Below are positions 1 to 64,000 of a DNA stretch of 64,000 bases, piece by piece; positions within the stretch are counted from its first letter, which is position 1, and each line of letters starts with the position of its first letter. The DNA comes from Bdellovibrionales bacterium (GTDB lineage: Bacteria > Bdellovibrionota > Bdellovibrionia > Bdellovibrionales > UBA1609). The DNA is taken from the NCBI GenBank assembly GCA_020628165.1, contig JAHDFM010000018.1, forward strand, positions 1-64,000. The letters run 5' to 3'. The translations under genes were made by a program, and so were the position numbers. The notes below the pieces were generated by a model. The model was not told the DNA's origin. It saw nothing but the letters and a program-made list of their open reading frames with translations, and did no database searches.

Positions 1-55
1 GAGCAGCTGATTTGTAATCAGCAGGTTGCGGGTTCGAGTCCCATATCCAGCTCCA
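1..55 (+). tRNA. tRNA-Thr(TGT), 5' end cut by window
   Basis: The window opens inside the D-stem of a tRNA. The anticodon loop reads TTTGTAA, giving anticodon TGT (threonine). The T-loop TTCGAGT and an encoded 3' CCA are present. The 5' acceptor strand and most of the D-arm lie outside the window. It is the first of four tRNAs in the order Thr-Tyr-Gly-Thr before tufA, the same order as the thrU-tyrU-glyT-thrT-tufB cluster of enterobacteria. Confidence 0.93.
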
Positions 56-77
56 TTTTTGAGTTTATTTTAAAAGT

Positions 78-163
78 GGAGAGGTGCCTGAGTGGTTAAA
101 AGGGACGGGCTGTAAACCCGTTGACTTCGGTCTACGTAGGTTCAAATCCTACCCGCTCCACCA
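78..163 (+). tRNA. tRNA-Tyr(GTA)
   Basis: Complete class II tRNA with a long variable arm. The anticodon loop CTGTAAA gives GTA (tyrosine). The acceptor stem pairs GGAGAGG with CCGCTCC with one mismatch, the T-loop is TTCAAAT, and the 3' CCA is encoded. It lies 22 nt after the preceding tRNA-Thr and is probably co-transcribed with it. Confidence 0.95.
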
Positions 164-219
164 TTTTTAATTGACCAAAACCCTGAGAATTATTAAATTC
201 TTGGGGATTTACTTATTCA

Positions 220-295
220 GCGGGAGTAGCTCAATTGGTAGAGTATCAGCCTTCCAAGCTGAGGGTTGCGGGTTCGAGACCCGTCTCCCGCTCCA
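220..295 (+). tRNA. tRNA-Gly(TCC)
   Basis: Complete 76-nt cloverleaf. The acceptor stem is GCGGGAG/CTCCCGC, the anticodon loop CTTCCAA gives TCC (glycine), the T-loop is TTCGAGA and CCA is encoded. Third tRNA of the cluster; a terminator-like hairpin follows it immediately. Confidence 0.96.
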
Positions 296-342
296 ACACT
301 GCGTTAAACGGACCCAGTGGGTCCTTTTAACGCAGTGTTTTA
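296..342 (+). terminator. Terminator-like double hairpin after tRNA-Gly
   Basis: A 13-14 bp outer stem (AACACTGCGTTAAA with TTTAACGCAGTGTT) encloses a second 6-bp stem (GGACCC/GGGTCC). A short T-rich tail follows. It could end part of the tRNA transcript or act as an RNA-processing structure. It sits inside the tRNA-tuf cluster, so readthrough or a second promoter is needed for the downstream genes. Confidence 0.6.
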
Positions 343-344
343 TG

Positions 345-512
345 GAGTGACGAACGAAGTGAGTCATGGAAGACCGAGGCAAAGCCGAGCGTTTATTAGG
401 ATGGGCGGCAAAGCTAAGGAATTCCGAGGTAAGTGGCTCACTCAACCAGGTGTTTGACTTGAGTGACTAACAAAGCTGAAGTGAGTCACGAAAGACCGAG
501 GCCAAGCTCGGA
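345..512 (+). repeat. Degenerate direct repeat in the tRNA spacer
   Basis: Two related copies occupy about 345-390 and 461-512. Both begin GAGTGAC, then carry AGTGAGTCA and GAAAGACCGAGG or GGAAGACCGAGG, followed by a C-A-A-G-C-rich element. The second copy has a few extra bases. No plausible gene covers the stretch: short open frames here are antisense to tRNAs. Origin unknown; it may be a duplicated tRNA-flanking element. Confidence 0.55.
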
Positions 513-529
513 AAAACATTGGGTCCATA

Positions 530-604
530 GCCCATGTGGCTCAGTGGTAGAGCACACCCTTGGTAAGGGTGAGGTCGAGAGTTCGATTCTCTCCATGGGC
601 ACCA
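530..604 (+). tRNA. tRNA-Thr(GGT)
   Basis: Complete 75-nt cloverleaf. The acceptor stem is GCCCATG/CATGGGC, the anticodon loop TTGGTAA gives GGT (threonine), the T-loop is TTCGATT and CCA is encoded. It lies directly upstream of tufA, as thrT lies upstream of tufB in enterobacteria. Confidence 0.96.
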
Positions 605-724
605 TTAAAAAGGCAATTGGTTTTAACCAGGAGCCATTTGTTAAGTGTTTAATACTTTGAATAAAGTTTAAAAGTAACAAAACTATAACCCCGAGCAAGT
701 ATGCTCATTATGAGGAGGACTTAA

Positions 725-1915
<1,191 letters not shown>

Positions 1916-1928
1916 ATTTAAGTAAGGA

Positions 1929-2005
1929 AGGGTTGTAGCTCTAATTGGTAGAGCGACTGACTCCAAATCAGTAGGTTGGGGGTTCGAATCCCTCCTGCCC
2001 TGCCA
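1929..2005 (+). tRNA. tRNA-Trp(CCA)
   Basis: Cloverleaf with anticodon loop CTCCAAA, giving CCA (tryptophan). The T-loop is TTCGAAT and the 3' CCA is encoded. The acceptor pairing AGGGTTG/CTGCCCT contains a G-T wobble and one mismatch. It starts 13 nt after the tufA stop, so co-transcription with tufA is likely. Confidence 0.94.
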
Positions 2006-2019
2006 TTTTTTAACTTATA

Positions 2020-2050
2020 AGAGCGCATTTTGATAAATGCGCTCTTGTTG
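2020..2050 (+). terminator. Hairpin after tRNA-Trp, probable terminator
   Basis: Stem AGAGCGCATT pairs with AATGCGCTCT around a short loop, followed by TTGTTGT. The T tract is interrupted, so termination may be partial. It separates the tRNA-tuf unit from secE-nusG. Confidence 0.6.
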
Positions 2051-2085
2051 TAAAAAAATAAGAACAAATAGTGTAGAGTTTAAGT

Positions 2086-2463
2086 ATGGAAAAAAAGAAT
2101 CAAAAAATCATTACGGTGTCCTTTTTACTAACAGCTGCATTGGCCTTGTTGGTGTCGAGGGTTTTGCTTGAAACAGCGGCTGCCGCATGGGGCCCCATTG
2201 CAAAGTTTTATGCCCAAGACATTGTGAAGCACGGTCTTCCGATGGGTATCGCTTTCATTACTTTCTTTTCACTGCAGTTTAATAAAAAAATTGTTAAGTG
2301 GGCTGATGAGGTGGTGACTGAAACCATGAAGGTGGTTTGGGTGTCACAAAAAGACCTCGTAGGCATGACAATTGTCACCTGTGTGATGGTTATTATCTCA
2401 AGTCTAGTCTTGGCTGTATTTGATTTTGCATCCAGTAATGTTGTAAAATTAATACTCAATTAA
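2086..2463 (+). CDS. secE: Preprotein translocase subunit SecE
   Basis: Small subunit of the SecYEG inner-membrane protein channel. The 125-residue product has three predicted membrane segments (about residues 8-26, 50-66 and 93-113), like the three-helix enterobacterial form rather than the short one-helix form. The cytosolic amphipathic stretch before the last helix reads ETMKVVWVSQKDL, corresponding to the family's E..KV.WPS..E signature, but the usual proline is valine. nusG follows 12 nt later in the standard secE-nusG pair. The SD is weak. Identification rests on that motif and on position. Confidence 0.93.
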   Translation: MEKKNQKIITVSFLLTAALALLVSRVLLETAAAAWGPIAKFYAQDIVKHGLPMGIAFITFFSLQFNKKIVKWADEVVTETMKVVWVSQKDLVGMTIVTCVMVIISSLVLAVFDFASSNVVKLILN

Positions 2464-2475
2464 AGGATTATCATC

Positions 2476-3009
2476 GTGTCTGAATTTAAGTGGTATATCG
2501 TCAATACAGCGACGGGGAGTGAGGCCAAAGCAAAGCTGTCTATTCAGGAGAGAATCTCTTCTTTAAAGATGGAACAGCATTTTGGTGAAATATTAGTTCC
2601 AACTGAAAATGTTGTTCAGTTAGTGAAGGGTAAAAAAACTTCACGCAATAAGAAATTTTTCCCTGGTTATATCTTTGTTCAAATGAACTTAACCGATGAA
2701 ACATGGCATTTGGTGAAAAGCGCTTCAAAAGTGTCTGGCTTTGTTGGTGGAAAATCTCGTCCGCCAGAGGTTCCTGAGCATGAAGTGGCTAGAATCACTA
2801 AGCAAATGGAAAGTGGTGCCGAAGTTCAAAAGCCTAAAGTGAGCTTTTCAATTGGCGAAAGTGTACTTGTTATTGATGGTCCATTCAGCAATTTTAATGG
2901 GACTGTTGAAGATATTAATGAAGATAAGGCCAAGGTTAAGGTTCTTGTCAGTATCTTTGGGCGCCCAACCCCAGTAGAGCTTGATTTTGTTCAAGTAGAA
3001 AAAGCATAA
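2476..3009 (+). CDS. nusG: Transcription termination/antitermination factor NusG
   Basis: Binds RNA polymerase and, in characterised bacteria, links it to Rho or to the ribosome. The 177-residue product has the NGN domain (about residues 5-110, with the FFPGYIFVQM signature) and a C-terminal KOW domain (about 125-177) containing GPFSNFNGTVEDI. The start is GTG, preceded by AAAGGA. Located between secE and rplK as in most bacteria. Confidence 0.98.
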   Translation: MSEFKWYIVNTATGSEAKAKLSIQERISSLKMEQHFGEILVPTENVVQLVKGKKTSRNKKFFPGYIFVQMNLTDETWHLVKSASKVSGFVGGKSRPPEVPEHEVARITKQMESGAEVQKPKVSFSIGESVLVIDGPFSNFNGTVEDINEDKAKVKVLVSIFGRPTPVELDFVQVEKA

Positions 3010-3027
3010 AGTCTTGACTTTTCACTA

Positions 3028-3057
3028 TATATAAGAGCATAAAAGAGCTCTTATATA
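3028..3057 (+). terminator. Hairpin between nusG and rplK
   Basis: An 11-bp inverted repeat, TATATAAGAGC with GCTCTTATATA, encloses a short A-rich loop. There is no real T tract after it, so it could be a partial terminator or an RNA-processing site. It marks the boundary between secE-nusG and the L11 operon. Confidence 0.5.
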
Positions 3058-3087
3058 AATTTCTAATTTATATTTTAATTGTAACCT

Positions 3088-3137
3088 CACAGCTAGAGCT
3101 TATTGTTGCTCTGGCTATTCGTGCTAGGAGTGGGATA
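3088..3137 (+). promoter_or_regulatory. rplK leader hairpin, candidate L1 autoregulatory site
   Basis: A 9-bp stem (AGCTAGAGC/GCTCTGGCT with one wobble) stands just before the rplK start, followed by CTAGGAGTGGGATA, which includes the SD. In E. coli L1 represses the rplK-rplA mRNA by binding a structured leader here. The position fits; the detailed L1 site was not verified. Confidence 0.4.
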
Positions 3138-3563
3138 ATGGCAAAAAAAGTATCAGGCCAGATAAAACTACAGATACCGGCAGGGAAGGCAAATCCAGCC
3201 CCTCCCGTTGGACCGGCGCTCGGGCAACACGGGGTGAATATTATGGACTTTTGCAAACAGTTTAATGCAAAAACACAGAAGATGGGTGATACCATTGCTC
3301 CTGTGATCATTACTGTTTATGCAGATCGTTCGTTCACATTCATCATCAAAACGCCTCCGACATCTGTTCTTTTAAAAAAGGCAATGAAGTTAAAAAGTGG
3401 TTCTAAAATGCCACAAAAAGATAAGGTCGGAACAGTTTCGCAAGCAATTATTAAAGAGATTGCCGAAACTAAATTACCAGACTTGAACTGTTTAAGTCTT
3501 GAAAGTGCAATGGCGCAAGTTGAAGGCACAGCCAAGAGTATGGGTCTGGAAATAGGTTCATAA
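3138..3563 (+). CDS. rplK: 50S ribosomal protein L11
   Basis: Component of the GTPase-associated centre of the large subunit, bound to 23S rRNA together with L10. The 141-residue product is full length. The N-terminal domain carries [20 protein letters not shown] with the proline-rich segment, and the C-terminal rRNA-binding domain ends in the usual SMGLEI. rplA starts 11 nt downstream. SD is GGAGTGG. Confidence 0.99.
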
Positions 3564-3574
3564 AGGGATAGATG

Positions 3575-4279
3575 ATGGCAAAAAAAGGTAAAAGATTTAA
3601 ATCTAGTTTTGAAAAAGTAGATAGAGATAAAAAGTATGCAGTCGAAGATGCTGTAAAGCTTGTCACAGAAACTGCTAATGCGAAGTTCGACGAGTCTATT
3701 GATGTATCAATTCGTCTTGGTGTTGACCCTAAACAATCAGATCAACAAGTTCGTGGTTCGATTGCGTTACCACACGGTCTAGGTAAAGAGGTTCGCGTAT
3801 TGGTGTTTGCAAAAGGTCCTAAAGAGAATGAAGCAAAAGAAGCTGGCGCTGACTTTGTTGGCTCGGATGAGTTTGTTGAAAAGATCAAGGGTGGATGGCT
3901 TGATTTTGATAAGGTGATAGCAACTCCAGATATGATGGCAACAGTTGCCAAAGTAGCAAAGGTGTTAGGCCCTCGAGGGCTTATGCCGAACCCGAAAGTC
4001 GGAACAGTGACTATGAATCTTAAAGATGCTGTTTCTGGCGAGAAAAAGGGTAAGCTTGCTTACAGAGTTGAGAAAGCCGGTATCGTACATGCTTCCATCG
4101 GTAGAAAATCAATGGGCGCTGACAAGTTGAAAGACAACTTTGTCACTTTGATGGCTGCTTTGCAAAAAGCAAAGCCTGCTTCAAGTAAAGGTGTTTACAT
4201 GAAAGGAGCAACTCTTTCATCAACTATGGGTCCTGGTGTAGGTTTAGATATCTCATCAGTTCAACAAGCAATTAAATAA
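3575..4279 (+). CDS. rplA: 50S ribosomal protein L1
   Basis: L1-stalk protein of the large subunit; in many bacteria it represses its own mRNA. About 234 residues, with the signature GPRGLMPNPKVGTVT near residues 130-144. There are two adjacent ATG codons. The second is preferred because it lies 6 nt after AGGGA, giving MAKKGKRF as the N-terminus, while the first would be only 3 nt away. Second gene of the rplK-rplA pair. Confidence 0.98.
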   Translation: MAKKGKRFKSSFEKVDRDKKYAVEDAVKLVTETANAKFDESIDVSIRLGVDPKQSDQQVRGSIALPHGLGKEVRVLVFAKGPKENEAKEAGADFVGSDEFVEKIKGGWLDFDKVIATPDMMATVAKVAKVLGPRGLMPNPKVGTVTMNLKDAVSGEKKGKLAYRVEKAGIVHASIGRKSMGADKLKDNFVTLMAALQKAKPASSKGVYMKGATLSSTMGPGVGLDISSVQQAIK

Positions 4280-4429
4280 ATTTTATAAACCTTTGCGGTC
4301 AGAGACAACAGGTGCTCATTTCTTGAGCTTAAACATATGGCCTGTCGAGACAGTAGAATGATGGGTTGAACCACTTTCCTCCTGATTCGCAAATTAAAAC
4401 GAATGAATAATAAAGGAGGTGAAAGAGAT
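4280..4429 (+). promoter_or_regulatory. L10 (rplJ) mRNA leader with SD-sequestering helix
   Basis: The 150-nt gap before rplJ has the hallmarks of the L10 leader: a GCTCA/TGAGC stem inside an ACAGG/CCTGT stem near 4309-4345. Closer to the gene, CTTTCCTCCT (4374-4383) can pair with AGGAGGTGAAAG (4414-4425), which contains the rplJ SD, and ATTCG (4385-4389) with CGAAT (4400-4404) closes the inner helix. This suggests translational autoregulation by the L10-(L7/L12) complex. The pairing is read by eye. Confidence 0.75.
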
Positions 4430-4948
4430 ATGATGACAAGAGCTAAAAAAGTTCAAGAAATCAAAGTTCTTTCCGAAAAATTCGGAAACAGTAAAGCTGC
4501 ATTTCTAGTCAACTTTATTGGTATGAATGTTGATCAAGTCACTCAGTTGCGTAAACAGCTAAAGCCTGTCGACGCCGAAATGAGAGTCGTAAGAAACACT
4601 CTTGCCAAATTGGCCCTCAAAGATCATCCGGAAATGGAAACTGCTATTTCTGATGGGTTTGTAGGCAATAATGCAATTGTTTTTGCTTATGAAGACGCGT
4701 CTGCATCGGCCAAAGTTTTGAGCGAGTTCAGCAAAGATGTTGAGCACCTAAAGCTTAAATCTGGTGTTATGGACGGGAAAGCTCTTGATGAGAACGGCGT
4801 TAATTACTTAGCGACCCTACCATCAAAAGAAGAGCTGCAAGGAATGTTACTAAGTACATTCTTAGCGCCAATGTCTAAACTAGTAAGAACATTTAATGAA
4901 GTTCCTGCGAGCTTTGTTAGAACGATCAATGCTAAGTCTCAGCAGTGA
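4430..4948 (+). CDS. rplJ: 50S ribosomal protein L10
   Basis: Anchors the L7/L12 stalk to 23S rRNA. About 172 residues, beginning MMTRAKKVQEI. The frame is open further upstream to an ATG at 4403, but that ATG lies before the strong SD AGGAGGT (4414-4420) and inside the leader helix, so the start 9 nt after the SD is chosen. The rRNA-binding N-terminal domain covers about residues 1-130, and the C-terminal helix that binds L7/L12 dimers follows. Likely autoregulated through the leader. rplL begins 59 nt later. Confidence 0.97.
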   Translation: MMTRAKKVQEIKVLSEKFGNSKAAFLVNFIGMNVDQVTQLRKQLKPVDAEMRVVRNTLAKLALKDHPEMETAISDGFVGNNAIVFAYEDASASAKVLSEFSKDVEHLKLKSGVMDGKALDENGVNYLATLPSKEELQGMLLSTFLAPMSKLVRTFNEVPASFVRTINAKSQQ

Positions 4949-5007
4949 TTGCTTTAATTATAGGAAAATTAATTTAAACATTTATATCAAATATGAGGAG
5001 GTCAGAA

Positions 5008-5382
5008 ATGGCTGTAACTAAAGAAGAAGTTGTTGATTTTTTATCTAATATGCCGGTTATTGAGTTAGCTGAAATGGTAAAGGAACTTGAAGATAAGTGG
5101 GGCGTAAGTGCTGCTGCTCCTGTTGCTGTTGCTGCAGGCCCTGCTGCTGGTGGTGCCGCTGCTGAAGAGAAGACTGAGTTTGACGTGATCTTAGCAAGTG
5201 CTGGATCAAGCAAAATCAACGTGATTAAAGAAGTTCGTGGAATCACTGGTCTTGGTTTAAAAGAAGCTAAAGATCTTGTTGAAGGTGCTCCAAAAGCTGT
5301 TAAAGAAGGAATTCCAAAAGACGAAGCTGAAAAAATCAAAGAAGCACTCACTAAAGCTGGTGCGACAGTAGAAGTTAAATAA
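5008..5382 (+). CDS. rplL: 50S ribosomal protein L7/L12
   Basis: Multi-copy stalk protein that recruits translational GTPases. 124 residues: N-terminal dimerisation domain (about 1-35), an alanine/glycine-rich hinge (about 36-55) and a C-terminal domain with the factor-binding [16 protein letters not shown] motif. An upstream in-frame ATG at 4993 would add MRRSE, but GAGGAGGT covers those bases and sits at the right distance from the ATG chosen here. Strongly biased codon use in the hinge (GCT) fits high expression. Confidence 0.98.
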
Positions 5383-5408
5383 TTAAAAATAGTACCAATT
5401 TCTTAAGG

Positions 5409-5444
5409 TTTAGGGTTACAATTTTGTAACCCTAAATCTGTTTA
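5409..5444 (+). terminator. Attenuator-like hairpin between rplL and rpoB
   Basis: A 12-13 bp near-perfect stem (TTTAGGGTTACAA / TTGTAACCCTAAA) with a very short loop is followed by TCTGTTTA. In E. coli a partial terminator in the same place sets the ratio of stalk protein to RNA polymerase, and this hairpin probably does likewise. The T tract is imperfect, consistent with partial termination. Confidence 0.7.
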
Positions 5445-5487
5445 TTGACATGAACAACAACCAACATCTCATCAATAAGGAGAGATA

Positions 5488-8400
5488 ATGGAACAAAGAC
5501 CCGTAGCTGCATCAAATATTCGCTTAAGAAAGAGTTTTGCGAGAACTGAGCAACTGACTCAGATTCCTAACCTCATTGAACTACAAAAAAACTCATACGA
5601 GAATTTTCTGCAAAAAGACACTGATCCTGACAGAAGGGAGATGGAAGGTCTTAACGGTGTGTTTAAGTCTGTATTTCCGATCACGGATTTTAACAACACT
5701 GCCAATCTAGAATTTGTTAGCTACACACTCGAACCAGCAAAGTATGACGTTGAAGAGTGTCGTCAAAGAGGCATGACTTACGCAGCTCCAGTGAAGGTGA
5801 CTTTGCGTTTGGTTGTTTTTGATGTCGATGAAGAAACAGAAGCCAGAAGTATCCGTGACGTTAAAGAACAAGAAGTTTACTTAGGTGAAATTCCTTTAAT
5901 GACTTACAACGGATCTTTCATTGTTAACGGAACTGAGAGAGTTGTTGTGTCTCAGTTGCACAGATCACCAGGTGTTTTCTTTGCTCACGATGGAGGAGCA
6001 TCCAACACCAGTGGTAAATTCATTTACTCTGCAAGGGTTATTCCTTATAGAGGTTCTTGGTTAGATTTTGAGTTTGATCAAAAAGACATTTTGTATGTTC
6101 GTATCGACAGACGTAGAAAGTTTCCTGTCACAATTTTGTTAAAGGCTCTAGGATACGACACAGAACAACTTTTAGATTTCTTTTATAACATTGAACAAGT
6201 TAAAATTGATCGCAAGTCTGGAAAGGTGTTGCGCGATTTAGATATTGAAAAGATCGCTGGTCAAAGAGCTGTTTCAGACATCATCAATCCAAAAGACGGG
6301 TCAGTTGTTGTTAAGGCAGGGAGAAGAATCACTCGTGCTGTTATTCGTAAGGTTGAAGAAGCTGGAATCAAAGAGATTGAGCTTTCTAGAGAAGACCTCA
6401 TAGGTAAAGTGATTGGTAAGCCAATCATTGATGAAACAACGGGTGAGATTGTTGCCGATGCCAACTCTGAAGTGACTCTTGAAGTGCTTGAGCAATTGAC
6501 AGAAGCTGGAATTGATAAACTCGATCTCATATTTTTTGATGGTTTAACTGTTGGCCCTTACTTAAGAAACACTCTTCTTATTGATAAGGTGACTACAAAA
6601 GAAGATTCACTCATTGAAATTTACAAGCGTTTGCGTCCGGGTGAGCCACCAACTCCTGAAGCTGCCGAAAAGTTTTTCAAAAGACTCTTTTTTGATCCAG
6701 AATCGTATGACTTAAGTGAAGTGGGTCGTTTAAAGATTAACCATAGATTTGGAATCTCTTTTGATGATTGCCCTGTTTCGCATAGAACATTGACCAACGA
6801 AGACGTTATGGGCGTTGTTAAAACACTTGTAGAATTAAAAAACGGTAATGGTGAAGTTGATGATATCGATCACCTAGGTAACCGTCGTGTTCGTTCTGTT
6901 GGTGAGCTTTTAGAGAATCAATACCGAATTGGTTTAGTTCGTATGGAAAGAGCCATTCGTGAAAGAATGAGCTTGCAAGATCTTGAAACAATGATGCCAC
7001 ACGATTTGGTCAACGCAAAGCCAGTCAGTGCGGTAGTGAAAGAGTTCTTTGGTTCGAGTCAATTGTCACAGTTCATGGACCAGACAAACCCACTCTCTGA
7101 AATCACTCACAAAAGAAGGCTATCTGCTCTCGGACCTGGAGGTCTTACAAGAGACCGTGCTGGTTTTGAAGTTCGAGACGTTCACCCAACTCACTACGGT
7201 CGAATTTGTCCAATTGAAACTCCGGAGGGACCAAACATTGGTTTGATTGCTTCCCTTGCAACATATGCTCGTATCAACAGCTATGGTTTCATTGAGACAC
7301 CTTATAGAAAAGTTGAAGAAGGAAAGATAGAAAGATCCATCAATTACATGTCTGCCCTTGAAGAATCTGGTCACCATATTGCCCAGGCGGGAAAGGATAT
7401 CGAAAACGATCAGATCACAGCTGACAACATTGTTGTGCGAGTGGATGGTGAATACGAAAGAGTTGAATCTTCCAAAGTGTCTCTTTTAGATGTATCGCCA
7501 AGTCAGTTGGTATCTATTGCTGCCTCATTGATTCCGTTCTTAGAGCACGATGATGCCAACCGTGCCTTGATGGGATCAAACATGCAACGTCAAGCAGTGC
7601 CGTTACTTAAAGCCAGAGCTCCTTTTGTGGGAACTGGTGTTGAGAAGTTGGTTGCTAAGGATTCAGGAACAAGTGTTGTTTGTTCTAATGACGGTGTCGT
7701 TGAAGAAGTAGACGCATCTCGAATCGTTATTCGTAGATTCGCTAAAGGTGGCGAGCTTGGTGGTAACGTTGATATCTATAATTTAACTAAGTATCAAAGA
7801 ACCAACCAAAATACTTGCTTTAACCAAAAAGCCATCGTGAACATTGGTGACACTGTTAAAAAAGATGACATCATTGCTGATGGTCCATCTACAGAGCTAG
7901 GTGAACTTGCTTTAGGTCAAAACATCTTAGTCGCCTTTACTCCTTGGATGGGTTACAACTTTGAGGATTCTATTTTAATTAATGAAAGACTCGTGCGTGA
8001 TGATGTTTATACATCGGTTCACATTGAAGAGTTTGAATGTATCGCCCGTGACACAAAGCTTGGAAAAGAAGAGATCACTCGCGATATTGCCAACGTTGGT
8101 GAAGAAGCTTTAAAAGATATCGATAATAGCGGTATCATTCGCATCGGTGCTGAAGTTCGCCCTGGAAATATCTTAGTTGGTAAAGTGACTCCAAAAGGGG
8201 AGACACAATTATCTCCTGAAGAAAAGTTATTAAGAGCGATCTTTGGTGAAAAAGCTGGTGACGTCAGAGATACGTCTTTAAGAGTTCCATCTGGAGTTTT
8301 TGGAACTGTTATTGATGCTCAAGTTTACAGTCGTGAAGTCACTAGCCGTGATGAGCGTTTGCAATCAATTATCAGTGAGAAAAAAACTAAAATTCAAAAA

Positions 8401-9657
8401 GATCTCAACATCGAGCAAAACGTTATCAAAAATAACTCGCTCGACAAGTTGAAGTCTCTTCTCGTCGGTAAAGTGACGAACGGAGTTTTACTTAACGAAG
8501 ATGGTTCAAAGAAATTGCTTGAAAAGGGTCAAACCATTGAAGCTGCTGACATTGAGTCAATTCCATTTGAGCTTTTAAGTTACATTCCTTTAGAACAAGA
8601 CATGGAGTTTCAAGTCACTCGCATTATTGATGGCGCAAGAAATCAGTTAGAAGCTGTAAAAATGGTTTTTGATGAGAAAAGTGATCGCTTGAGCAAAGGC
8701 GATGAGCTTCCTCCAGGTGTTATTAAAATGATTAAAGTTTATGTAGCGATCAAAAGAAAGCTACAGGTTGGTGATAAGTTCGCCGGTCGTCACGGTAACA
8801 AAGGCGTAATCTCTCGCGTGTTACCAGAAGAAGATATGCCTTACTTAGCTGATGGTCGTTCTGTTGATATGGTATTAAACCCACTAGGGGTTCCATCTCG
8901 TATGAACATTGGCCAGGTTTTAGAGGTGCATTTGGGTTGGGCCGCAAGAGCTCTCGGTGAGCAAATTGCGGAGCATCTAGATAACTTTAACTTAGATGAT
9001 GCTAAGAAAGATCTCTTAAGTGTTTATACAAATAAAGAAGACCAAGAAAAAATTGCTAATGCTGATGAAGGGTCTGTTAAGAAGATGATTCAAAAAGTGT
9101 CTAAAGGTGTTCACTTGGCCACTCCTGTATTTGATGGAGCTAAAGAGTCAGATGTGAAAGACCTTTTAGCGAAAGCCGAACTGCCTTCTACGGGTCAAAC
9201 AATTCTTTTTGATGGCCGTACTGGAGAGCCGTTTACGACTCCAGTGACCGTCGGAATTATGTACATGCTGAAGCTTCACCACTTGGTGGAAGAAAAGATT
9301 CACGCAAGATCCATAGGACCATACTCTTTAGTTTCTCAACAACCTCTTGGTGGTAAAGCACAGTTTGGTGGTCAGAGACTCGGGGAGATGGAAGTTTGGG
9401 CCATTGAAGCTTACGGTGCTGCTTATGCATTGCAAGAGTTCTTAACTGTAAAGTCAGATGACGTTGCCGGTAGAACTAGAATGTATGAAAGCATAGTTAA
9501 GGGTGAAAACTTACTTGAGCCAGGCTTGCCTGAATCATTCAACGTTCTTGTAAAAGAGTTGCAGAGTTTAGCACTTAACGTGGAGTTGGTAGAATCAGAT
9601 GTCTTGACGGAAGCTCCAGTGGAAGTGACCTCAGAGTCTGAAGAAATCAAGCATTAA
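5488..9657 (+). CDS. rpoB: DNA-directed RNA polymerase subunit beta
   Basis: Catalytic-core subunit of RNA polymerase. 1389 residues, slightly longer than the E. coli protein. The rifampicin-binding region [13 protein letters not shown] followed by [11 protein letters not shown] and LSALGPGG is intact and of sensitive type (Asp, His and Ser at the classic positions). The [12 protein letters not shown] motif of the active-centre region and the C-terminal [20 protein letters not shown] signature are present. An acidic tail of about 20 residues follows the conserved end. SD is AAGGAGAG. rpoC starts 29 nt downstream. Confidence 0.99.
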
Positions 9658-9686
9658 TATAAGGATTTAAACTAGGGAGTATCACC

Positions 9687-12600
9687 TTGAAAGATTTATT
9701 AAACTTTTTTGACAAGCCAAAAGATCCATTAGCATTTAATGCTGTTAGAATTTCTTTAGCATCTCCTGAGATGATAAAAGACTGGTCCTTTGGTGAAGTA
9801 AAAAAACCAGAGACAATCAACTACAGAACTTTCAAGCCTGAAAGAGATGGTCTTTTTTGTGCGAAAATCTTTGGTCCAATAAAAGACTACGAGTGTCTTT
9901 GCGGTAAGTACAAAAGAATGAAGTACCGCGGAGTTGTTTGTGAAAAGTGTGGTGTTGAAGTCACCCAAAGTAAGGTACGTCGTGAGCGTTTAGGTCATAT
10001 TGATCTTGCAAGTCCAGTCGCACACATTTGGTTCTTGCGTTCTCTGCCAAGTCGTATTGGGCACTTGCTGAATCTTTCATTAAAAGATGTTGAGCGTGTT
10101 CTTTACTGTGAAGCTTATGCTGTTGTTGACCCTATGGAAACAACTCTCGAGGAAAGCCAAGTTCTTTCTGAAGAAGCTTATCAAAATGCATTGAATGAGT
10201 TTGGTCCCAACTTTAAAGCTTACATTGGTGGTGAAGCGATTTTAGAGTTACTTAAAAAGGTTGATACTGAGTACTTATCACGTAAAATTAGAATGGACTT
10301 AAAAGAGACTAAGTCAGAAGCTCAAATTAAAAAATTGTCTAAAAGATTAAAAGTGGTTGAGGCTTTTAAAGGTTCAATCAACAAGCCAGAATGGATGATG
10401 TTAAGTATATTGCCAGTCATTCCACCTGACTTAAGACCTCTAGTTCCTTTAGATGGTGGTCGTTTTGCAACCTCTGATTTGAACGATCTTTACCGCCGAG
10501 TGATTAACAGAAACAACCGTTTAAAAAGACTTTCTGAGCTCAATGCTCCAGATATTATCATTCGTAATGAAAAAAGAATGTTACAAGAAGCTGTCGATGC
10601 TCTTCTTGATAATGGCCGTCGTGGTAAGACTTTCACTGGTCCAAATAAGCGTCCACTGAGATCTTTGAGTGACATGTTAAAAGGGAAGCAAGGTCGTTTC
10701 CGTCAAAACTTACTTGGTAAACGTGTGGACTACTCAGGTCGTTCAGTGATCGTTGTTGGTCCTTATTTGAAGTTGCATCAATGTGGTTTGCCAAAGAAAA
10801 TGGCTCTCGAATTATTTAAGCCATTTGTATATAACAAATTAGAAGAAAGAGGTTTCTCTTCAACAATCAAACAATCCAAAAGATTGGTTGAGCAAGAAAC
10901 TGTAGAAGTTTGGGATATTTTGTCAGAAGTGGTGAAAGAGCATCCAGTGATGCTCAACCGTGCACCGACTCTTCACAGGCTTGGGATCCAAGCATTTGAA
11001 CCTGTCTTGCACGAAGGGAAAGCTATCCAATTGCATCCATTAGTTTGTACGGCATTCAACGCCGACTTTGATGGTGACCAAATGGCTGTCCACGTACCAT
11101 TATCTGTAGAAGCTCAAGTAGAAGCACGTGTCTTAATGATGTCGACCAATAATATTCTTTCTCCACAAAGTGGAAAACCGATCATCAACCCAACACAAGA
11201 TATCGTTTTAGGTGCTTACTGGATGACAAGAATTCGTCCTGGAGCTAAAGGAACGGGTCGAATTTTCTCAAATATTCAAGAAGTGAGTTACGCTTTCGAT
11301 ATGGGTCATGTTGACTTACAGGCTGCGATCAAAGTGAGAGTGGACGGTAAAGTTGAAGACACAAGTGTTGGTCGCGCCATTGTTGGTGAGATTGTTCCAA
11401 AAGGTGTTTCTTTCGACGTTGTTAACAGAGTGATGGATAAAAAAGCTCTGGCCAACTTCATCGACATTTCATTCCGTGAAGCGGGTGCAAAAGCGACATG
11501 TATTTTAGCTGATAAGTTAATGCAACTTGGATTTAAGTTTTCAACAATTGCAGGTGTGAGTATCTGTGTTGATGACATGAATATTCCAAAGCAAAAAGAA
11601 ACTTTGCTTGCAGATGCTGAAAATCAAGTTCACGAAATTCAACAGCAGTACGATGAAGGTCTGATCACAGATGGTGAGCGCTACAATAAGGTTGTTGATA
11701 TTTGGGCTGAGACAAGTGACAAGGTCACAAAGGCCATGATGAACCAGATTGAAAAAGAAAAAATTGTTATTGATGGCAAAGAAATAGAAACTCCAAGCTT
11801 CAACCCAATCTTTGTTATGGCTGATTCGGGAGCGAGGGGTTCTGCAAACCAAATTAAACAGTTGTCTGGTATGCGTGGTTTGATGGCCAAGCCGTCGGGT
11901 GAAATTATCGAAACTCCAATTACTGCAAACTTCCGTGAAGGTTTATCGGTTCTACAGTACTTTATTTCGACTCACGGAGCTCGTAAAGGTCTAGCTGATA
12001 CCGCTTTAAAAACGGCAAACTCCGGTTACTTAACAAGAAAACTTGTGGATGTGTCTCAAGACATGGTTGTTAATGAAACTGATTGTGGAACTGATGATGG
12101 TTTAACAGTCACGGCATTGATGGAAGCTGGGGAAGTTATACAGCCAATCGGTGAAAGAATCTTAGGGCGAACAGCATTAGAAGACATTGTTGACCTAAGA
12201 ACTGACACTGTGATTTGTAAAGCCGGCGATGCCATTGACGAAGATGTTGTCGATAAAGTTGAGGAAGCCGGTGTTGATTCTGTTCGTATCCGCTCGGTGT
12301 TAACATGTAAGACCCAAAGAGGTGTTTGCATTAAATGTTACGGTCGTGATTTGGCTCGTGGTAGCACAGTGAACTTAGGTGAAGCTGTTGGAATCATTGC
12401 TGCACAATCTATTGGTGAGCCGGGAACACAGTTAACGATGAGAACTTTCCACTTGGGTGGTACAGCGTCTCGTGCGGTTGAGCAATCTGTTCACACTTCT
12501 AGAACTGAAGGTAAAGTGAAGTTAGAAGCTGATACGGTGACAAACAAAGATGGCAAATTAACCGTCATGTCACGTAACAGTGAGATTGCAGTTATTGATA

Positions 12601-13838
12601 AGAGCGGTCTTGAAAAAGAAAGATACAAGCTTGTTTATGGTTCTGTTCTAGAAGTTGTTGATGGCCAAGAAATACCTAAGGGGCAAAAATTAGCTGAGTG
12701 GGATCCATACTCTAACCCAATCTTAGCAGATGTCTCAGCTGTAACGAGTTACCAAGACATAGTTGAAGGTGTGACTATGACGGAGCAACTTGACCCAGTT
12801 ACTGGCTTCTCGACAAAGGTGATCACTGAGTCTAAAAACGCTGATCAAAAACCAACGGTCTTGTTAAAGAACGAAAATGGTGAGTCGATCAATCTGCCAA
12901 ATAGAGATATTCCAGCAAGATACGTTTTACCTGTGGGCGCACAACTTTTGATCGCAGAAGGTGAGCAAGTTCACGCTGGTGATTTGATTGCAAAGATTCA
13001 CAGAGAGACTTCTAAAACAAAAGATATCACGGGTGGTCTACCGCGTGTGGCTGAGTTGTTTGAAGCTAGAAAACCAAAAGAAGCTGCCATTGTTTCTGAA
13101 ATTGATGGTTACGTGACTTTTGGACAAGATGTGAAAGGTAAGCAGAGAGTGATTGTTACACCAGAAATTGGTGAGCAAAAAGAATACTTAATTCCTAAAG
13201 GAAAGCACGTTGCTGTCAGAGAGGGAGAGTTTATCAGAGCTGGTGAAGCATTGATGGATGGCTCAACAAATCCGCACGATATCTTGAAGGTGTTAGGTGA
13301 TAAGGAGCTTGCTGCTTACTTAGTGAATGAAATTCAAGACGTTTATCGTTTGCAGGGTGTTGTTATCAATGACAAACACATCGAAACCATTGTTCGCCAA
13401 ATGTTGCGTAAGGTAACTGTTGTGAATCCTGGTGACACCATCTTTATTGCTGGTGAAAACGTAGATAAGTTTAAGTTTGAAGCTGAAAACAAAAAGACTA
13501 TGGCAGAGGGCGGACAAGCTGCGACCTTTGAGCCATTGTTATTGGGTATCACTAAAGTTTCATTGAACACTGACAGTTGGATTTCAGCGGCATCCTTCCA
13601 AGAGACTACAAAAGTTCTCACTGGTGCTGCCATTCGCTCAAAATCTGATAACTTACAGGGACTTAAAGAAAACATTGTTATGGGTCGCTTGATCCCAGCA
13701 GGTACTGGTGTTCCATACTACAAGAAGTGGAAAGTGAAAGTAGAAGAGACTGTTGAGGAAGTTGCGATGAGTCTTCCTGGTATGGGCTCAATGCAGGTGA
13801 ACCAGCAGAATGGTGGAAACTACCAATATAACAGGTAA
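9687..13838 (+). CDS. rpoC: DNA-directed RNA polymerase subunit beta'
   Basis: Largest core subunit of RNA polymerase, carrying the catalytic magnesium. 1383 residues. The N-terminal zinc site ([20 protein letters not shown]) is near residues 70-88, and the catalytic [12 protein letters not shown] motif is near 455-466. A second four-cysteine site ([13 protein letters not shown]) lies near 870-890, and the trigger-loop region FHLGGTAS is near 930. The start is TTG, preceded by AGGGAG. Followed by a hairpin and then rpsL. Confidence 0.99.
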
Positions 13839-13846
13839 ATTAGCAA

Positions 13847-13876
13847 AGCCCTCAATTTGGCAAAGTTGAGGGTTAT
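13847..13876 (+). terminator. Hairpin after rpoC
   Basis: Stem CCCTCAA/TTGAGGG with a 10-nt loop lies just after the rpoC stop. The following bases are TTATGAATTTATGG, so the T tract is poor. It may be a partial terminator between the rpoBC and rpsLG units. Confidence 0.5.
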
Positions 13877-13967
13877 GAATTTATGGTAAATATTAACTAT
13901 ATTTACTTGAATTATTGACGAAATCAGGGTTTCAAGGTAGTTCTTAACCCTTTGAAATGAGGTATAA

Positions 13968-14345
13968 ATGCCAACTATAAATCAGTTGATTAGAAAACAG
14001 AGAGTTTTACAGAAGGGAAAGTCAAAATCCCCAGCACTTACAAGTTGTCCACAAAGACGTGGCGTTTGTACGCGAGTCTTCACGACAACACCTAAGAAGC
14101 CAAACTCGGCTTTAAGAAAAGTGGCTCGTGTTCGTTTGTCAAACGGCTTTGAAGTAAACTCTTACATTCCTGGTATAGGTCACAATCTCCAAGAGCACAG
14201 TGTTGTTCTGATTCGTGGTGGTCGTGTTAAAGATTTACCAGGTGTTAGGTATCATATCGTTAGAGGTGTTTTAGATACTCAAGGTGTTAATGATAGAAAA
14301 AATGGTCGTTCAAAATACGGAACAAAAAGACCTAAGAAGTCATAA
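13968..14345 (+). CDS. rpsL: 30S ribosomal protein S12
   Basis: Decoding-centre protein of the small subunit. 125 residues. The signature [19 protein letters not shown] and the [13 protein letters not shown] loop, whose lysines are the usual streptomycin-resistance sites, are of wild-type form. SD is GAGGT, 6 nt before the ATG. First gene of the str operon; rpsG follows after 10 nt. Confidence 0.99.
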
Positions 14346-14355
14346 GGAAAATTAA

Positions 14356-14829
14356 ATGTCTAGACGTAAAAGAAGTCAAAGAAGAGAAGTTGCTGCTGAC
14401 CCAATGTACGGTGATGTGACACTAGCTAGATTCATTAGAAAGGTCATGTTAGACGGTAAAAAAACTGTTGCTGAAAAAGTTGTTTACAGTGCTTTAGATC
14501 AAATTAAAACAAAGATGCCTGAGGAAACTCCTTTAACTGTATTTAAAAAAGCAGTTGAAAATGTAAAGCCATCTTTAGAAGTTCGCTCGCGTCGTATCGG
14601 TGGAGCCACTTATCAAGTACCTATTGATGTTAGACCTCAAAGACGTTTAACATTATCAATGCGTTGGTTGGTGAATTACTCAAGATCACGTGGTGAAAAA
14701 TCAATGTCAGCTAGAATTGCTGGTGAATTGATGGACGCTTATAATAACAGAGGGAACTCTATCAAAAAGCGTGAAGATGTTCACAAAATGGCAGAAGCCA
14801 ACAAGGCCTTCTCGCACTTTAACTGGTAA
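14356..14829 (+). CDS. rpsG: 30S ribosomal protein S7
   Basis: Primary assembly protein of the 30S head. 157 residues, with the signature [20 protein letters not shown] at about 16-35 and the usual C-terminal end KAFSHFNW. In most bacteria fusA and tuf follow; here a strong terminator ends the unit after rpsG, and fusA lies nearly 4 kb downstream behind unrelated genes. Confidence 0.99.
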
Positions 14830-14860
14830 TAAAGTCTTACTTTATTCTGGAAATAAAAAA

Positions 14861-14888
14861 AAGCTAGGTGAACCCTAGCTTTTTTTTT
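14861..14888 (+). terminator. Intrinsic terminator after rpsG
   Basis: Stem AAGCTAGG/CCTAGCTT with a 5-nt loop, followed by a run of eight or more T and preceded by a run of A. It is a textbook Rho-independent terminator and may work in both directions, so it could also help end the SGNH hydrolase gene coming from the other strand. Confidence 0.92.
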
Positions 14889-15042
14889 GCATAAAGCACT
14901 GACACTTTATTTTGTAATATGGATTACCAGATACAAAAATGTTTAGTTAATGAATCCGTCAGTTTAAGAAGTCAACTTAGTAAATATCAGAAGACATGGT
15001 TTAAACAGTTAAAATGTTTCTAATCACTATTTAAATTCTGAA

Positions 15043-16716
15043 CTATTTATTTATGCATTTTTCGTTGAGAAATATTTTACTATTATCAAACAAAAAGTCT
15101 GCAGCTACTTTATGACCATATTGAGAAAAATGGATGTAATCTAACCACAAGAGCCCTGAGTTTACTACTTCAGGGGAGTTAAAATGATTATTTAAATCAA
15201 TTGTTTTGATTTTATTTTCTTCGGCAACTTTTTTTACATATTGTAATTTTTCTTTATTTCTATCAGCTCCTTCTGTGGCTTCAAGAATAAGAATTGGAGT
15301 CGCGCCCCTGGCAACAGTTTCTTGAATTATTTTAGGAAGATTTTCTGTGAGTGTTTTAAACTTATCGTTATTTACTAAATTGATAAATACGTAGTCAAAA
15401 GTTAAGCTTTTCCATTTTGTTATATAATCGTTATATAAATCTGCTGGATTGGATCCTGAGATTGAAATATTTGTTGTTAAAATGTTACAGCTATTTTGTT
15501 TGAAAATATGTGACGTGAACAGACTCACCCATGCGTTCTGTATGTTGGCGGCCCCAGAACCGTAAGTTTGTGATGTGCCTATAAAGCCAATGTTTAGTGT
15601 TTTTTTTCGTTTCAATTTCTCACAAAAAATGGTGTGGGTTTCATGGTAACGATTTTTAGTGTTCGGTTGATAACGTGTCATTTTATTTACTTGGCAGTTT
15701 TTTTGGTTAGTTTTCAACGTTTTTAAGAGTGGACTTATTAAATTACTTTTAGTCTTTTTTTGCTGCTTGTTAAAATGTGATGATAAATTAAAAAAACTTT
15801 GTCTCACTTTCTCGATTTGAAGCTCTGCTCGTGATTTTGTTGAAAAGAGTTGATATTGAACAAAGAAATTTTTAGACCATATTTTGTAATCAACAAAATA
15901 TAAAGTTCCAATGATGAAGTTGAAAAGGAGTAAGATTATAAGATAGTAATTATATTTTTGCTCAGTGAAAAAACTAATTAGAAAAAAAGGACTAAGAAAT
16001 ATCAATATGACAAAAGTTGAAAATAGAACTGAGCCTATAAAATTTGAATTGCTGAAGTTCTCAAAAATAGTCTCGTTATTGCTGGTGATGACTTTGTAGT
16101 TATCTACAGTGATGTTAGCTTCATTACTCCCTATAAAGCCCACCAGGCCTTGTGTTAATTTAAATGGGATTTTTATTTCCCTGTTATTTAACTTATTTTT
16201 ATTTCTCCAAGAGATATCTAAGAATTGGTCTTTAAATGTTATTGTAAATTGATTGTTCCTACTAAATTTAGGTAGGTTTAAGGTTTTAATGTAATTGTAC
16301 TTCCCATCGAGCTGAGCTTGTATCAGTGAATTTCTTTTTTCATTTTTTGAACTGAGGCGAATGGCTTTAAAACCACTTTGATTATAATCAAAGATGACGT
16401 GTAGGTCGCTGAGATCTTTTTTGAAATCAAGTTCGAATGATATGCTCTTAGGGCTCACCATGTTATTTATGAAGTATCCGTTATAGCCATACCAAGCGTT
16501 GGGCAATAACTTATTGTGCATTAGTGTTGCTCTATTTTGTATAGAGTCATCAGCTCCCATAACACTTGTGTCTAAGTTTTTTTTTAAGGTGACCCACTGG
16601 GTACTGAGCTGACTGAGGTTGTTTGTTGAATAGCTCGTAAAGCTACTTAACAAACTAACTGTCATTATTAAAAGTAAAGAGATGAGCGACAGTTGAATCT
16701 TTTTATTTTTATTCAT
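15043..16716 (-). CDS. Membrane-anchored SGNH/GDSL-type hydrolase
   Basis: 557 residues, predicted envelope protein. One N-terminal membrane or signal segment (about 8-26), a beta-rich region resembling a concanavalin/LamG-like fold (about 85-215), two membrane segments (about 228-250 and 257-276), then a C-terminal SGNH hydrolase domain (about 374-550). The SGNH blocks are visible: GTSQTYG with Ser382, ISGSNPAD (block II glycine), LVNND (block III Asn) and DYIHFSQYGH with the Asp526/His529 pair. Such domains hydrolyse or transfer acyl groups, often on polysaccharides. The substrate is unknown. It is transcribed against rpsG and away from the pilin gene, with lower G+C than the ribosomal genes. 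Confidence 0.75.
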   Translation of the reverse strand: MNKNKKIQLSLISLLLIMTVSLLSSFTSYSTNNLSQLSTQWVTLKKNLDTSVMGADDSIQNRATLMHNKLLPNAWYGYNGYFINNMVSPKSISFELDFKKDLSDLHVIFDYNQSGFKAIRLSSKNEKRNSLIQAQLDGKYNYIKTLNLPKFSRNNQFTITFKDQFLDISWRNKNKLNNREIKIPFKLTQGLVGFIGSNEANITVDNYKVITSNNETIFENFSNSNFIGSVLFSTFVILIFLSPFFLISFFTEQKYNYYLIILLLFNFIIGTLYFVDYKIWSKNFFVQYQLFSTKSRAELQIEKVRQSFFNLSSHFNKQQKKTKSNLISPLLKTLKTNQKNCQVNKMTRYQPNTKNRYHETHTIFCEKLKRKKTLNIGFIGTSQTYGSGAANIQNAWVSLFTSHIFKQNSCNILTTNISISGSNPADLYNDYITKWKSLTFDYVFINLVNNDKFKTLTENLPKIIQETVARGATPILILEATEGADRNKEKLQYVKKVAEENKIKTIDLNNHFNSPEVVNSGLLWLDYIHFSQYGHKVAADFLFDNSKIFLNEKCINK

Positions 16717-17145
16717 GATTTAATAATCTTATTGTGAATCTATTTAAATAGATAGAGAAATGAATATGAGCATATAAAAGACAATACGGTTGAAAATCAT
16801 CAGTTTATTTGGTCTCAAAGTGTTTAAGATTTAAGACAGAACCTATCAAATTCTTAACTCATTGAGATGTGGTCAGGTGGCTGGGCTGATTCTATGTTAA
16901 CAAAATTATTAAATCTGATGCAGCAAAAGAACTATTAAATATTTAGCTATGAGTTGGTTTTTATATTTTTTACTTAATCTATTGGATTCACGAAAAATCA
17001 GACTTGTATCATAATAATTGTAAAAATATGAAAATAATTGGTTAATGGTCTAGTCTGTGTCAGGTAAGCTTGAGAAATAAGACTACAAAATTTAAAATTG
17101 ATGAGTATTTTTAATTTTTTAATATAAATAATTATAGGAGAAGTC
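16717..17145. other. Divergent intergenic region, no gene seen
   Basis: An A+T-rich gap of 429 bases between the divergent SGNH hydrolase and pilin genes. It must hold promoters for both, but no convincing -35/-10 pair or sigma-54 box was found. The pilin SD (TAGGAGAAG) closes the region. No open frame of coding appearance lies in it. Confidence 0.6.
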
Positions 17146-17703
17146 ATGAAACAAATTAATAATGAAAAAGGATTTTCATTGATCGAGTTAATGATCGTTG
17201 TGGCGATTATTGGTATTTTAGCTGCCGTTGCGATTCCAAACTTTCAAACATTCATCAGACGAAGTAAGCAAGCTGATGCAAAAACAAACTTAACCACAGT
17301 CTATGCTGGTCAAAGAACGTTTTTTGATGAGTGGAGTTACTACGATGGACGTTTTGGACATATCGGGTACCAGCCTGAAGGTGATTTAACTTATGAGATA
17401 GTGACTGTGGCTGGTACAGCTCCTGCTGGGTCTTTGTATGCAGCTAGAAAAGGAACTGCAGTTTCTGCAAAAACAGGTGCTGATACAGTTTCTGCGACAG
17501 CTTACTGTGCAGCAGTGGGTGCTACAAAGTGCAACATGAAAGCTGAGTCACAGGCTCCTGGAACTTGTGCTGCCGCTGTAACAACCTCTGGTAACACATC
17601 AACTTTCGTTGCTTGTGCTGCTGCTGATCTTGGTGGTGAAAACCCAGATGAGTGGAGTATGGATCAAGGAAAGGTGATGACTCAAGTTTCTGTAGGTGAA
17701 TAA
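17146..17703 (+). CDS. pilA: Type IV pilin (PilA-like major pilin)
   Basis: Structural subunit of type IV pili. 185 residues with a class III signal peptide: short basic leader ending in Gly9, then [20 protein letters not shown] with Glu at +5 of the mature protein. The N-terminal helix, the segment around [12 protein letters not shown] and a following Gly-Tyr-x-Pro-x-Gly motif resemble delta-proteobacterial PilA. Four cysteines in the C-terminal third could form disulfides. Processing by PilD and assembly by PilB/C/Q are expected, but none of those genes is in the window. The stop codon overlaps the start of the next gene. Confidence 0.93.
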
Positions 17704-18454
17704 TCCATTTATTAAAATTGTAACTTATGTGCTGCCTGTTGCTTTGTTGGTAACAGGCAGTTTTTATTTTAAAGATAATATTTTTCAAAATTATCAAACT
17801 CTTAAAAAACAGTCTGTTTTTATTCCTCCTCCAAAATTAGTCAGTCAATTTCACTTTGGCTTTAGAGATATCATTGCAAATAGTCTTTGGGTGCGTTGGA
17901 TTCAAAATATTGAAGCTTGTGGCAAATTACTCTCTGACCGCAAAGAATTAAATATAAAATCAAATGAGATTACAGAAAATCCAAAGTACAAACAAACTCA
18001 AAAACAAAGTGTTTGTCACCTTGGTTGGTCGTACACCATGTTGGACCGTGTGACGGATTTATCTCCAAAGTTTCGTATGCCTTATTCAAAAGGGGCTCCA
18101 ACATTAAGTGTTATTGCCGAAGATGTTATGGGTGCCAAATTGTTATTTGATAAGGGCGTTAAAAATTTACCAGATGATTGGCATATACAATACAGGGCAG
18201 CTTATCATTATATATTTGAGTTGAATGACATGTTAATGGGGAGTCGATTATTAAAGAAGTCTGCAGACAATGGCGCTCCCGATTGGGTTTACAGTTATAG
18301 TGCTAAGATATCTTCTCAAGCTGGTCAGTTTGATTTTGGCTTGGATGTTTTGAAAGAATACCTCGAGAAAGCTACTGATGAAGAACAAAAAAAACGGATT
18401 CAAGAAAAAATCAAAGACCTTGAGAGTAAAAAACAAGAGAGCTTAACTAAGTGA
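17696..18454 (+). CDS. TPR-like membrane-anchored protein coupled to the pilin
   Basis: 252 residues. One N-terminal membrane segment (about 8-24), then a motif [19 protein letters not shown] (about 53-71) resembling a Trp-rich element found in delta-proteobacterial TPR proteins. A helical repeat-like region (about 120-235) and a charged coiled end follow. The GTG start lies inside the last codons of the pilin gene (8-nt overlap), so the two are translationally coupled. That suggests a role in pilus assembly, pilin stability or pilin modification, but the function is not established. A terminator follows. Confidence 0.72.
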
Positions 18455-18499
18455 GCTTTCAATAAAGCTTATCTATTTTTATTTTAAAACCAATAAAAG

Positions 18500-18532
18500 A
18501 TCATCTTGCCCCTTAAGGGGCGAGATGATTTG
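18500..18532 (+). terminator. Intrinsic terminator-like hairpin after the pilin operon
   Basis: A 13-bp stem (ATCATCTTGCCCC with GGGGCGAGATGAT, one wobble) with loop TTAA. The T tail is short (TTTG), but the stem is very stable. It ends the pilin-TPR unit before fusA. Confidence 0.75.
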
Positions 18533-18683
18533 ACATTAAACCTTGCTTGAAATTACTTCTATATAAATTTAAAAGCCTTGGGTTTGGTAAATTGCGTTGA
18601 CTGAGCTCTGACATTTTGCACAAAGAGTGACCTTCTCATCCTCATCGATTTACCCAGGGGACGTTTAAAGTTATAAAAACTCT

Positions 18684-20774
18684 ATGAGCTTTAAAGATCC
18701 TAACAAAATAGAAGACTTAAAATGGACAAGAAACATAGGCATCATGGCCCACATCGATGCTGGAAAAACGACGACGACCGAGAGAGTTCTATATTACTCG
18801 GGCAAGAGTCATAAAATTGGTGAGGTCCATGATGGTGATGCCACCATGGATTGGATGGAGCAAGAGCAAGAGCGTGGAATTACCATCACCTCAGCTGCTA
18901 CGACTTGTTATTGGAATGAGCACCGAATCAATATTATCGATACCCCTGGACATGTTGATTTTACCATTGAAGTTGAAAGGTCTCTCAGGGTGCTGGATGG
19001 CGCTGTCGCCGTTTTTGACGGGGTGAGTGGGGTCGAGCCACAATCAGAAACCGTTTGGAGGCAAGCCAACAAGTATAAGGTGCCAAGAATTTGCTTTGTA
19101 AATAAATTAGATCGTACAGGTGCAGATTTTCAAATGAGTTTTGATAGTATCAAGGAGCGTCTTGGCGCTCGCCCAGTGATGATTCAATACCCCATTGGCA
19201 GTGACGACGAGTTTTCAGGGCTTATTGATATTATTAAGAACAAAGCTTTCTTTTGGCCCGGTGATGATAAGGATCAAAAGTATGAAGAAGGAAATATTCC
19301 AGAGAGTCTAAAGGAAAAAACGAGCCAGTTGCGAACAGAGCTTTTGGACACTCTTTCTGAATTTGACGATGAGTTTATGGAATCTTATTTAGAGGGAAAC
19401 GACCCTTCGGAAGAAACGATTATATCTATTTTGAGAAAAGCCACCTTAAGTTTGGAGCTCACTCCAGTTTTGTGTGGGTCCGCTTTTAAAAACAAAGGAG
19501 TGCAGTTGTTACTAGACAGAGTCGTTGATCTGCTGCCAAGCCCTTTGGATCGACCGGACGTAGTGGGGCATGATCCTGACAATGAAGATAAAGAGATCAT
19601 TTGCAAAACAGATTTCTCTGAGCCCATTGCCTGTTTAGCATTTAAAATTGCTACGGATTCTTTTGCAGGAACATTAACGTACATGCGAGTTTACTCAGGT
19701 GAAGTGAAGGTTGGCCAGCAGTTGTTAAACACTCGCCAAAATAAAAAAGAAAGAATTCAGCGACTCGTAAAAATGCACGCCAACTCGCGAGAGGAAGTGC
19801 AATCCTTAAAAGCTGGAGACATAGGTGCCGTGATTGGTTTAAAATTCACAACAACTGGTGACACTCTTTGCGAGACAAAAAGAAAAGTTTCTCTTGAAAG
19901 TATTCAGTTCCCTGAGCCAGTGATTTCAGTAGCCATTGAGGCCAAGTCATCTGCTGATCAACCCAAAATGATGGATGCTCTTGAGAGATTGCAAAAGGAA
20001 GACCCTTCTTGTTACTTAAAGACTGATCCAGAAACAGGCCAAATGCTCCTTTCGGGGATGGGGGAGCTTCATTTAGAAATACTTGTCGATAGAATGCTTA
20101 GAGAGTTCAAGGTTAAAGCAAATATAGGTCAACCACAAGTCTCTTACCGAGAAACAATCACCACTGAAACTGTAGGCGAATCCACATTTGAAAAAGAAAT
20201 GGCCGGAAAACCTCAGTACGCAGCTTGCTCCATTAAAATATCTCCAGCAGAAAAAGGTGCAGGAGTAAATTTTAAAAATAGTGTAAAAGAGATCCCGAAA
20301 AACTTTTTGCAGGCCATAGAGCAAGGCGCTTTAGATGCCGCAGAAGTTGGAGTGCTAGCAGGCTTTTCGCTCATAGATATAGATATCACATTAATGTCTT
20401 ATGATCAGCGAGATGATGAGTCCAGCGAAATGGCTTTTAAAGTTTGCGCTGGTGCGGCTTTACGTGATGCTCTAAAAAAAGCCAATTCTCAATTATTAGA
20501 ACCTATGTTCAAATTGGAAGTGGTCACTCCAGATGAATACATGGGAGGAGTAATTAGCGACTTAACGTCTCGCCGGGGAAAAGTGAACGGAATGAATCCA
20601 AGAGCAACTATGCAAGTTGTAGACGCCGAAGCCCCATTAATGAATTTATTTGGCTACGCAACAGATCTAAGATCAGCCAGCCAAGGCCGAGCCAGTTTCA
20701 GCATGGAGTTCCTAGAATACGCCCCATTACCAAATAAGGTTGAAAAAGAACTCCTAACAAAATGGGGCCGATAG
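18684..20774 (+). CDS. fusA: Elongation factor G, with divergent domain IV
   Basis: Ribosomal translocase GTPase of 696 residues. The GTPase domain is canonical: AHIDAGKTT (22-30), [18 protein letters not shown] (57-74), DTPGHVDF (86-93) and NKLD (140-143). Domain IV departs from the norm. The usual GGRGQYGHV segment reads [11 protein letters not shown] (507-517). The tip loop, normally SYHDVDSSE, reads [11 protein letters not shown] (572-582), two residues longer and without the conserved histidine. It follows a terminator and has no clear SD, so it is probably transcribed from its own promoter. It may be the housekeeping EF-G of this lineage or a specialised paralogue. Confidence 0.93.
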
Positions 20775-20997
20775 TAAAGCCTTAAAATGATTAAAAAAGG
20801 TAGTTCATTAAAGTTATTTTTTAGCGATTAAAGTATCGCCAAAGAACAGCTTCTACCTTAATCATGAAGTCGCACAGGCAATATAATAAAGGAGAAGCCT
20901 TTTTTATTTAAAACACATCACTAAATTTGATGCACATACTTATAGATACGCCAAGCAAGGCATAATTCAAAGCGAGCCAGGGTGAAAACTTTCAGTT

Positions 20998-21123
20998 TTA
21001 AATCCTCAGCTCTAATAGACTTTGCTCGCACGCAGTTCCGTGGGTGTGGTGCTCGCCAGGGGCGAGCGCCGCTGCCCACGGCTGTCTGAGTACGAGCAAA
21101 GTCTATTAGAGCTGAGGATTTAA
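20998..21123. repeat. 126-bp inverted repeat with perfect 31-bp arms
   Basis: The left arm (20998-21028) and right arm (21093-21123) are exact reverse complements. The 64-bp centre is G+C-rich and itself folds: CCGTGGG with CCCACGG, and GGTGCTCGCC with GGCGAGCGCC (one wobble). The element stands out from its A+T-rich surroundings. It resembles a REP/BIME-like or MITE-like element, or a very large transcription-blocking hairpin after fusA. There is no transposase nearby. Confidence 0.85.
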
Positions 21124-21243
21124 TGCGGACCAAGTTTGAACTCCCAAAATTGAATCCTGAAAAGAGTTAAGCAGCGAAAATTGTAGGTAAAATCCACACC
21201 AATAACTCTTTTTCAAAAATAAACTTTATAACCGACATTAATG

Positions 21244-21272
21244 TTGACAATAAATGCCTGAAAACAGATACT
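21244..21272 (+). promoter_or_regulatory. Promoter candidate for the S10 operon
   Basis: TTGACA at 21244-21249 is a perfect -35 box. After a 17-nt spacer, GATACT matches the -10 consensus at four of six positions. Transcription would start about 150 nt before rpsJ, leaving a leader long enough for regulation. Confidence 0.6.
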
Positions 21273-21349
21273 CAGCAACCTGTACATCGCCCTGTTTTGG
21301 AGCTACACCCCGTAAGTCACTGAAATTACATTATTTTTGTGATACTTGA

Positions 21350-21390
21350 GGAGGTACTTGGCTTCACAAATAACGTCGACGTGCGCCTAA
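21350..21390 (+). promoter_or_regulatory. Possible leader peptide frame before rpsJ
   Basis: A strong SD-like GGAGGT (from 21350) is followed by TTG at 21358 and a frame of ten codons ending in TAA at 21388. The encoded peptide would be MASQITSTCA. The SD to TTG distance is short. It may instead be a decoy ribosome site or part of a regulatory leader. Confidence 0.3.
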
Positions 21391-21428
21391 ATTATTGAAA
21401 TGACTATTCATTTAGAAGGTAAAAATAT

Positions 21429-21749
21429 ATGCAGAGTCAAAAAATTAGAATTCGTTTAAAGGCTTTTGATCACAAATTGCTCGACCAGTCGACTAGAGAA
21501 ATCGTTGAAACTGCTCGTAGAACTGGTGCAAACATTGCCGGTCCAATCCCGTTGCCAACAAGAATCAACAGATACACTGTTTTGAGATCACCACACGTGA
21601 ACAAAAAATCTCGTGAGCAGTTTGAAGTGAGAACGCATAAAAGACTTTTAGATATATTAGAGCCAACGCAGCAAACGATTGATCAGCTTATGAAGTTAGA
21701 CTTATCAGCTGGTGTTGATGTTGAAATTAAACTTTCAGCAGATGTTTAA
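21429..21749 (+). CDS. rpsJ: 30S ribosomal protein S10
   Basis: Small-subunit head protein, also the NusE transcription factor that links NusG to the ribosome. 106 residues. The signature [20 protein letters not shown] lies around residues 34-53, and the C-terminus ends in a typical [13 protein letters not shown] is AGAAGGT. It opens the S10-spc-alpha run. Confidence 0.99.
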
Positions 21750-21774
21750 ATTATAGGTTTTGGAGATTTAAATA

Positions 21775-22488
21775 ATGAGTGAAGAAATTAAAGACAATCC
21801 AGAAGTTGAAGAAGCAAAGGTTGAAGCTGCCTCTGAGGAGACTCAAGCAGAAGCGAATACCATAAAACTAAACAGTCTTTTCGCTTTCAAAAAAGGCATG
21901 TCACAAGTTTACGGTGAAAATGGCGAAGCCATTCCTGTTACTGTTTTAGAGTATAAGCCATGGGTTGTTTCGCAAATTAAAACGAAAGAAAAAGATGGCT
22001 ACGAGGCGGTTCAAATTGCTTCAACGGCTAAAAAAGCAAAAAACTCTAACAAAGCTGAAAAAGGCCACTTGTCAAAAGCAGGCTTTGAAAACGGCGCACG
22101 TTTTTTGAAAGAAGTACGTTGTGACCTACCAGAAGGTGTAAAAGTCGGCCAAAAAGTTGAGATTGAAAGCCTTCAAAAAGGTGATCGCGTTCAACTTAAA
22201 GGGAAATCTAAAGGGCGTGGCTTTGCTGGTGTTATAAAAAGATGGGGGCACGGTGGTGGTCCTGCTTCACATGGTTCTGGTTTTCACAGAAAGCCAGGTT
22301 CTATTGGTAACCGTACTGATCCTGGTCGCGTTATGCCGGGTCGTAAGTTGCCAGGTCACTACGGGGACAAGGTAAAAACAATTCCACATGTTCAAATTGT
22401 TGAAGTTATGGCAGATGAAAATGTTTTATTGGTAAAAGGTTCTGTTCCAGGTTCTAGAAACTCAATGGTTCAGTTAATTAAAGAGTAA
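21775..22488 (+). CDS. rplC: 50S ribosomal protein L3 with acidic N-terminal extension
   Basis: Early-assembly protein reaching towards the peptidyl-transferase centre. 237 residues. The conserved domain begins only at about residue 32 (LNSLFAFKKGMSQVYGENG). The preceding 30 residues are rich in Glu and Ala and absent from most L3 proteins. No in-frame alternative start lies near the domain border, and GGAG precedes the chosen ATG, so the extension looks real. The conserved GRGFAGVIKRWGHGGGPASHG loop is intact. 25 nt after rpsJ. Confidence 0.98.
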   Translation: MSEEIKDNPEVEEAKVEAASEETQAEANTIKLNSLFAFKKGMSQVYGENGEAIPVTVLEYKPWVVSQIKTKEKDGYEAVQIASTAKKAKNSNKAEKGHLSKAGFENGARFLKEVRCDLPEGVKVGQKVEIESLQKGDRVQLKGKSKGRGFAGVIKRWGHGGGPASHGSGFHRKPGSIGNRTDPGRVMPGRKLPGHYGDKVKTIPHVQIVEVMADENVLLVKGSVPGSRNSMVQLIKE

Positions 22489-22495
22489 GGTAATT

Positions 22496-23113
22496 ATGGC
22501 GTCATTAAATGTATACGATTGGAATAAAAAAGAAGTTGGTAAAGTAGAAGCTAACTCAAGCGTTTTTGAAGCTGACGTTCGTAAGGATATCCTTCATAGC
22601 GTAGTTAGGTGGCAGTTGGCTTGTAAAAGACAAGGGACTCACAAGGCTAAAACAAGAGCTGAAGTTTCTGGTGGTGGTAAAAAGCCATTCAAGCAAAAAG
22701 GAACTGGTAATGCGAGACAGGGGTCATCAAGATCTCCACTTTTAGAAAGTGGTGGTGCTGTTTTTGCTCCAAGACCAAGAGACTATTCTTATAACTTGCC
22801 AAAAAAAATCAAGAAGTTAGGCCTTAAATCAGCTCTTTCTCACTTGAACAAAGAAGGTAAGTTATTTGTTGTAAAAAGCATTGAGTCTGATGGTAAAACA
22901 AAAAACTTTGCTAATAACTTAAAAACAATGGGCTTGCAAAAGGCATTCATCGTTGATGATAAGCAGGATGAAATGGTTCAAAGAGCTACTAAAAACATTC
23001 CAAAAGTTAAATATAGCAATGCTATGGGTGTGAATGTTTACGAGCTTCTAAAATATGACAATTTAGTGATTACTGAATCTGGTTTAAAAGCTCTCGAAGG
23101 TCGTTTGAATTAA
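22496..23113 (+). CDS. rplD: 50S ribosomal protein L4
   Basis: Large-subunit protein lining the exit tunnel; in E. coli it also represses the S10 operon. 205 residues. The tunnel-loop region KPFKQKGTGNARQGSSRSPL lies at about 63-82. The start is the ATG 7 nt after the rplC stop, preceded by AAGG. The C-terminal ITESGLKALEGRL end is typical. Confidence 0.98.
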   Translation: MASLNVYDWNKKEVGKVEANSSVFEADVRKDILHSVVRWQLACKRQGTHKAKTRAEVSGGGKKPFKQKGTGNARQGSSRSPLLESGGAVFAPRPRDYSYNLPKKIKKLGLKSALSHLNKEGKLFVVKSIESDGKTKNFANNLKTMGLQKAFIVDDKQDEMVQRATKNIPKVKYSNAMGVNVYELLKYDNLVITESGLKALEGRLN

Positions 23114-23125
23114 AGGAAATTAAAT

Positions 23126-23410
23126 ATGCATTACGTAATTAAAAGACCAATTATTACTGAAAAGAACAGCCTCATTGCTGAAATGAGCAATACCTATGCT
23201 TTTGAGGTCGATAAAAAGGCTACAAAGACAGACATCAAAAAAGCTGTTGAGACACTTTTTGATGTCAAAGTCAGTTCAGTGAACACTTCTGTCTGTAGAA
23301 ACCGTTCAAAGAGAACTCGAATGGGAACAACTAAAGTTCAATATTGGAAAAAAGCACTAGTTAAATTAGCGAAGGGCGAAAAGATTGCCCTTTTTGAGGG
23401 AGCGAACTAA
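23126..23410 (+). CDS. rplW: 50S ribosomal protein L23
   Basis: Tunnel-exit protein that docks trigger factor and SRP. 94 residues, with the N-terminal [11 protein letters not shown] signature and the [17 protein letters not shown] segment. Its stop overlaps the rplB start by one base (TAATG), indicating translational coupling. Confidence 0.98.
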
Positions 23411-24243
23411 TGGGAATTAAAGTATACAAACCGACCTCTCCTGGTCGCAGAAATATGACAGGTTTTGACTTTAAGGAAATCACTAAGTCAAAGCCAGAAA
23501 AGTCATTGACCGAAGCTAAAAGAAGAACTGGTGCTCGAAATAACCGCGGCCGAATTACGATGAGGCATCACGGTGGTGGGCACAAGCAAAGATACAGAAT
23601 CATTGATTTCAAAAGAAACAAGAAAAATGTACCGGCAAAAGTAGCTGCGATCGAGTACGATCCAAACCGTACATGTCGTATTGCTCTTCTTTTTTATGCA
23701 GATGGTGAAAAGGCATACATCATTGCACCAATTGGTCTTAATGTTGGTGATTCAGTGATTGCAAGTGACAATGCTGATATCAAGCCAGGGAATAGTCTTT
23801 CTTTGGATGCTATTCCAACTGGTACAACGATTCACAATGTTGAGTTGAGACCAGGTAAAGGTGGTCAGCTAGCTCGCGGAGCAGGCGTTGGGGCTACTTT
23901 AGTTGCTAAGCTTGGTAAGTACTGTCAGGTCAAGCTTCCGTCTGGTGAGGTGAGACAAATTTTATCCAACTGCACAGCTACTATTGGGCAGGTTGGTAAC
24001 ACAGATAATGAAAACGTTAAAATTGGTAAAGCAGGTCGTTCTCGTTGGTTAGGTAAAAGACCTAAAGTTAGAGGTATGGCGATGAACCCAATTGATCACC
24101 CAATGGGTGGTGGTGAAGGTGTTGGTAAAGGAAACCATCCGCAAACACCTTGGGGAGTTCCGTGTAAAGGTCGTAAGACTCGAAGTAACAAGCGCACGAA
24201 CTCTATGATTATTAAACGTAGAAAAAAGAAAAACAAAGGCTAA
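23410..24243 (+). CDS. rplB: 50S ribosomal protein L2
   Basis: Binds 23S rRNA near the peptidyl-transferase centre and is needed for subunit joining. 277 residues. The N-terminal RNA-binding domain includes [20 protein letters not shown], and the C-terminal signature [16 protein letters not shown] is intact with its conserved histidine. The ATG overlaps the rplW stop. Confidence 0.99.
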
Positions 24244-24252
24244 GGAGAAAGC

Positions 24253-24522
24253 GTGGCTAGATCGATTAAGAAAGGTCCATTTGTTGACTTACACCTATCA
24301 AACAAAATTGATAAGGCAAATGAGACTGGTGATAAGAAGGTTATTAAAACTTGGTCAAGAAGATCAACTGTAACTCCAGATGCTGCAGGACTAACAATTG
24401 CTGTTCACAACGGAAAAAAGTTTGTCCCGATTTATGTAACTGAAAATATGATTGGTCATAAGTTTGGTGAGTTTGCTCCTACGAGAAACTACACTGGTCA
24501 TGGCGATAAGAAGAAGAAGTAA
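24253..24522 (+). CDS. rpsS: 30S ribosomal protein S19
   Basis: Small-subunit head protein in complex with S13. 89 residues, beginning [14 protein letters not shown] after the initiator, with the [13 protein letters not shown] end. The start is GTG, preceded by AAGGAG. Nine nt after rplB. Confidence 0.98.
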
Positions 24523-24534
24523 TAGAGGGATATG

Positions 24535-24867
24535 ATGGAAGTGACTGCAAAATTAAGGTATGCACAAGTTGGAGCTCAAAAGGCTCGTCTCGTTGCAGAC
24601 CTAGTCAGAGGAAAAAACGTTAACGTTGCAATTAAAAACTTAACGTTTATGAAGAAGAAGTCTGCGTTTATGATCAAGAAGTTGATCGAATCAGCTGTTG
24701 CAAATGCTGAGCAAAAAAACGTCATCGATGTTGATAATCTCTTTGTTAAAATGATTACTGTTGACCAAGGGCCTTCGCAAAAAAGATTGCGCTATCGTGC
24801 TCAGGGGCGTGGTTTTGCCATTAAGAAAAAAACAAGCCACATTAACGTAACTTTGGATGAGAGGTAA
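24535..24867 (+). CDS. rplV: 50S ribosomal protein L22
   Basis: Tunnel-constriction protein that contacts all 23S domains. 110 residues from the second of two adjacent ATG codons. That one is preferred because the first lies only 1-2 nt after AGAGGGA. The [13 protein letters not shown] motif and the C-terminal hairpin region with [19 protein letters not shown] are typical. Confidence 0.97.
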
Positions 24868-24869
24868 GA

Positions 24870-25535
24870 ATGGGTCAGAAGGTAAATCCAATTGGTTTAA
24901 GAGTCGGTGTCATTAGAAGTTGGGATTCTAGGTGGTATGCTGAAGGCGAGAAGTACATTGAAAACTTGCACGAAGATTTAAGACTTAGAAAGTACATTAA
25001 GAAGAAGTTGAAGCATGCTGGTGTGGCAAAAATTGAAATGGAAAGAGCTGCACAAAAATTAAAAATCATTATTTCTACAGCAAGACCTGGTGTTGTTATT
25101 GGTAAAAAGGGAACAGGAATCGATACCCTTAAAGCTGACATCCAGAAGCGCACAAAAAACGAAGTGTTTTTAAACATTCAAGAAATCAGAAAGCCTGATC
25201 TTGATGCTCAACTTGTTTCTGAGAACATTGCTCTTCAATTAGAAAAGAGGATTTCTTGGAGACGTGCTTTGAAAAAAGCTATGGCAGCATCTGTTAGAAG
25301 TGGCGTTAGAGGGATCAAGATTATGGTCAGTGGCCGTCTTGATGGAGCAGAGATTGCTAGAACTGAGTGGTATAACGAAAAGTCCGTACCACTTCACACT
25401 TTAAGAGCAGACATAGACTATGGAACTGCGGAAGCTCTAACAACTTACGGTATTATTGGAATTAAGGTTTGGATTTATCGTGGAGATGTTTTCTCTACTA
25501 AAGAATTAGAGGAGGCAAATCGTGTTAAGTCCTAA
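24870..25535 (+). CDS. rpsC: 30S ribosomal protein S3
   Basis: mRNA-entry-channel protein with helicase activity in S3-S4-S5. 221 residues; the KH domain has [10 protein letters not shown] at about 72-81. It starts 2 nt after rplV and overlaps rplP by 14 nt. Its partner S4 is not encoded in the usual place downstream. Confidence 0.98.
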
Positions 25536-25929
25536 AAGAGTTAAGTGGCGTAGACAACACCGCGGCGATTACAGAGGATTTGCTTATAGAGGTTCAAGTC
25601 TGAACTTTGGAGACTATGCTCTTATCGTGACTGAAGCTGGTCGAATCACATCAAGACAAATTGAAGCAAGTCGTATTGCTGTCAGCCGTTCCGTGAAAAG
25701 GGGTGGTAACCTTTGGATTCGAATTTTTCCTGACTTACCGATCACTAAGAAGCCTATTCAGGTTCGTATGGGTAAAGGTAAAGGGGCTCCAGATCTTTGG
25801 GTGGCTAAAGTAAAGCCGGGTCGTATTGTTTTTGAAATTAACGGTGTAACTAGAGAACAGGCCGAAGAAGCTTTCCGTCTTGCCTCTCATAAGTTGCCTT
25901 TGAAAACTAAATTTTTGGCAAGGGATTAA
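25522..25929 (+). CDS. rplP: 50S ribosomal protein L16
   Basis: Binds near the A site on the large subunit. 135 residues, starting [19 protein letters not shown] from a GTG inside the end of rpsC, with GAGGAGG as SD. The [21 protein letters not shown] segment is typical. Confidence 0.98.
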
Positions 25930-25931
25930 AG

Positions 25932-26120
25932 ATGAAGTTTGCTGATATTAAAAATTTAAAAGCAGAAGAGCTGAGAAAGCAAGTGACTGAACTTAGAAAC
26001 CAGCTTTTTGAAGCTAAGATGAAACAAAGTTTAGGGCAATTGAACAATACGGATCAGATCAGACAAATTCGTAGAGACATTGCTAGATACAAAACTGCAA
26101 TGACAATGGCGAAGGCATAG
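25932..26120 (+). CDS. rpmC: 50S ribosomal protein L29
   Basis: Small helical protein at the tunnel exit, next to L23. 62 residues with [20 protein letters not shown] and the [13 protein letters not shown] signature. Two nt after rplP. Confidence 0.96.
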
Positions 26121-26128
26121 GACTAATT

Positions 26129-26410
26129 ATGAGCGATGTAGTTAAAAAAAGAGGACGTTTAAATCAGGTTATCGGAGAAGTTGTTTCTGATAAAATGGAT
26201 AAGACTATTTCTGTTAAGATCTTCCGTTTGGTAAAGCATCCAAAATACGGAAAGTACATTCGTACATCTTCTATCTTTAAAGCGCACGATGAAAAGAACG
26301 TCGCTAAAATGGGTGATAAAGTTGAGATTTATGAAACTCGCCCAAGAAGTAAGACAAAAAGATGGATGTTAAAAGAAGTTCTAGAAACAGCTGCAAGTAA
26401 AGGAGTGTAA
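26129..26410 (+). CDS. rpsQ: 30S ribosomal protein S17
   Basis: Primary 16S rRNA-binding protein with an OB fold. 93 residues. [16 protein letters not shown] is the conserved N-terminal strand pair, and [14 protein letters not shown] the C-terminal motif. About ten residues longer at the ends than the shortest family members. Confidence 0.97.
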
Positions 26411-26414
26411 TCAG

Positions 26415-26783
26415 ATGATACAGATGCAATCTAAATTAAAAGTGGCTGATAACTCTGGAGCTAAACTCGTCCAGTGCATTAAAGTTTTAGGTGGTAGCCG
26501 TAGAAGAACGGCTTCTGTTGGAGACATTATCGTTGTTTCGATCAAAGATGCTTTGCCAAAATCAAAAGTTAAAAAAGGTGATGTTGCAAAGGCTGTGATT
26601 GTTCGCACAATTCATAAGTTAAGACGTCCTGATGGCAGTTACATTCGTTTTGATGAGAACTCAGCTGTGTTAATCAACAACAACAAAGAGCCGATCGGAA
26701 CACGTATTTTTGGACCTGTTGCTAGAGAGCTTCGTGCTGGCAGCTATATGAAGATTATTTCACTAGCGCCTGAAGTGCTATAA
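26415..26783 (+). CDS. rplN: 50S ribosomal protein L14
   Basis: Interface protein of the large subunit and docking site for the silencing factor RsfS. 122 residues, beginning [17 protein letters not shown]. Next comes rplE after 14 nt; the rplX gene (L24), which normally stands between them, is absent. Confidence 0.98.
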
Positions 26784-26797
26784 TTTGGAGATAGAAA

Positions 26798-27340
26798 GTG
26801 AGTAACTTAGAAAACAAATACAAAAATGAAATTGCAGCCAGCTTGAAGACAAAACTTCAACTGCAAAACACAATGCAAATTCCTAAAATAGAAAAAGTAG
26901 TTATCAATATGACTTACAGTGATGCTGTTAAGAACTCAAAACTACTTAATAAGACGGCTGATGAGCTAACAGCTATTACAGGTCAAAAAGCAGTGATCAC
27001 AAAAGCAAAAAAGGCGATCTCGAACTTTAAGTTAAGAGAAGGAATGCCTTTAGGTGCTAAGGTGACATTGCGACGTGAAAAAATGTGGGCTTTTTTAGAT
27101 AAGCTTGTTCACTTTACAATTCCAAGAGTGAGAGACTTTCGTGGTTTATCGCCAAAAGGATTTGATGGACGTGGTAACTATAACATGGGTATGAAAGAAC
27201 AAATCGTTTTCCCAGAAGTGAACTACGACAAAGTGGATAAAATTAGAGGGATGAATATTACAATTTGCACATCGAGCAATGACGATGCTGGTGGTAAGGC
27301 TTTGTTAGAAGCTTTAGGAATGCCCTTTAAAAAGAATTAA
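26798..27340 (+). CDS. rplE: 50S ribosomal protein L5
   Basis: Central-protuberance protein that binds 5S rRNA. 180 residues, with the signature IPKIEKVVINM at about 28-38 and RVRDFRGLSPKGFDGRGNYNMG at about 111-132. GTG start after TTGGAG. rpsH follows after 23 nt, so rpsN (S14) is missing from its usual slot. Confidence 0.98.
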   Translation: MSNLENKYKNEIAASLKTKLQLQNTMQIPKIEKVVINMTYSDAVKNSKLLNKTADELTAITGQKAVITKAKKAISNFKLREGMPLGAKVTLRREKMWAFLDKLVHFTIPRVRDFRGLSPKGFDGRGNYNMGMKEQIVFPEVNYDKVDKIRGMNITICTSSNDDAGGKALLEALGMPFKKN

Positions 27341-27363
27341 TTTGAAGATTTAGGAGAATTTGA

Positions 27364-27753
27364 ATGGATACAATTGGAAACTTTTTAACTAGAATACGCA
27401 ATGCAGGTATGGCAAAGCACGAAAAAGTGGATTTACCTAACTCAAACATGCGTGTTGGTTTGGCTAAAGTTTTAAAAGACGCTGGTTACATCAGAAGCTA
27501 CAAAGTTGCTAAAGATGGCAAGCAAGGTGTGATGAGGGTATATCTTCGTTACGATCAAGAAGGGCGTCATTCAATTAAAAAAATTCACAGGGTAAGTACA
27601 CCAGGTAAGAGAATCTATGTGTCTGCTGGAGACATTCCTCAAGTGAGATCAGGTTTTGGTTTGGCGATACTTAGCACAAACAAAGGTGTTTTAAGCGGCG
27701 AAGAAGCAGCTCAACAAAATGTTGGTGGCGAACTTCTTTGTAAGGTTTGGTAG
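27364..27753 (+). CDS. rpsH: 30S ribosomal protein S8
   Basis: Primary 16S rRNA-binding protein; in E. coli the translational repressor of the spc operon. 129 residues, with the N-terminal DTIGNFLTRIRNAGMAKHEK and the C-terminal GGELLCKVW signature. SD is TAGGAGAA. Confidence 0.98.
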   Translation: MDTIGNFLTRIRNAGMAKHEKVDLPNSNMRVGLAKVLKDAGYIRSYKVAKDGKQGVMRVYLRYDQEGRHSIKKIHRVSTPGKRIYVSAGDIPQVRSGFGLAILSTNKGVLSGEEAAQQNVGGELLCKVW

Positions 27754-27761
27754 GTGAGATT

Positions 27762-28304
27762 ATGTCTAGAATAGGAAAGTTACCAATTACAGTTGAAAAA
27801 GGCGTTGAGGTTAATATTTCAGACGCGAATATTGTGACTGTTAAGAATGGAAAAAAATCAGAAGTTATCAATGTGAACCCATCTTTAACGGTTAAGCTTG
27901 AAGACGGTTCAGTTGTTTTAACAAGAAATAACGATGAAGCTCAGACTCGTGCTTATCACGGACTGTACAGAACTCTTATTTCGAATGCTGTACAAGGTGT
28001 TACTAAGGGTTGGCAGAAAACACTTGAATTGAATGGTGTTGGTTATAGGTCTGCAGTTAAAGGTAAAAGCCTTGAGTTAAACTTAGGTTACTCACACCCA
28101 ATTAACTATGCCATCCCAGAAGGCATTGAAATCAAAGTTGAAAAGAACACAACTGTACATGTGTCTGGAAGTAGCAAAGCTTTGGTGGGTCAAGTGGCCG
28201 CCAAAATTAGAAGTTTTAGACCACCAGAGCCTTATTTGGGTAAGGGTGTGAAATATAGTGATGAAGTGATTAAACGTAAAGCTGGTAAGTCGGCTGGTAA
28301 GTAA
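27762..28304 (+). CDS. rplF: 50S ribosomal protein L6
   Basis: Large-subunit protein next to the factor-binding site. 180 residues from ATG ([15 protein letters not shown]). The frame is open from a TTG at 27747, but AGGTGAG precedes the chosen ATG at normal distance. The C-terminal signature [12 protein letters not shown] is present. Confidence 0.97.
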
Positions 28305-28315
28305 GGAGTAGGTCC

Positions 28316-28693
28316 GTGAGATTAACGCTTAAGAAAAAAACAAGTGTTCGCGTGAAGACTAAGCTTAAGAATAAAGCTAGAATTCGCAAAAAAGTGATTG
28401 GTACTCCTGAGCGCCCACGTTTAACTGTTTTCAGAAGTGGTAAGCACACATATGCTCAAATTGTTGACGACACGAACCATAAGACATTGGTTTGCGCTTC
28501 AACAGTTGAGAAGTCTTTCACTGAAAAGTTAAAAAGCAACAAAGATGCTGCCACAAAAGTTGGAAAGTTGATTGCTGAAAGAGCCAAAGAAAAAAATATT
28601 GAGTCTGTGGTCTTTGATCGTAGTGGTTATGTTTATCACGGTCGAGTGAGTGCTTTAGCAGATAGTGCTAGAGAGTCTGGATTAAAATTTTAA
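28316..28693 (+). CDS. rplR: 50S ribosomal protein L18
   Basis: 5S rRNA-binding protein of the central protuberance. 125 residues. GTG start after AAGGAGTAGG. A basic N-terminal tail is followed by [20 protein letters not shown], and the C-terminus has the typical [20 protein letters not shown]. Confidence 0.98.
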
Positions 28694-28706
28694 GGGAGAT
28701 ATTTAA

Positions 28707-29177
28707 GTGAATACAAACGAAAATACAGAAGCTCAAGAGCGTGTCGTAACCATCAATCGTGTTGCTAAAGTTGTTAAAGGTGGTCGTAGATTTTCATTCT
28801 CAGCCCTAGTTGTCGCCGGCACTGGTAAAGGTGATGTTGGTTTTGGAACTGGCAAAGCAGGTGAAGTCCCTGAAGCTATTGGAAAAGCTAAAAGAATAGC
28901 AGTGAAAACTATGCAGCAGTACAAACTCAAAGAAAACAGAACGATTCCACATGAAGTAGTTGGAACGTTTGGAGCAGCTAAGGTGATTCTTATCCCAGCG
29001 GCACCAGGAACAGGCGTAATTGCAGGTGGGGCTGTGCGAGCAGTTTTAGAGACTGTGGGTATTAAAGATATATTGACAAAATGTGTAGGTACACGAAACC
29101 CACACAATGCTGTGAGAGCTACTTTACAAGGCTTAGGGCAACTTGTTGATTCGAAAGTGGGCAAATTAGAAGCGTAA
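28707..29177 (+). CDS. rpsE: 30S ribosomal protein S5
   Basis: Accuracy protein that contacts S4 and S8. 156 residues. GTG start after GGGAG. The conserved [19 protein letters not shown] and [17 protein letters not shown] motifs are present. Its contact partner S4 is not encoded in this operon run. Confidence 0.98.
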
Positions 29178-29191
29178 ATTAGAGGTGTAAA

Positions 29192-29380
29192 ATGGCAAAG
29201 TCATTTAAAGTAAAGTTAGTAAAAAGTTTAATTGGAAAGACTAAAAAGCAAAAAGACACAGTGAGATGTCTTGGGTTAAAAAGAATGAACCATGAGGTCA
29301 TCATTAAAGACAACCCAGCTCAGCGCGGTGCCATTTTTAAAATTCAGCACATGTTAGAAGTCACCCCTATCAATGATTAA
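29192..29380 (+). CDS. rpmD: 50S ribosomal protein L30
   Basis: Small large-subunit protein. 62 residues with [20 protein letters not shown] and GLKRMNHEV. It stands in its usual place between rpsE and rplO. Confidence 0.96.
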
Positions 29381-29399
29381 TTTTTGAGGAGATTTGGTT

Positions 29400-29840
29400 A
29401 TGAACTTATTATCTGATCTAAAACCTAATACAGGATCAACACACAAGAAAAGACGAGTTGGTCGTGGTCACAGTTCTGGCTGGGGAAAGACAGCAGGAAA
29501 AGGACATAAAGGTCAAAAAGCAAGAGCGGGTGCTCCGATTAGAAGGGGTTTTGAAGGTGGTCAAACTCCATTACAAATTAGACTTCCTAAATTTGGTTTT
29601 ACCAATGGTCGCTTTAAAAAAGTTTACGAAATAGTCAACTTAAACCAACTTGCCAAGTTTGATAGCGAAGTGAATCCTGAAACTTTGAAAGAAAAAGGTG
29701 TGATTCATCAGACAAAAAGAGTTAAGATTTTAGGTAATGGCGAAATTAGTAAATCATTAACTGTTAAAGCACATAAATTTAGTGAGTCGGCTAAAAAAGC
29801 CATTGAAGCAGCTGGCGGAACTATTGAGGTAATTAAGTAG
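29400..29840 (+). CDS. rplO: 50S ribosomal protein L15
   Basis: Late-assembly large-subunit protein. 146 residues from ATG ([12 protein letters not shown]). A TTG at 29394 is too close to the SD (GAGGAG) to be the start. The long glycine- and basic-rich arm ([20 protein letters not shown]) is typical. The stop overlaps the secY start by one base. Confidence 0.97.
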
Positions 29841-31162
29841 TGGCAGCAACAACACCCAATTTGAGTATCCCAACTGAGTTAAAGCGCCGGATTATATTTA
29901 CACTAGCCATGCTAGCGGTTTACCGCATTGGTGTGGCAGTGCCAACACCTGGGGTTGACGGCAGTGCCGTAATGCAATTCTTCCAAAATCAGAGCAGTGG
30001 CTTATTTGGATTATTTAATACTTTCACTGGTGGAGCTCTTGAGAGGTTCAGTGTCTTTGCACTTGGAATCATGCCTTACATTTCAGCATCCATTATTTTC
30101 CAGTTACTTCAAGCATCCATTCCTTATTTTGAGCAATTAAAAAAAGAAGGGCAATCTGGTCAAAAGAAACTAACTCAATACACTAGGTATGCAACTGTGT
30201 TGTTATCTATTGTTCAAGGTTATGCAATGGCAACATGGCTTGGTAGCTCAAACTCCGAAGGCCGTCCATTAGTTACGACTCCTTGGTTTGGTCCACTTCC
30301 TTTCGAATTAGTTACTATCATGACACTCACTGCAGGTGCTTGTTTCATCATGTGGTTGGGAGAGCAAATCACTGAAAGAGGCGTAGGTAACGGAGCTTCA
30401 CTGATCATCTTTGCTGGTATTGCGGCTGCAATTCCTTCTGGAGCTATGAGTATGTGGCATATGGTGATGAAAGGCGATATGAACTTCCTATTAGCCTTGG
30501 TTATCATCGCTGGAATGGTTCTTTCTGTAGCTGCGATTGTCTTTATAGAAACTGGGCAAAGACGTATTCAAGTTCAGTACTCACAAAGAGGCCAAGGTAA
30601 GCAGGCGATGCAAGCTCCATCAAGCCACCTTCCGCTCAAGATTAACTTTGCTAACGTGATTCCGCCAATCTTCGCTTCCAGCTTATTGATGTTCCCAGCA
30701 ACAATTGCACAGTTTACAGATGCTGCTTGGGTCATGCAATTGCAACAGTCATTCACGCCAACAGGTTCTTTGTACAACGTTATTTTTATTTCATTAGTTG
30801 TTTTCTTCTGTTTTTTCTATACGGAGATTGTTTTTAACCCAACTGACGTAGCCGATAACTTGAAAAAGTACGGTGGATTTGTTCCTGGCGTAAGGGCTGG
30901 TAAAAGCACGGCCGATTACATTAAACGCGTGTTAGACCGTTTGACAGTGACAGGTGCAATTTATCTGAGTTTGATTTGTATTGTCCCAACCTTGCTGGTT
31001 CAAGAGTTAGGACTGCCATTTTACTTTAGTGGAACCAGTTTGCTCATCTTAGTGGGTGTTGCACTCGATACCAGTCAGCAGATACAGTCACACATGCTAA
31101 CTGCTAAATATGATGGTGTGATGAAAGGTATGAAAGTAAGAAGTCGGAGGGTTCAGTATTGA
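29840..31162 (+). CDS. secY: Preprotein translocase subunit SecY
   Basis: Channel-forming inner-membrane subunit of SecYEG; its SecE partner is encoded near the start of the window. 440 residues with ten predicted membrane segments. The motif GVAVPTPGVDG follows the first helix, and the fifth cytoplasmic loop region (KYGGFVPGVRAGKSTADYI) and the final cytoplasmic KVRSRRV are conserved. GTG start overlapping the rplO stop; its own stop overlaps the adk TTG start. Confidence 0.99.
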   Translation: MAATTPNLSIPTELKRRIIFTLAMLAVYRIGVAVPTPGVDGSAVMQFFQNQSSGLFGLFNTFTGGALERFSVFALGIMPYISASIIFQLLQASIPYFEQLKKEGQSGQKKLTQYTRYATVLLSIVQGYAMATWLGSSNSEGRPLVTTPWFGPLPFELVTIMTLTAGACFIMWLGEQITERGVGNGASLIIFAGIAAAIPSGAMSMWHMVMKGDMNFLLALVIIAGMVLSVAAIVFIETGQRRIQVQYSQRGQGKQAMQAPSSHLPLKINFANVIPPIFASSLLMFPATIAQFTDAAWVMQLQQSFTPTGSLYNVIFISLVVFFCFFYTEIVFNPTDVADNLKKYGGFVPGVRAGKSTADYIKRVLDRLTVTGAIYLSLICIVPTLLVQELGLPFYFSGTSLLILVGVALDTSQQIQSHMLTAKYDGVMKGMKVRSRRVQY

Positions 31163-31800
31163 ACATTTTGCTGTTTGGCCCTCCTGGAGCTGGGAAAGGA
31201 ACCCAGTCAGCACTGCTTGTAGAGAAGAACGGATTTGCTCATATAAGCACAGGTGATATTTTAAGAGCAGCAATTAAAAATAAAACATCGCTTGGGATCA
31301 AGGCAAAAGAGACCATAGACCGCGGTGATTTAGTGAGTGATGAGATTGTTACAGGCTTGGTCGATGAGGTTGTTGATACTTTGGAAAACAAAAGTTTCAT
31401 ACTTGATGGTTTTCCGAGAACAGTGGTACAGGCTGAGAACTTAGATAAGTTATTGAAAAATAAGTCTAAAAAAGTTGATAAAGCTATTTTTTTAGATGTT
31501 GAGAAAGATTTTTTAGTAAAAAGGCTCTCAGGTAGGAGAGTCTGTAAAAATTGTGGTGCTAGCTATCATGTTGATGCCATGCCAACGAAAGTTGAAGGTG
31601 TCTGCGATAAGTGTGGCGGCGAGACCTATCAGAGAAAGGATGATTCTGTTGAGGCCATAGAAAAGCGTTTAGAAGTTTATGAAAGTAGCACAGCGCCTCT
31701 CAAAGACTTTTACGAAAACAAGGGAATATTAGTAAAAGTTCCCGGTTTAGGCTCCATGGACGAAGTCTATAATCGTTTAAATGAAGTTGTAAGCTCCTAA
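31159..31800 (+). CDS. adk: Adenylate kinase, zinc-binding LID type
   Basis: Catalyses ATP + AMP = 2 ADP in the cytoplasm. 213 residues. The P-loop GPPGAGKGTQ is at 7-16, the AMP-site GFPRT at 84-88, and the LID domain carries four cysteines (129, 132, 149, 152) that should bind zinc. TTG start overlapping the secY stop by 4 nt, so translation is coupled. The map and infA genes that often follow are absent. Confidence 0.98.
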   Translation: MNILLFGPPGAGKGTQSALLVEKNGFAHISTGDILRAAIKNKTSLGIKAKETIDRGDLVSDEIVTGLVDEVVDTLENKSFILDGFPRTVVQAENLDKLLKNKSKKVDKAIFLDVEKDFLVKRLSGRRVCKNCGASYHVDAMPTKVEGVCDKCGGETYQRKDDSVEAIEKRLEVYESSTAPLKDFYENKGILVKVPGLGSMDEVYNRLNEVVSS

Positions 31801-31959
31801 AACGTCAAAGTTTTGTAGCTTATGGAAAATTAGTTAGACTTTTACCTTTTTCTAGTGGAAACCTAGACAGGGATGCACGTAGATGTTACATTCTGCGGTC
31901 AGCTAATTTTATTGTAATTTGTATATTTTAACGTAATTTTAATTAGTTATGAGGAAAAG

Positions 31960-32073
31960 ATGAAAGTTAGAGCGTCAGTTAAAAAAATGTGCCCAAAGTG
32001 CAAAGTGATTAAGCGTAAAGGCATTATCAGAATTATTTGTGAAGTAAAAAAACATAAGCAAAGGCAAGGTTAA
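31960..32073 (+). CDS. rpmJ: 50S ribosomal protein L36
   Basis: Small zinc-ribbon protein of 37 residues: [20 protein letters not shown], then a stretch with the third cysteine, ending HKQRQG. Cys11, Cys14, Cys27 and His32 form the zinc-binding set, so this is the zinc (C+) form. SD is GAGGAAAAG. It lies between adk and rpsM, its usual place, after a 159-nt gap that may hold an alpha-operon promoter or leader. Confidence 0.96.
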
Positions 32074-32079
32074 TTAGTT

Positions 32080-32454
32080 ATGGCTCGTATAGCAGGTGCA
32101 GATTTACCAAAAAACAAAAGACTCGTTATTGCTTTAACATACATTTTTGGCGTGGGCTCAACTCGTGCTAAAGAAATTTGTAAAGGCGTTGGACTTGATG
32201 AAAGTTTAAGAACAGACAGCTTAACTGATGAGCAGGTTGTTCAATTGAGAAACTATATTGATGGAAAGTTTAAAGTAGAGGGTGACCTTCGCAGAGAAGT
32301 TGGTCTATCTATCAAAAGACTTATGGACCTCGGTTGTTACAGAGGAATACGTCACAGAAGAGGCTTGCCTGTAAGAGGCCAAAGCACTCGTCAAAATGCA
32401 AGAACTAGAAAAGGTCCTAAGAAGACTGTCGCTAATAAGAAGAAAGCAGTATAA
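32080..32454 (+). CDS. rpsM: 30S ribosomal protein S13
   Basis: Head protein at the subunit bridge, contacting tRNA. 124 residues, with the N-terminal [20 protein letters not shown] and the C-terminal signature [20 protein letters not shown]. Six nt after rpmJ. Confidence 0.98.
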
Positions 32455-32465
32455 AGGTTAAATAA

Positions 32466-32852
32466 ATGGCTGGAAAAAAAACGACTAAAAAAAGAAATAA
32501 AAAAAATGTACCAAGCGGTAGAGTTTATATTAACGCTGGTTTTGGTAACACCATAGTAACATTCACTGACGGAACTGGCGGAGCTATCTGTTGGTCAACG
32601 GCTGGAATGCTTGGTTTTAAAGGGAGCCGAAAGGGCACCCCATTTGCTGCACAAATGGCGGCAGAAGATGCTGCAAAAAAAGCTATGGATATGGGTTTTA
32701 AATCTTGCGAACTTTTCTTGAGTGGTCCTGGTGCGGGAAGAGAACCTGCAGTTAGAGCTATCGCAAATGCTGGAATTAGAATAACATCATTAAAAGATGT
32801 AACGCCAATTCCACATAACGGTTGTCGTCCACCAAAAAGAAGAAGAATTTAA
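32466..32852 (+). CDS. rpsK: 30S ribosomal protein S11
   Basis: Platform protein next to the Shine-Dalgarno cleft. 128 residues, with [19 protein letters not shown] and the C-terminal [17 protein letters not shown] signature. In most bacteria rpsD follows, but here only 30 A+T-rich bases separate it from rpoA. Confidence 0.98.
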
Positions 32853-32882
32853 TTTTTTTAAAAATATTTTTAGGAGCAACAT

Positions 32883-33947
32883 ATGCAGCAACATTATTAT
32901 AAGTTTTGGAGAGACCTAATTAAGCCGAAATCTTTTGAGGCTAACAAAGACTCTATGACTGAAACTTATGGCAAGTTTTCAGTTAAGCCCTTAGAAAGGG
33001 GCTTTGGTGTAACACTAGGCAATTCTTTAAGACGAGTTTTGTTAAGCTCTATGATGGGATCTGCTGTTTCAGCTGTTAAGTTTGAAGGTGTTTTGCACGA
33101 GTTCAGCACTATTCCTGAAGTTTTAGAAGATGTGACTGATATCATTTTAAATTTAAAAGAAGTAAGGTTTCGTCAATACAATCCTGAGCCAATCACTCTT
33201 AGAATCAACAAGCAAGGCCCAGGAGTTGTAACTGCTTCTGACATTCAAGTGACTGACCAAATTGAAGTTCTAAACCCTAGCGCACATATTGCAACGCTTG
33301 GAAAAGATGCTCGCTTTGAAGCTGAAATTATCGTTTCTTTTGGTCGTGGCTATGTAGGTGCAGAAACTACAAATTACGAGCTTCCTGTTGGTTATATCGC
33401 TGTTGATGCTTTGTACAGCTCAATTCGTAAAGTGAATTATGCTGTGACCAACGCTCGTGTTGGGCAAAGAACAGATTATGATGCTTTATCTTTAGAGGTT
33501 TGGACAGATGGTTCAATTAAGCCTGAAGAGGCTGTTGCTTTAGCTGCTAAGATTACAAAAGATCAAATGGATGTTTTTGTAACTTTTGATGAAAATATTG
33601 AGCCAGAAGAAGAAGAAGAGCAGGTTTCAACTAGCCAGTTGAACGAGAACTTGTTCAGATCAGTTGATGACCTCGAGCTTTCTGTAAGAAGTGCCAACTG
33701 CTTGAAAAATGCTAACATCAGACACATTGGCGAGCTAGTTTGTCGCTCTGAAGGTGAGATGTTAAAAACTAAAAACTTCGGTCGTAAATCTCTCAACGAA
33801 ATTAAAGAGATTTTGACAACAATGGGCCTTTCGCTCGGAATGAAAATTGATGGCTGGCCGCCAGCAGGTTGGGATCCAAACTCAACCCCAGCTAGTAGCA
33901 GCACACACGGGAACCAGGGTGGTGGACACACTGGTGGAATGCAATAG
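32883..33947 (+). CDS. rpoA: DNA-directed RNA polymerase subunit alpha
   Basis: Assembly platform of RNA polymerase. 354 residues: N-terminal domain (about 1-235) with [20 protein letters not shown], an acidic linker, and a C-terminal domain (about 262-325) with [21 protein letters not shown], which binds UP elements and activators. A glycine/histidine/serine-rich tail of about 20 residues ends the protein. SD is TAGGAG. Confidence 0.99.
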
Positions 33948-33971
33948 TTTAAGTTGTTAGGAGATTGAGAA

Positions 33972-34478
33972 ATGAGACATAGAATTAAAAAACACTCATT
34001 TGGTAGAAAGCAAGGGCCTAAAAAAGCTTTATTGAGAGGCTTGGTCAATTCACTTGTAGAGCATGAGAGAATCAGAACAACTCTATCTAAAGCTAAGTAC
34101 ATGAGAAGCTTTGTAGAAAAAGCAGTCACTCAAGGAAAAGTTGATTCAGTTCACACGAGAAGATTGCTTATGTCAAAGTACCCAAACAAAGACACTGTTA
34201 AAAAGTTAGTGAGTGATATTTCTGTAAGATTTAAAGATAGACCTGGTGGATACACTCGCATTATCAAAGTGGGTCCAAGACCTGGTGATATGGCTGATAT
34301 GGCTTACATTGAATTTGTTGATTACAAATTGCCAGAAGCTGGAGCTGAAGAAACTGTTGCTGGAGCTGATAAAGCTGAAGTTAAAAAGCAAAAAGCAATC
34401 GCAAAAGCTCACGCTGACAAGAAGAAAAACCGTAGAAAGATGCAAAACCTTTCTCGTAAAATTAACCGTAAAAAGTAG
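33972..34478 (+). CDS. rplQ: 50S ribosomal protein L17 with C-terminal tail
   Basis: Large-subunit protein near the tunnel exit. 168 residues. The conserved part (about 1-118) has MRHRIKKHSFGRKQGPKKAL and the GGYTRIIKVGPRPGDMADMA signature. A lysine/alanine-rich tail of about 50 residues follows, longer than in E. coli. It ends the ribosomal run and converges with the alkyltransferase gene 13 nt away. Confidence 0.98.
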   Translation: MRHRIKKHSFGRKQGPKKALLRGLVNSLVEHERIRTTLSKAKYMRSFVEKAVTQGKVDSVHTRRLLMSKYPNKDTVKKLVSDISVRFKDRPGGYTRIIKVGPRPGDMADMAYIEFVDYKLPEAGAEETVAGADKAEVKKQKAIAKAHADKKKNRRKMQNLSRKINRKK

Positions 34479-34491
34479 TTTTAAAAAATTA

Positions 34492-34980
34492 TTACTGAAC
34501 AGTCTCGTGCTTAAGAAGATACCTTTTTAAGCTGAGACCCGCACTGAACCCACCCAAGCTTCCATCACTAGCAATAACTCTGTGACATGGAATGACTATA
34601 AGGAGTGGGTTTTTTCCGTTAGCGCTACCAACTGCGCGGCTCAGCTTTGAATTGCCCATCTTAGTGGCCTGGTTTTTATAGGCAATTGTTTTGCCGTAGG
34701 GAATCTTCATCAGAGTTTTCCACGATTTCTGTTGAAAACTCGTACCATTTGATAAATCTATAGGCAAATTGAAGTGTTTTCTCTCTCCATTGAAGTATTC
34801 AGTGAGTTGAGTTTTTGCTAAATTGAGCACTTTATTGTTTGTGCTTTTAGTGAGTTGGTACTGATCAAGAATGGCTTTGCACTTTTTTGTCGTAATGACA
34901 CTTATTTTTTTGTCAGTGCCAGCAATAATCAGTTCGCCAATAGGGCTTTGATATTTAAGGTATTCAATATTTTTTTTCAT
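34492..34980 (-). CDS. ogt: Methylated-DNA--protein-cysteine methyltransferase
   Basis: Suicidal repair protein that transfers alkyl groups from O6-alkylguanine to its own cysteine. 162 residues. The active-site motif IPCHRVIAS contains the acceptor Cys132; the DNA-binding helix region with YGKTIAYKNQATKMG and the GGFSAGLSLKRYLL end are typical. There is no regulatory Ada-like N-terminal domain. Convergent with rplQ. Confidence 0.95.
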   Translation of the reverse strand: MKKNIEYLKYQSPIGELIIAGTDKKISVITTKKCKAILDQYQLTKSTNNKVLNLAKTQLTEYFNGERKHFNLPIDLSNGTSFQQKSWKTLMKIPYGKTIAYKNQATKMGNSKLSRAVGSANGKNPLLIVIPCHRVIASDGSLGGFSAGLSLKRYLLKHETVQ

Positions 34981-35501
34981 GTGTGACCGTCTTGGAAGGA
35001 TTATTTTAGATAGTATATACTTAGAAAAAATAACACTTGTAAACTATTTTTAGAAAGCAAAATTCTAATATTCAAACTTATATGGCCATTGGCTGGCTGA
35101 TTTCGCCTTTGTTTGTTCTTGATTCAGCTCTTATATAAAAATTTACCATCCTTTATTTAGAGTAAGTAAATTACTTCCCAGCCCTTTTAAATGACTTGTT
35201 TGAACCTTACAGTCACATTGGAGGTTTGTTTGTTTTTAATAACGGATTATCTTTGAATATAAGCTCATTGTGAGTTTTTAAGCCTTGTAGCAAAGCACAC
35301 CAGGATTTTGTTAAGAGATTGATAATGGTTTAAGTTTTTAAGTGTGTCTGATTAGGGAATAGACAATCGTAAACTAACATATTTTGATTTGAACTCCTTC
35401 ATGAAACACTAGTTCTACGGGCGTTAGTGGTTTACACTATAGCGTTTTTATTGAATAAGTGGTTTAATTGAGAACTATACTTAACATGGGATGCGTTAGT
35501 T
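34981..35501. other. Divergent gap with no gene seen
   Basis: About 520 A+T-rich bases between the alkyltransferase gene (minus) and the thioredoxin-like gene (plus). Promoters for both should be here. TATACT near 35476 could be a -10 box, but a matching -35 at normal spacing is not clear. No coding frame or strong hairpin was seen. Confidence 0.5.
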
Positions 35502-36056
35502 ATGAAATCTATCCTTTTGACGATTATTTTTTTAGTTTTTTGTGGTGGTTTGTATTACGCCTCCAAGCAAAAATGGGGCATCGAGAGTAATGTTCCTGAG
35601 GGTGTTAAAGTTCTAAATGAGATCGAAAAAACAGGGGTTCCGCAATTTGAGCTTGAAGATTTAACTGGAAAAAAAGTTAAGCTAAAAGACTATGCCGATA
35701 AGGTTGTGCTGATCAATTTTTGGGCGTCATGGTGTGAACCTTGTGTTGATGAATTTCCAACGCTCATAAAACTTATCAAACACTTCAAAGGTGAGATGGT
35801 TTTGTTGGCAGTCTCTGCCGACTACACAGAGTCGGATATGAAAAATTTTATTAAAGCCTTTGATATCGATGATCCATTTATAAAAGTGATGTGGGATAAA
35901 GATAAGACTGTGGCCACCAGTTTTGGGACTAAAATTTTGCCAGAAACATATGTGTTGGGGCACAACTTGAAGTTAGAGCGTAAAATAATCGGGGTGGATC
36001 AATGGTTTAGTACAGAGGCCTTGGAGTTTTTTCAAGCCATCATTGATGCTCAGTAA
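35502..36056 (+). CDS. TlpA/ResA-like thioredoxin-fold protein
   Basis: 184 residues: N-terminal signal anchor (about 2-20), then a periplasmic thioredoxin domain with the redox motif FWASWCEPC (Cys78, Cys81) and a cis-proline region ILPETY. Proteins of this family keep cytochrome c or other envelope proteins reduced, or act as general thiol-disulfide oxidoreductases. No cytochrome maturation genes are adjacent, so the partner is unknown. Confidence 0.88.
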   Translation: MKSILLTIIFLVFCGGLYYASKQKWGIESNVPEGVKVLNEIEKTGVPQFELEDLTGKKVKLKDYADKVVLINFWASWCEPCVDEFPTLIKLIKHFKGEMVLLAVSADYTESDMKNFIKAFDIDDPFIKVMWDKDKTVATSFGTKILPETYVLGHNLKLERKIIGVDQWFSTEALEFFQAIIDAQ

Positions 36057-36159
36057 ACTATGATCTAAAGCATTAGAATTAATGAATTATTTTGATATTA
36101 AATTGAGCTCATTTATAATTTCTTGCTTCGAAACCAAACCTTATATAGTTTAATAAATA

Positions 36160-36969
36160 ATGAATATAAGCTACACATATTCTTTTTGTATCGCTTCATC
36201 AGGTCGAGTTAGTTACCTAAACGAGCTGGTTGCTTCAATTGAGAAATTAAACATTGCAAGCTTTGAAATCTTAATTGGAAGTTACAATGAAATAGATGCT
36301 TCTATTTTTGCGAACAATGTCAAAGTGTTAAAAACACCTCAACATATTGGTAAGACTAGAAATGCACTCAAAGCTCAAGCTAGCGGCCAGTGGTTAGTTT
36401 TTTTAGATGAAGACGTATCATTTAATGATTTGAACTTTATCCAAACTCTTCAATATCTTGAATCAGTTCACAGGGCTGATATTTATGCAGGCTTTTATGG
36501 AAACAAAACATCTTCAACCTTGGTTGATCGCGCTTACAATATGACGTGCAATTTGTGGGTTCAGCGTGGGCAATTGACACAATCAAATGTACTTGGTGGG
36601 TTGTATATTTTAAAGGGGAAGTGCTTTCCAGGTTACTTTGATGCTTTTTCTTTTGGTGGTGAAGAGTACCCCTACTTCAATAGTTTGGTAAAAAAGAATT
36701 ATAAAATTATAACTAGTGATAAACTCTCTGTGAGTCATAGCCCAAAACATACATTGCGAACTTTTTTTAAAAGAGCTTGGTTGCATGGAAAGTACAAACC
36801 AAAAGATGGGATTAAGGGACGTCGCTTTGAACTTTTTTTTAAATATCAAGAAAGCTTACAAGTTAAAACTTTGGCAGGCTTTTACTTTTTAGTTGTGTAC
36901 ATCAGCCACTTTTTTAACTCTTTCACCGGCCAATTGCAGCACTCTGTTTATAGTAAAGAGCTTAAATAG
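36160..36969 (+). CDS. Family 2 glycosyltransferase
   Basis: 269 residues, GT-A fold. The nucleotide-binding start is YSFCIASSGRVSYLNELVAS, the metal-binding motif LDEDV (Asp83-Asp85), and a downstream FGGEEYPYFN segment provides the likely acidic catalytic base. No clear membrane segment except a hydrophobic stretch near 240-252. Substrate unknown; probably a surface polysaccharide sugar. The first of three GT2 genes within 3 kb. Confidence 0.85.
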   Translation: MNISYTYSFCIASSGRVSYLNELVASIEKLNIASFEILIGSYNEIDASIFANNVKVLKTPQHIGKTRNALKAQASGQWLVFLDEDVSFNDLNFIQTLQYLESVHRADIYAGFYGNKTSSTLVDRAYNMTCNLWVQRGQLTQSNVLGGLYILKGKCFPGYFDAFSFGGEEYPYFNSLVKKNYKIITSDKLSVSHSPKHTLRTFFKRAWLHGKYKPKDGIKGRRFELFFKYQESLQVKTLAGFYFLVVYISHFFNSFTGQLQHSVYSKELK

Positions 36970-37243
36970 TATATTTAATATTGTGAATATGATTTCTCCA
37001 AGGACCTGGTGTCTATAATAGTTTGTCGACTTTGAATCTCACGAAGTACTTTTTGTCACTGTGGCTTTGCTTTTTGAAGTACTGCTTCATTATTCGATTT
37101 CGTGATGTCTATATTTACAACTTGGACCCCTTGCCTTTTATTCAATTTAGAAATGACATTATCATTTTGGTTTATTAATGCTGAGGGCAATATGTGATTG
37201 CATGCCATTAAAGATTTTTGGACAATTTAAACTGCTTTGCGGT

Positions 37244-37936
37244 TCAAATAAATTTACTTTTTAAGATGATATATAAAAACATTAGGCCATCTTTTATTGG
37301 GCTAAGTTTTGAAATACCTTCACGCTTTAAATAAGTGATAGGAACTTGTGAAAAAGCGATTTTTTTTTGGCTTAAGAATAAAGTTAAGAATAAAGTGAAT
37401 TGCAATTTGTTTGGAAATAAACTTAAGTTATCAACAACTGTTTTTCTTTTGAGCAGCCACATGCCTGAGCAGGGGTCTTTGATTTCATTTTTATAGAGCA
37501 ACTTTGTGAGTTGCGTGAAAAAGAAATTTCCAATTTTTCTAATGAGTGGCATGCTTGATTCATCACTTGTTCGAACACCAACAACAAAGTCATTACTTTT
37601 TTGTTTTTTTTCTTTTATGAGTTCTTTGAAGAATGCAGGGGGATAAGTGTCATCTAAATCAATAGTTATAACATATTCAAATTTTGCGGTTTGAATTCCA
37701 GTTTTTAGTGCTGCGCCGTAACCCTTATTTTTTATATGTTGAGCGGTTATTAATTCTTTAAAGTTTTGTAGTAAGAGAGAGCTTTTGTCAGTTGAGCCGT
37801 CATTAACTACAATGACCTCAGACTTCTCAATATAGCCACTTTCAGTGAGTCCTGAGAGAGCGGAGAAGACTTTTGGCAGCAATACTGGGATGGCTTCTTC
37901 TTCATTGTAACAGGGGATAACCACGGATAAATTCAT
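37244..37936 (-). CDS. Family 2 glycosyltransferase, dolichyl-phosphate mannose synthase-like
   Basis: 230 residues. Starts with MNLSVVIPCYNEEEAIPVLL; NDGSTD at 45-50 binds the nucleotide, and DLDDTYPP around 93-100 carries the metal-binding aspartates. The arrangement resembles polyprenyl-phosphate sugar transferases (DPM1/GtrB type), which load a lipid carrier at the inner membrane. No C-terminal membrane helices, so the short soluble type. Divergent from the next glycosyltransferase gene. Confidence 0.88.
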   Translation of the reverse strand: MNLSVVIPCYNEEEAIPVLLPKVFSALSGLTESGYIEKSEVIVVNDGSTDKSSLLLQNFKELITAQHIKNKGYGAALKTGIQTAKFEYVITIDLDDTYPPAFFKELIKEKKQKSNDFVVGVRTSDESSMPLIRKIGNFFFTQLTKLLYKNEIKDPCSGMWLLKRKTVVDNLSLFPNKLQFTLFLTLFLSQKKIAFSQVPITYLKREGISKLSPIKDGLMFLYIILKSKFI

Positions 37937-38030
37937 ACTTGCTAAGTAGTCAATAGCTGTTAATTTAGCAATGGTTTATAATATGCATTGTTGGTATTAT
38001 AACAACGCTTTAAAGGGTGAATTATTAGTA

Positions 38031-38921
38031 ATGAAGTTTACAGTGGGGCTAGTTTGTTTTGATGAGCATCAAGAGCTTGAGAGATGTCTGGCGGCGCTGT
38101 TTTGTGAAGATAATTTACTCTATTTTAATGAGCTTGTGATTGTATCAAATGGCATGAGTTTAACCGACATACAGTCCATTTTATCTAATTTTAAAACAGG
38201 CTCTGTCGAGCTTAAAACATTATTCAATGCCCAGAATAATTTAGGCGAAAGCCGTAAAATCATTGTCGAAAATTGTTCAAATGAATTCTTATGTATAACA
38301 GACCCTGATTGTGTAGTGAGTTCAAAGTGGTTAGCAGATTACCACGAATACATTCAGCTAAATGATATGCGTGGGGTTGCAGGTTTGTCTGGAGCTGTGA
38401 TTCAGGATGGTGGATTATCATACCTAAAGTCCATTCAAAAAACAGTGCTAGCATTTAAGTCGCCTCAAGCAATGCTTGTTAATAAAGTGACGTCCATTGA
38501 CCATTTACAGACGTCGAACAGCCTTTTTAATGTTGGAGCGGTTAAGTGTGTTGGGAGTTTTTCAATTGCACACGAAAGAGGAGGCGAAGATTTAGAGTTG
38601 GGTTTTAGGTTAACTACCTATGGCTATAAATTATTTATGATCGGTAATGCAAGTGTTACACACATGCCAAAGTTGTCTATTTTTAAATTGATTCGACGCT
38701 TTTATTTTTTGGGCTTCTTTCAGAAAAATTCATTTCTTTTCAATCGGAAAATTCATTTGTACATAATGTTTATTTTTTTACTGACTCTTATAGGTTTTGT
38801 TACCCTGAATATGAAAGCTACCTCTGCTTTATTACTTTTTGGGATGCTCTTTTACAAACTTATACTCTCATACTTAGCTTATTTGTCTGGTTTTTTTACG
38901 GCACTTTTAAAAGTTTATTAG
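38031..38921 (+). CDS. Family 2 glycosyltransferase with C-terminal membrane segments
   Basis: About 296 residues from MKFTVGLVCFDEHQELERCL. A longer frame from 37971 adds a low-complexity start without an SD; AGGGTGA precedes the chosen ATG at about 10 nt. The metal-binding motif is DPDC (91-94), and RGGEDLELGFRL is the catalytic-base region. Two hydrophobic segments near the C-terminus suggest membrane attachment. Likely envelope polysaccharide or lipid glycosylation; substrate not predictable. Confidence 0.85.
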   Translation: MKFTVGLVCFDEHQELERCLAALFCEDNLLYFNELVIVSNGMSLTDIQSILSNFKTGSVELKTLFNAQNNLGESRKIIVENCSNEFLCITDPDCVVSSKWLADYHEYIQLNDMRGVAGLSGAVIQDGGLSYLKSIQKTVLAFKSPQAMLVNKVTSIDHLQTSNSLFNVGAVKCVGSFSIAHERGGEDLELGFRLTTYGYKLFMIGNASVTHMPKLSIFKLIRRFYFLGFFQKNSFLFNRKIHLYIMFIFLLTLIGFVTLNMKATSALLLFGMLFYKLILSYLAYLSGFFTALLKVY

Positions 38922-38967
38922 TTTTTTAAAGAATAATGAGCAATGAACGTTTAAAATTTGATGACAG

Positions 38968-39063
38968 GCCATCTCATAAATCCACACTCAAGAAGTGGTG
39001 AGGTTATTGTCCCTGTTGGTCCGCTGTGACGAAACAACAAAGAATTTGGGTTTATGAGATGGT
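38968..39063. repeat. 96-bp element with 17-bp inverted ends
   Basis: GCCATCTCATAAATCCA at the left end pairs with TGGGTTTATGAGATGGT at the right end, with two positions off perfect Watson-Crick pairing. The 62-bp centre is unlike the flanks. It could be a small MITE-like remnant or the closing stem of a structured RNA. Confidence 0.55.
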
Positions 39064-39221
39064 CTCTAATAGATGAAGTTAAACATATAAGTTTAAGTGG
39101 TGCGTTCATCTTTAAATGCAATATAGATAAATATTAGAAATTGCCAATAGTGCTAATAATTTTTTTATTTATAGGTCACGTTAATGAATCTATAAGTTTT
39201 TAAGTATAGAATGCTAATGTT

Positions 39222-39252
39222 CAAATAAAAAATCCTAATTTAAATTTAGGAT
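39222..39252 (-). terminator. Terminator for the minus-strand gene at 39314-39766
   Basis: Reading the minus strand, AATCCTAA pairs with TTAGGATT across a short A+T loop, followed by TTTTTTA. Correctly placed 60 nt beyond the stop of the 150-residue protein gene. Confidence 0.7.
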
Positions 39253-39313
39253 TCAACGACTTTAACTAGTGGTTTAAAATTATTGATAATATATAAAAGA
39301 ACAAAAATAACTT

Positions 39314-39766
39314 TTAAAGTTTATAGTCCATGAATGATTGTTCCACTTTTTTCTCGACAGCAAGTCGAATTCTTTCTTCTGTATCTAGGTAAGCATATTC
39401 ATCCCTGCGACTTAAAAATATAAGAGCAGAAAATAATAAGCCCGCAAGCAGCAAGGACATTGAAATAAGAGAGTTTTGACTAAGCTGACTAAGAACAACT
39501 GACTCTTGTCTCCAGTTCAAATGAATCCTTTCAAAATTTTTATCCACTTTTGAAGTTTCGTTGATCCACTTGTGTAAGTGATCTTTGTAGCTAGCCTGTA
39601 AAGAGCGATCTATAGAAATTTTTATGTATCTACCACTCTGCGCCACATCATAGAGTTGACTGTCTATTGACTGGCCAAGAGCTCTATCAATGTATTGCAC
39701 ACGATTGAGAGCTAAAACATCAGTTAAAGTAAAAAGAGTTAGAATTAGTATTAGATAGCGAGCCAT
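39314..39766 (-). CDS. Small envelope protein of unknown function
   Basis: 150 residues, not recognised. It has an N-terminal signal peptide (about 1-19, ending ALA), a middle region rich in charged and aromatic residues, one membrane segment (about 98-118) and a short charged cytosolic tail. The topology suggests a periplasmic domain anchored in the inner membrane. Its gene lies downstream of the HExxH protein gene on the same strand, 73 nt away, so they may be co-transcribed. Confidence 0.65.
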   Translation of the reverse strand: MARYLILILTLFTLTDVLALNRVQYIDRALGQSIDSQLYDVAQSGRYIKISIDRSLQASYKDHLHKWINETSKVDKNFERIHLNWRQESVVLSQLSQNSLISMSLLLAGLLFSALIFLSRRDEYAYLDTEERIRLAVEKKVEQSFMDYKL

Positions 39767-39839
39767 GTCCTCATTGTATAATGACTAGGCCCACCTTAGA
39801 TACATAGTCTGAAAGTCTGGTACAAGTTATATCAATGAC

Positions 39840-41132
39840 TTAATCTAAATTACTGGACGTTGTATTTAAGACGTAACACCTGTACAGATTCTTCAAAAGT
39901 AAGTCATCAAAACCTTTGTCAGAAGAGTTTTTAAGGTAGTGAATGTTTCTCAGCTCATCAACAGTTTGATCAAAGTTGTCTAAATCAACGTTGTAATTGA
40001 GGTCTGGGCAGTCGCTATTCACATCAAAAGTCATCTCGTTTTGAATAGTAGGAGCGTCCGATGGAAGAATGTCTTCCAATAAGAGATCATAACTGTTAGC
40101 TAAGCTCTCATTATAGCTTTCCACTGTTTGCTTTACTATCAAGAAGCGATTTTTTAAATATTCAAAATCATAGTTTGGGTGAGTGTACTCCTCGATATAA
40201 TTTGATAAAAGTTCAGGATCAGAAAAATATGATTCCATGGCATAAAATTCGTGAGTGTTGAGGCTTTCAATTTCTGTAATGGCATTTGCAAACTCTATTA
40301 TTTTTGACAGGTCCCAGGATACAATAAATTCATTCTCAAGGTGGCTAGCAATAGACCTAATCGGTCTTTGTAAAGAATAAATGGCCCCCCATGGCCCAGG
40401 GTTGAGTGGGTTAATAGAGATATACTTATTCGAAAATGTAGAACCAACTTCTCTGAGTTGAGCTCTTTTTTCCATAATATCTTTATAACCCATTTTGCTT
40501 AGGTACAACAGTGCCCCCACTTCAGCAAAGGTTTCTGATTTGTGAATCATATGGAAATCAACTTCGTGTTTCATTGCCTTTGGTAAATAATTGTTATCTA
40601 AACAATGAAATGTTTCGTGTAGGTCTGACATGAGCTCCATGACCTCTCTTGAGAGAGGGTCAACAATTTTTTTATTGATAAATTCAGGGGCGTTGTAAAG
40701 AGGTTCTTTAGTCATACCTTCAATTTCAACATCTGTGTACCAACCAAGCAGTCTAATGTTACTCTGCTCTTGATTGAAGTTAGGGTTAGAAGGAATAATG
40801 ACACAAACTTTTTCATTATTTTTGTTTTTAACAAGGCTTGCACTGATATAATTGAATTTAAATAACTTCATTAGAGTGTCTGCATCGGGTGCATCAATAT
40901 ACACTCCTGATTTTTCCATAACAAAATTTTGGATGGCACTGACATGGTGAGTTTCATCAACAGATTGAGCGAATAGAGCTCCCAGTGTGTCCCGGTCGAG
41001 GTAGACAATTGGTTTGTCTTTATTTATTTTGCCAAATGTTTTTTGTAATTGAGCTATATGCTTTGAATGTTTCGTTAACGCTGTAGCATTGATCGTAATC
41101 AATGCCACGAGCCCTAGAACTAATGTTCTCAA
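39840..41132 (-). CDS. Secreted HExxH protein, putative zinc metalloprotease
   Basis: About 430 residues, family not recognised. A TTG start at 41132 is chosen because AGGGAGGGG precedes it closely and it gives a clean signal peptide (MRTLVLGLVALITINATA). An upstream ATG at 41162 has no SD and would put charged residues before the signal. The motif DLHETFHCLD provides HETFH (residues 172-176), and SETFAEVGALL about 28 residues later could give a third, glutamate ligand as in gluzincins. Secreted and probably periplasmic or extracellular. Proteolytic activity is inferred only from the motif. Confidence 0.7.
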   Translation of the reverse strand: MRTLVLGLVALITINATALTKHSKHIAQLQKTFGKINKDKPIVYLDRDTLGALFAQSVDETHHVSAIQNFVMEKSGVYIDAPDADTLMKLFKFNYISASLVKNKNNEKVCVIIPSNPNFNQEQSNIRLLGWYTDVEIEGMTKEPLYNAPEFINKKIVDPLSREVMELMSDLHETFHCLDNNYLPKAMKHEVDFHMIHKSETFAEVGALLYLSKMGYKDIMEKRAQLREVGSTFSNKYISINPLNPGPWGAIYSLQRPIRSIASHLENEFIVSWDLSKIIEFANAITEIESLNTHEFYAMESYFSDPELLSNYIEEYTHPNYDFEYLKNRFLIVKQTVESYNESLANSYDLLLEDILPSDAPTIQNEMTFDVNSDCPDLNYNVDLDNFDQTVDELRNIHYLKNSSDKGFDDLLLKNLYRCYVLNTTSSNLD

Positions 41133-41276
41133 GTCCCCCTCCCTTTTATTCCCCAAGAACATTATTATAACTTTTTAAAGAAATTGACTACGAGAGAACG
41201 TACTCCTGTAAAGATACATTCATTGATTAGGAACTCTTATGTGTATAACGCTGCTCAATTATAAATGTTCTTTAAG

Positions 41277-41795
41277 TTATTTTTTTATCGCTTTATATAT
41301 TTTAAATAATATTAAATAGTTAGTGCCCCATATTAGACCATAAATTAAGAAGCTGTAAAAAGTACTTTCATCGATCAGGGCATTGAAGTGTAAAATTGAA
41401 AATTTCTCACCTGCATAATAAGTGAGCGGACCAGCAAGAAACCCCAATACAAATGTGATCAATGGTTTATTCAGTAGCCAGTTTAATGATAAAGAAAAGC
41501 TTGTTAAAAAGACAAGCCAGTAACAAATCAACCAAACAGGAAATAAAACGTATGGGTCTTTGGGGCTCCACAACCCGATGCTCATAGCTATATAATCAAA
41601 CAGGCAGCCTACGAAACAGCCTATTATGATAAATGTGAGTTCTTTAGTTCTAAAATTATTATAGATGAAATGAATTAAGAGTAATATGGCGGTTAAGGGT
41701 ATAAAAAAATATTGGTTTGGATATGAGAGGGTCGTGCCCCACCAGCCAACTTGAAGCGAAAGAATATTGATTAGATTTGGGCTTATGAACTTCAT
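41277..41795 (-). CDS. DUF2878-like membrane protein
   Basis: 172 residues, mostly hydrophobic, with five to six membrane segments. The N-terminal NILSLQVGWWGTTL, an internal GCLFDYIAMSIGLW and GFLAGPLTYYAGEKF are reminiscent of the DUF2878 family of inner-membrane proteins, whose function is unknown. It stands alone, upstream of and on the same strand as the HExxH gene. Confidence 0.65.
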   Translation of the reverse strand: MKFISPNLINILSLQVGWWGTTLSYPNQYFFIPLTAILLLIHFIYNNFRTKELTFIIIGCFVGCLFDYIAMSIGLWSPKDPYVLFPVWLICYWLVFLTSFSLSLNWLLNKPLITFVLGFLAGPLTYYAGEKFSILHFNALIDESTFYSFLIYGLIWGTNYLILFKIYKAIKK

Positions 41796-41860
41796 AAAAT
41801 CATTTTATATTAAATCGGTTCAGAAGCAAATAAACCATCGAATAACAAAACTGCTAAGAC

Positions 41861-42943
41861 TTGTTCTCTTCACTGAAATCATGTACTTTATTTCATGTGG
41901 ATGATTTGAAAAAAAAGCTAATAAATAGATCAGTATTTTCATTCTCATTGGGGCGTTCTGCATTATTTTTTCTCGAGAACAAACCTCTGCCTTATATAAA
42001 AAGTATTTTTGATACAAAAAAAACGGAGCTACCTCCAAAAGATTTTCAAAAAGCATCTGAAATATATTTAAGAAAGTTGTTTGAGGAAGAGGCTGAAAAC
42101 ATTGCTAGTGGATATTATCCCGCAAGTGTTTTGGCTGTTGAAAAGCCAACAGCTCATTTTAAAAGACTTTTGAAAATTTGGTCAGACTCTTTTCTTGTAT
42201 CTTATCGTCAGTCAAAAAAACAAAATAAAATCTTTAGTAAAGAGGCCAAAAAGCTTCTAGGGAATGTGCCCAAATATTACCAACGCAATTTTCACTATCA
42301 AACAGATGGTTACTTATCTGAAAAGTCTGCAGAGATTTATGATCACCAAGTTGACCTCCTATTTAGTGGCGCAACAGGTGCTATGCGTCGGTCGCTGTTA
42401 CCTGCACTCGTCTGTTATCAGAAGAAAAAAAAGAAGTTAAAAATACTTGAAGTTGGTTGTGGAGCCGGCTCATTCACTAAGTTTTTGGCGCAGACTCTAC
42501 CTGATGCTGAAATCGTTGCTTTAGATATCAGTCAGCCATATCTCAAGGTGGCGCAGCGTAAGTTGCAAAAATTCAATAATGTGAGTTTCATTAATGGTCT
42601 TGGCGAAAGCTTAGACTTTAAAGATGAAAGTTTTGATATGGCTATCTCGGTTTTTTTGTATCATGAATTGCCAAGTGATATTCGAGAACAGGTCATGCAA
42701 GAGTCGAAGAGAGTCTTAAAACCTGGGGGTCTGTTTGGTTTAGTTGATTCTTTGCAAGTGGACGATCACCCAGAACTCAATTGGGCACTTTATAATTTTC
42801 CAAAGATTTTTCATGAGCCGTTTTATAAGAACTACGTTGATAACCCTATTGAAGACTTAGTGAATACTGTATTTAATGTTGAGAAAAGCAACGTGAGCAC
42901 GCACTTCTTGTCGAAGTGTGTGACGATAGAAAAGTCCTTATAA
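41861..42943 (+). CDS. SAM-dependent methyltransferase
   Basis: Up to 360 residues. The class I methyltransferase domain starts at about 190 with LKILEVGCGAGSFTKF (motif I); VALDISQPYL (motif II) and RVLKPGGLFGLVDSL (post-III) follow. The N-terminal 185 residues are not a known domain and include YYQRNFHYQTDGYLSEKSA. The start is uncertain: TTG at 41861 has no clear SD, there is no in-frame ATG before residue 175, and a GTG at about residue 13 is another option. Substrate unknown. Ends one base before the convergent dipeptidase gene. Confidence 0.8.
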   Translation: MFSSLKSCTLFHVDDLKKKLINRSVFSFSLGRSALFFLENKPLPYIKSIFDTKKTELPPKDFQKASEIYLRKLFEEEAENIASGYYPASVLAVEKPTAHFKRLLKIWSDSFLVSYRQSKKQNKIFSKEAKKLLGNVPKYYQRNFHYQTDGYLSEKSAEIYDHQVDLLFSGATGAMRRSLLPALVCYQKKKKKLKILEVGCGAGSFTKFLAQTLPDAEIVALDISQPYLKVAQRKLQKFNNVSFINGLGESLDFKDESFDMAISVFLYHELPSDIREQVMQESKRVLKPGGLFGLVDSLQVDDHPELNWALYNFPKIFHEPFYKNYVDNPIEDLVNTVFNVEKSNVSTHFLSKCVTIEKSL

Positions 42944-42944
42944 A

Positions 42945-43667
42945 TCATTGAATATCAAAGTTGTGATAAGTTTTCATCACTACACCTGGCAAAGAGTAAT
43001 GCCACCACTCTTTTGAGTAGTTTTTAAAACCATATTTTTCCATATACTTTTTTAATATAAGACGATTGGCTCGCGCTGTCTGACTGACACGAGTAGAGTG
43101 AGTGTTGGATGCAATGTCTAAACAATCATAAGTTGTGCCCATTTCAAGAGTATTTTCACCTTGAGGCCATTGACTTGTGCGAGTGCAATTTTTTTGAGGT
43201 GAGTCTAAAAATATAATTGATGGGCTGTCTTTTATTTTAACCAAAGTTAAATCAACCGCTAAACCACGACTGTGTTTTGATTTTTTGGCTAGGTATTTTT
43301 TTTTGAACAAATCGCTTTTGTTGATATTTGGAAAAAATGATTTTTTCATAGTTATATTTTCTGAGTTCACAGCCCAACGGTAAAATTGATCCACAGCTTT
43401 TTGAGGACGGTAACAGTCATATATTTTGAGGGATAACTTTTTTGTTTTGAGTTCACTTTGAACTAACTTTAATTTTTCCACGAGCTTTTTATGTAAGTAG
43501 CAAGTGTTACTTTGGTAGCCTTTAACAGGCTTGCCTAGAAAGTTAAATTTTGTTGAGTACCTTATATCAATCTCAATAGTTGGAATTTCTTTTTTCACAT
43601 CTTGAAAGTAATCTGGAATGTCAGCAAAAATGAAGAGGGGAGCCAATAGGTAAGCAATGAATATCAT
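42945..43667 (-). CDS. D-Ala-D-Ala dipeptidase, VanX/DdpX-like
   Basis: 240 residues, peptidase family M15D. Signal peptide at about 1-15, so it acts outside the cytoplasm. Zinc ligands follow the VanX pattern: SKHSRGLAVD gives His132 and Asp139, and EWWHY gives the catalytic Glu220 and ligand His223. The DCYRPQKAVDQF region supplies the conserved arginine. It should cleave D-Ala-D-Ala, either from peptidoglycan turnover or released from other cells. There are no vancomycin-resistance genes nearby, so a nutritional or predatory role is more likely than resistance. Confidence 0.9.
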   Translation of the reverse strand: MIFIAYLLAPLFIFADIPDYFQDVKKEIPTIEIDIRYSTKFNFLGKPVKGYQSNTCYLHKKLVEKLKLVQSELKTKKLSLKIYDCYRPQKAVDQFYRWAVNSENITMKKSFFPNINKSDLFKKKYLAKKSKHSRGLAVDLTLVKIKDSPSIIFLDSPQKNCTRTSQWPQGENTLEMGTTYDCLDIASNTHSTRVSQTARANRLILKKYMEKYGFKNYSKEWWHYSLPGVVMKTYHNFDIQ

Positions 43668-43818
43668 TACTAAATTGTAACAGTTTACAGTGAAAATAAT
43701 AGAGGTAGATAACGCTAGTTGTAATCATTTTTGAGAATGTCGACGTTTGGCTGACTCTAATTTGTTGAGATTGACACTCAACATAGAATATAGCACTGTG
43801 TGTAAAAACGGAGAATAA

Positions 43819-44904
43819 GTGCAAAATAGGTCATTTCTGGTCACTGGTGGCACCGGCTTTGTCGGTGGTTCTATTGCTGCTGAGTTAATAAATAAAGGTC
43901 ACAAAGTTGTAGTGGTTAGTCGAAATGACCTTAGTGGCGAAAGAACGTTCAGATCGGTTAAAATGGCTGCTGAAGGCCTTGGTCTCAAAACTCCAGTATT
44001 GGGCAGCTCCTTAAACGTCTATAACTATGATGATACTAATGAAGACTCATTTCTTAAGACTCTAGATGACATTTCTGAGAACAATCAAATTCATGCAGTC
44101 ATCCATGCAGCAGCTGAGATGTCCTATAGCATGCAGCTTTTTCAAAAATCATTGTTAGCTAATAAGGTGTTTACAACAAACTTTTATAAAAAAGTATCTG
44201 ACTGTTTTAAAGGTTGTGAGAGGTTTTATTATGTCTCTACAGCTTATTCTACAGGGCCTGTTGATTTCCCTATAGAAGAGAAAGTTATCGACACTCAAGT
44301 TTTAACAAACTCTTATCAAAGTTCTAAATGGGAAACTGAGAAAAGTCTTTTTACGGAATCGCAAACAAATGCATTGCCTGTGACTATTTTGAGGCCGTCT
44401 ATAGTGATTGGCAGTCGAAGCAATGGGTGGGCTCACTCAAAGCCATTTGGCTTTTATATGTTCTTATCAGGAGTATTCAGAGCTATTAATAAATTTAAAA
44501 AAAATTATTTAAAAGTCGACCTTATAAAAGATAATTACATCAACTTAGTATCTATAGATCAGGTAAACGAGGCTGTGACAAGTCTTATTAGCTCCGAAAA
44601 AAATCAAAAAAAACTAGAAGTCGTGAATTTAGTTCCTCAAAACAGTGAAAATAACAAAACGGGTGCTTTGCTAAAGCTTGTTGGCAATGCTCTAGAGGCT
44701 CAACTTGAATGTGGTCCTCCGGGGTCCATTCAAGAAAAACTACTGAATAAAACCATTCAGCTTAATAAGGCCTTTGCTAAACACTCTTGGAACTTCAAAA
44801 CAGGAAATTATCGTAGAATCACTGGTAAAGAAATAAGAGCACTCACTGTTGATAATATTAAAACCACTATCAACTTCTATTACCGCAGTAATACCTTAAA
44901 GTAG
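43819..44904 (+). CDS. Extended SDR, NAD(P)-dependent reductase/epimerase
   Basis: 361 residues. Rossmann glycine motif TGGTGFVGG (9-17), HAAAEMSY (97-104), an active-site STAYSTG, and the YQSSK catalytic pair (Tyr166, Lys170). Long C-terminal substrate domain with TILRPSIVIGSRSNGW. The layout resembles the NAD_binding_4 branch (fatty acyl-CoA reductase-like) or nucleotide-sugar epimerases; the substrate cannot be told. GTG start, preceded by CGGAGAA. Monocistronic in appearance. Confidence 0.83.
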   Translation: MQNRSFLVTGGTGFVGGSIAAELINKGHKVVVVSRNDLSGERTFRSVKMAAEGLGLKTPVLGSSLNVYNYDDTNEDSFLKTLDDISENNQIHAVIHAAAEMSYSMQLFQKSLLANKVFTTNFYKKVSDCFKGCERFYYVSTAYSTGPVDFPIEEKVIDTQVLTNSYQSSKWETEKSLFTESQTNALPVTILRPSIVIGSRSNGWAHSKPFGFYMFLSGVFRAINKFKKNYLKVDLIKDNYINLVSIDQVNEAVTSLISSEKNQKKLEVVNLVPQNSENNKTGALLKLVGNALEAQLECGPPGSIQEKLLNKTIQLNKAFAKHSWNFKTGNYRRITGKEIRALTVDNIKTTINFYYRSNTLK

Positions 44905-45204
44905 CATTTATAAATCATCATAATATATATGAATTATTTCAGATTCATATTAACTCATCATTTTTGTACAAAAAATGTTTTGAAATGAAACATCATTCCG
45001 TAATTTTTTATAAAACTGTCGAACTATTATATAATTTATATATAAGTCGGTGATTTTGAATAGTTGAGTTCCTTTTTTTGAAAGTAGACCTAAAGATAGG
45101 AATATATGTCCATCTTTAAGTTATTTTATTAATTTCATATGGAAAAGGGCTAGATTATCTTATTAAAATTTCAAAGTTTTTATAATTTATTAGAAAATAA
45201 AGTA
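44905..45204. other. A+T-rich gap, probable terminator-promoter region
   Basis: About 300 very A+T-rich bases. A palindrome CATTTTTGTACAAAAAATG near 44959 may terminate the reductase gene, but it lacks a T tail beyond the stem. No gene seen. Confidence 0.45.
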
Positions 45205-45975
45205 GTGAAAATAACTTGCTTTTTCTTAGCAATTTTTTGTTCTCTCACAGCCTTTGCTCATGAAGTTGATTTTGCAATTAATTATTATCATTTAAGAACA
45301 GAGTCCACTCAGACGGGGCAACCTAGTGAATTTTTATTTAAACCAGCACCTAAAATAGCAATTGATTATCAATATCATATTCAAAAAAATCAAGCTGTCG
45401 GCTTAGGTGTGGATTACTCTATGCTAGAGGTGGATGTTTCAAATATTAGTCTTTTTGTTGAGGAAGATGAGTACGATCCGTTCAACTATTATTTAAAATA
45501 CAGCGCTTGGTATAAGGGGGGAGTGAACTTTACACTGTTAGCTGGGCAAAAAATGTTTGCTCTCTATGATATAAGAACTCTGGGTGTGACATTTAATAAA
45601 TTCTTTCCTCCGTTTGTCGGTGCAGGAATAGCTTTTCGGGCGAAAAATATTTTAGGTGCTGTTGAACTTGAATATTTCTACAAATATATTTTTGAAACTA
45701 GAGAAGAGGAAGACACTTTCACAGGTTATGTGCAAGAGATCAAAGCTCATCTTAATATTGGTCGACAAAGTTACTCCGGGCAAACTCGAAGGGGGCCCTT
45801 TAGTAAAATATTCTACACCTATTATAGAACTCCAGCCTTTGAAGGGAATTGGGGAGTTTATTTTAAGTACATTTTTTCAAATATAGAGTCAGAGAGGTTT
45901 GCCTATAAAACGGATGAGAGGTCCTTTGGTCTCTATTATAAATGGCGAATTAAAAAGCGTTTTAGGAGAAATTAA
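45205..45975 (+). CDS. Putative outer-membrane beta-barrel protein
   Basis: 256 residues, not matched to a named family. Signal peptide of about 18 residues ending AFA, then alternating strands typical of small outer-membrane barrels (for example around 52-66, 88-110, 135-160, 215-250), many Tyr/Phe and Gly. The start is GTG. Its stop touches the ATG of the next gene (TAAATG), so the two are one transcriptional unit. It may be a surface protein partnered with the downstream lectin-like lipoprotein. Confidence 0.65.
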   Translation: MKITCFFLAIFCSLTAFAHEVDFAINYYHLRTESTQTGQPSEFLFKPAPKIAIDYQYHIQKNQAVGLGVDYSMLEVDVSNISLFVEEDEYDPFNYYLKYSAWYKGGVNFTLLAGQKMFALYDIRTLGVTFNKFFPPFVGAGIAFRAKNILGAVELEYFYKYIFETREEEDTFTGYVQEIKAHLNIGRQSYSGQTRRGPFSKIFYTYYRTPAFEGNWGVYFKYIFSNIESERFAYKTDERSFGLYYKWRIKKRFRRN

Positions 45976-47193
45976 ATGAAACGCTGGCTACAAATCTCAC
46001 TATCAACTTTTTTAGTTTTCATTATGTCATGTGATGCTGATGACAATATACTGGGGATTGGCAGCCGTATTGGAGTGAATTGTGGAGCTCAAGATAGTCT
46101 TCCTCCAGAGAAAATAACATCATTGCAAGAGATCACAATTGCAGCTGTTACAAAAAGTCCTGAGTACACTTGGGCGGAAGCTTTAGATTTTTGCGGTGTT
46201 AGTCGTTACGAGTGGGCCATTGGTACCTCTCCTGGAGGAGAAGAACTTGTTGCTTATGAGGATATTGGCTTAGTGACAACTTTTAAAGATGAAGATTTAA
46301 CTTTAGTTCCGCTGCAAACCTACTACACATCCATTCGTGCCGTCGATTTGAATGGCAATGCCAGTGAGCCTATAATAAGTCCTGGGTGGCAGCAGTTTGA
46401 CCCTGTTAGTGATTTGCCTAATTTAATTCTTAGGCTCGATGCGATTTCACTTTCTTCTGTCAGAGATGAAAGCAATAGAGCCGCTAGCTCTGGATCCTTC
46501 TCTGGCAATGTCGATGATTGGTTGGACACATCTTCTGGTGGTGCTAACCATAACTTCTTTGCAAAGTCGGCAGCTTACAGGCCAACGTTTACGCCACATT
46601 ACCTAGAGTTCAATGGGACTAGCCAAGCCTTAACTGTTGCTGATCATCCGGAATTAAATACGGGAACTGTTGACCAACGTAATTTCACGGCCGTTTTTGA
46701 AACAAGCAGTGATATCAATACAACTCAAGTTATCTATGACGAAGGTGGTGGCATCCGCGGTATGAATTATTACATCTCCGGAGGTCGTTTTTATTGTGGT
46801 TTTTATAACACCAATGATGATGGTGATGGAGCACAGGCCTACACATATGTAAGTACACCGATAGCAACAAATACTAAATATGTCGCCACTTGGGTTTTTG
46901 ATTATACAAACTATACGGGGCCAGCTGGACCAAATGGATCTTTGAGTTGTTACGTTAATAACGTTTTGATAGGAACAACTTCAAGCACCTCTAAACTTTA
47001 TGCGCACTCAGGTGATATTGGGATTGGTGGTTTTATTAATGCTTCCTACTTTCATACAGGAGCCACTGGCAATGGAGACGGTGGTTATTTTAACGGAAGA
47101 ATATTTGAATTTATGATTGTTAACGGGGTTCCGTCAGGAACAGACATTAATAATATCTGGGTTTACTTAAGTGATAAATGGGACTTGCTGTAA
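45976..47193 (+). CDS. Lipoprotein with FN3-like and LamG-like domains
   Basis: 405 residues. Lipoprotein signal with lipobox IMSC (Cys19). A fibronectin III-like segment (about 35-130, with TYYTSIRAVDLNGNAS) is followed by a concanavalin/LamG-like lectin domain (about 150-402, with YLEFNGTSQALTVADHPELN and GDIGIGGF). Likely exposed on the envelope and binding glycans or proteins. It directly follows the barrel-like gene. The last codons form one arm of a hairpin, probably a terminator. Confidence 0.78.
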   Translation: MKRWLQISLSTFLVFIMSCDADDNILGIGSRIGVNCGAQDSLPPEKITSLQEITIAAVTKSPEYTWAEALDFCGVSRYEWAIGTSPGGEELVAYEDIGLVTTFKDEDLTLVPLQTYYTSIRAVDLNGNASEPIISPGWQQFDPVSDLPNLILRLDAISLSSVRDESNRAASSGSFSGNVDDWLDTSSGGANHNFFAKSAAYRPTFTPHYLEFNGTSQALTVADHPELNTGTVDQRNFTAVFETSSDINTTQVIYDEGGGIRGMNYYISGGRFYCGFYNTNDDGDGAQAYTYVSTPIATNTKYVATWVFDYTNYTGPAGPNGSLSCYVNNVLIGTTSSTSKLYAHSGDIGIGGFINASYFHTGATGNGDGGYFNGRIFEFMIVNGVPSGTDINNIWVYLSDKWDLL

Positions 47194-47215
47194 GCAAGTC
47201 CAGGCTTCTTTATAA
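47181..47215 (+). terminator. Hairpin overlapping the stop codon of the LamG lipoprotein gene
   Basis: GGACTTGC pairs with GCAAGTCC around a 5-nt loop that contains the TAA stop. The tail is GGCTTCTTTATA, with few T. It stands between two convergent genes 16 nt apart and could stop transcription from either side. Confidence 0.55.
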
Positions 47216-48592
47216 AAATAATTTTCTGACTTTACCACAGTGTAACTTATCTGTTTTATAGTATTTACGATCGCTATGAAAAAGTCGACTTGATCGTCCA
47301 GTGAGTGTTCGTTGTACGCCAACAACAGCTGTTCCTTGTGGGCAAACTGTTTTTCTGGTTGTGTTGGTTGCATAAGCAACAGTGAATACATTACTGATTT
47401 GAAACGCATGGGTGTTTCCTAAGTTTGGAGCGGAGTAAACAAAATAATCAGTAGATCCTGTTGTCCCTGTGGATGTATTGAATCCACTTAAGGCAAGAAG
47501 GTGAGATGCAGCTACACCGTTGTTATAGACTTTCAAACCATCACCACTAACACGTATATTGGCGCCCTTAGACTCATTATTTTGTATGTTGCTAGGTTGA
47601 TATATTTTGAGCCCAGCAAAACCTGACGTTGTTTCAGTGACTTCTGAACTATCGTGGACCAAGCCGCATACGATTCTAGAAACTTGGAAGCCACCTTTTC
47701 CGTTGCCATTAGATAGAGTTAAAACACCTCTCAAAAAGTAAGGCATTTCACATTGTGGCAGGTTAGATTGGAGCCTTGGAGCTTTTTGAGCTTTGTCTGT
47801 TAAGCTTTGTTCATAACTATCTACAACAACTTTAAAGTCCACCCATGCAGATTCTTTGCCTGTTACAGTGCTAAAAGCTTTTGCTCGATAATCGACATAC
47901 ATATCGTTGTGAGTGGCTGATGCAGAGTACATAGTTGTCGATTGGTTAGGAATGGTTTGGTAAACAAAAGTGTTGGTTCCAGTTTTTACTTTTTTCTGCC
48001 ACATATATTCAATATTGCTTAGGTCAGTGTCTTTTGTCGTATCAAGCCTAACAGAGAATGTAGCATTGCCCTGACTTGTGTTCGTGTTTGTTGTGAAAAT
48101 AACTTGCGCCGAATTTGCTCTAATATAGACATTTTTAGGGCCAACAGGGGGTTGAATGGGTGGTTGAACAGGAGGTGTTACTGAGTCAGAAACATTAAAG
48201 GTGACAGTTTTCTCAACACGGTCTCCACCTTCAAGGCCTATAATAGTGAGGACATCCCCTTTTTTAATGGAGTTGATACTCACGCTTTGACCAAGTCCTT
48301 GAATGGTTTGTCCGTTGAGTTTGTATTCGAAAGTAATATTTTGTGATTTTGTTTCAACGACATTAACATTCACTACAACAAGAGATCCGTCAGTGATAGG
48401 TTCTTGTGCAACGATATCATAAGTGTAGTTGAGTTGACCAGTTGTCGTCGGATTGAGTTCAGACGGGTTTTCAACTTGACCTTCAAGTAATGATGGATCG
48501 AGTGGTTGAGCACAGTTTTGATATAAAAAAACGATAGAAAGAACTGCTGCTAAGCAAACTATAGATTTGATGTATGCCATTGAATTTTTCAT
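47210..48592 (-). CDS. Large surface lipoprotein of unknown function
   Basis: About 460 residues from ATG at 48592, which follows GGAGGGG; an ATG ten codons upstream lies before that SD. The lipoprotein signal ends FLYQNC (Cys27), a lipobox form common in Bdellovibrio-like proteomes. Two Ig-like beta segments follow (about 50-140 and 155-260), separated by a proline-rich linker PPVQPPIQPPVGP. The C-terminal 190 residues carry paired cysteines and glycine-serine-rich strands. No enzyme motif; possibly adhesive. Confidence 0.7.
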   Translation of the reverse strand: MKNSMAYIKSIVCLAAVLSIVFLYQNCAQPLDPSLLEGQVENPSELNPTTTGQLNYTYDIVAQEPITDGSLVVVNVNVVETKSQNITFEYKLNGQTIQGLGQSVSINSIKKGDVLTIIGLEGGDRVEKTVTFNVSDSVTPPVQPPIQPPVGPKNVYIRANSAQVIFTTNTNTSQGNATFSVRLDTTKDTDLSNIEYMWQKKVKTGTNTFVYQTIPNQSTTMYSASATHNDMYVDYRAKAFSTVTGKESAWVDFKVVVDSYEQSLTDKAQKAPRLQSNLPQCEMPYFLRGVLTLSNGNGKGGFQVSRIVCGLVHDSSEVTETTSGFAGLKIYQPSNIQNNESKGANIRVSGDGLKVYNNGVAASHLLALSGFNTSTGTTGSTDYFVYSAPNLGNTHAFQISNVFTVAYATNTTRKTVCPQGTAVVGVQRTLTGRSSRLFHSDRKYYKTDKLHCGKVRKLFL

Positions 48593-48754
48593 ATCCCCTC
48601 CATATGAATAGTTCGTTCTCAAATCATAACAAAATTGTCACAAAAATGTTTGAATTATTAACAAAATTCTCATGATGAGACAGTCTTTTTTTAAAAGGTG
48701 TCTAAGTCTTATTTAATAGTTTGTATTTTCCGATATATTTAAAAGACTTATGAG

Positions 48755-50080
48755 GTGTTTATTTATTATATAGCAGTTGCTTTGTTGGCATCTATTTTGA
48801 CTATCTATGTTTCTGGTAAAAAATTTTGTGACTTTACAAATTCATGTTCAAAAAAAATGAGTTATGAAAAAACAGATATCAAACAATCAGTACTGTATTT
48901 AATCACTCAACTGAAACCGAAAATTATAAGTGTGAGTGAAATGTATAACATTGATGCGAGAGCCCTCGCATTGGTGCTGGCCACTGAAAACAGTTTAAAT
49001 GTGACAATTGAGGATGAGATTCAAAACTATCTAGCAAACTACGGAGTGACATCTGTCCTTGGAAAAAAGTTCAGTTACGGTTTGGGGCAAATTAAGCTCG
49101 ACACAGCTGTTGCAGTTGAACCTCTGGTCGCCAAAATAGAGAATCGTTCTGTTAGAAGTAAAGAAACTGTGGCTGAGAAGTTGATCGATGTGGATGAGTC
49201 GTTATCTTATGCTGCCGGCATTCTTTTAGACGCTCAAATAAAGTACCAAGAAAAGGATATTAATATTTCAAAAAACATTGCCATATTAGCCACTCTGTAT
49301 AATTTAGGAAACATTGACGAAAGAGTGAAGGCATTAAAACCAAATCATATTCTACGACCCAACCAATTTGGAATTTTTGCCCAAAATAACTTGCATATCA
49401 TAGAAGGTATCTTACAAAGGGATAGTTCTAACTACAAATTAGATGATGATAAAAGATTTTACTCTTTCAACCAATTAAACAAGCCCGTTGAAGGGCACTT
49501 TGCACCTGATTTCTGCTATAAAAAAATAGACAAGAAATCAATGAAGCTTAAAAGAGAAAGAGTCACTTACAAATATAAACCTGTAACAACTGGTGAGTTT
49601 CGAGTACTTAGATCCTCTTTAGGATGTGATTTCGAAAGATGGTCTTTGATAGAAAAAAGTGAACAAGGTGGTTATTATTGGGTTAAAAATAGAGACCTTT
49701 TAAAGTCAGCTGAAGAAACAAAAAAAGAATTTAATTTCAAGTTGACCGACCAAGACATTTTTCATTTTAAAATTGTGACTCTTAATAAAAGAATGCCTGC
49801 ATCAATATCCTCACACTATAAAAATGACTGCGGCTATACCGTAGGACAGAGTACATTGATCTGTAACTTTGACTATCAAGCAACACTTGAGCAGCTCATT
49901 GTTATGTATAAAAAAAACGCAGATAAAGCCATGTTCGTAAGTCACCCAAAACTATTTTTTCAGTTTAAGCAAGAGCCTGCTTTAAAAAATAAAAAACTAT
50001 TTCTTAACAATGCAAGCTCAGACTTAATTACTTTTTTTGACGAAAATAAAAATAACCAAATAACTCTTAAACTTCACTGA
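48755..50080 (+). CDS. Lytic transglycosylase-like membrane-anchored protein
   Basis: 441 residues. One N-terminal membrane anchor (about 3-20), then a lysozyme-like domain with the motif order of family 1 SLT enzymes: ATENSLN (Glu78 as candidate catalytic acid), YGLGQIKLDTA (108-118, compare GLMQI.P.TA), SYAAGILLD (151-159) and LATLYNLGN (178-186, compare AYNAG). The C-terminal half (about 230-441) is unrecognised and contains a few cysteines. It probably cuts peptidoglycan in the periplasm. GTG start; only a GAGG adjoins it, so the start is uncertain. Confidence 0.65.
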   Translation: MFIYYIAVALLASILTIYVSGKKFCDFTNSCSKKMSYEKTDIKQSVLYLITQLKPKIISVSEMYNIDARALALVLATENSLNVTIEDEIQNYLANYGVTSVLGKKFSYGLGQIKLDTAVAVEPLVAKIENRSVRSKETVAEKLIDVDESLSYAAGILLDAQIKYQEKDINISKNIAILATLYNLGNIDERVKALKPNHILRPNQFGIFAQNNLHIIEGILQRDSSNYKLDDDKRFYSFNQLNKPVEGHFAPDFCYKKIDKKSMKLKRERVTYKYKPVTTGEFRVLRSSLGCDFERWSLIEKSEQGGYYWVKNRDLLKSAEETKKEFNFKLTDQDIFHFKIVTLNKRMPASISSHYKNDCGYTVGQSTLICNFDYQATLEQLIVMYKKNADKAMFVSHPKLFFQFKQEPALKNKKLFLNNASSDLITFFDENKNNQITLKLH

Positions 50081-50290
50081 AGGCTCTACTTTTTTTTTCT
50101 TACTGTAAATTTAATGATTGTTTTGAATTTTATTCACTATCTGTTTGAGTGATAAAAAAAGTTCTTAAATCAAACTTTATTTTTGCGTGTATGTTGAGAG
50201 TAAAATCTCGTAATTACAATCATTTGCGGCTGTGCTGATAGGGTTTTTTTAGATTCAGTTTTTTTAATTAAAATAGTATTAAGCCTTTGT

Positions 50291-52546
50291 ATGGCATCAT
50301 ATTTGTATAGATCTATATTAATGGACCCTATCTACCTATTAAATTTTTTGACTGTGTTTTTCTTGTTGTTATTGCCGACAGCAGGACAGGCTTCACAGGC
50401 TCTTACACAAGGTGAACATTTACGCAAAATCAGTTTACACACGCGTGGTCTTCATCCGTTGCTCTACGAATATAATGAGTTAGCGAGTTCAACTGATAAA
50501 GGTGCTTACTTAAAGAATGCAACAGAGAAATATTTAAAGTCACGACAAGGGGGCGAGAAGCTAGCAGAGAAATTTTTTAATTTAATAAAAGTCAAATCAC
50601 CACCATTTGGAAGTTTTGAAAATTTAGATTTCAATTTTTGTGAGCAACCTAATATCATCCTAGATTTTATGGTGTCTGAAACTCTAATGACCTTACTAAG
50701 GCAAGGGTACTCTTTTCCAGAAATACTAGTGTCACCATACTTTCACTATGCTGAACAATTAGCACTTGAAGTAGGAAGAAAGCTTTGTGAAGGTGAATTC
50801 AAGATTGAAGGTTTAGAATGGGTCCCTTTGGAAGGTTTTTACGACAGCCAGATTGATTTTTCTAAAATATACACAGTTAAATACCTGAGAGTTGTGACTA
50901 AAAATTTATACCAATTTTTTCAAACAATAAACACACCTACAAATATAAAAAGTCTTAAAAAGTTTCTAGATGTAAAGTATTTAACTTTACCGAGTACTGT
51001 TTTTTTTAATAATAGATATAACAGTACAGAGTTTAGTGTTGCAGCCGCGTTTTCAGAGATATATTTTTGTAACTCTATTAATGATGTTGATGTGGATGCT
51101 CTCGAATCATCGATGGACGAAAATACGAAGCCAATTTGGTCTGTTGCTTTTTCTAAAGTACTTAATGCTTTAAAAAAACTGTCTTCAGTCCATCTTCAAA
51201 AAGACATATCTGCAATAGAAACTGGCGAAGTTGTCGAGCCCGAAGATCATCAGGAGAAACACGCCAAAGGGTCTTGCTACTCATGTCACCGAATACTAGA
51301 CCCTAATGAAAAGCTCTTAGCTGCTCAGTGGAGTGGTCCATTTAAATTGGTCTTTGATGATGATTTTCTAGGCGAACAAAATGTTGAAGTTGAACAGGTC
51401 TCTAGTTTATTTGAAACTGTAAAATCTCAAGATCAATTCAAGAGATGCCAAACACAGAGGTACCTTGATTTATTTTTGGGAAAAGATGTGACTTACACAA
51501 GCGAACAAATAAATGACTATCAAAAGACTCTGTTTGAATCTGGTGGGAGGCATTTGCCACTGATTCAAAAGTTAATCACATCCAAAGAGTTTTATAGTGA
51601 CGATAGTTTTTCACAACCTACAAATATACTCGCAATTAAACCAATTTTAAAAAAATGTAACAGTTGTCATAATTTTAGTTTAACTCAGGGGTCTTTAGCC
51701 ACTGCTGCATTACTATATGGATCTACGAACACCTTTCATTTTGGCGAAAATCAATACATGCCCCCAGCAGTTTTTGAATGGGAGTTGAGCGAAGCTGATT
51801 ACTTATCAATTGATCGTTTTGTATACTGGAACGGTAGGAGCGCTGATAATACTCCTAGCTTTTCAGACGCCACTAAAAATAGAAGATTTAAGCTTGATAA
51901 GTACTCTAAAGATCGATTGAATCAAATTAGATATCGAACTTGGAGCGCAAAGTTCGGAAATTATTGGAAGCGAATCACTCATGGTTATGACTTTGTAAAA
52001 ACATTATATCAGGTTTACCCCGATGCCCATTTTTTGTGTGAATTTATTTATAACGAAGAGTTACAAGGAATTTCTGGAGCTCTGAACCCTTCTACTGGTG
52101 AACACTATATGTTAAAGCCAAACTTGTTTTACGAGAACGTTCAAGGGGATTGTATCTATAAAGCAGCTATGGATGAGATGAAAACGATCAGAGGTTTACC
52201 GACGAGATCTGCAGCCAACGATGATATTAAAAAATTGAGATATTATAATAAACTGGCCAAATACAATTTATCTGGTTTAGATTTTGATCCTGAGCTCACC
52301 TTTGAAGATGTCTTTAATATGGATTGGTTTAACCTTTCAAAAAAACAAAAATATAGGCTCATTCAAAACAGTATAGAAGGCCTTTTGTTAAAACCTAGAG
52401 AGTCTGTTGTTATTGGTCGAGTTTTGAAGATCAAACAAGATTTAGATTTTTTATTAAATGACCCCGAAGAAGAAAGTAGCCTTAAGAATGCCTTTTTTTG
52501 GATTCAATTTTTTATCATCACTGATGATATGTTCCGTAATTATTGA
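50291..52546 (+). CDS. Secreted protein with two CxxCH haem-binding motifs
   Basis: Up to 751 residues; ATG at 50321 (MDPIYLLNF) is an equally good start and begins the signal peptide directly. CYSCH (329-333) is followed by RILDPNEKL and a FxD-like segment, then TVKSQDQFKRCQTQRYLDLFLG. That order resembles the DUF1588-DUF1585 end of planctomycete-type cytochrome proteins. A second motif, KKCNSCH (454-460), follows. The N-terminal 300 residues and C-terminal 200 are unrecognised. Its gene is joined to a DUF1501-like gene, the usual partner of such proteins. Role unknown; c-type haem attachment in the periplasm is inferred. Confidence 0.7.
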   Translation: MASYLYRSILMDPIYLLNFLTVFFLLLLPTAGQASQALTQGEHLRKISLHTRGLHPLLYEYNELASSTDKGAYLKNATEKYLKSRQGGEKLAEKFFNLIKVKSPPFGSFENLDFNFCEQPNIILDFMVSETLMTLLRQGYSFPEILVSPYFHYAEQLALEVGRKLCEGEFKIEGLEWVPLEGFYDSQIDFSKIYTVKYLRVVTKNLYQFFQTINTPTNIKSLKKFLDVKYLTLPSTVFFNNRYNSTEFSVAAAFSEIYFCNSINDVDVDALESSMDENTKPIWSVAFSKVLNALKKLSSVHLQKDISAIETGEVVEPEDHQEKHAKGSCYSCHRILDPNEKLLAAQWSGPFKLVFDDDFLGEQNVEVEQVSSLFETVKSQDQFKRCQTQRYLDLFLGKDVTYTSEQINDYQKTLFESGGRHLPLIQKLITSKEFYSDDSFSQPTNILAIKPILKKCNSCHNFSLTQGSLATAALLYGSTNTFHFGENQYMPPAVFEWELSEADYLSIDRFVYWNGRSADNTPSFSDATKNRRFKLDKYSKDRLNQIRYRTWSAKFGNYWKRITHGYDFVKTLYQVYPDAHFLCEFIYNEELQGISGALNPSTGEHYMLKPNLFYENVQGDCIYKAAMDEMKTIRGLPTRSAANDDIKKLRYYNKLAKYNLSGLDFDPELTFEDVFNMDWFNLSKKQKYRLIQNSIEGLLLKPRESVVIGRVLKIKQDLDFLLNDPEEESSLKNAFFWIQFFIITDDMFRNY

Positions 52547-52560
52547 GGAGAGGATTGATT

Positions 52561-53943
52561 ATGAAGCGTAGAGAATTTTTATTGCATGTTGCTAAGAAAA
52601 TGGGTTTGGCTCATCTTGTTGCCAGTGGTGTTGTAACGTCTTTAAGTCAATTGAAAGCTTATGCAAGTGAGGTAGATCATCAACACAACCTTTTAGTCTT
52701 AACGACTCAGGGCGGTTCATATGGTCCTATAAGTTTAGATCCAATTCGTCGCGAACACCTATCTGCAAGAGGTGTTAAATTTGGCAAAGAATTTCATAAC
52801 TGTTATAGAGATGAAGAAATCACAACTTTAAATATCAATGGTGAAGAGATCATGTATGGCTACTCAGCATCTCCTCTTGTCAAGCACGCTGAAGACCTTG
52901 CCATTGTTCGCGGTGTAACACTTAACACAAAAGAGTCAGGACATCCTTACAATATCAATTACATTTCAAGCGGTTCACGCAGATCAAGTGCTGCTGAGTT
53001 TCCAGTACAAATCTGTCAAGCAATGGGGGGAAGTCCACTTGGGGTAGGTTATTTAAGGCATAATAATGCTTTTAGAGTTGGGTCTTATATGGATGTGAAT
53101 ACATTTACATTGGGAAGCACACCGCAAAGTGAATTAAAACCATCTTTCAATGAAAACTCTTTCACTGCTAAGCAATACAGGATGTTAAAACGATTTCAAC
53201 AACGTGGTGATCAATTAACCAATGTTGAACAAAATATGATTGAGCTTGTTGAGTCTCGTGCTCAAATGTTTAACAACATTATTTCTTTTGAAGAGTTGCA
53301 GTCGATTTATAGCGAGGTTGTGTACGAGGCTCAGGTGGCAGCTTTTTTAATGTTAAGTCAGCAGTGTCGATTTGCTTTTATTGATTTGGCAAATTACCTA
53401 GGGTCTGAAAAAGATAAAAATATAGACTCTCACACTTCGCATCGACCGCGACAAAGAACGGCAACTTTGCATGCCTATGATCAGTTTTCTAAAATATTAG
53501 ATATGTTTAAAGAACTTGGTCTATTTGAGAACACTACAATCATTGGGTTGAACGAATTTGGCAGATACCCTTTTAAGGAAGGGCTTGATGGCAGTGACCA
53601 TAATCCACGCGTGAATGAGCTCATTGCTTGCGGAAAAAACATCAAAGGGGGGCAGGCCATTGGTGCTTCTCATTTTTGGAAAGCCAGTGAGATCGTTAAT
53701 AGCGGAACCTCAATGTTACAAGCAGCTCCTTTTGATTTTCAAAGACAAAGATATTTATCTCCTCAGGAAGAGCTTCAACTTTACGACTCGACTCAACTGC
53801 CACTGACAGATTTAGAACTTGATGGTGACGTTGCTTATTTAAAACCAGAGGATTTTTTGCGCACTGTATGTGAGGCAATGGGCCTGCAAGCACCAACACC
53901 TGAAGTTCAAAAAGGAAGAGTTATTAAAGCATTAATAGAGTAG
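52561..53943 (+). CDS. Tat-exported DUF1501-like protein
   Basis: 460 residues from ATG with GAGGAGAGG as SD; a TTG six codons earlier lies inside that SD region. The start MKRREFLLHVAKK is a twin-arginine signal (RRxFL), so it is exported folded. The C-terminal half carries the DUF1501 hallmarks: GLNEFGRYPFKEG, GSDHNPR and CGKNIKGGQAIGA, and HTSHRPRQR earlier. This family belongs to the alkaline phosphatase/sulfatase superfamily in outline, but its activity is unknown. Gene starts 14 nt after the CxxCH protein gene; the two probably work together. Confidence 0.82.
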   Translation: MKRREFLLHVAKKMGLAHLVASGVVTSLSQLKAYASEVDHQHNLLVLTTQGGSYGPISLDPIRREHLSARGVKFGKEFHNCYRDEEITTLNINGEEIMYGYSASPLVKHAEDLAIVRGVTLNTKESGHPYNINYISSGSRRSSAAEFPVQICQAMGGSPLGVGYLRHNNAFRVGSYMDVNTFTLGSTPQSELKPSFNENSFTAKQYRMLKRFQQRGDQLTNVEQNMIELVESRAQMFNNIISFEELQSIYSEVVYEAQVAAFLMLSQQCRFAFIDLANYLGSEKDKNIDSHTSHRPRQRTATLHAYDQFSKILDMFKELGLFENTTIIGLNEFGRYPFKEGLDGSDHNPRVNELIACGKNIKGGQAIGASHFWKASEIVNSGTSMLQAAPFDFQRQRYLSPQEELQLYDSTQLPLTDLELDGDVAYLKPEDFLRTVCEAMGLQAPTPEVQKGRVIKALIE

Positions 53944-53953
53944 TTGCGCTTAA

Positions 53954-54029
53954 TGGCGTTCCCTACGGGAGTCGAACCCGTGTCTTCGCCGTGAAAGGGC
54001 GATGTCCTAGGCCTCTAGACGAAGGGAAC
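53954..54029 (-). tRNA. tRNA-Glu(TTC)
   Basis: Complete 76-nt cloverleaf on the minus strand: acceptor GTTCCCT/AGGGAAC, anticodon loop with TTC (glutamate), T-loop TTCGACT, encoded CCA. It starts 10 nt past the stop of the DUF1501-like gene on the other strand. Confidence 0.95.
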
Positions 54030-54035
54030 TAGAAA

Positions 54036-54111
54036 TGGTGATCCGTCTTGGGCTCGAACCAAGGACCCTCTCCTTAAAAGGGAGATGCTCTACCGACTGA
54101 GCTAACGGATC
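54036..54111 (-). tRNA. tRNA-Lys(TTT)
   Basis: Complete 76-nt cloverleaf on the minus strand: acceptor GATCCGT/ACGGATC, anticodon loop CTTTTAA giving TTT (lysine), T-loop TTCGAGC, encoded CCA. Six nt upstream of tRNA-Glu in the direction of transcription, so the pair is likely one transcript, perhaps with purA upstream. Confidence 0.95.
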
Positions 54112-54222
54112 ATCAACAGGAACACCAATATTTATAAATATCGCTTAATAGTCAACAGTCATTTTTACTTTTTCCATAAAAAATAAAGAAAAAGTGAAGT
54201 TTATAGCCATTAAATTATGCAA

Positions 54223-55551
<1,329 letters not shown>

Positions 55552-55706
55552 CTAAATATATAGCCCAATAAGCCTGTTATTTAAACGACTTCACGCTATT
55601 TTTTGAATTTGATTCAAGGTATCACACTTGTTCGCCATCAAATGGAAATAATGGCTGCATTGCGCTTAGTTCCTAGGTAAAATGATAGAAATACCTAAAA
55701 CACATT

Positions 55707-56603
55707 CTATTTTTTTAAATTCGTAACAATCCACTCAGCGCATTCTGTAGAGCTTTGTAAGAAAGCGTCTTCGGTGAAGGCTCCCACATGAGGTGTCATG
55801 ATGAGGTTATTGAGTGATAAAAAGGGGTGGTCAGCTTTAATAGGTTCTTCATCAAAAACATCGATGGCTGCAGCAGAAAAGCTGTTTGATTGTAGAGCAC
55901 TAAGTAAGTCCGACTCAATAACACATTGCCCTCGTGAAGTGTTGATGAAAAAAGCCGAAGGCTTCATTAGATTAAATAAGTTGGCGCTGACAAACTGGTT
56001 GGTCTCTTGAGTCAAAGGAGTGTGTAAGCTGATTATGTCGCTGTCTTTAAAGATGTCCGCCATCGAATTTACTTTTTGGACATGGTTTGTGTTGAAATAG
56101 TTTTCATCTTTATAAGGATCAAAAGCATTCACTCTCATATCAAAAGCTTGCGCGATCTTAGCGACGTGGCTACCAACACGTCCAAGGCCAATGAGTCCTA
56201 ATGTTTTTCCTTCTAAACTAGAGCCACGCCCCATAGCATGCTTCCACAGAGATTCTGAACGGACATGATTGCTAAACAATTTTTTAGATAAAGCTAAAAT
56301 GAGTGCCCATGTGTGTTCCGCTGCAGCGATAGAGTTGGGTGTTTTAGGGTTGAAGCACTCGATGTTTAAATTTTCACAGGCAATAAGGTCTATGTGGTTT
56401 AATCCACTTGTGGCCGTTGCAATGTATTGTAAGTTTTCAAATTTTTGCAGGAAAGTTTTATCAACGTGAGTCTTACTTCGAATTAAAAGGGCACGAATGT
56501 GTTTGTGGCTAAACATCTCGTTAGAGCTGTAGATTTTAACATGAGCGTCTTTCAAAATTTGAATGGCGTCAGGGTGACAAGGGTCAGTAATTAAAACACT
56601 CAT
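55707..56603 (-). CDS. D-2-hydroxyacid dehydrogenase, SerA-like
   Basis: About 298 residues from MSVLITDPCHPDAIQIL. NAD-binding motif GLGRVGSHVAKIAQ; the catalytic set is visible as INTSRGQCV (Arg), FDEEP (Glu) and TPHVGAFT (His). It lacks the C-terminal ACT domain of long PGDH, so is of the short type. The gene starts 20 nt inside the end of the upstream aminotransferase gene. That pairing points to phosphoglycerate oxidation for serine synthesis, though another hydroxyacid substrate is possible. Confidence 0.85.
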   Translation of the reverse strand: MSVLITDPCHPDAIQILKDAHVKIYSSNEMFSHKHIRALLIRSKTHVDKTFLQKFENLQYIATATSGLNHIDLIACENLNIECFNPKTPNSIAAAEHTWALILALSKKLFSNHVRSESLWKHAMGRGSSLEGKTLGLIGLGRVGSHVAKIAQAFDMRVNAFDPYKDENYFNTNHVQKVNSMADIFKDSDIISLHTPLTQETNQFVSANLFNLMKPSAFFINTSRGQCVIESDLLSALQSNSFSAAAIDVFDEEPIKADHPFLSLNNLIMTPHVGAFTEDAFLQSSTECAEWIVTNLKK

Positions 56604-57750
56604 GGTAGTCTTTGTCGAAAAGGGTTTCAAAAGCAGTCAGGCTATTTTCAAGTTTAGATTTGTTAAATTGAGAGTCCTGTTGCTCTAAACACTCTTGTAA
56701 GCTAGAGAGTGTGCGTTGGTAATTTTCTTTGGTGATGTAACCCATATGACCCACTCGAATGATCTGACCTTTTAAGTCATCTTGGCCACCCATCACGGTG
56801 ATATTAAACTTGGAGGTCATGTCTTTTTTAAGTTTGAGTCCATCAATATGTTCAGGGACTTTAATGGCGGTCAAAGACGGTGCGGGCATTTTAGCAAAGA
56901 GTTCAAGTCCCATTTCGACAACCGCAGTTTGAAAAGCTCTAGCACAGTTGTGAGCGTAATCAATACGGAGCTGTCTTTTATCTCCTGTACCTTCTTTGAG
57001 AATGTGATTTAAGGCAATGATGTGACTGGTTAAGGAGCTAAAATAAGATTGGTTTTTTAAATTATTTTCTACCTCTTTGGCTAAGTTAAAATAGTATTTT
57101 GGCAGGTTTGATTTTTGATTGGCTTCCCAAGCTTTTTTGCTAAGACAAATAAAGCTCAAGCCAGCAGGGAGCATAAACGCCTTTTGTGAACCAGCTACAA
57201 GAACATCAATGTCTTCAATAGACATGTTTATGTTAGATACACCAACGGCAGTGATGCCATCGACTATAAAAAGAGTTTCTTGATTATGAGACTTTATAGT
57301 TTTACCAATGTTTTTTATATCAAAAAAATGGCCAGTGCTCGTTTCAACGGCTTGGCAAAAAACAGCCTTGTAATTTTTTTTTGCAAGTTGAGCTGTGAAC
57401 TTATTCATATCTAAATCGTGCTGGTAAGGAACTGTAAAAACATCCACTGACAGACTAAAGACTTCAGCCATGGTTGCCCAGCGTTTAGAGAACTTCCCAT
57501 TGCTTATGACAAGAACTTCGTCATCTGTTGATAAGGTGTTAGTAATGGCCGCTTCCATGGCAGCTGAGCCAGTTCCACCAATGATCAAAACGGGTTGCTT
57601 AGTTTGAAAAACATCTTTCAGCTGCAATAAGCTTTCTTTAAAAATGGCTGTGAATTCGTCAGTTCGGTGGTGGATGATGGGTAGCGATAATTTTTGTAAA
57701 ACCGACTTGTGTATTGGAACTGGGCCAGGGGCCATCAACAGATTTTCCAT
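56584..57750 (-). CDS. Class V aminotransferase, serine/alanine-glyoxylate type
   Basis: 388 residues, PLP enzyme. Begins with MAPGPVPIHKSVLQKL; the PLP pocket includes GGTGSAAMEAAI, VDGITAVG (Asp164) and GSQKAFMLPAG with Lys190 as the Schiff-base lysine. This belongs to the alanine-glyoxylate/serine-pyruvate branch, not the usual SerC branch. Coupling to the SerA-like gene suggests it acts as the phosphoserine aminotransferase, as proposed for other bacteria with this pair. The last 20 residues carry an extra tail that overlaps the next gene. Confidence 0.87.
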   Translation of the reverse strand: MENLLMAPGPVPIHKSVLQKLSLPIIHHRTDEFTAIFKESLLQLKDVFQTKQPVLIIGGTGSAAMEAAITNTLSTDDEVLVISNGKFSKRWATMAEVFSLSVDVFTVPYQHDLDMNKFTAQLAKKNYKAVFCQAVETSTGHFFDIKNIGKTIKSHNQETLFIVDGITAVGVSNINMSIEDIDVLVAGSQKAFMLPAGLSFICLSKKAWEANQKSNLPKYYFNLAKEVENNLKNQSYFSSLTSHIIALNHILKEGTGDKRQLRIDYAHNCARAFQTAVVEMGLELFAKMPAPSLTAIKVPEHIDGLKLKKDMTSKFNITVMGGQDDLKGQIIRVGHMGYITKENYQRTLSSLQECLEQQDSQFNKSKLENSLTAFETLFDKDYHECFNY

Positions 57751-57835
57751 AAAGCTAAACTATTTTAAATATAGAAAATGTCTACAAAAAAGATATTTTG
57801 ACAGTCGCGTCTTAGTTTGATTATATGTTGGAAAT

Positions 57836-58393
57836 ATGCGTTTTTTTTATGTTTTTTTATTTATGGTGAACACCTCTTGCGCTTACCAGTTGGGGTACCT
57901 CAATAAAAGTTTACCGCAAGATTTTCAGTCGGTTCAAATCCCAACGTTCATCAATGACACGAAATATGTTGGAATCGAAACGTATTTTACCAATGAACTA
58001 AAAAGTCTATTCTATCGCACACAAACAGCAAAAATTGATGATGCAGCTCCTGTTTACATAGAGGGGCAAATCCTTCGTGTTTTTGTTGATCAGACTCGAG
58101 CCCGTGCCGACTTTGAAGATTTTGAAGGTCTCCTTCCAGACAATACGGTAATTACCACTCGCTTTGATATGACTGTGGATGTATACATTAAGCTCATTCG
58201 CAAAAGTGACAAAAAAGTCATTTGGCAAAGTGAGTTCACAGACTTGCTTCCATTCAGTGGAGCCCAACTAAAATTAGAAGGTCTTAACTCATCAAATACT
58301 ATGTACAACCAAAGTGCGATCCGGCAAAATGTAAAGAGAATGGCGAGTGTTTTGATGAGCCAGGTGCACACTCGTATGACGGAGAATTTTTAA
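57836..58393 (+). CDS. lptE: LPS-assembly lipoprotein LptE
   Basis: Outer-membrane lipoprotein that plugs the LptD barrel for LPS export. 185 residues. Lipobox NTSC (Cys15) followed by AYQLG, the usual YxLG-like start of LptE. The segment LPQDFQSVQIPTFINDTKYVGIE is the conserved first part. Directly followed by holA with no gap, the frequent lptE-holA order. Confidence 0.88.
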   Translation: MRFFYVFLFMVNTSCAYQLGYLNKSLPQDFQSVQIPTFINDTKYVGIETYFTNELKSLFYRTQTAKIDDAAPVYIEGQILRVFVDQTRARADFEDFEGLLPDNTVITTRFDMTVDVYIKLIRKSDKKVIWQSEFTDLLPFSGAQLKLEGLNSSNTMYNQSAIRQNVKRMASVLMSQVHTRMTENF

Positions 58394-59404
58394 TTGGTTT
58401 TAGACTTAAGAAAACTACAACAGTCATTACACAAGTACGATGCTTCGGTCCTTTATGCTTTAGTTGGTTCCGATGAGTACTTACTCAATCAAGCCAAAAC
58501 AGCCATTTATGATAAAGTCATGTCGGATGGCCTTGAAGACTTCAATTACACCAAGCTGTGCGGCTATGATCACAAGGGGAGTAAAGTCTTAGATTGTGTT
58601 GAGACTTTACCAATGATGAGTGATCGCCGTTTAGTGCAAGTTGATAACGCCGATTCATTGAAAGAGTCTGATTGGAAAACACTGAATAGAGTGCTTGAGG
58701 AACCTGTCGACTCAACCTGCTTAGTGTTTGTATTTAATAAATTAGATAAAAGAAAAAAGTTTTACAAATTGTTGCAAAAAAATGGTGTGGTCGTTGAGTT
58801 AAAAACTCCTTATGACAATAAAATCCCTGCGTGGATCGATTATATTTCTTCTCAAGTGGGCTTGAACTTAAATCATGAAGCCAAGGCCATTTTGTTTCAG
58901 TTAACCGGTAATCATCTAATAGAAATTAAAAATGAACTCGAAAAAGTAAAGGCCTTCTTAGGTGATGGGGTAACCAGCGTAAATAAAGAGACTATTTTAC
59001 AAGTAGTTTCAAAATCCAAATTTGATAATATTTTTGAACTCACCAAAGCAATTGGGGAAAAAAAGAGGGGGCAGGCTCTTTATTTTTTAACGGAGCTCAT
59101 TAATTCTGGAAACAATGAAATCTCAGCCCTTGCTTTGATCAAAAGACATATGCGCATCCTTTTTAAGATCAAAAAAGCTCTGAGCTCAGGTGTTGGACAC
59201 TCACAGTTAGCTTCACTTGTTGGCGTGCCACAATTTTTTGTGAAAGAGTATTTATCACAAGCCAATTTATGGACAGATGCTGGTGTCATGAAAACCATTG
59301 ATAATTTAAAACAAACCGACATGGCATTAAAGTCATCTCCGGTGAGTTCACACATTTGGCTTGAGAATTTTATTATCAAATCTTGCCAAGAAAAAGCGAT
59401 GTGA
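58394..59404 (+). CDS. holA: DNA polymerase III subunit delta
   Basis: Clamp-loader subunit that opens the beta sliding clamp. 336 residues. TTG start, directly after the lptE stop, with GGAG 9 nt upstream. N-terminal AAA+-like region with LVGSDEYLLNQAKTAI and LPMMSDRRLVQVDNAD; middle LVFVFNKLDKRKKFYK; C-terminal collar domain with ALALIKRHMRILFKIK. All fit the HolA family. Confidence 0.93.
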   Translation: MVLDLRKLQQSLHKYDASVLYALVGSDEYLLNQAKTAIYDKVMSDGLEDFNYTKLCGYDHKGSKVLDCVETLPMMSDRRLVQVDNADSLKESDWKTLNRVLEEPVDSTCLVFVFNKLDKRKKFYKLLQKNGVVVELKTPYDNKIPAWIDYISSQVGLNLNHEAKAILFQLTGNHLIEIKNELEKVKAFLGDGVTSVNKETILQVVSKSKFDNIFELTKAIGEKKRGQALYFLTELINSGNNEISALALIKRHMRILFKIKKALSSGVGHSQLASLVGVPQFFVKEYLSQANLWTDAGVMKTIDNLKQTDMALKSSPVSSHIWLENFIIKSCQEKAM

Positions 59405-59416
59405 TCTAAATTTAAA

Positions 59417-59459
59417 AAACCAAATTCAACTGATTGCCTGAACTTTTGGTTTCTTTTTT
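59417..59459 (+). terminator. Terminator after holA
   Basis: AAACCAAA pairs with TTTGGTTT around a 20-nt loop, followed by CTTTTTTAG. The stem is A+T-rich and only 8 bp, but the T run is good. Confidence 0.6.
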
Positions 59460-59595
59460 AGTTTGATAGAAATTAATTTTGTCCCTTGTTCAGAGGTAAG
59501 TTTTTAAAAATACGATGGCTACGAGTTTGTTATAGCTCTACTTTTATAGAGTTTTATTTAATGATTCTTTTGTAAGTATCTGTTAGGTTAAAACT

Positions 59596-59826
59596 ATGAA
59601 TAAAACTGAGTTAAAGATCGGTGCTCTTTACGAACATTACAAAGGCATGCACTATCGTGTTCACAATATAGTGTTGCATAGTGAAACTTTGGAAGAGCTA
59701 GTTTTTTATGAAGCTCTCTATGACAACAAGCTGGGTAAAATGTGGGTGCGTCCGAAGGAAATGTTTCTTGAGACGGTTACAATTGATGGCATCGAGACTC
59801 CTAGATTTAAACTTCTTTCCGAATAG
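59596..59826 (+). CDS. DUF1653 family protein
   Basis: 76 residues. YEHYKGMHYRVHNIVLHSET, ELVFYEALYD and KMWVRPKEMFLETV are the defining motifs of DUF1653, a small cytosolic family of unknown function. Full length for the family. Monocistronic, with weak SD (TTAGGTT). Confidence 0.9.
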   Translation: MNKTELKIGALYEHYKGMHYRVHNIVLHSETLEELVFYEALYDNKLGKMWVRPKEMFLETVTIDGIETPRFKLLSE

Positions 59827-60156
59827 CTTTTAAAGCGATAACTTTTAAAAACTGCATTTAATGCCTCAAAGGCCTTATTTTTGTTCAAGCCTTTGCTCTA
59901 GTCATAATTTATACACTTTAAATAGAAAGATCCCCCTAATACTTGTTAGGTAATTGTTTCCTTGTCTATGGTCGAATTTAGCAAAAAGCTTAAATAATTT
60001 CCGCTAGAAGACCGATCTAATTTGTATCAGAAAAAGACAGTCAAACTGCGTGATAACAGTTCAGTTGTTAACAATTTTGACATTCAAATGGCACACATTT
60101 GATCTGATATGGCACCAGCTTCGCATTGTAATAGGGTAAAAAGAGGGGAGAGATTT
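59827..60156. other. Intergenic region, no gene seen
   Basis: 330 A+T-rich bases before the next gene. A weak hairpin (CAAAGGC/GCCTTTG near 59867-59895) may terminate the DUF1653 gene. A TTGACA at 60077-60082 could be a -35 box, but no matching -10 is at standard spacing. An upstream in-frame ATG at 60109 is not used (see next gene). Confidence 0.45.
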
Positions 60157-60774
60157 ATGACCAATGTAATCAAGTTTCCAGGTAACAATTTTAATAAGAA
60201 CTCAAAGCAAGTTGTTAAGGTTACTAAATCTAATAGAAACTCTTATGTCATTATGGCCTCTCTTTTTTGTTTAGTGATGGGATTATCTGTATTTAACAAA
60301 AAATTTGAGAATGGCTTCAATAACCCAACTAAGGGAATGAGAGGCTTAGCCAGCGTAGATCAATCTGCTTTTGATATGAACAACGAAAAATTAATTGCTT
60401 TGATCAACTCTAAGAAAAGTAGACGCATTGCCAGCTTTGGTGCTCCAAGCAAGGATGTGGATGAACTCATGTTTGGTGAGTTGAGTGAAAGGTTTCGTAT
60501 TTCAAGAGATGCCTCTAACTTAGTAACTTCTATTGAAAGAATTCCTGGTGCTACTGGCGAAAATGAAAAGCAATTCGATATCTCATTTTTAGAGAAATAC
60601 AAAAAAGCCTTTGGTGCTGAACGCTTAGAGTTAAAAACTGCAAACGTTCCCAAAGATGGAAATATGCTTTTATCAACTTACACTCTTTACAATGGTAACA
60701 ATAAAGCCTTTGCTAAAGCGAAGGTCATCACTACTAACGTGAGTGACTTAGTGAGCATTACTTTAGAGCTTTAA
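60157..60774 (+). CDS. Single-pass membrane protein of unknown function
   Basis: 205 residues from MTNVIKFPGNNF, with GAGGGGAG as SD; a longer frame from 60109 starts before that SD. Basic cytosolic N-terminus, one membrane helix (about 30-46), then a periplasmic part of about 155 residues rich in lysine and serine, with no recognised motif. The layout suggests an inner-membrane-anchored periplasmic protein. A terminator follows, so it is monocistronic. Confidence 0.7.
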   Translation: MTNVIKFPGNNFNKNSKQVVKVTKSNRNSYVIMASLFCLVMGLSVFNKKFENGFNNPTKGMRGLASVDQSAFDMNNEKLIALINSKKSRRIASFGAPSKDVDELMFGELSERFRISRDASNLVTSIERIPGATGENEKQFDISFLEKYKKAFGAERLELKTANVPKDGNMLLSTYTLYNGNNKAFAKAKVITTNVSDLVSITLEL

Positions 60775-60807
60775 TATTCACTCAAGTAAATTTAAGTTAT
60801 TATTTAT

Positions 60808-60842
60808 AGCTCAAAGTACAGGCCTTTGAGCTCTACTTTTAA
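60808..60842 (+). terminator. Intrinsic terminator after the 205-residue protein gene
   Basis: AGCTCAAAG pairs with CTTTGAGCT around a 7-nt loop, followed by CTACTTTT. A 9-bp stem at the right distance from the stop. Confidence 0.75.
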
Positions 60843-60987
60843 AAGATCAATTCATACCATTACTTAGACAAGACCATCGTCTTTGCTTGTTAACAAAACC
60901 ATAACTTAAACTCTTGCAAAGCTAACAAACTCAATCAAAGTACAACTTTTTGTTAAATATTGAGACACTCTTTGCCGATAAAACCTT

Positions 60988-62865
60988 ATGGTACTTAACG
61001 ATGATCATCTAGAAACTAAACAAGTTTCAAAAGAAAATTCCTACAAGTTGATAGAGAGTTTATCATCTGCCAAACTTTATGATCGTTTTGCTGCATTCAT
61101 CATTGATTATTCTGTCATATTGTCACCTTTGATTTGGTTTTTAATTTCTCCCTTTAAAAAACAAATGGGTGTATATGCTTTGACGGGTGAGAGTTCATTG
61201 AATTCTTTTGTTATTTTCAACATTGTAGTTGTGTTGCTGAGCTTATCATTCATTTACAATTTTTTATTCACTTGTTTTTTTGGGGCCACTCTAGGTCAGA
61301 TTTTTATGAAAATAAAAATCAAAAGCATTGTGCGTAATGAGAGTTCAACTGTGTATGATGCATTTATAAGATCATTGATTTTCTCTATTTCTCTTCTTTT
61401 AGGTGGTTTGCCATTTGTTTTTATTTTACTTCATCCAAACCATAGAAGCATTCATGAGTTGGTGTCAGACACCTATACATTTTCTCTCGTCAGGAATACA
61501 ACTGCGAAAAAGTACAACGTACAGCCATTTCGTTTTGTGTTCATCCTAAGTACCATTTTGTTCTTTTTTAGTAGTCTTTTTATTTTTAGCAGTTATTACA
61601 AACTTAATTACTCACATTCTACATTGCAAGCTGAACAGCTATGTGAAGACATCGATCAAATTGAAGCCAGTTGGCCAGAAGCGCAAGGTTTAGCTCCTAA
61701 ACGTTTGAGTATTGCTATGGCTTTGTACGCCATTGACGGGGCGGGCAAAGAGTGTCTCGAGCAAGAGGCCAACTATGTATTTAAAACGGGTGAAGAGTCT
61801 GAACTTGCCTACTTAGCCAAAGCTTTTGTCTTTGCCGGAGAAGCAAAAAGATCTGATGAGTATTTAGAAAAAGTTTGTCAAATTGATGAAGGTTCAGAAG
61901 CTTGTAAAATAGCTCAAGTCATAGATGGTTGGGCTCAAGATGACTATGATGCGGTAGATGAGGCCTTCGCTGATTTGAACACAAGCAGTCCTTACGTCAA
62001 TATTTGGAAGTCTAGATACTTCTTATCAAAAGGTATGTATCAACAGGCACTGAATTCGATCAACACTTTGCCAAAAGTGAATGCTCTTTCGGATTATGCC
62101 AGCACTCACAAAATAAAACTATACTGGTACGGACGCGAATACAAATTATCGCAAGTCATTTTTGACAGTTATTTAGAAAAAACGAACACTGAAAAAATCA
62201 CGTTAGCGCATTGGATGTGCTCCGAAGAGTTACAGCTATCTTGTGAGAACTCAGGCAGCTCATCTTGTGATTATGTTGAACAGGAATCACAAAAGCTAGA
62301 TTACATTGGAGACCTGGCTTTACTTCAAAAGTTAGATTGCCAAGAAAACTATGCCACACACCCTAAGTTTGAATGGAATCATGAAGTGACAAAAATGATC
62401 GACTACTTAGACAAGCAAGTGGAGCTAACAGAGGCAAGCCTCATTGATTTTATAAGCACAACTCTGTTTATTGATAAAAACATTCCAGTCTTTGTTATTG
62501 AAAAATTCTTAAAACAACAATCTGAACCCTTGTCAGATGATTTATTAAATACTCTCATTTCTTTTACGGACTCTTTAAAAATTCGTTTTGAGAAAAATAA
62601 GATCAGCGCTAAAATTTTAGATGTTCTTGTGCAGCAAAAAGAATTCAACTTTGCCTTTGAATTTGGCCAAAATTACATCGACAACTCCTCTGAAAATTAT
62701 TTAAAAAATATGGTGATAAGTAGTTTTTATGCCGACCAACTAGATTTTACTAAAATTTATCTGAGTAAAACAAAAAGACAAAAACAACTGGCTGTCCAAA
62801 GAACTCTCGCTGGCGAAGAAGAGGTCAATAAGATTGAAGAATTGTTGCTAGAAGGTGAGCAATGA
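60988..62865 (+). CDS. RDD-domain membrane protein with helical repeat domain
   Basis: 625 residues. The RDD domain (about 25-170) has YDRFAAFIIDYSV with Arg33 and Asp40, GATLGQIFMKIKI and further membrane segments; a fourth helix lies at about 186-205. The remaining 420 residues form a periplasmic or extracytosolic helical part resembling TPR/Sel1-like repeats, with many cysteines (about ten). RDD proteins are often linked to transport, but the role of this fusion is unknown. The stop overlaps the rhomboid start (ATGA), so the two are coupled. Confidence 0.75.
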   Translation: MVLNDDHLETKQVSKENSYKLIESLSSAKLYDRFAAFIIDYSVILSPLIWFLISPFKKQMGVYALTGESSLNSFVIFNIVVVLLSLSFIYNFLFTCFFGATLGQIFMKIKIKSIVRNESSTVYDAFIRSLIFSISLLLGGLPFVFILLHPNHRSIHELVSDTYTFSLVRNTTAKKYNVQPFRFVFILSTILFFFSSLFIFSSYYKLNYSHSTLQAEQLCEDIDQIEASWPEAQGLAPKRLSIAMALYAIDGAGKECLEQEANYVFKTGEESELAYLAKAFVFAGEAKRSDEYLEKVCQIDEGSEACKIAQVIDGWAQDDYDAVDEAFADLNTSSPYVNIWKSRYFLSKGMYQQALNSINTLPKVNALSDYASTHKIKLYWYGREYKLSQVIFDSYLEKTNTEKITLAHWMCSEELQLSCENSGSSSCDYVEQESQKLDYIGDLALLQKLDCQENYATHPKFEWNHEVTKMIDYLDKQVELTEASLIDFISTTLFIDKNIPVFVIEKFLKQQSEPLSDDLLNTLISFTDSLKIRFEKNKISAKILDVLVQQKEFNFAFEFGQNYIDNSSENYLKNMVISSFYADQLDFTKIYLSKTKRQKQLAVQRTLAGEEEVNKIEELLLEGEQ

Positions 62866-63908
62866 TTTTTCCCTTTCCCAAAGTTTCATTTTCGTTTCAT
62901 CGCTGTCCGATCACGTGGGTTTTAGTGCTCCTCAATGCTGCCATGTTTTTTGCTTTTTACACTAGCAACGTCTGGCACCAAATCGGTATGGAGAAGATTC
63001 TCGATGATGAGTACTTCTATAAAACTCAAGCCAGTGTCTATAAGTTTTACGTCGACAATCATGTTGAAAGTTACAATGACACCCAGAAAAAAATGGTGTC
63101 TAACAATATCGAGAACCAACATAAAGCGAGGGTGGTTGCAAGTTTCGCCTTGAGTGATCAACGTTTTGTAAATGACATTATGTCCGTTGATTTAGAAGGT
63201 GATAAAGTGGCCATCACTCACTGGAAAAAGAATTTTAAAAAACTCCTTGAGATTCAAAAGAGCGCCCCTAATTACCAGTTGGGTTTATTGTCGAACTCGT
63301 CATTATTTAATTTGATCAGTTATCAGTTCATGCATGCAAATTTTGGTCATTTGATGAGTAACATGATTTTTTTGTTTTTATTTGGAGCATTGCTTGAAAG
63401 CTTGTTTGGTGGACTTTTATTACTTCTGACTTATTTCGCCAGTGGAATTATTGCGGCTTTGGTATTTTTAAATTTTTCCATGTATGTGAATTCACCCCTC
63501 ATTGGTGCCAGTGGTTCCGTCAGTGGAATTTTAGCGGCTTACTGTTTGGCTAATTATAAAAACAAACTCAGGTTTTTTTACTTTCTTTACATTCCAAAGC
63601 CTGAGTACATGGGCTTTGTTTATTTTCCGCCCTGGATTTTATTGATCTACTGGTTTTTGACAGACTTAACTGGCTATTTAAGTCAGGTGACCGAATTCGC
63701 TGGCGTGGCCTACACCGCTCATATGGGAGGCCATTTAGCTGGAATTGTCATTGCTTTGTCGATCTTATTCCTTTGGAAGAAAAAGACATACTTGGATTCA
63801 TCTCATCAGCGTGCAGGTGAAATGACTCCTCTAAGCGTCCTCATTCGGAGCAAAACCTCTGCGCATCGTATTTTCGGTGATGCATCTCGGTTCCATAAAT
63901 TGCCTTAG
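62862..63908 (+). CDS. Rhomboid family intramembrane serine protease
   Basis: 348 residues, six or more membrane helices. The catalytic dyad is visible: GASGS with Ser217 and AHMGGHLAG with His287. FMHANFGHLMSNM (157-168) is the oxyanion-side motif. A large extracytosolic insert (about 35-150) follows the first helix, unusual for the short bacterial form. ATG overlaps the RDD gene stop by four bases. The last 26 codons overlap the convergent dehydrogenase gene, so the tail sequence is shared antisense DNA. Confidence 0.9.
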   Translation: MIFPFPKVSFSFHRCPITWVLVLLNAAMFFAFYTSNVWHQIGMEKILDDEYFYKTQASVYKFYVDNHVESYNDTQKKMVSNNIENQHKARVVASFALSDQRFVNDIMSVDLEGDKVAITHWKKNFKKLLEIQKSAPNYQLGLLSNSSLFNLISYQFMHANFGHLMSNMIFLFLFGALLESLFGGLLLLLTYFASGIIAALVFLNFSMYVNSPLIGASGSVSGILAAYCLANYKNKLRFFYFLYIPKPEYMGFVYFPPWILLIYWFLTDLTGYLSQVTEFAGVAYTAHMGGHLAGIVIALSILFLWKKKTYLDSSHQRAGEMTPLSVLIRSKTSAHRIFGDASRFHKLP

Positions 63909-64000
63909 GTAATCTGGTCCGCCAGTCTTACTGCCTAAACCTGACATTTTAAACCCACCAAAAGGATGACGATCCACCATGGCCCCTGTAATGCTACGGT
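63831..64000 (-). CDS. 1-pyrroline-5-carboxylate dehydrogenase, 3' end only
   Basis: Reading the minus strand from the window edge, 55 codons are open to a TAG at 63833-63831. They read RSITGAMVDRHPFGG, FKMSGLGSKTGGPDYL, then TEPR-like MEPR, CITENT and RRGFAPNEDA. This is the C-terminus of the proline-degradation P5C dehydrogenase (RocA/PutA C-terminal type). It oxidises glutamate semialdehyde to glutamate with NAD. The catalytic part lies outside the window. It overlaps the rhomboid gene by 78 nt, tail to tail. Confidence 0.88.
   Translation of the reverse strand, partial: RSITGAMVDRHPFGGFKMSGLGSKTGGPDYLRQFMEPRCITENTMRRGFAPNEDA

Follow-up and report, generated by a model that had tools for sequence, protein, structure and literature searches.

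A palindrome between fusA and rpsJ of a Bdellovibrionales bacterium as a probable copy of a dispersed hairpin element with a conserved internal-loop module

The 126-bp palindrome that lies between fusA and rpsJ in the stretch of Bdellovibrionales DNA analysed here (64 kb, hereafter the window) probably belongs, on balance, to a dispersed type of non-autonomous hairpin element of about 120–230 bp that is recognised by its structure. We favour this reading because the copies are intergenic and numerous, carry a two-sided module, have fixed ends (in 13 copies) and private but matched arms, and are patchily present among genomes. The conserved part of the element is an internal-loop module in its middle, not the perfect arms, and the hairpin family, shared by distant bacterial phyla, is apparently undescribed.

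Architecture of the palindrome and its copies in the host genome

The element, its parts and its surroundings are as follows:

18684..20774, + strand: fusA (EF-G), upstream neighbour, identity confirmed
20998..21123, + strand (motif-bearing strand): whole hairpin element (inverted-repeat search, folding)
20998..21028, + strand: left arm (31 bp), pairing exactly with the right arm
21029..21039, + strand: conserved internal-loop module, 5' strand, CACGCAGTTCC (copy alignments)
21040..21079, + strand: G+C-rich inner hairpin (folding, copy alignments)
21080..21092, + strand: conserved module, 3' strand, GGCTGTCTGAGTA (copy alignments)
21093..21123, + strand: right arm, 31 bp (inverted-repeat search)
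21244..21272, + strand: promoter-like site for the S10 operon, between the element and rpsJ
21429..21749, + strand: rpsJ (S10), downstream neighbour, identity confirmed

The initial annotation had described an inverted repeat with perfect 31-bp arms between these two genes, and both the arms and the flanking genes were confirmed. Indeed, the outer 31 bp match exactly in the inverted-repeat search (20998–21028 with 21093–21123), and the wider 38-nt arms (20998–21035 and 21086–21123) are 95% complementary. The palindrome ranks first among the 14 inverted repeats listed in the window; the second-ranked one (I2) has 35-nt arms at 80%. The RNA minimum free energy of positions 20980–21140 was −105.8 kcal/mol compared to −49.95 ± 4.48 kcal/mol in 200 dinucleotide shuffles, none of which folded as well (z = −12.47). 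Instead of the two further stems that had been proposed for the centre, the structure is one continuous hairpin interrupted by small internal loops.

A DNA search of the host genome (G000, 3.19 Mb) returned a graded series of related places. With a covariance model (R1) trained on 17 copies, namely 16 from the host and one from genome G003, we obtained 32 matches in the host genome that correspond to 24 places, of which eight were hit on both strands. These places do not correspond to the scenario that had been named as speaking against mobility, in which a lone element would be conserved solely as a terminator. Folding of 16 host copies revealed a common plan, consisting of a conserved middle and of arms that pair over ~20–40 bp and differ between copies. 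The ends were analysed in those 13 of the 24 copies that fitted an end pattern: these start with C(T/C/A)AAA and end with TTG(G/A)GT (CTAAA...TTTGGGT-type ends) and are 120, 121 or 123 bp long, so that the fixed ends, small size and multiple copies (24 places) of a MITE are all present. The window copy falls into a different subset, together with L002 and L006, with the ends TTTAAATCC...GATTTAATG; the TTTAAATCC end of its left arm (20998..21028) is common to these copies, while the rest of this arm is largely private. Two further host copies, L013 and L014, have a common arm sequence and different flanks.

Target-site duplications, which had been proposed as a check, were not detected at the 13 host copies, as direct repeats of length at least 4 occurred in 3 of the 13 compared to 8% in swapped flanks, the longest being 4. 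Outside of the element copies, exact matches to the window arm do not exceed 15 nt in the host genome (best partial match, 25 nt at 89%), and a role of the arms as guides was rejected on this basis. At another host locus (L192; G000:C53:82426-88433), one gene lies between two inverted elements of a third core type (near 2012–2081 and 2927–2996), an arrangement that resembles a small composite unit; this gene is GNAT acetyltransferase-like, with RimJ as its best match at a score under the curated cut-off.

Conserved module, matched arms and a wobble-pair strand signature

Nearly all folded copies carry the internal-loop module CRCGCAGTTCC / CTGTYTGAGYA between the inner hairpin and the two outer arms. 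The inner hairpin (21040..21079 in the window copy) is conserved in sequence within the host genome and variable between genomes. Compared in register over the 25 bp from the module, the arms of different copies were 52% identical in G000, 39% in G021 (10 copies of 53 R1 matches, from 20 regions, several copies being cut by contig ends) and 39–43% in G003, whereas the two arms of any one copy formed Watson-Crick pairs at 91%, 99% and 93% of positions in G000, G021 and G003, respectively. Given such low identity between copies and such high pairing within a copy, the arms change fast but together. The module strands and their neighbouring bases were 86% (G000), 94% (G021) and 68% (G003) identical. 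Single arms average 24–57 bp across the arm-length sets, for which 93 copies were kept from the 118 genome-collection loci listed, and the longest belong to a G021 copy with 83 paired positions, 81 of them Watson-Crick. In a 16-copy alignment, 33 of the 52 pairs showed changes on both sides; the covariation score was 0.570, compared to 0.201 in shuffles, a control that ignores the relatedness of the copies, and to at most 0.121 in slid controls, which favour the structure because it was derived from the same alignment. The fraction of pairing cells in this alignment was 96.1%, versus 77.2% in the shuffles and 36–45% in the slid controls.

One Hydrogenedentota genome (G055) contains 35 copies, and in the 21 that we inspected the arms are nearly constant. 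Copies of this genome (L248–L267) carry the same short repeat on both flanks, CAGC[A/G]ATTCTCGG in most of them, which also seems to form small hairpins of its own. In G021, the arms of L228 and L237 continue at their outer ends into a GGTGCCTGACACTT-type repeat that may belong to a family of its own. Two loci of G003 (L024, 1217–1582 of the locus, G003:C62; and L215, G003:C53) are tandem arrays of three units with a period of ~120–124 bp, in which the perfect hairpin is kept in one end unit only and the other two units are without most of the arm pairing.

The mismatches within the arms follow a strand-specific pattern. Counting 130 distinct copies out of 147, arm positions 4–10 from the module held, on the motif strand, 100 G.T, 5 A.C and 20 other mismatches, as opposed to 34 G.T, 31 A.C and 45 others at positions 11–25. 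Near the module, the direction is the same in all four sets (G.T:A.C of 15:0, 12:1, 1:0 and 72:4). The p value of 5e-24 overstates the significance, since the copies are related, but inner and outer arm positions were compared within one and the same group of copies. This excess of G.T near the module, which gives way to unbiased mismatches further out, suggests that the hairpin of one strand is recognised; from the sequences, the motif-strand hairpin seems to be read over the module and about one helical turn, and we read the outer arm as being under no strand-specific constraint. The signature fits RNA and single-stranded DNA alike and does not tell them apart.

Distribution, genomic placement and the search for a mobiliser

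Within the family, 7 of 47 genomes had R1 matches, with 32 rows (rows, not places) in the host genome, 25 in G003, 53 in G021, 7 in G019, 3 in G002 and 2 each in G020 and G045, and none in the same-genus genome G001, which is 99% complete. A stricter pattern matched 5 of 368 genomes of the phylum; a single G231 hit, for which long arms were not shown, was not counted as a member. Scanning genome collections with patterns yielded at least 118 further stretches, for a chance expectation roughly estimated at ~2. Among the stretches listed, most come from Coriobacteriia (Adlercreutzia, Slackia, Parvibacter, Ellagibacter, Collinsella and Olsenella), and others from Hydrogenedentota, Bdellovibrionales, Omnitrophota, Deltaproteobacteria and Acidimicrobiales. 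The 29 genome-collection loci that were folded have the same module and nearly all have long arms, the arms of L100 (Acidimicrobiales) pairing poorly. Viral contigs gave no match to two patterns and plasmids only chance-level matches. Neither the window nor 14 loci had an Rfam 15 match at gathering score, and three copies searched at permissive thresholds gave only matches far below the gathering scores of the families concerned; ‘skipping-rope’, an Rfam long-hairpin family, was absent from the cmscan matches. We found no description of the hairpin family in the open-licence literature, and an earlier description elsewhere is possible.

The placement of the copies was scored in G000, G003 and G021 for 52 of 54 copies, two being without a gene on one side. 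Twenty-three lay in convergent gaps, 14 between genes both running opposite to the motif, 10 in divergent gaps and 5, among them the window copy, between genes both running in motif direction. The share of convergent gaps (23/52) exceeded that of background gaps of at least 100 bp (8/83; Fisher p 5.6e-6). The right-hand gene ran toward the element in 37 of the 52 cases (p 0.003), often at a distance of 15–80 bp in G000, and the left gene ran along the motif strand in 28. Coriobacteriia and other G+C-rich loci agreed weakly (convergent in 14/32 vs 12/70), the rough gene caller having discarded 64 of 96 placements. Judged by eye from GC skew, orientation relative to the replication strand followed no pattern in G000, and the 8 copies of G047 were too few for this check.

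The fusA–rpsJ gap is devoid of the module motif in the same-genus genomes G001 and G003, as are the ~280 bp of this gap present on the G002 contig, and all three show a TTGACA...GATACT stretch similar to the promoter-like site at 21244–21272. The window copy probably inserted past the 3' end of fusA and ahead of the S10 promoter, where any side effect would at most be insulating. A domain boundary against readthrough from fusA, the other initial idea, would be a possible role; no canonical terminator was called at the element. No gap common on both sides was found among the element loci of G000, G003 and G021. Among the genome-collection loci listed, 20 pairs occupy the same gap, 11 in the same orientation, 8 in opposite orientation and 1 mixed, and their arms are mostly different yet matched (e.g., L095, L125 and L164). 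Opposite orientations in a shared gap fit either an inversion of the spacer by template switching between arms or independent insertions; this mix of orientations would be expected if arms are homogenised and spacers inverted (PMC8604942, PMC8794818), or if insertion occurred repeatedly. Some gaps of Coriobacteriia keep the element across genera, which would fit mobility but equally an element retained over long times for a function. Neither excision nor new insertion was observed in the genomes compared. As a side observation, the G003 fusA–rpsJ gap (L314) contains an unrelated terminator-like hairpin with ~21-bp arms.

No recurrent neighbour gene was found among the 118 loci listed, the largest neighbour-gene cluster comprising 20 loci and possibly representing a generic family. 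IS200/RAYT was rejected as a general mobiliser, given that Y1_Tnp was missing in 6 of 12 genomes tested, including G055 with its 35 copies; PF01797 was present in all 7 R1-positive family genomes, but also in 23 of the 40 negative ones. Likewise, a reverse transcriptase was discarded, as RVT_1 (PF00078) occurred in only 5 of 15 genomes and was absent from G000, G003, G021 and G055. A search for a parent transposon, covering G021 ends only, returned one inverted pair without an evident transposase. This pair (L328, 2516–2557 and 7186–7227; G021:C203) consists of 42-nt inverted repeats 4.6 kb apart that have the terminal sequence of some long G021 hairpins, with no module seen between them; it adjoins a scaffold gap (run of N) and encloses genes that we take, by their look, to be radical-SAM-, binding-protein- and kinase-like. 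We infer mobility from the distribution, the fixed ends and the empty gaps.

Relation to known elements and proposed explanation

The family resembles REPs and REPINs (PMC3733652), being made of dispersed, patchily present intergenic hairpins with G.T in their stems that are enriched in convergent and unidirectional gaps; in that paper, REPs are placed mostly between convergent and unidirectional genes and described as GTAG-/CGTC-tagged palindromes that are mobilised, or thought to be mobilised, by RAYTs. However, REPs measure 20–40 bp, which is well below the window copy and the family range, and they carry an unpaired tag, whereas our copies have a fixed internal loop and free arms, with GTAG and CGTC in 6/133 and 9/133 copies compared to about 8.3 and 8.5 expected in shuffles; moreover, half of the tested genomes are devoid of a RAYT-type gene. 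Bacterial MITEs and the ERIC-like 127-bp repeats (cf. PMC2759123) are similarly small, multicopy and intergenic, with fixed ends as in the 13 host copies. In contrast to them, no target duplication was seen in the family and no parent transposon was found in the search with G021 ends, and its inner arms, not only its ends, are palindromic and copy-specific. The initial idea of a landed, MITE-like element is supported as regards its multiple intergenic places, the gap empty in G001 and G003 and the fixed ends and length of 13 copies, while membership in the REP/RAYT system is not supported, for want of tags above chance and of Y1_Tnp in 6 of 12 genomes. The life style is REP- or MITE-like, yet the family lacks the REP tag, exceeds REP size and shows no MITE-type target duplication.

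Integron attC sites are recognised as a folded single strand, have a variable terminal hairpin and a GTTRRRY box, and are arrayed with cassettes. The family shares the variable terminal hairpin and, as proposed here, the folded single-strand recognition, but it has long outer arms and dispersed copies, and the GTTRRRY box was found in 1 of 147 copies (last 60 nt). Intrinsic terminators are free in stem sequence and located past gene ends, as is this element, which differs from them by its conserved internal loop and stems of ~25–83 bp; a simple scan (loop limit 8) found no stem followed by a T-tract in 20700–21450.

In an alternative reading, the hairpin is a resident 3'-end element, serving as bidirectional terminator or mRNA 3' stabiliser, in which the stem may vary and an RNA-binding protein reads the module. 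Such a role would account for the convergent-gap excess at both groups of loci, for the right-hand genes that run toward the element, often from nearby in G000, and for same-gap retention across some genera, and the A/T-rich stem bases do resemble those of terminators (CTAAAAGA...TCTTT; AAAAAAGG...CCTTTTTT in G055). We nevertheless consider it rather unlikely: the mRNA of the nearest gene would carry the strand whose excess mismatches are A.C, and this sign is wrong for an RNA stem under selection in that mRNA; the window copy has no terminator call, and a terminator needs no conserved internal loop. Strong covariation, conserved internal loops and motif-strand G.U tolerance beside the module could also point to a structured RNA made from the motif strand, such as an sRNA or a ribozyme-like RNA. 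This tolerance ends after ~10 bp, however, and the left gene runs along the motif strand in just over half of the scored cases, so that there is no consistent transcription in motif sense; together with the missing Rfam match, the private arms and the patchy presence, this renders such an RNA improbable.

That the module was inserted into pre-existing palindromes, the arms belonging to the target, would explain private and closely paired arms at once and has a precedent in some REP dimers, which are reported to lie within longer palindromes (PMC3733652). Yet the 13 host copies have constant outer ends and a constant total length, and L013 and L014 have the same arms at different sites, and thus the arms travel with the module there; the near-constant arms of G055 and the lack of longer matches to the window arm elsewhere in the host genome add to making this origin improbable.

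Under the explanation that we favour, a dispersed non-autonomous element, a factor encoded elsewhere would recognise the motif-strand hairpin (RNA or single-stranded DNA) by its module and the adjoining ~10 bp, and would copy or move the element into sites just past gene ends. The outer arms would need only to remain paired while their sequence drifts; template switching between them during replication would re-match them, thereby homogenising the arms and sometimes inverting the piece in between, and selection for pairing may help to keep them matched. More tentatively, it is conceivable that the family represents a new class of mobile element in several phyla, recognised not by its end sequence but by the way in which one strand folds, with a small conserved internal-loop module and arms of any sequence as long as they pair, and moved by a not-yet-known recombinase.

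Of relevance to annotation, assemblies seem to be broken by such hairpins, several G021 copies lying at contig ends. If the proposed explanation is right, it tells apart, across distant phyla, the features that a dispersed palindrome cannot do without, namely a two-sided loop module and pairing, and the arm sequence, which it can lose; the wobble-pair signature predicts which strand the partner would bind. The long, private and nearly perfect arms would then be a natural record of how the arms of bacterial inverted repeats stay matched, and the template-switching explanation is therefore directly testable.
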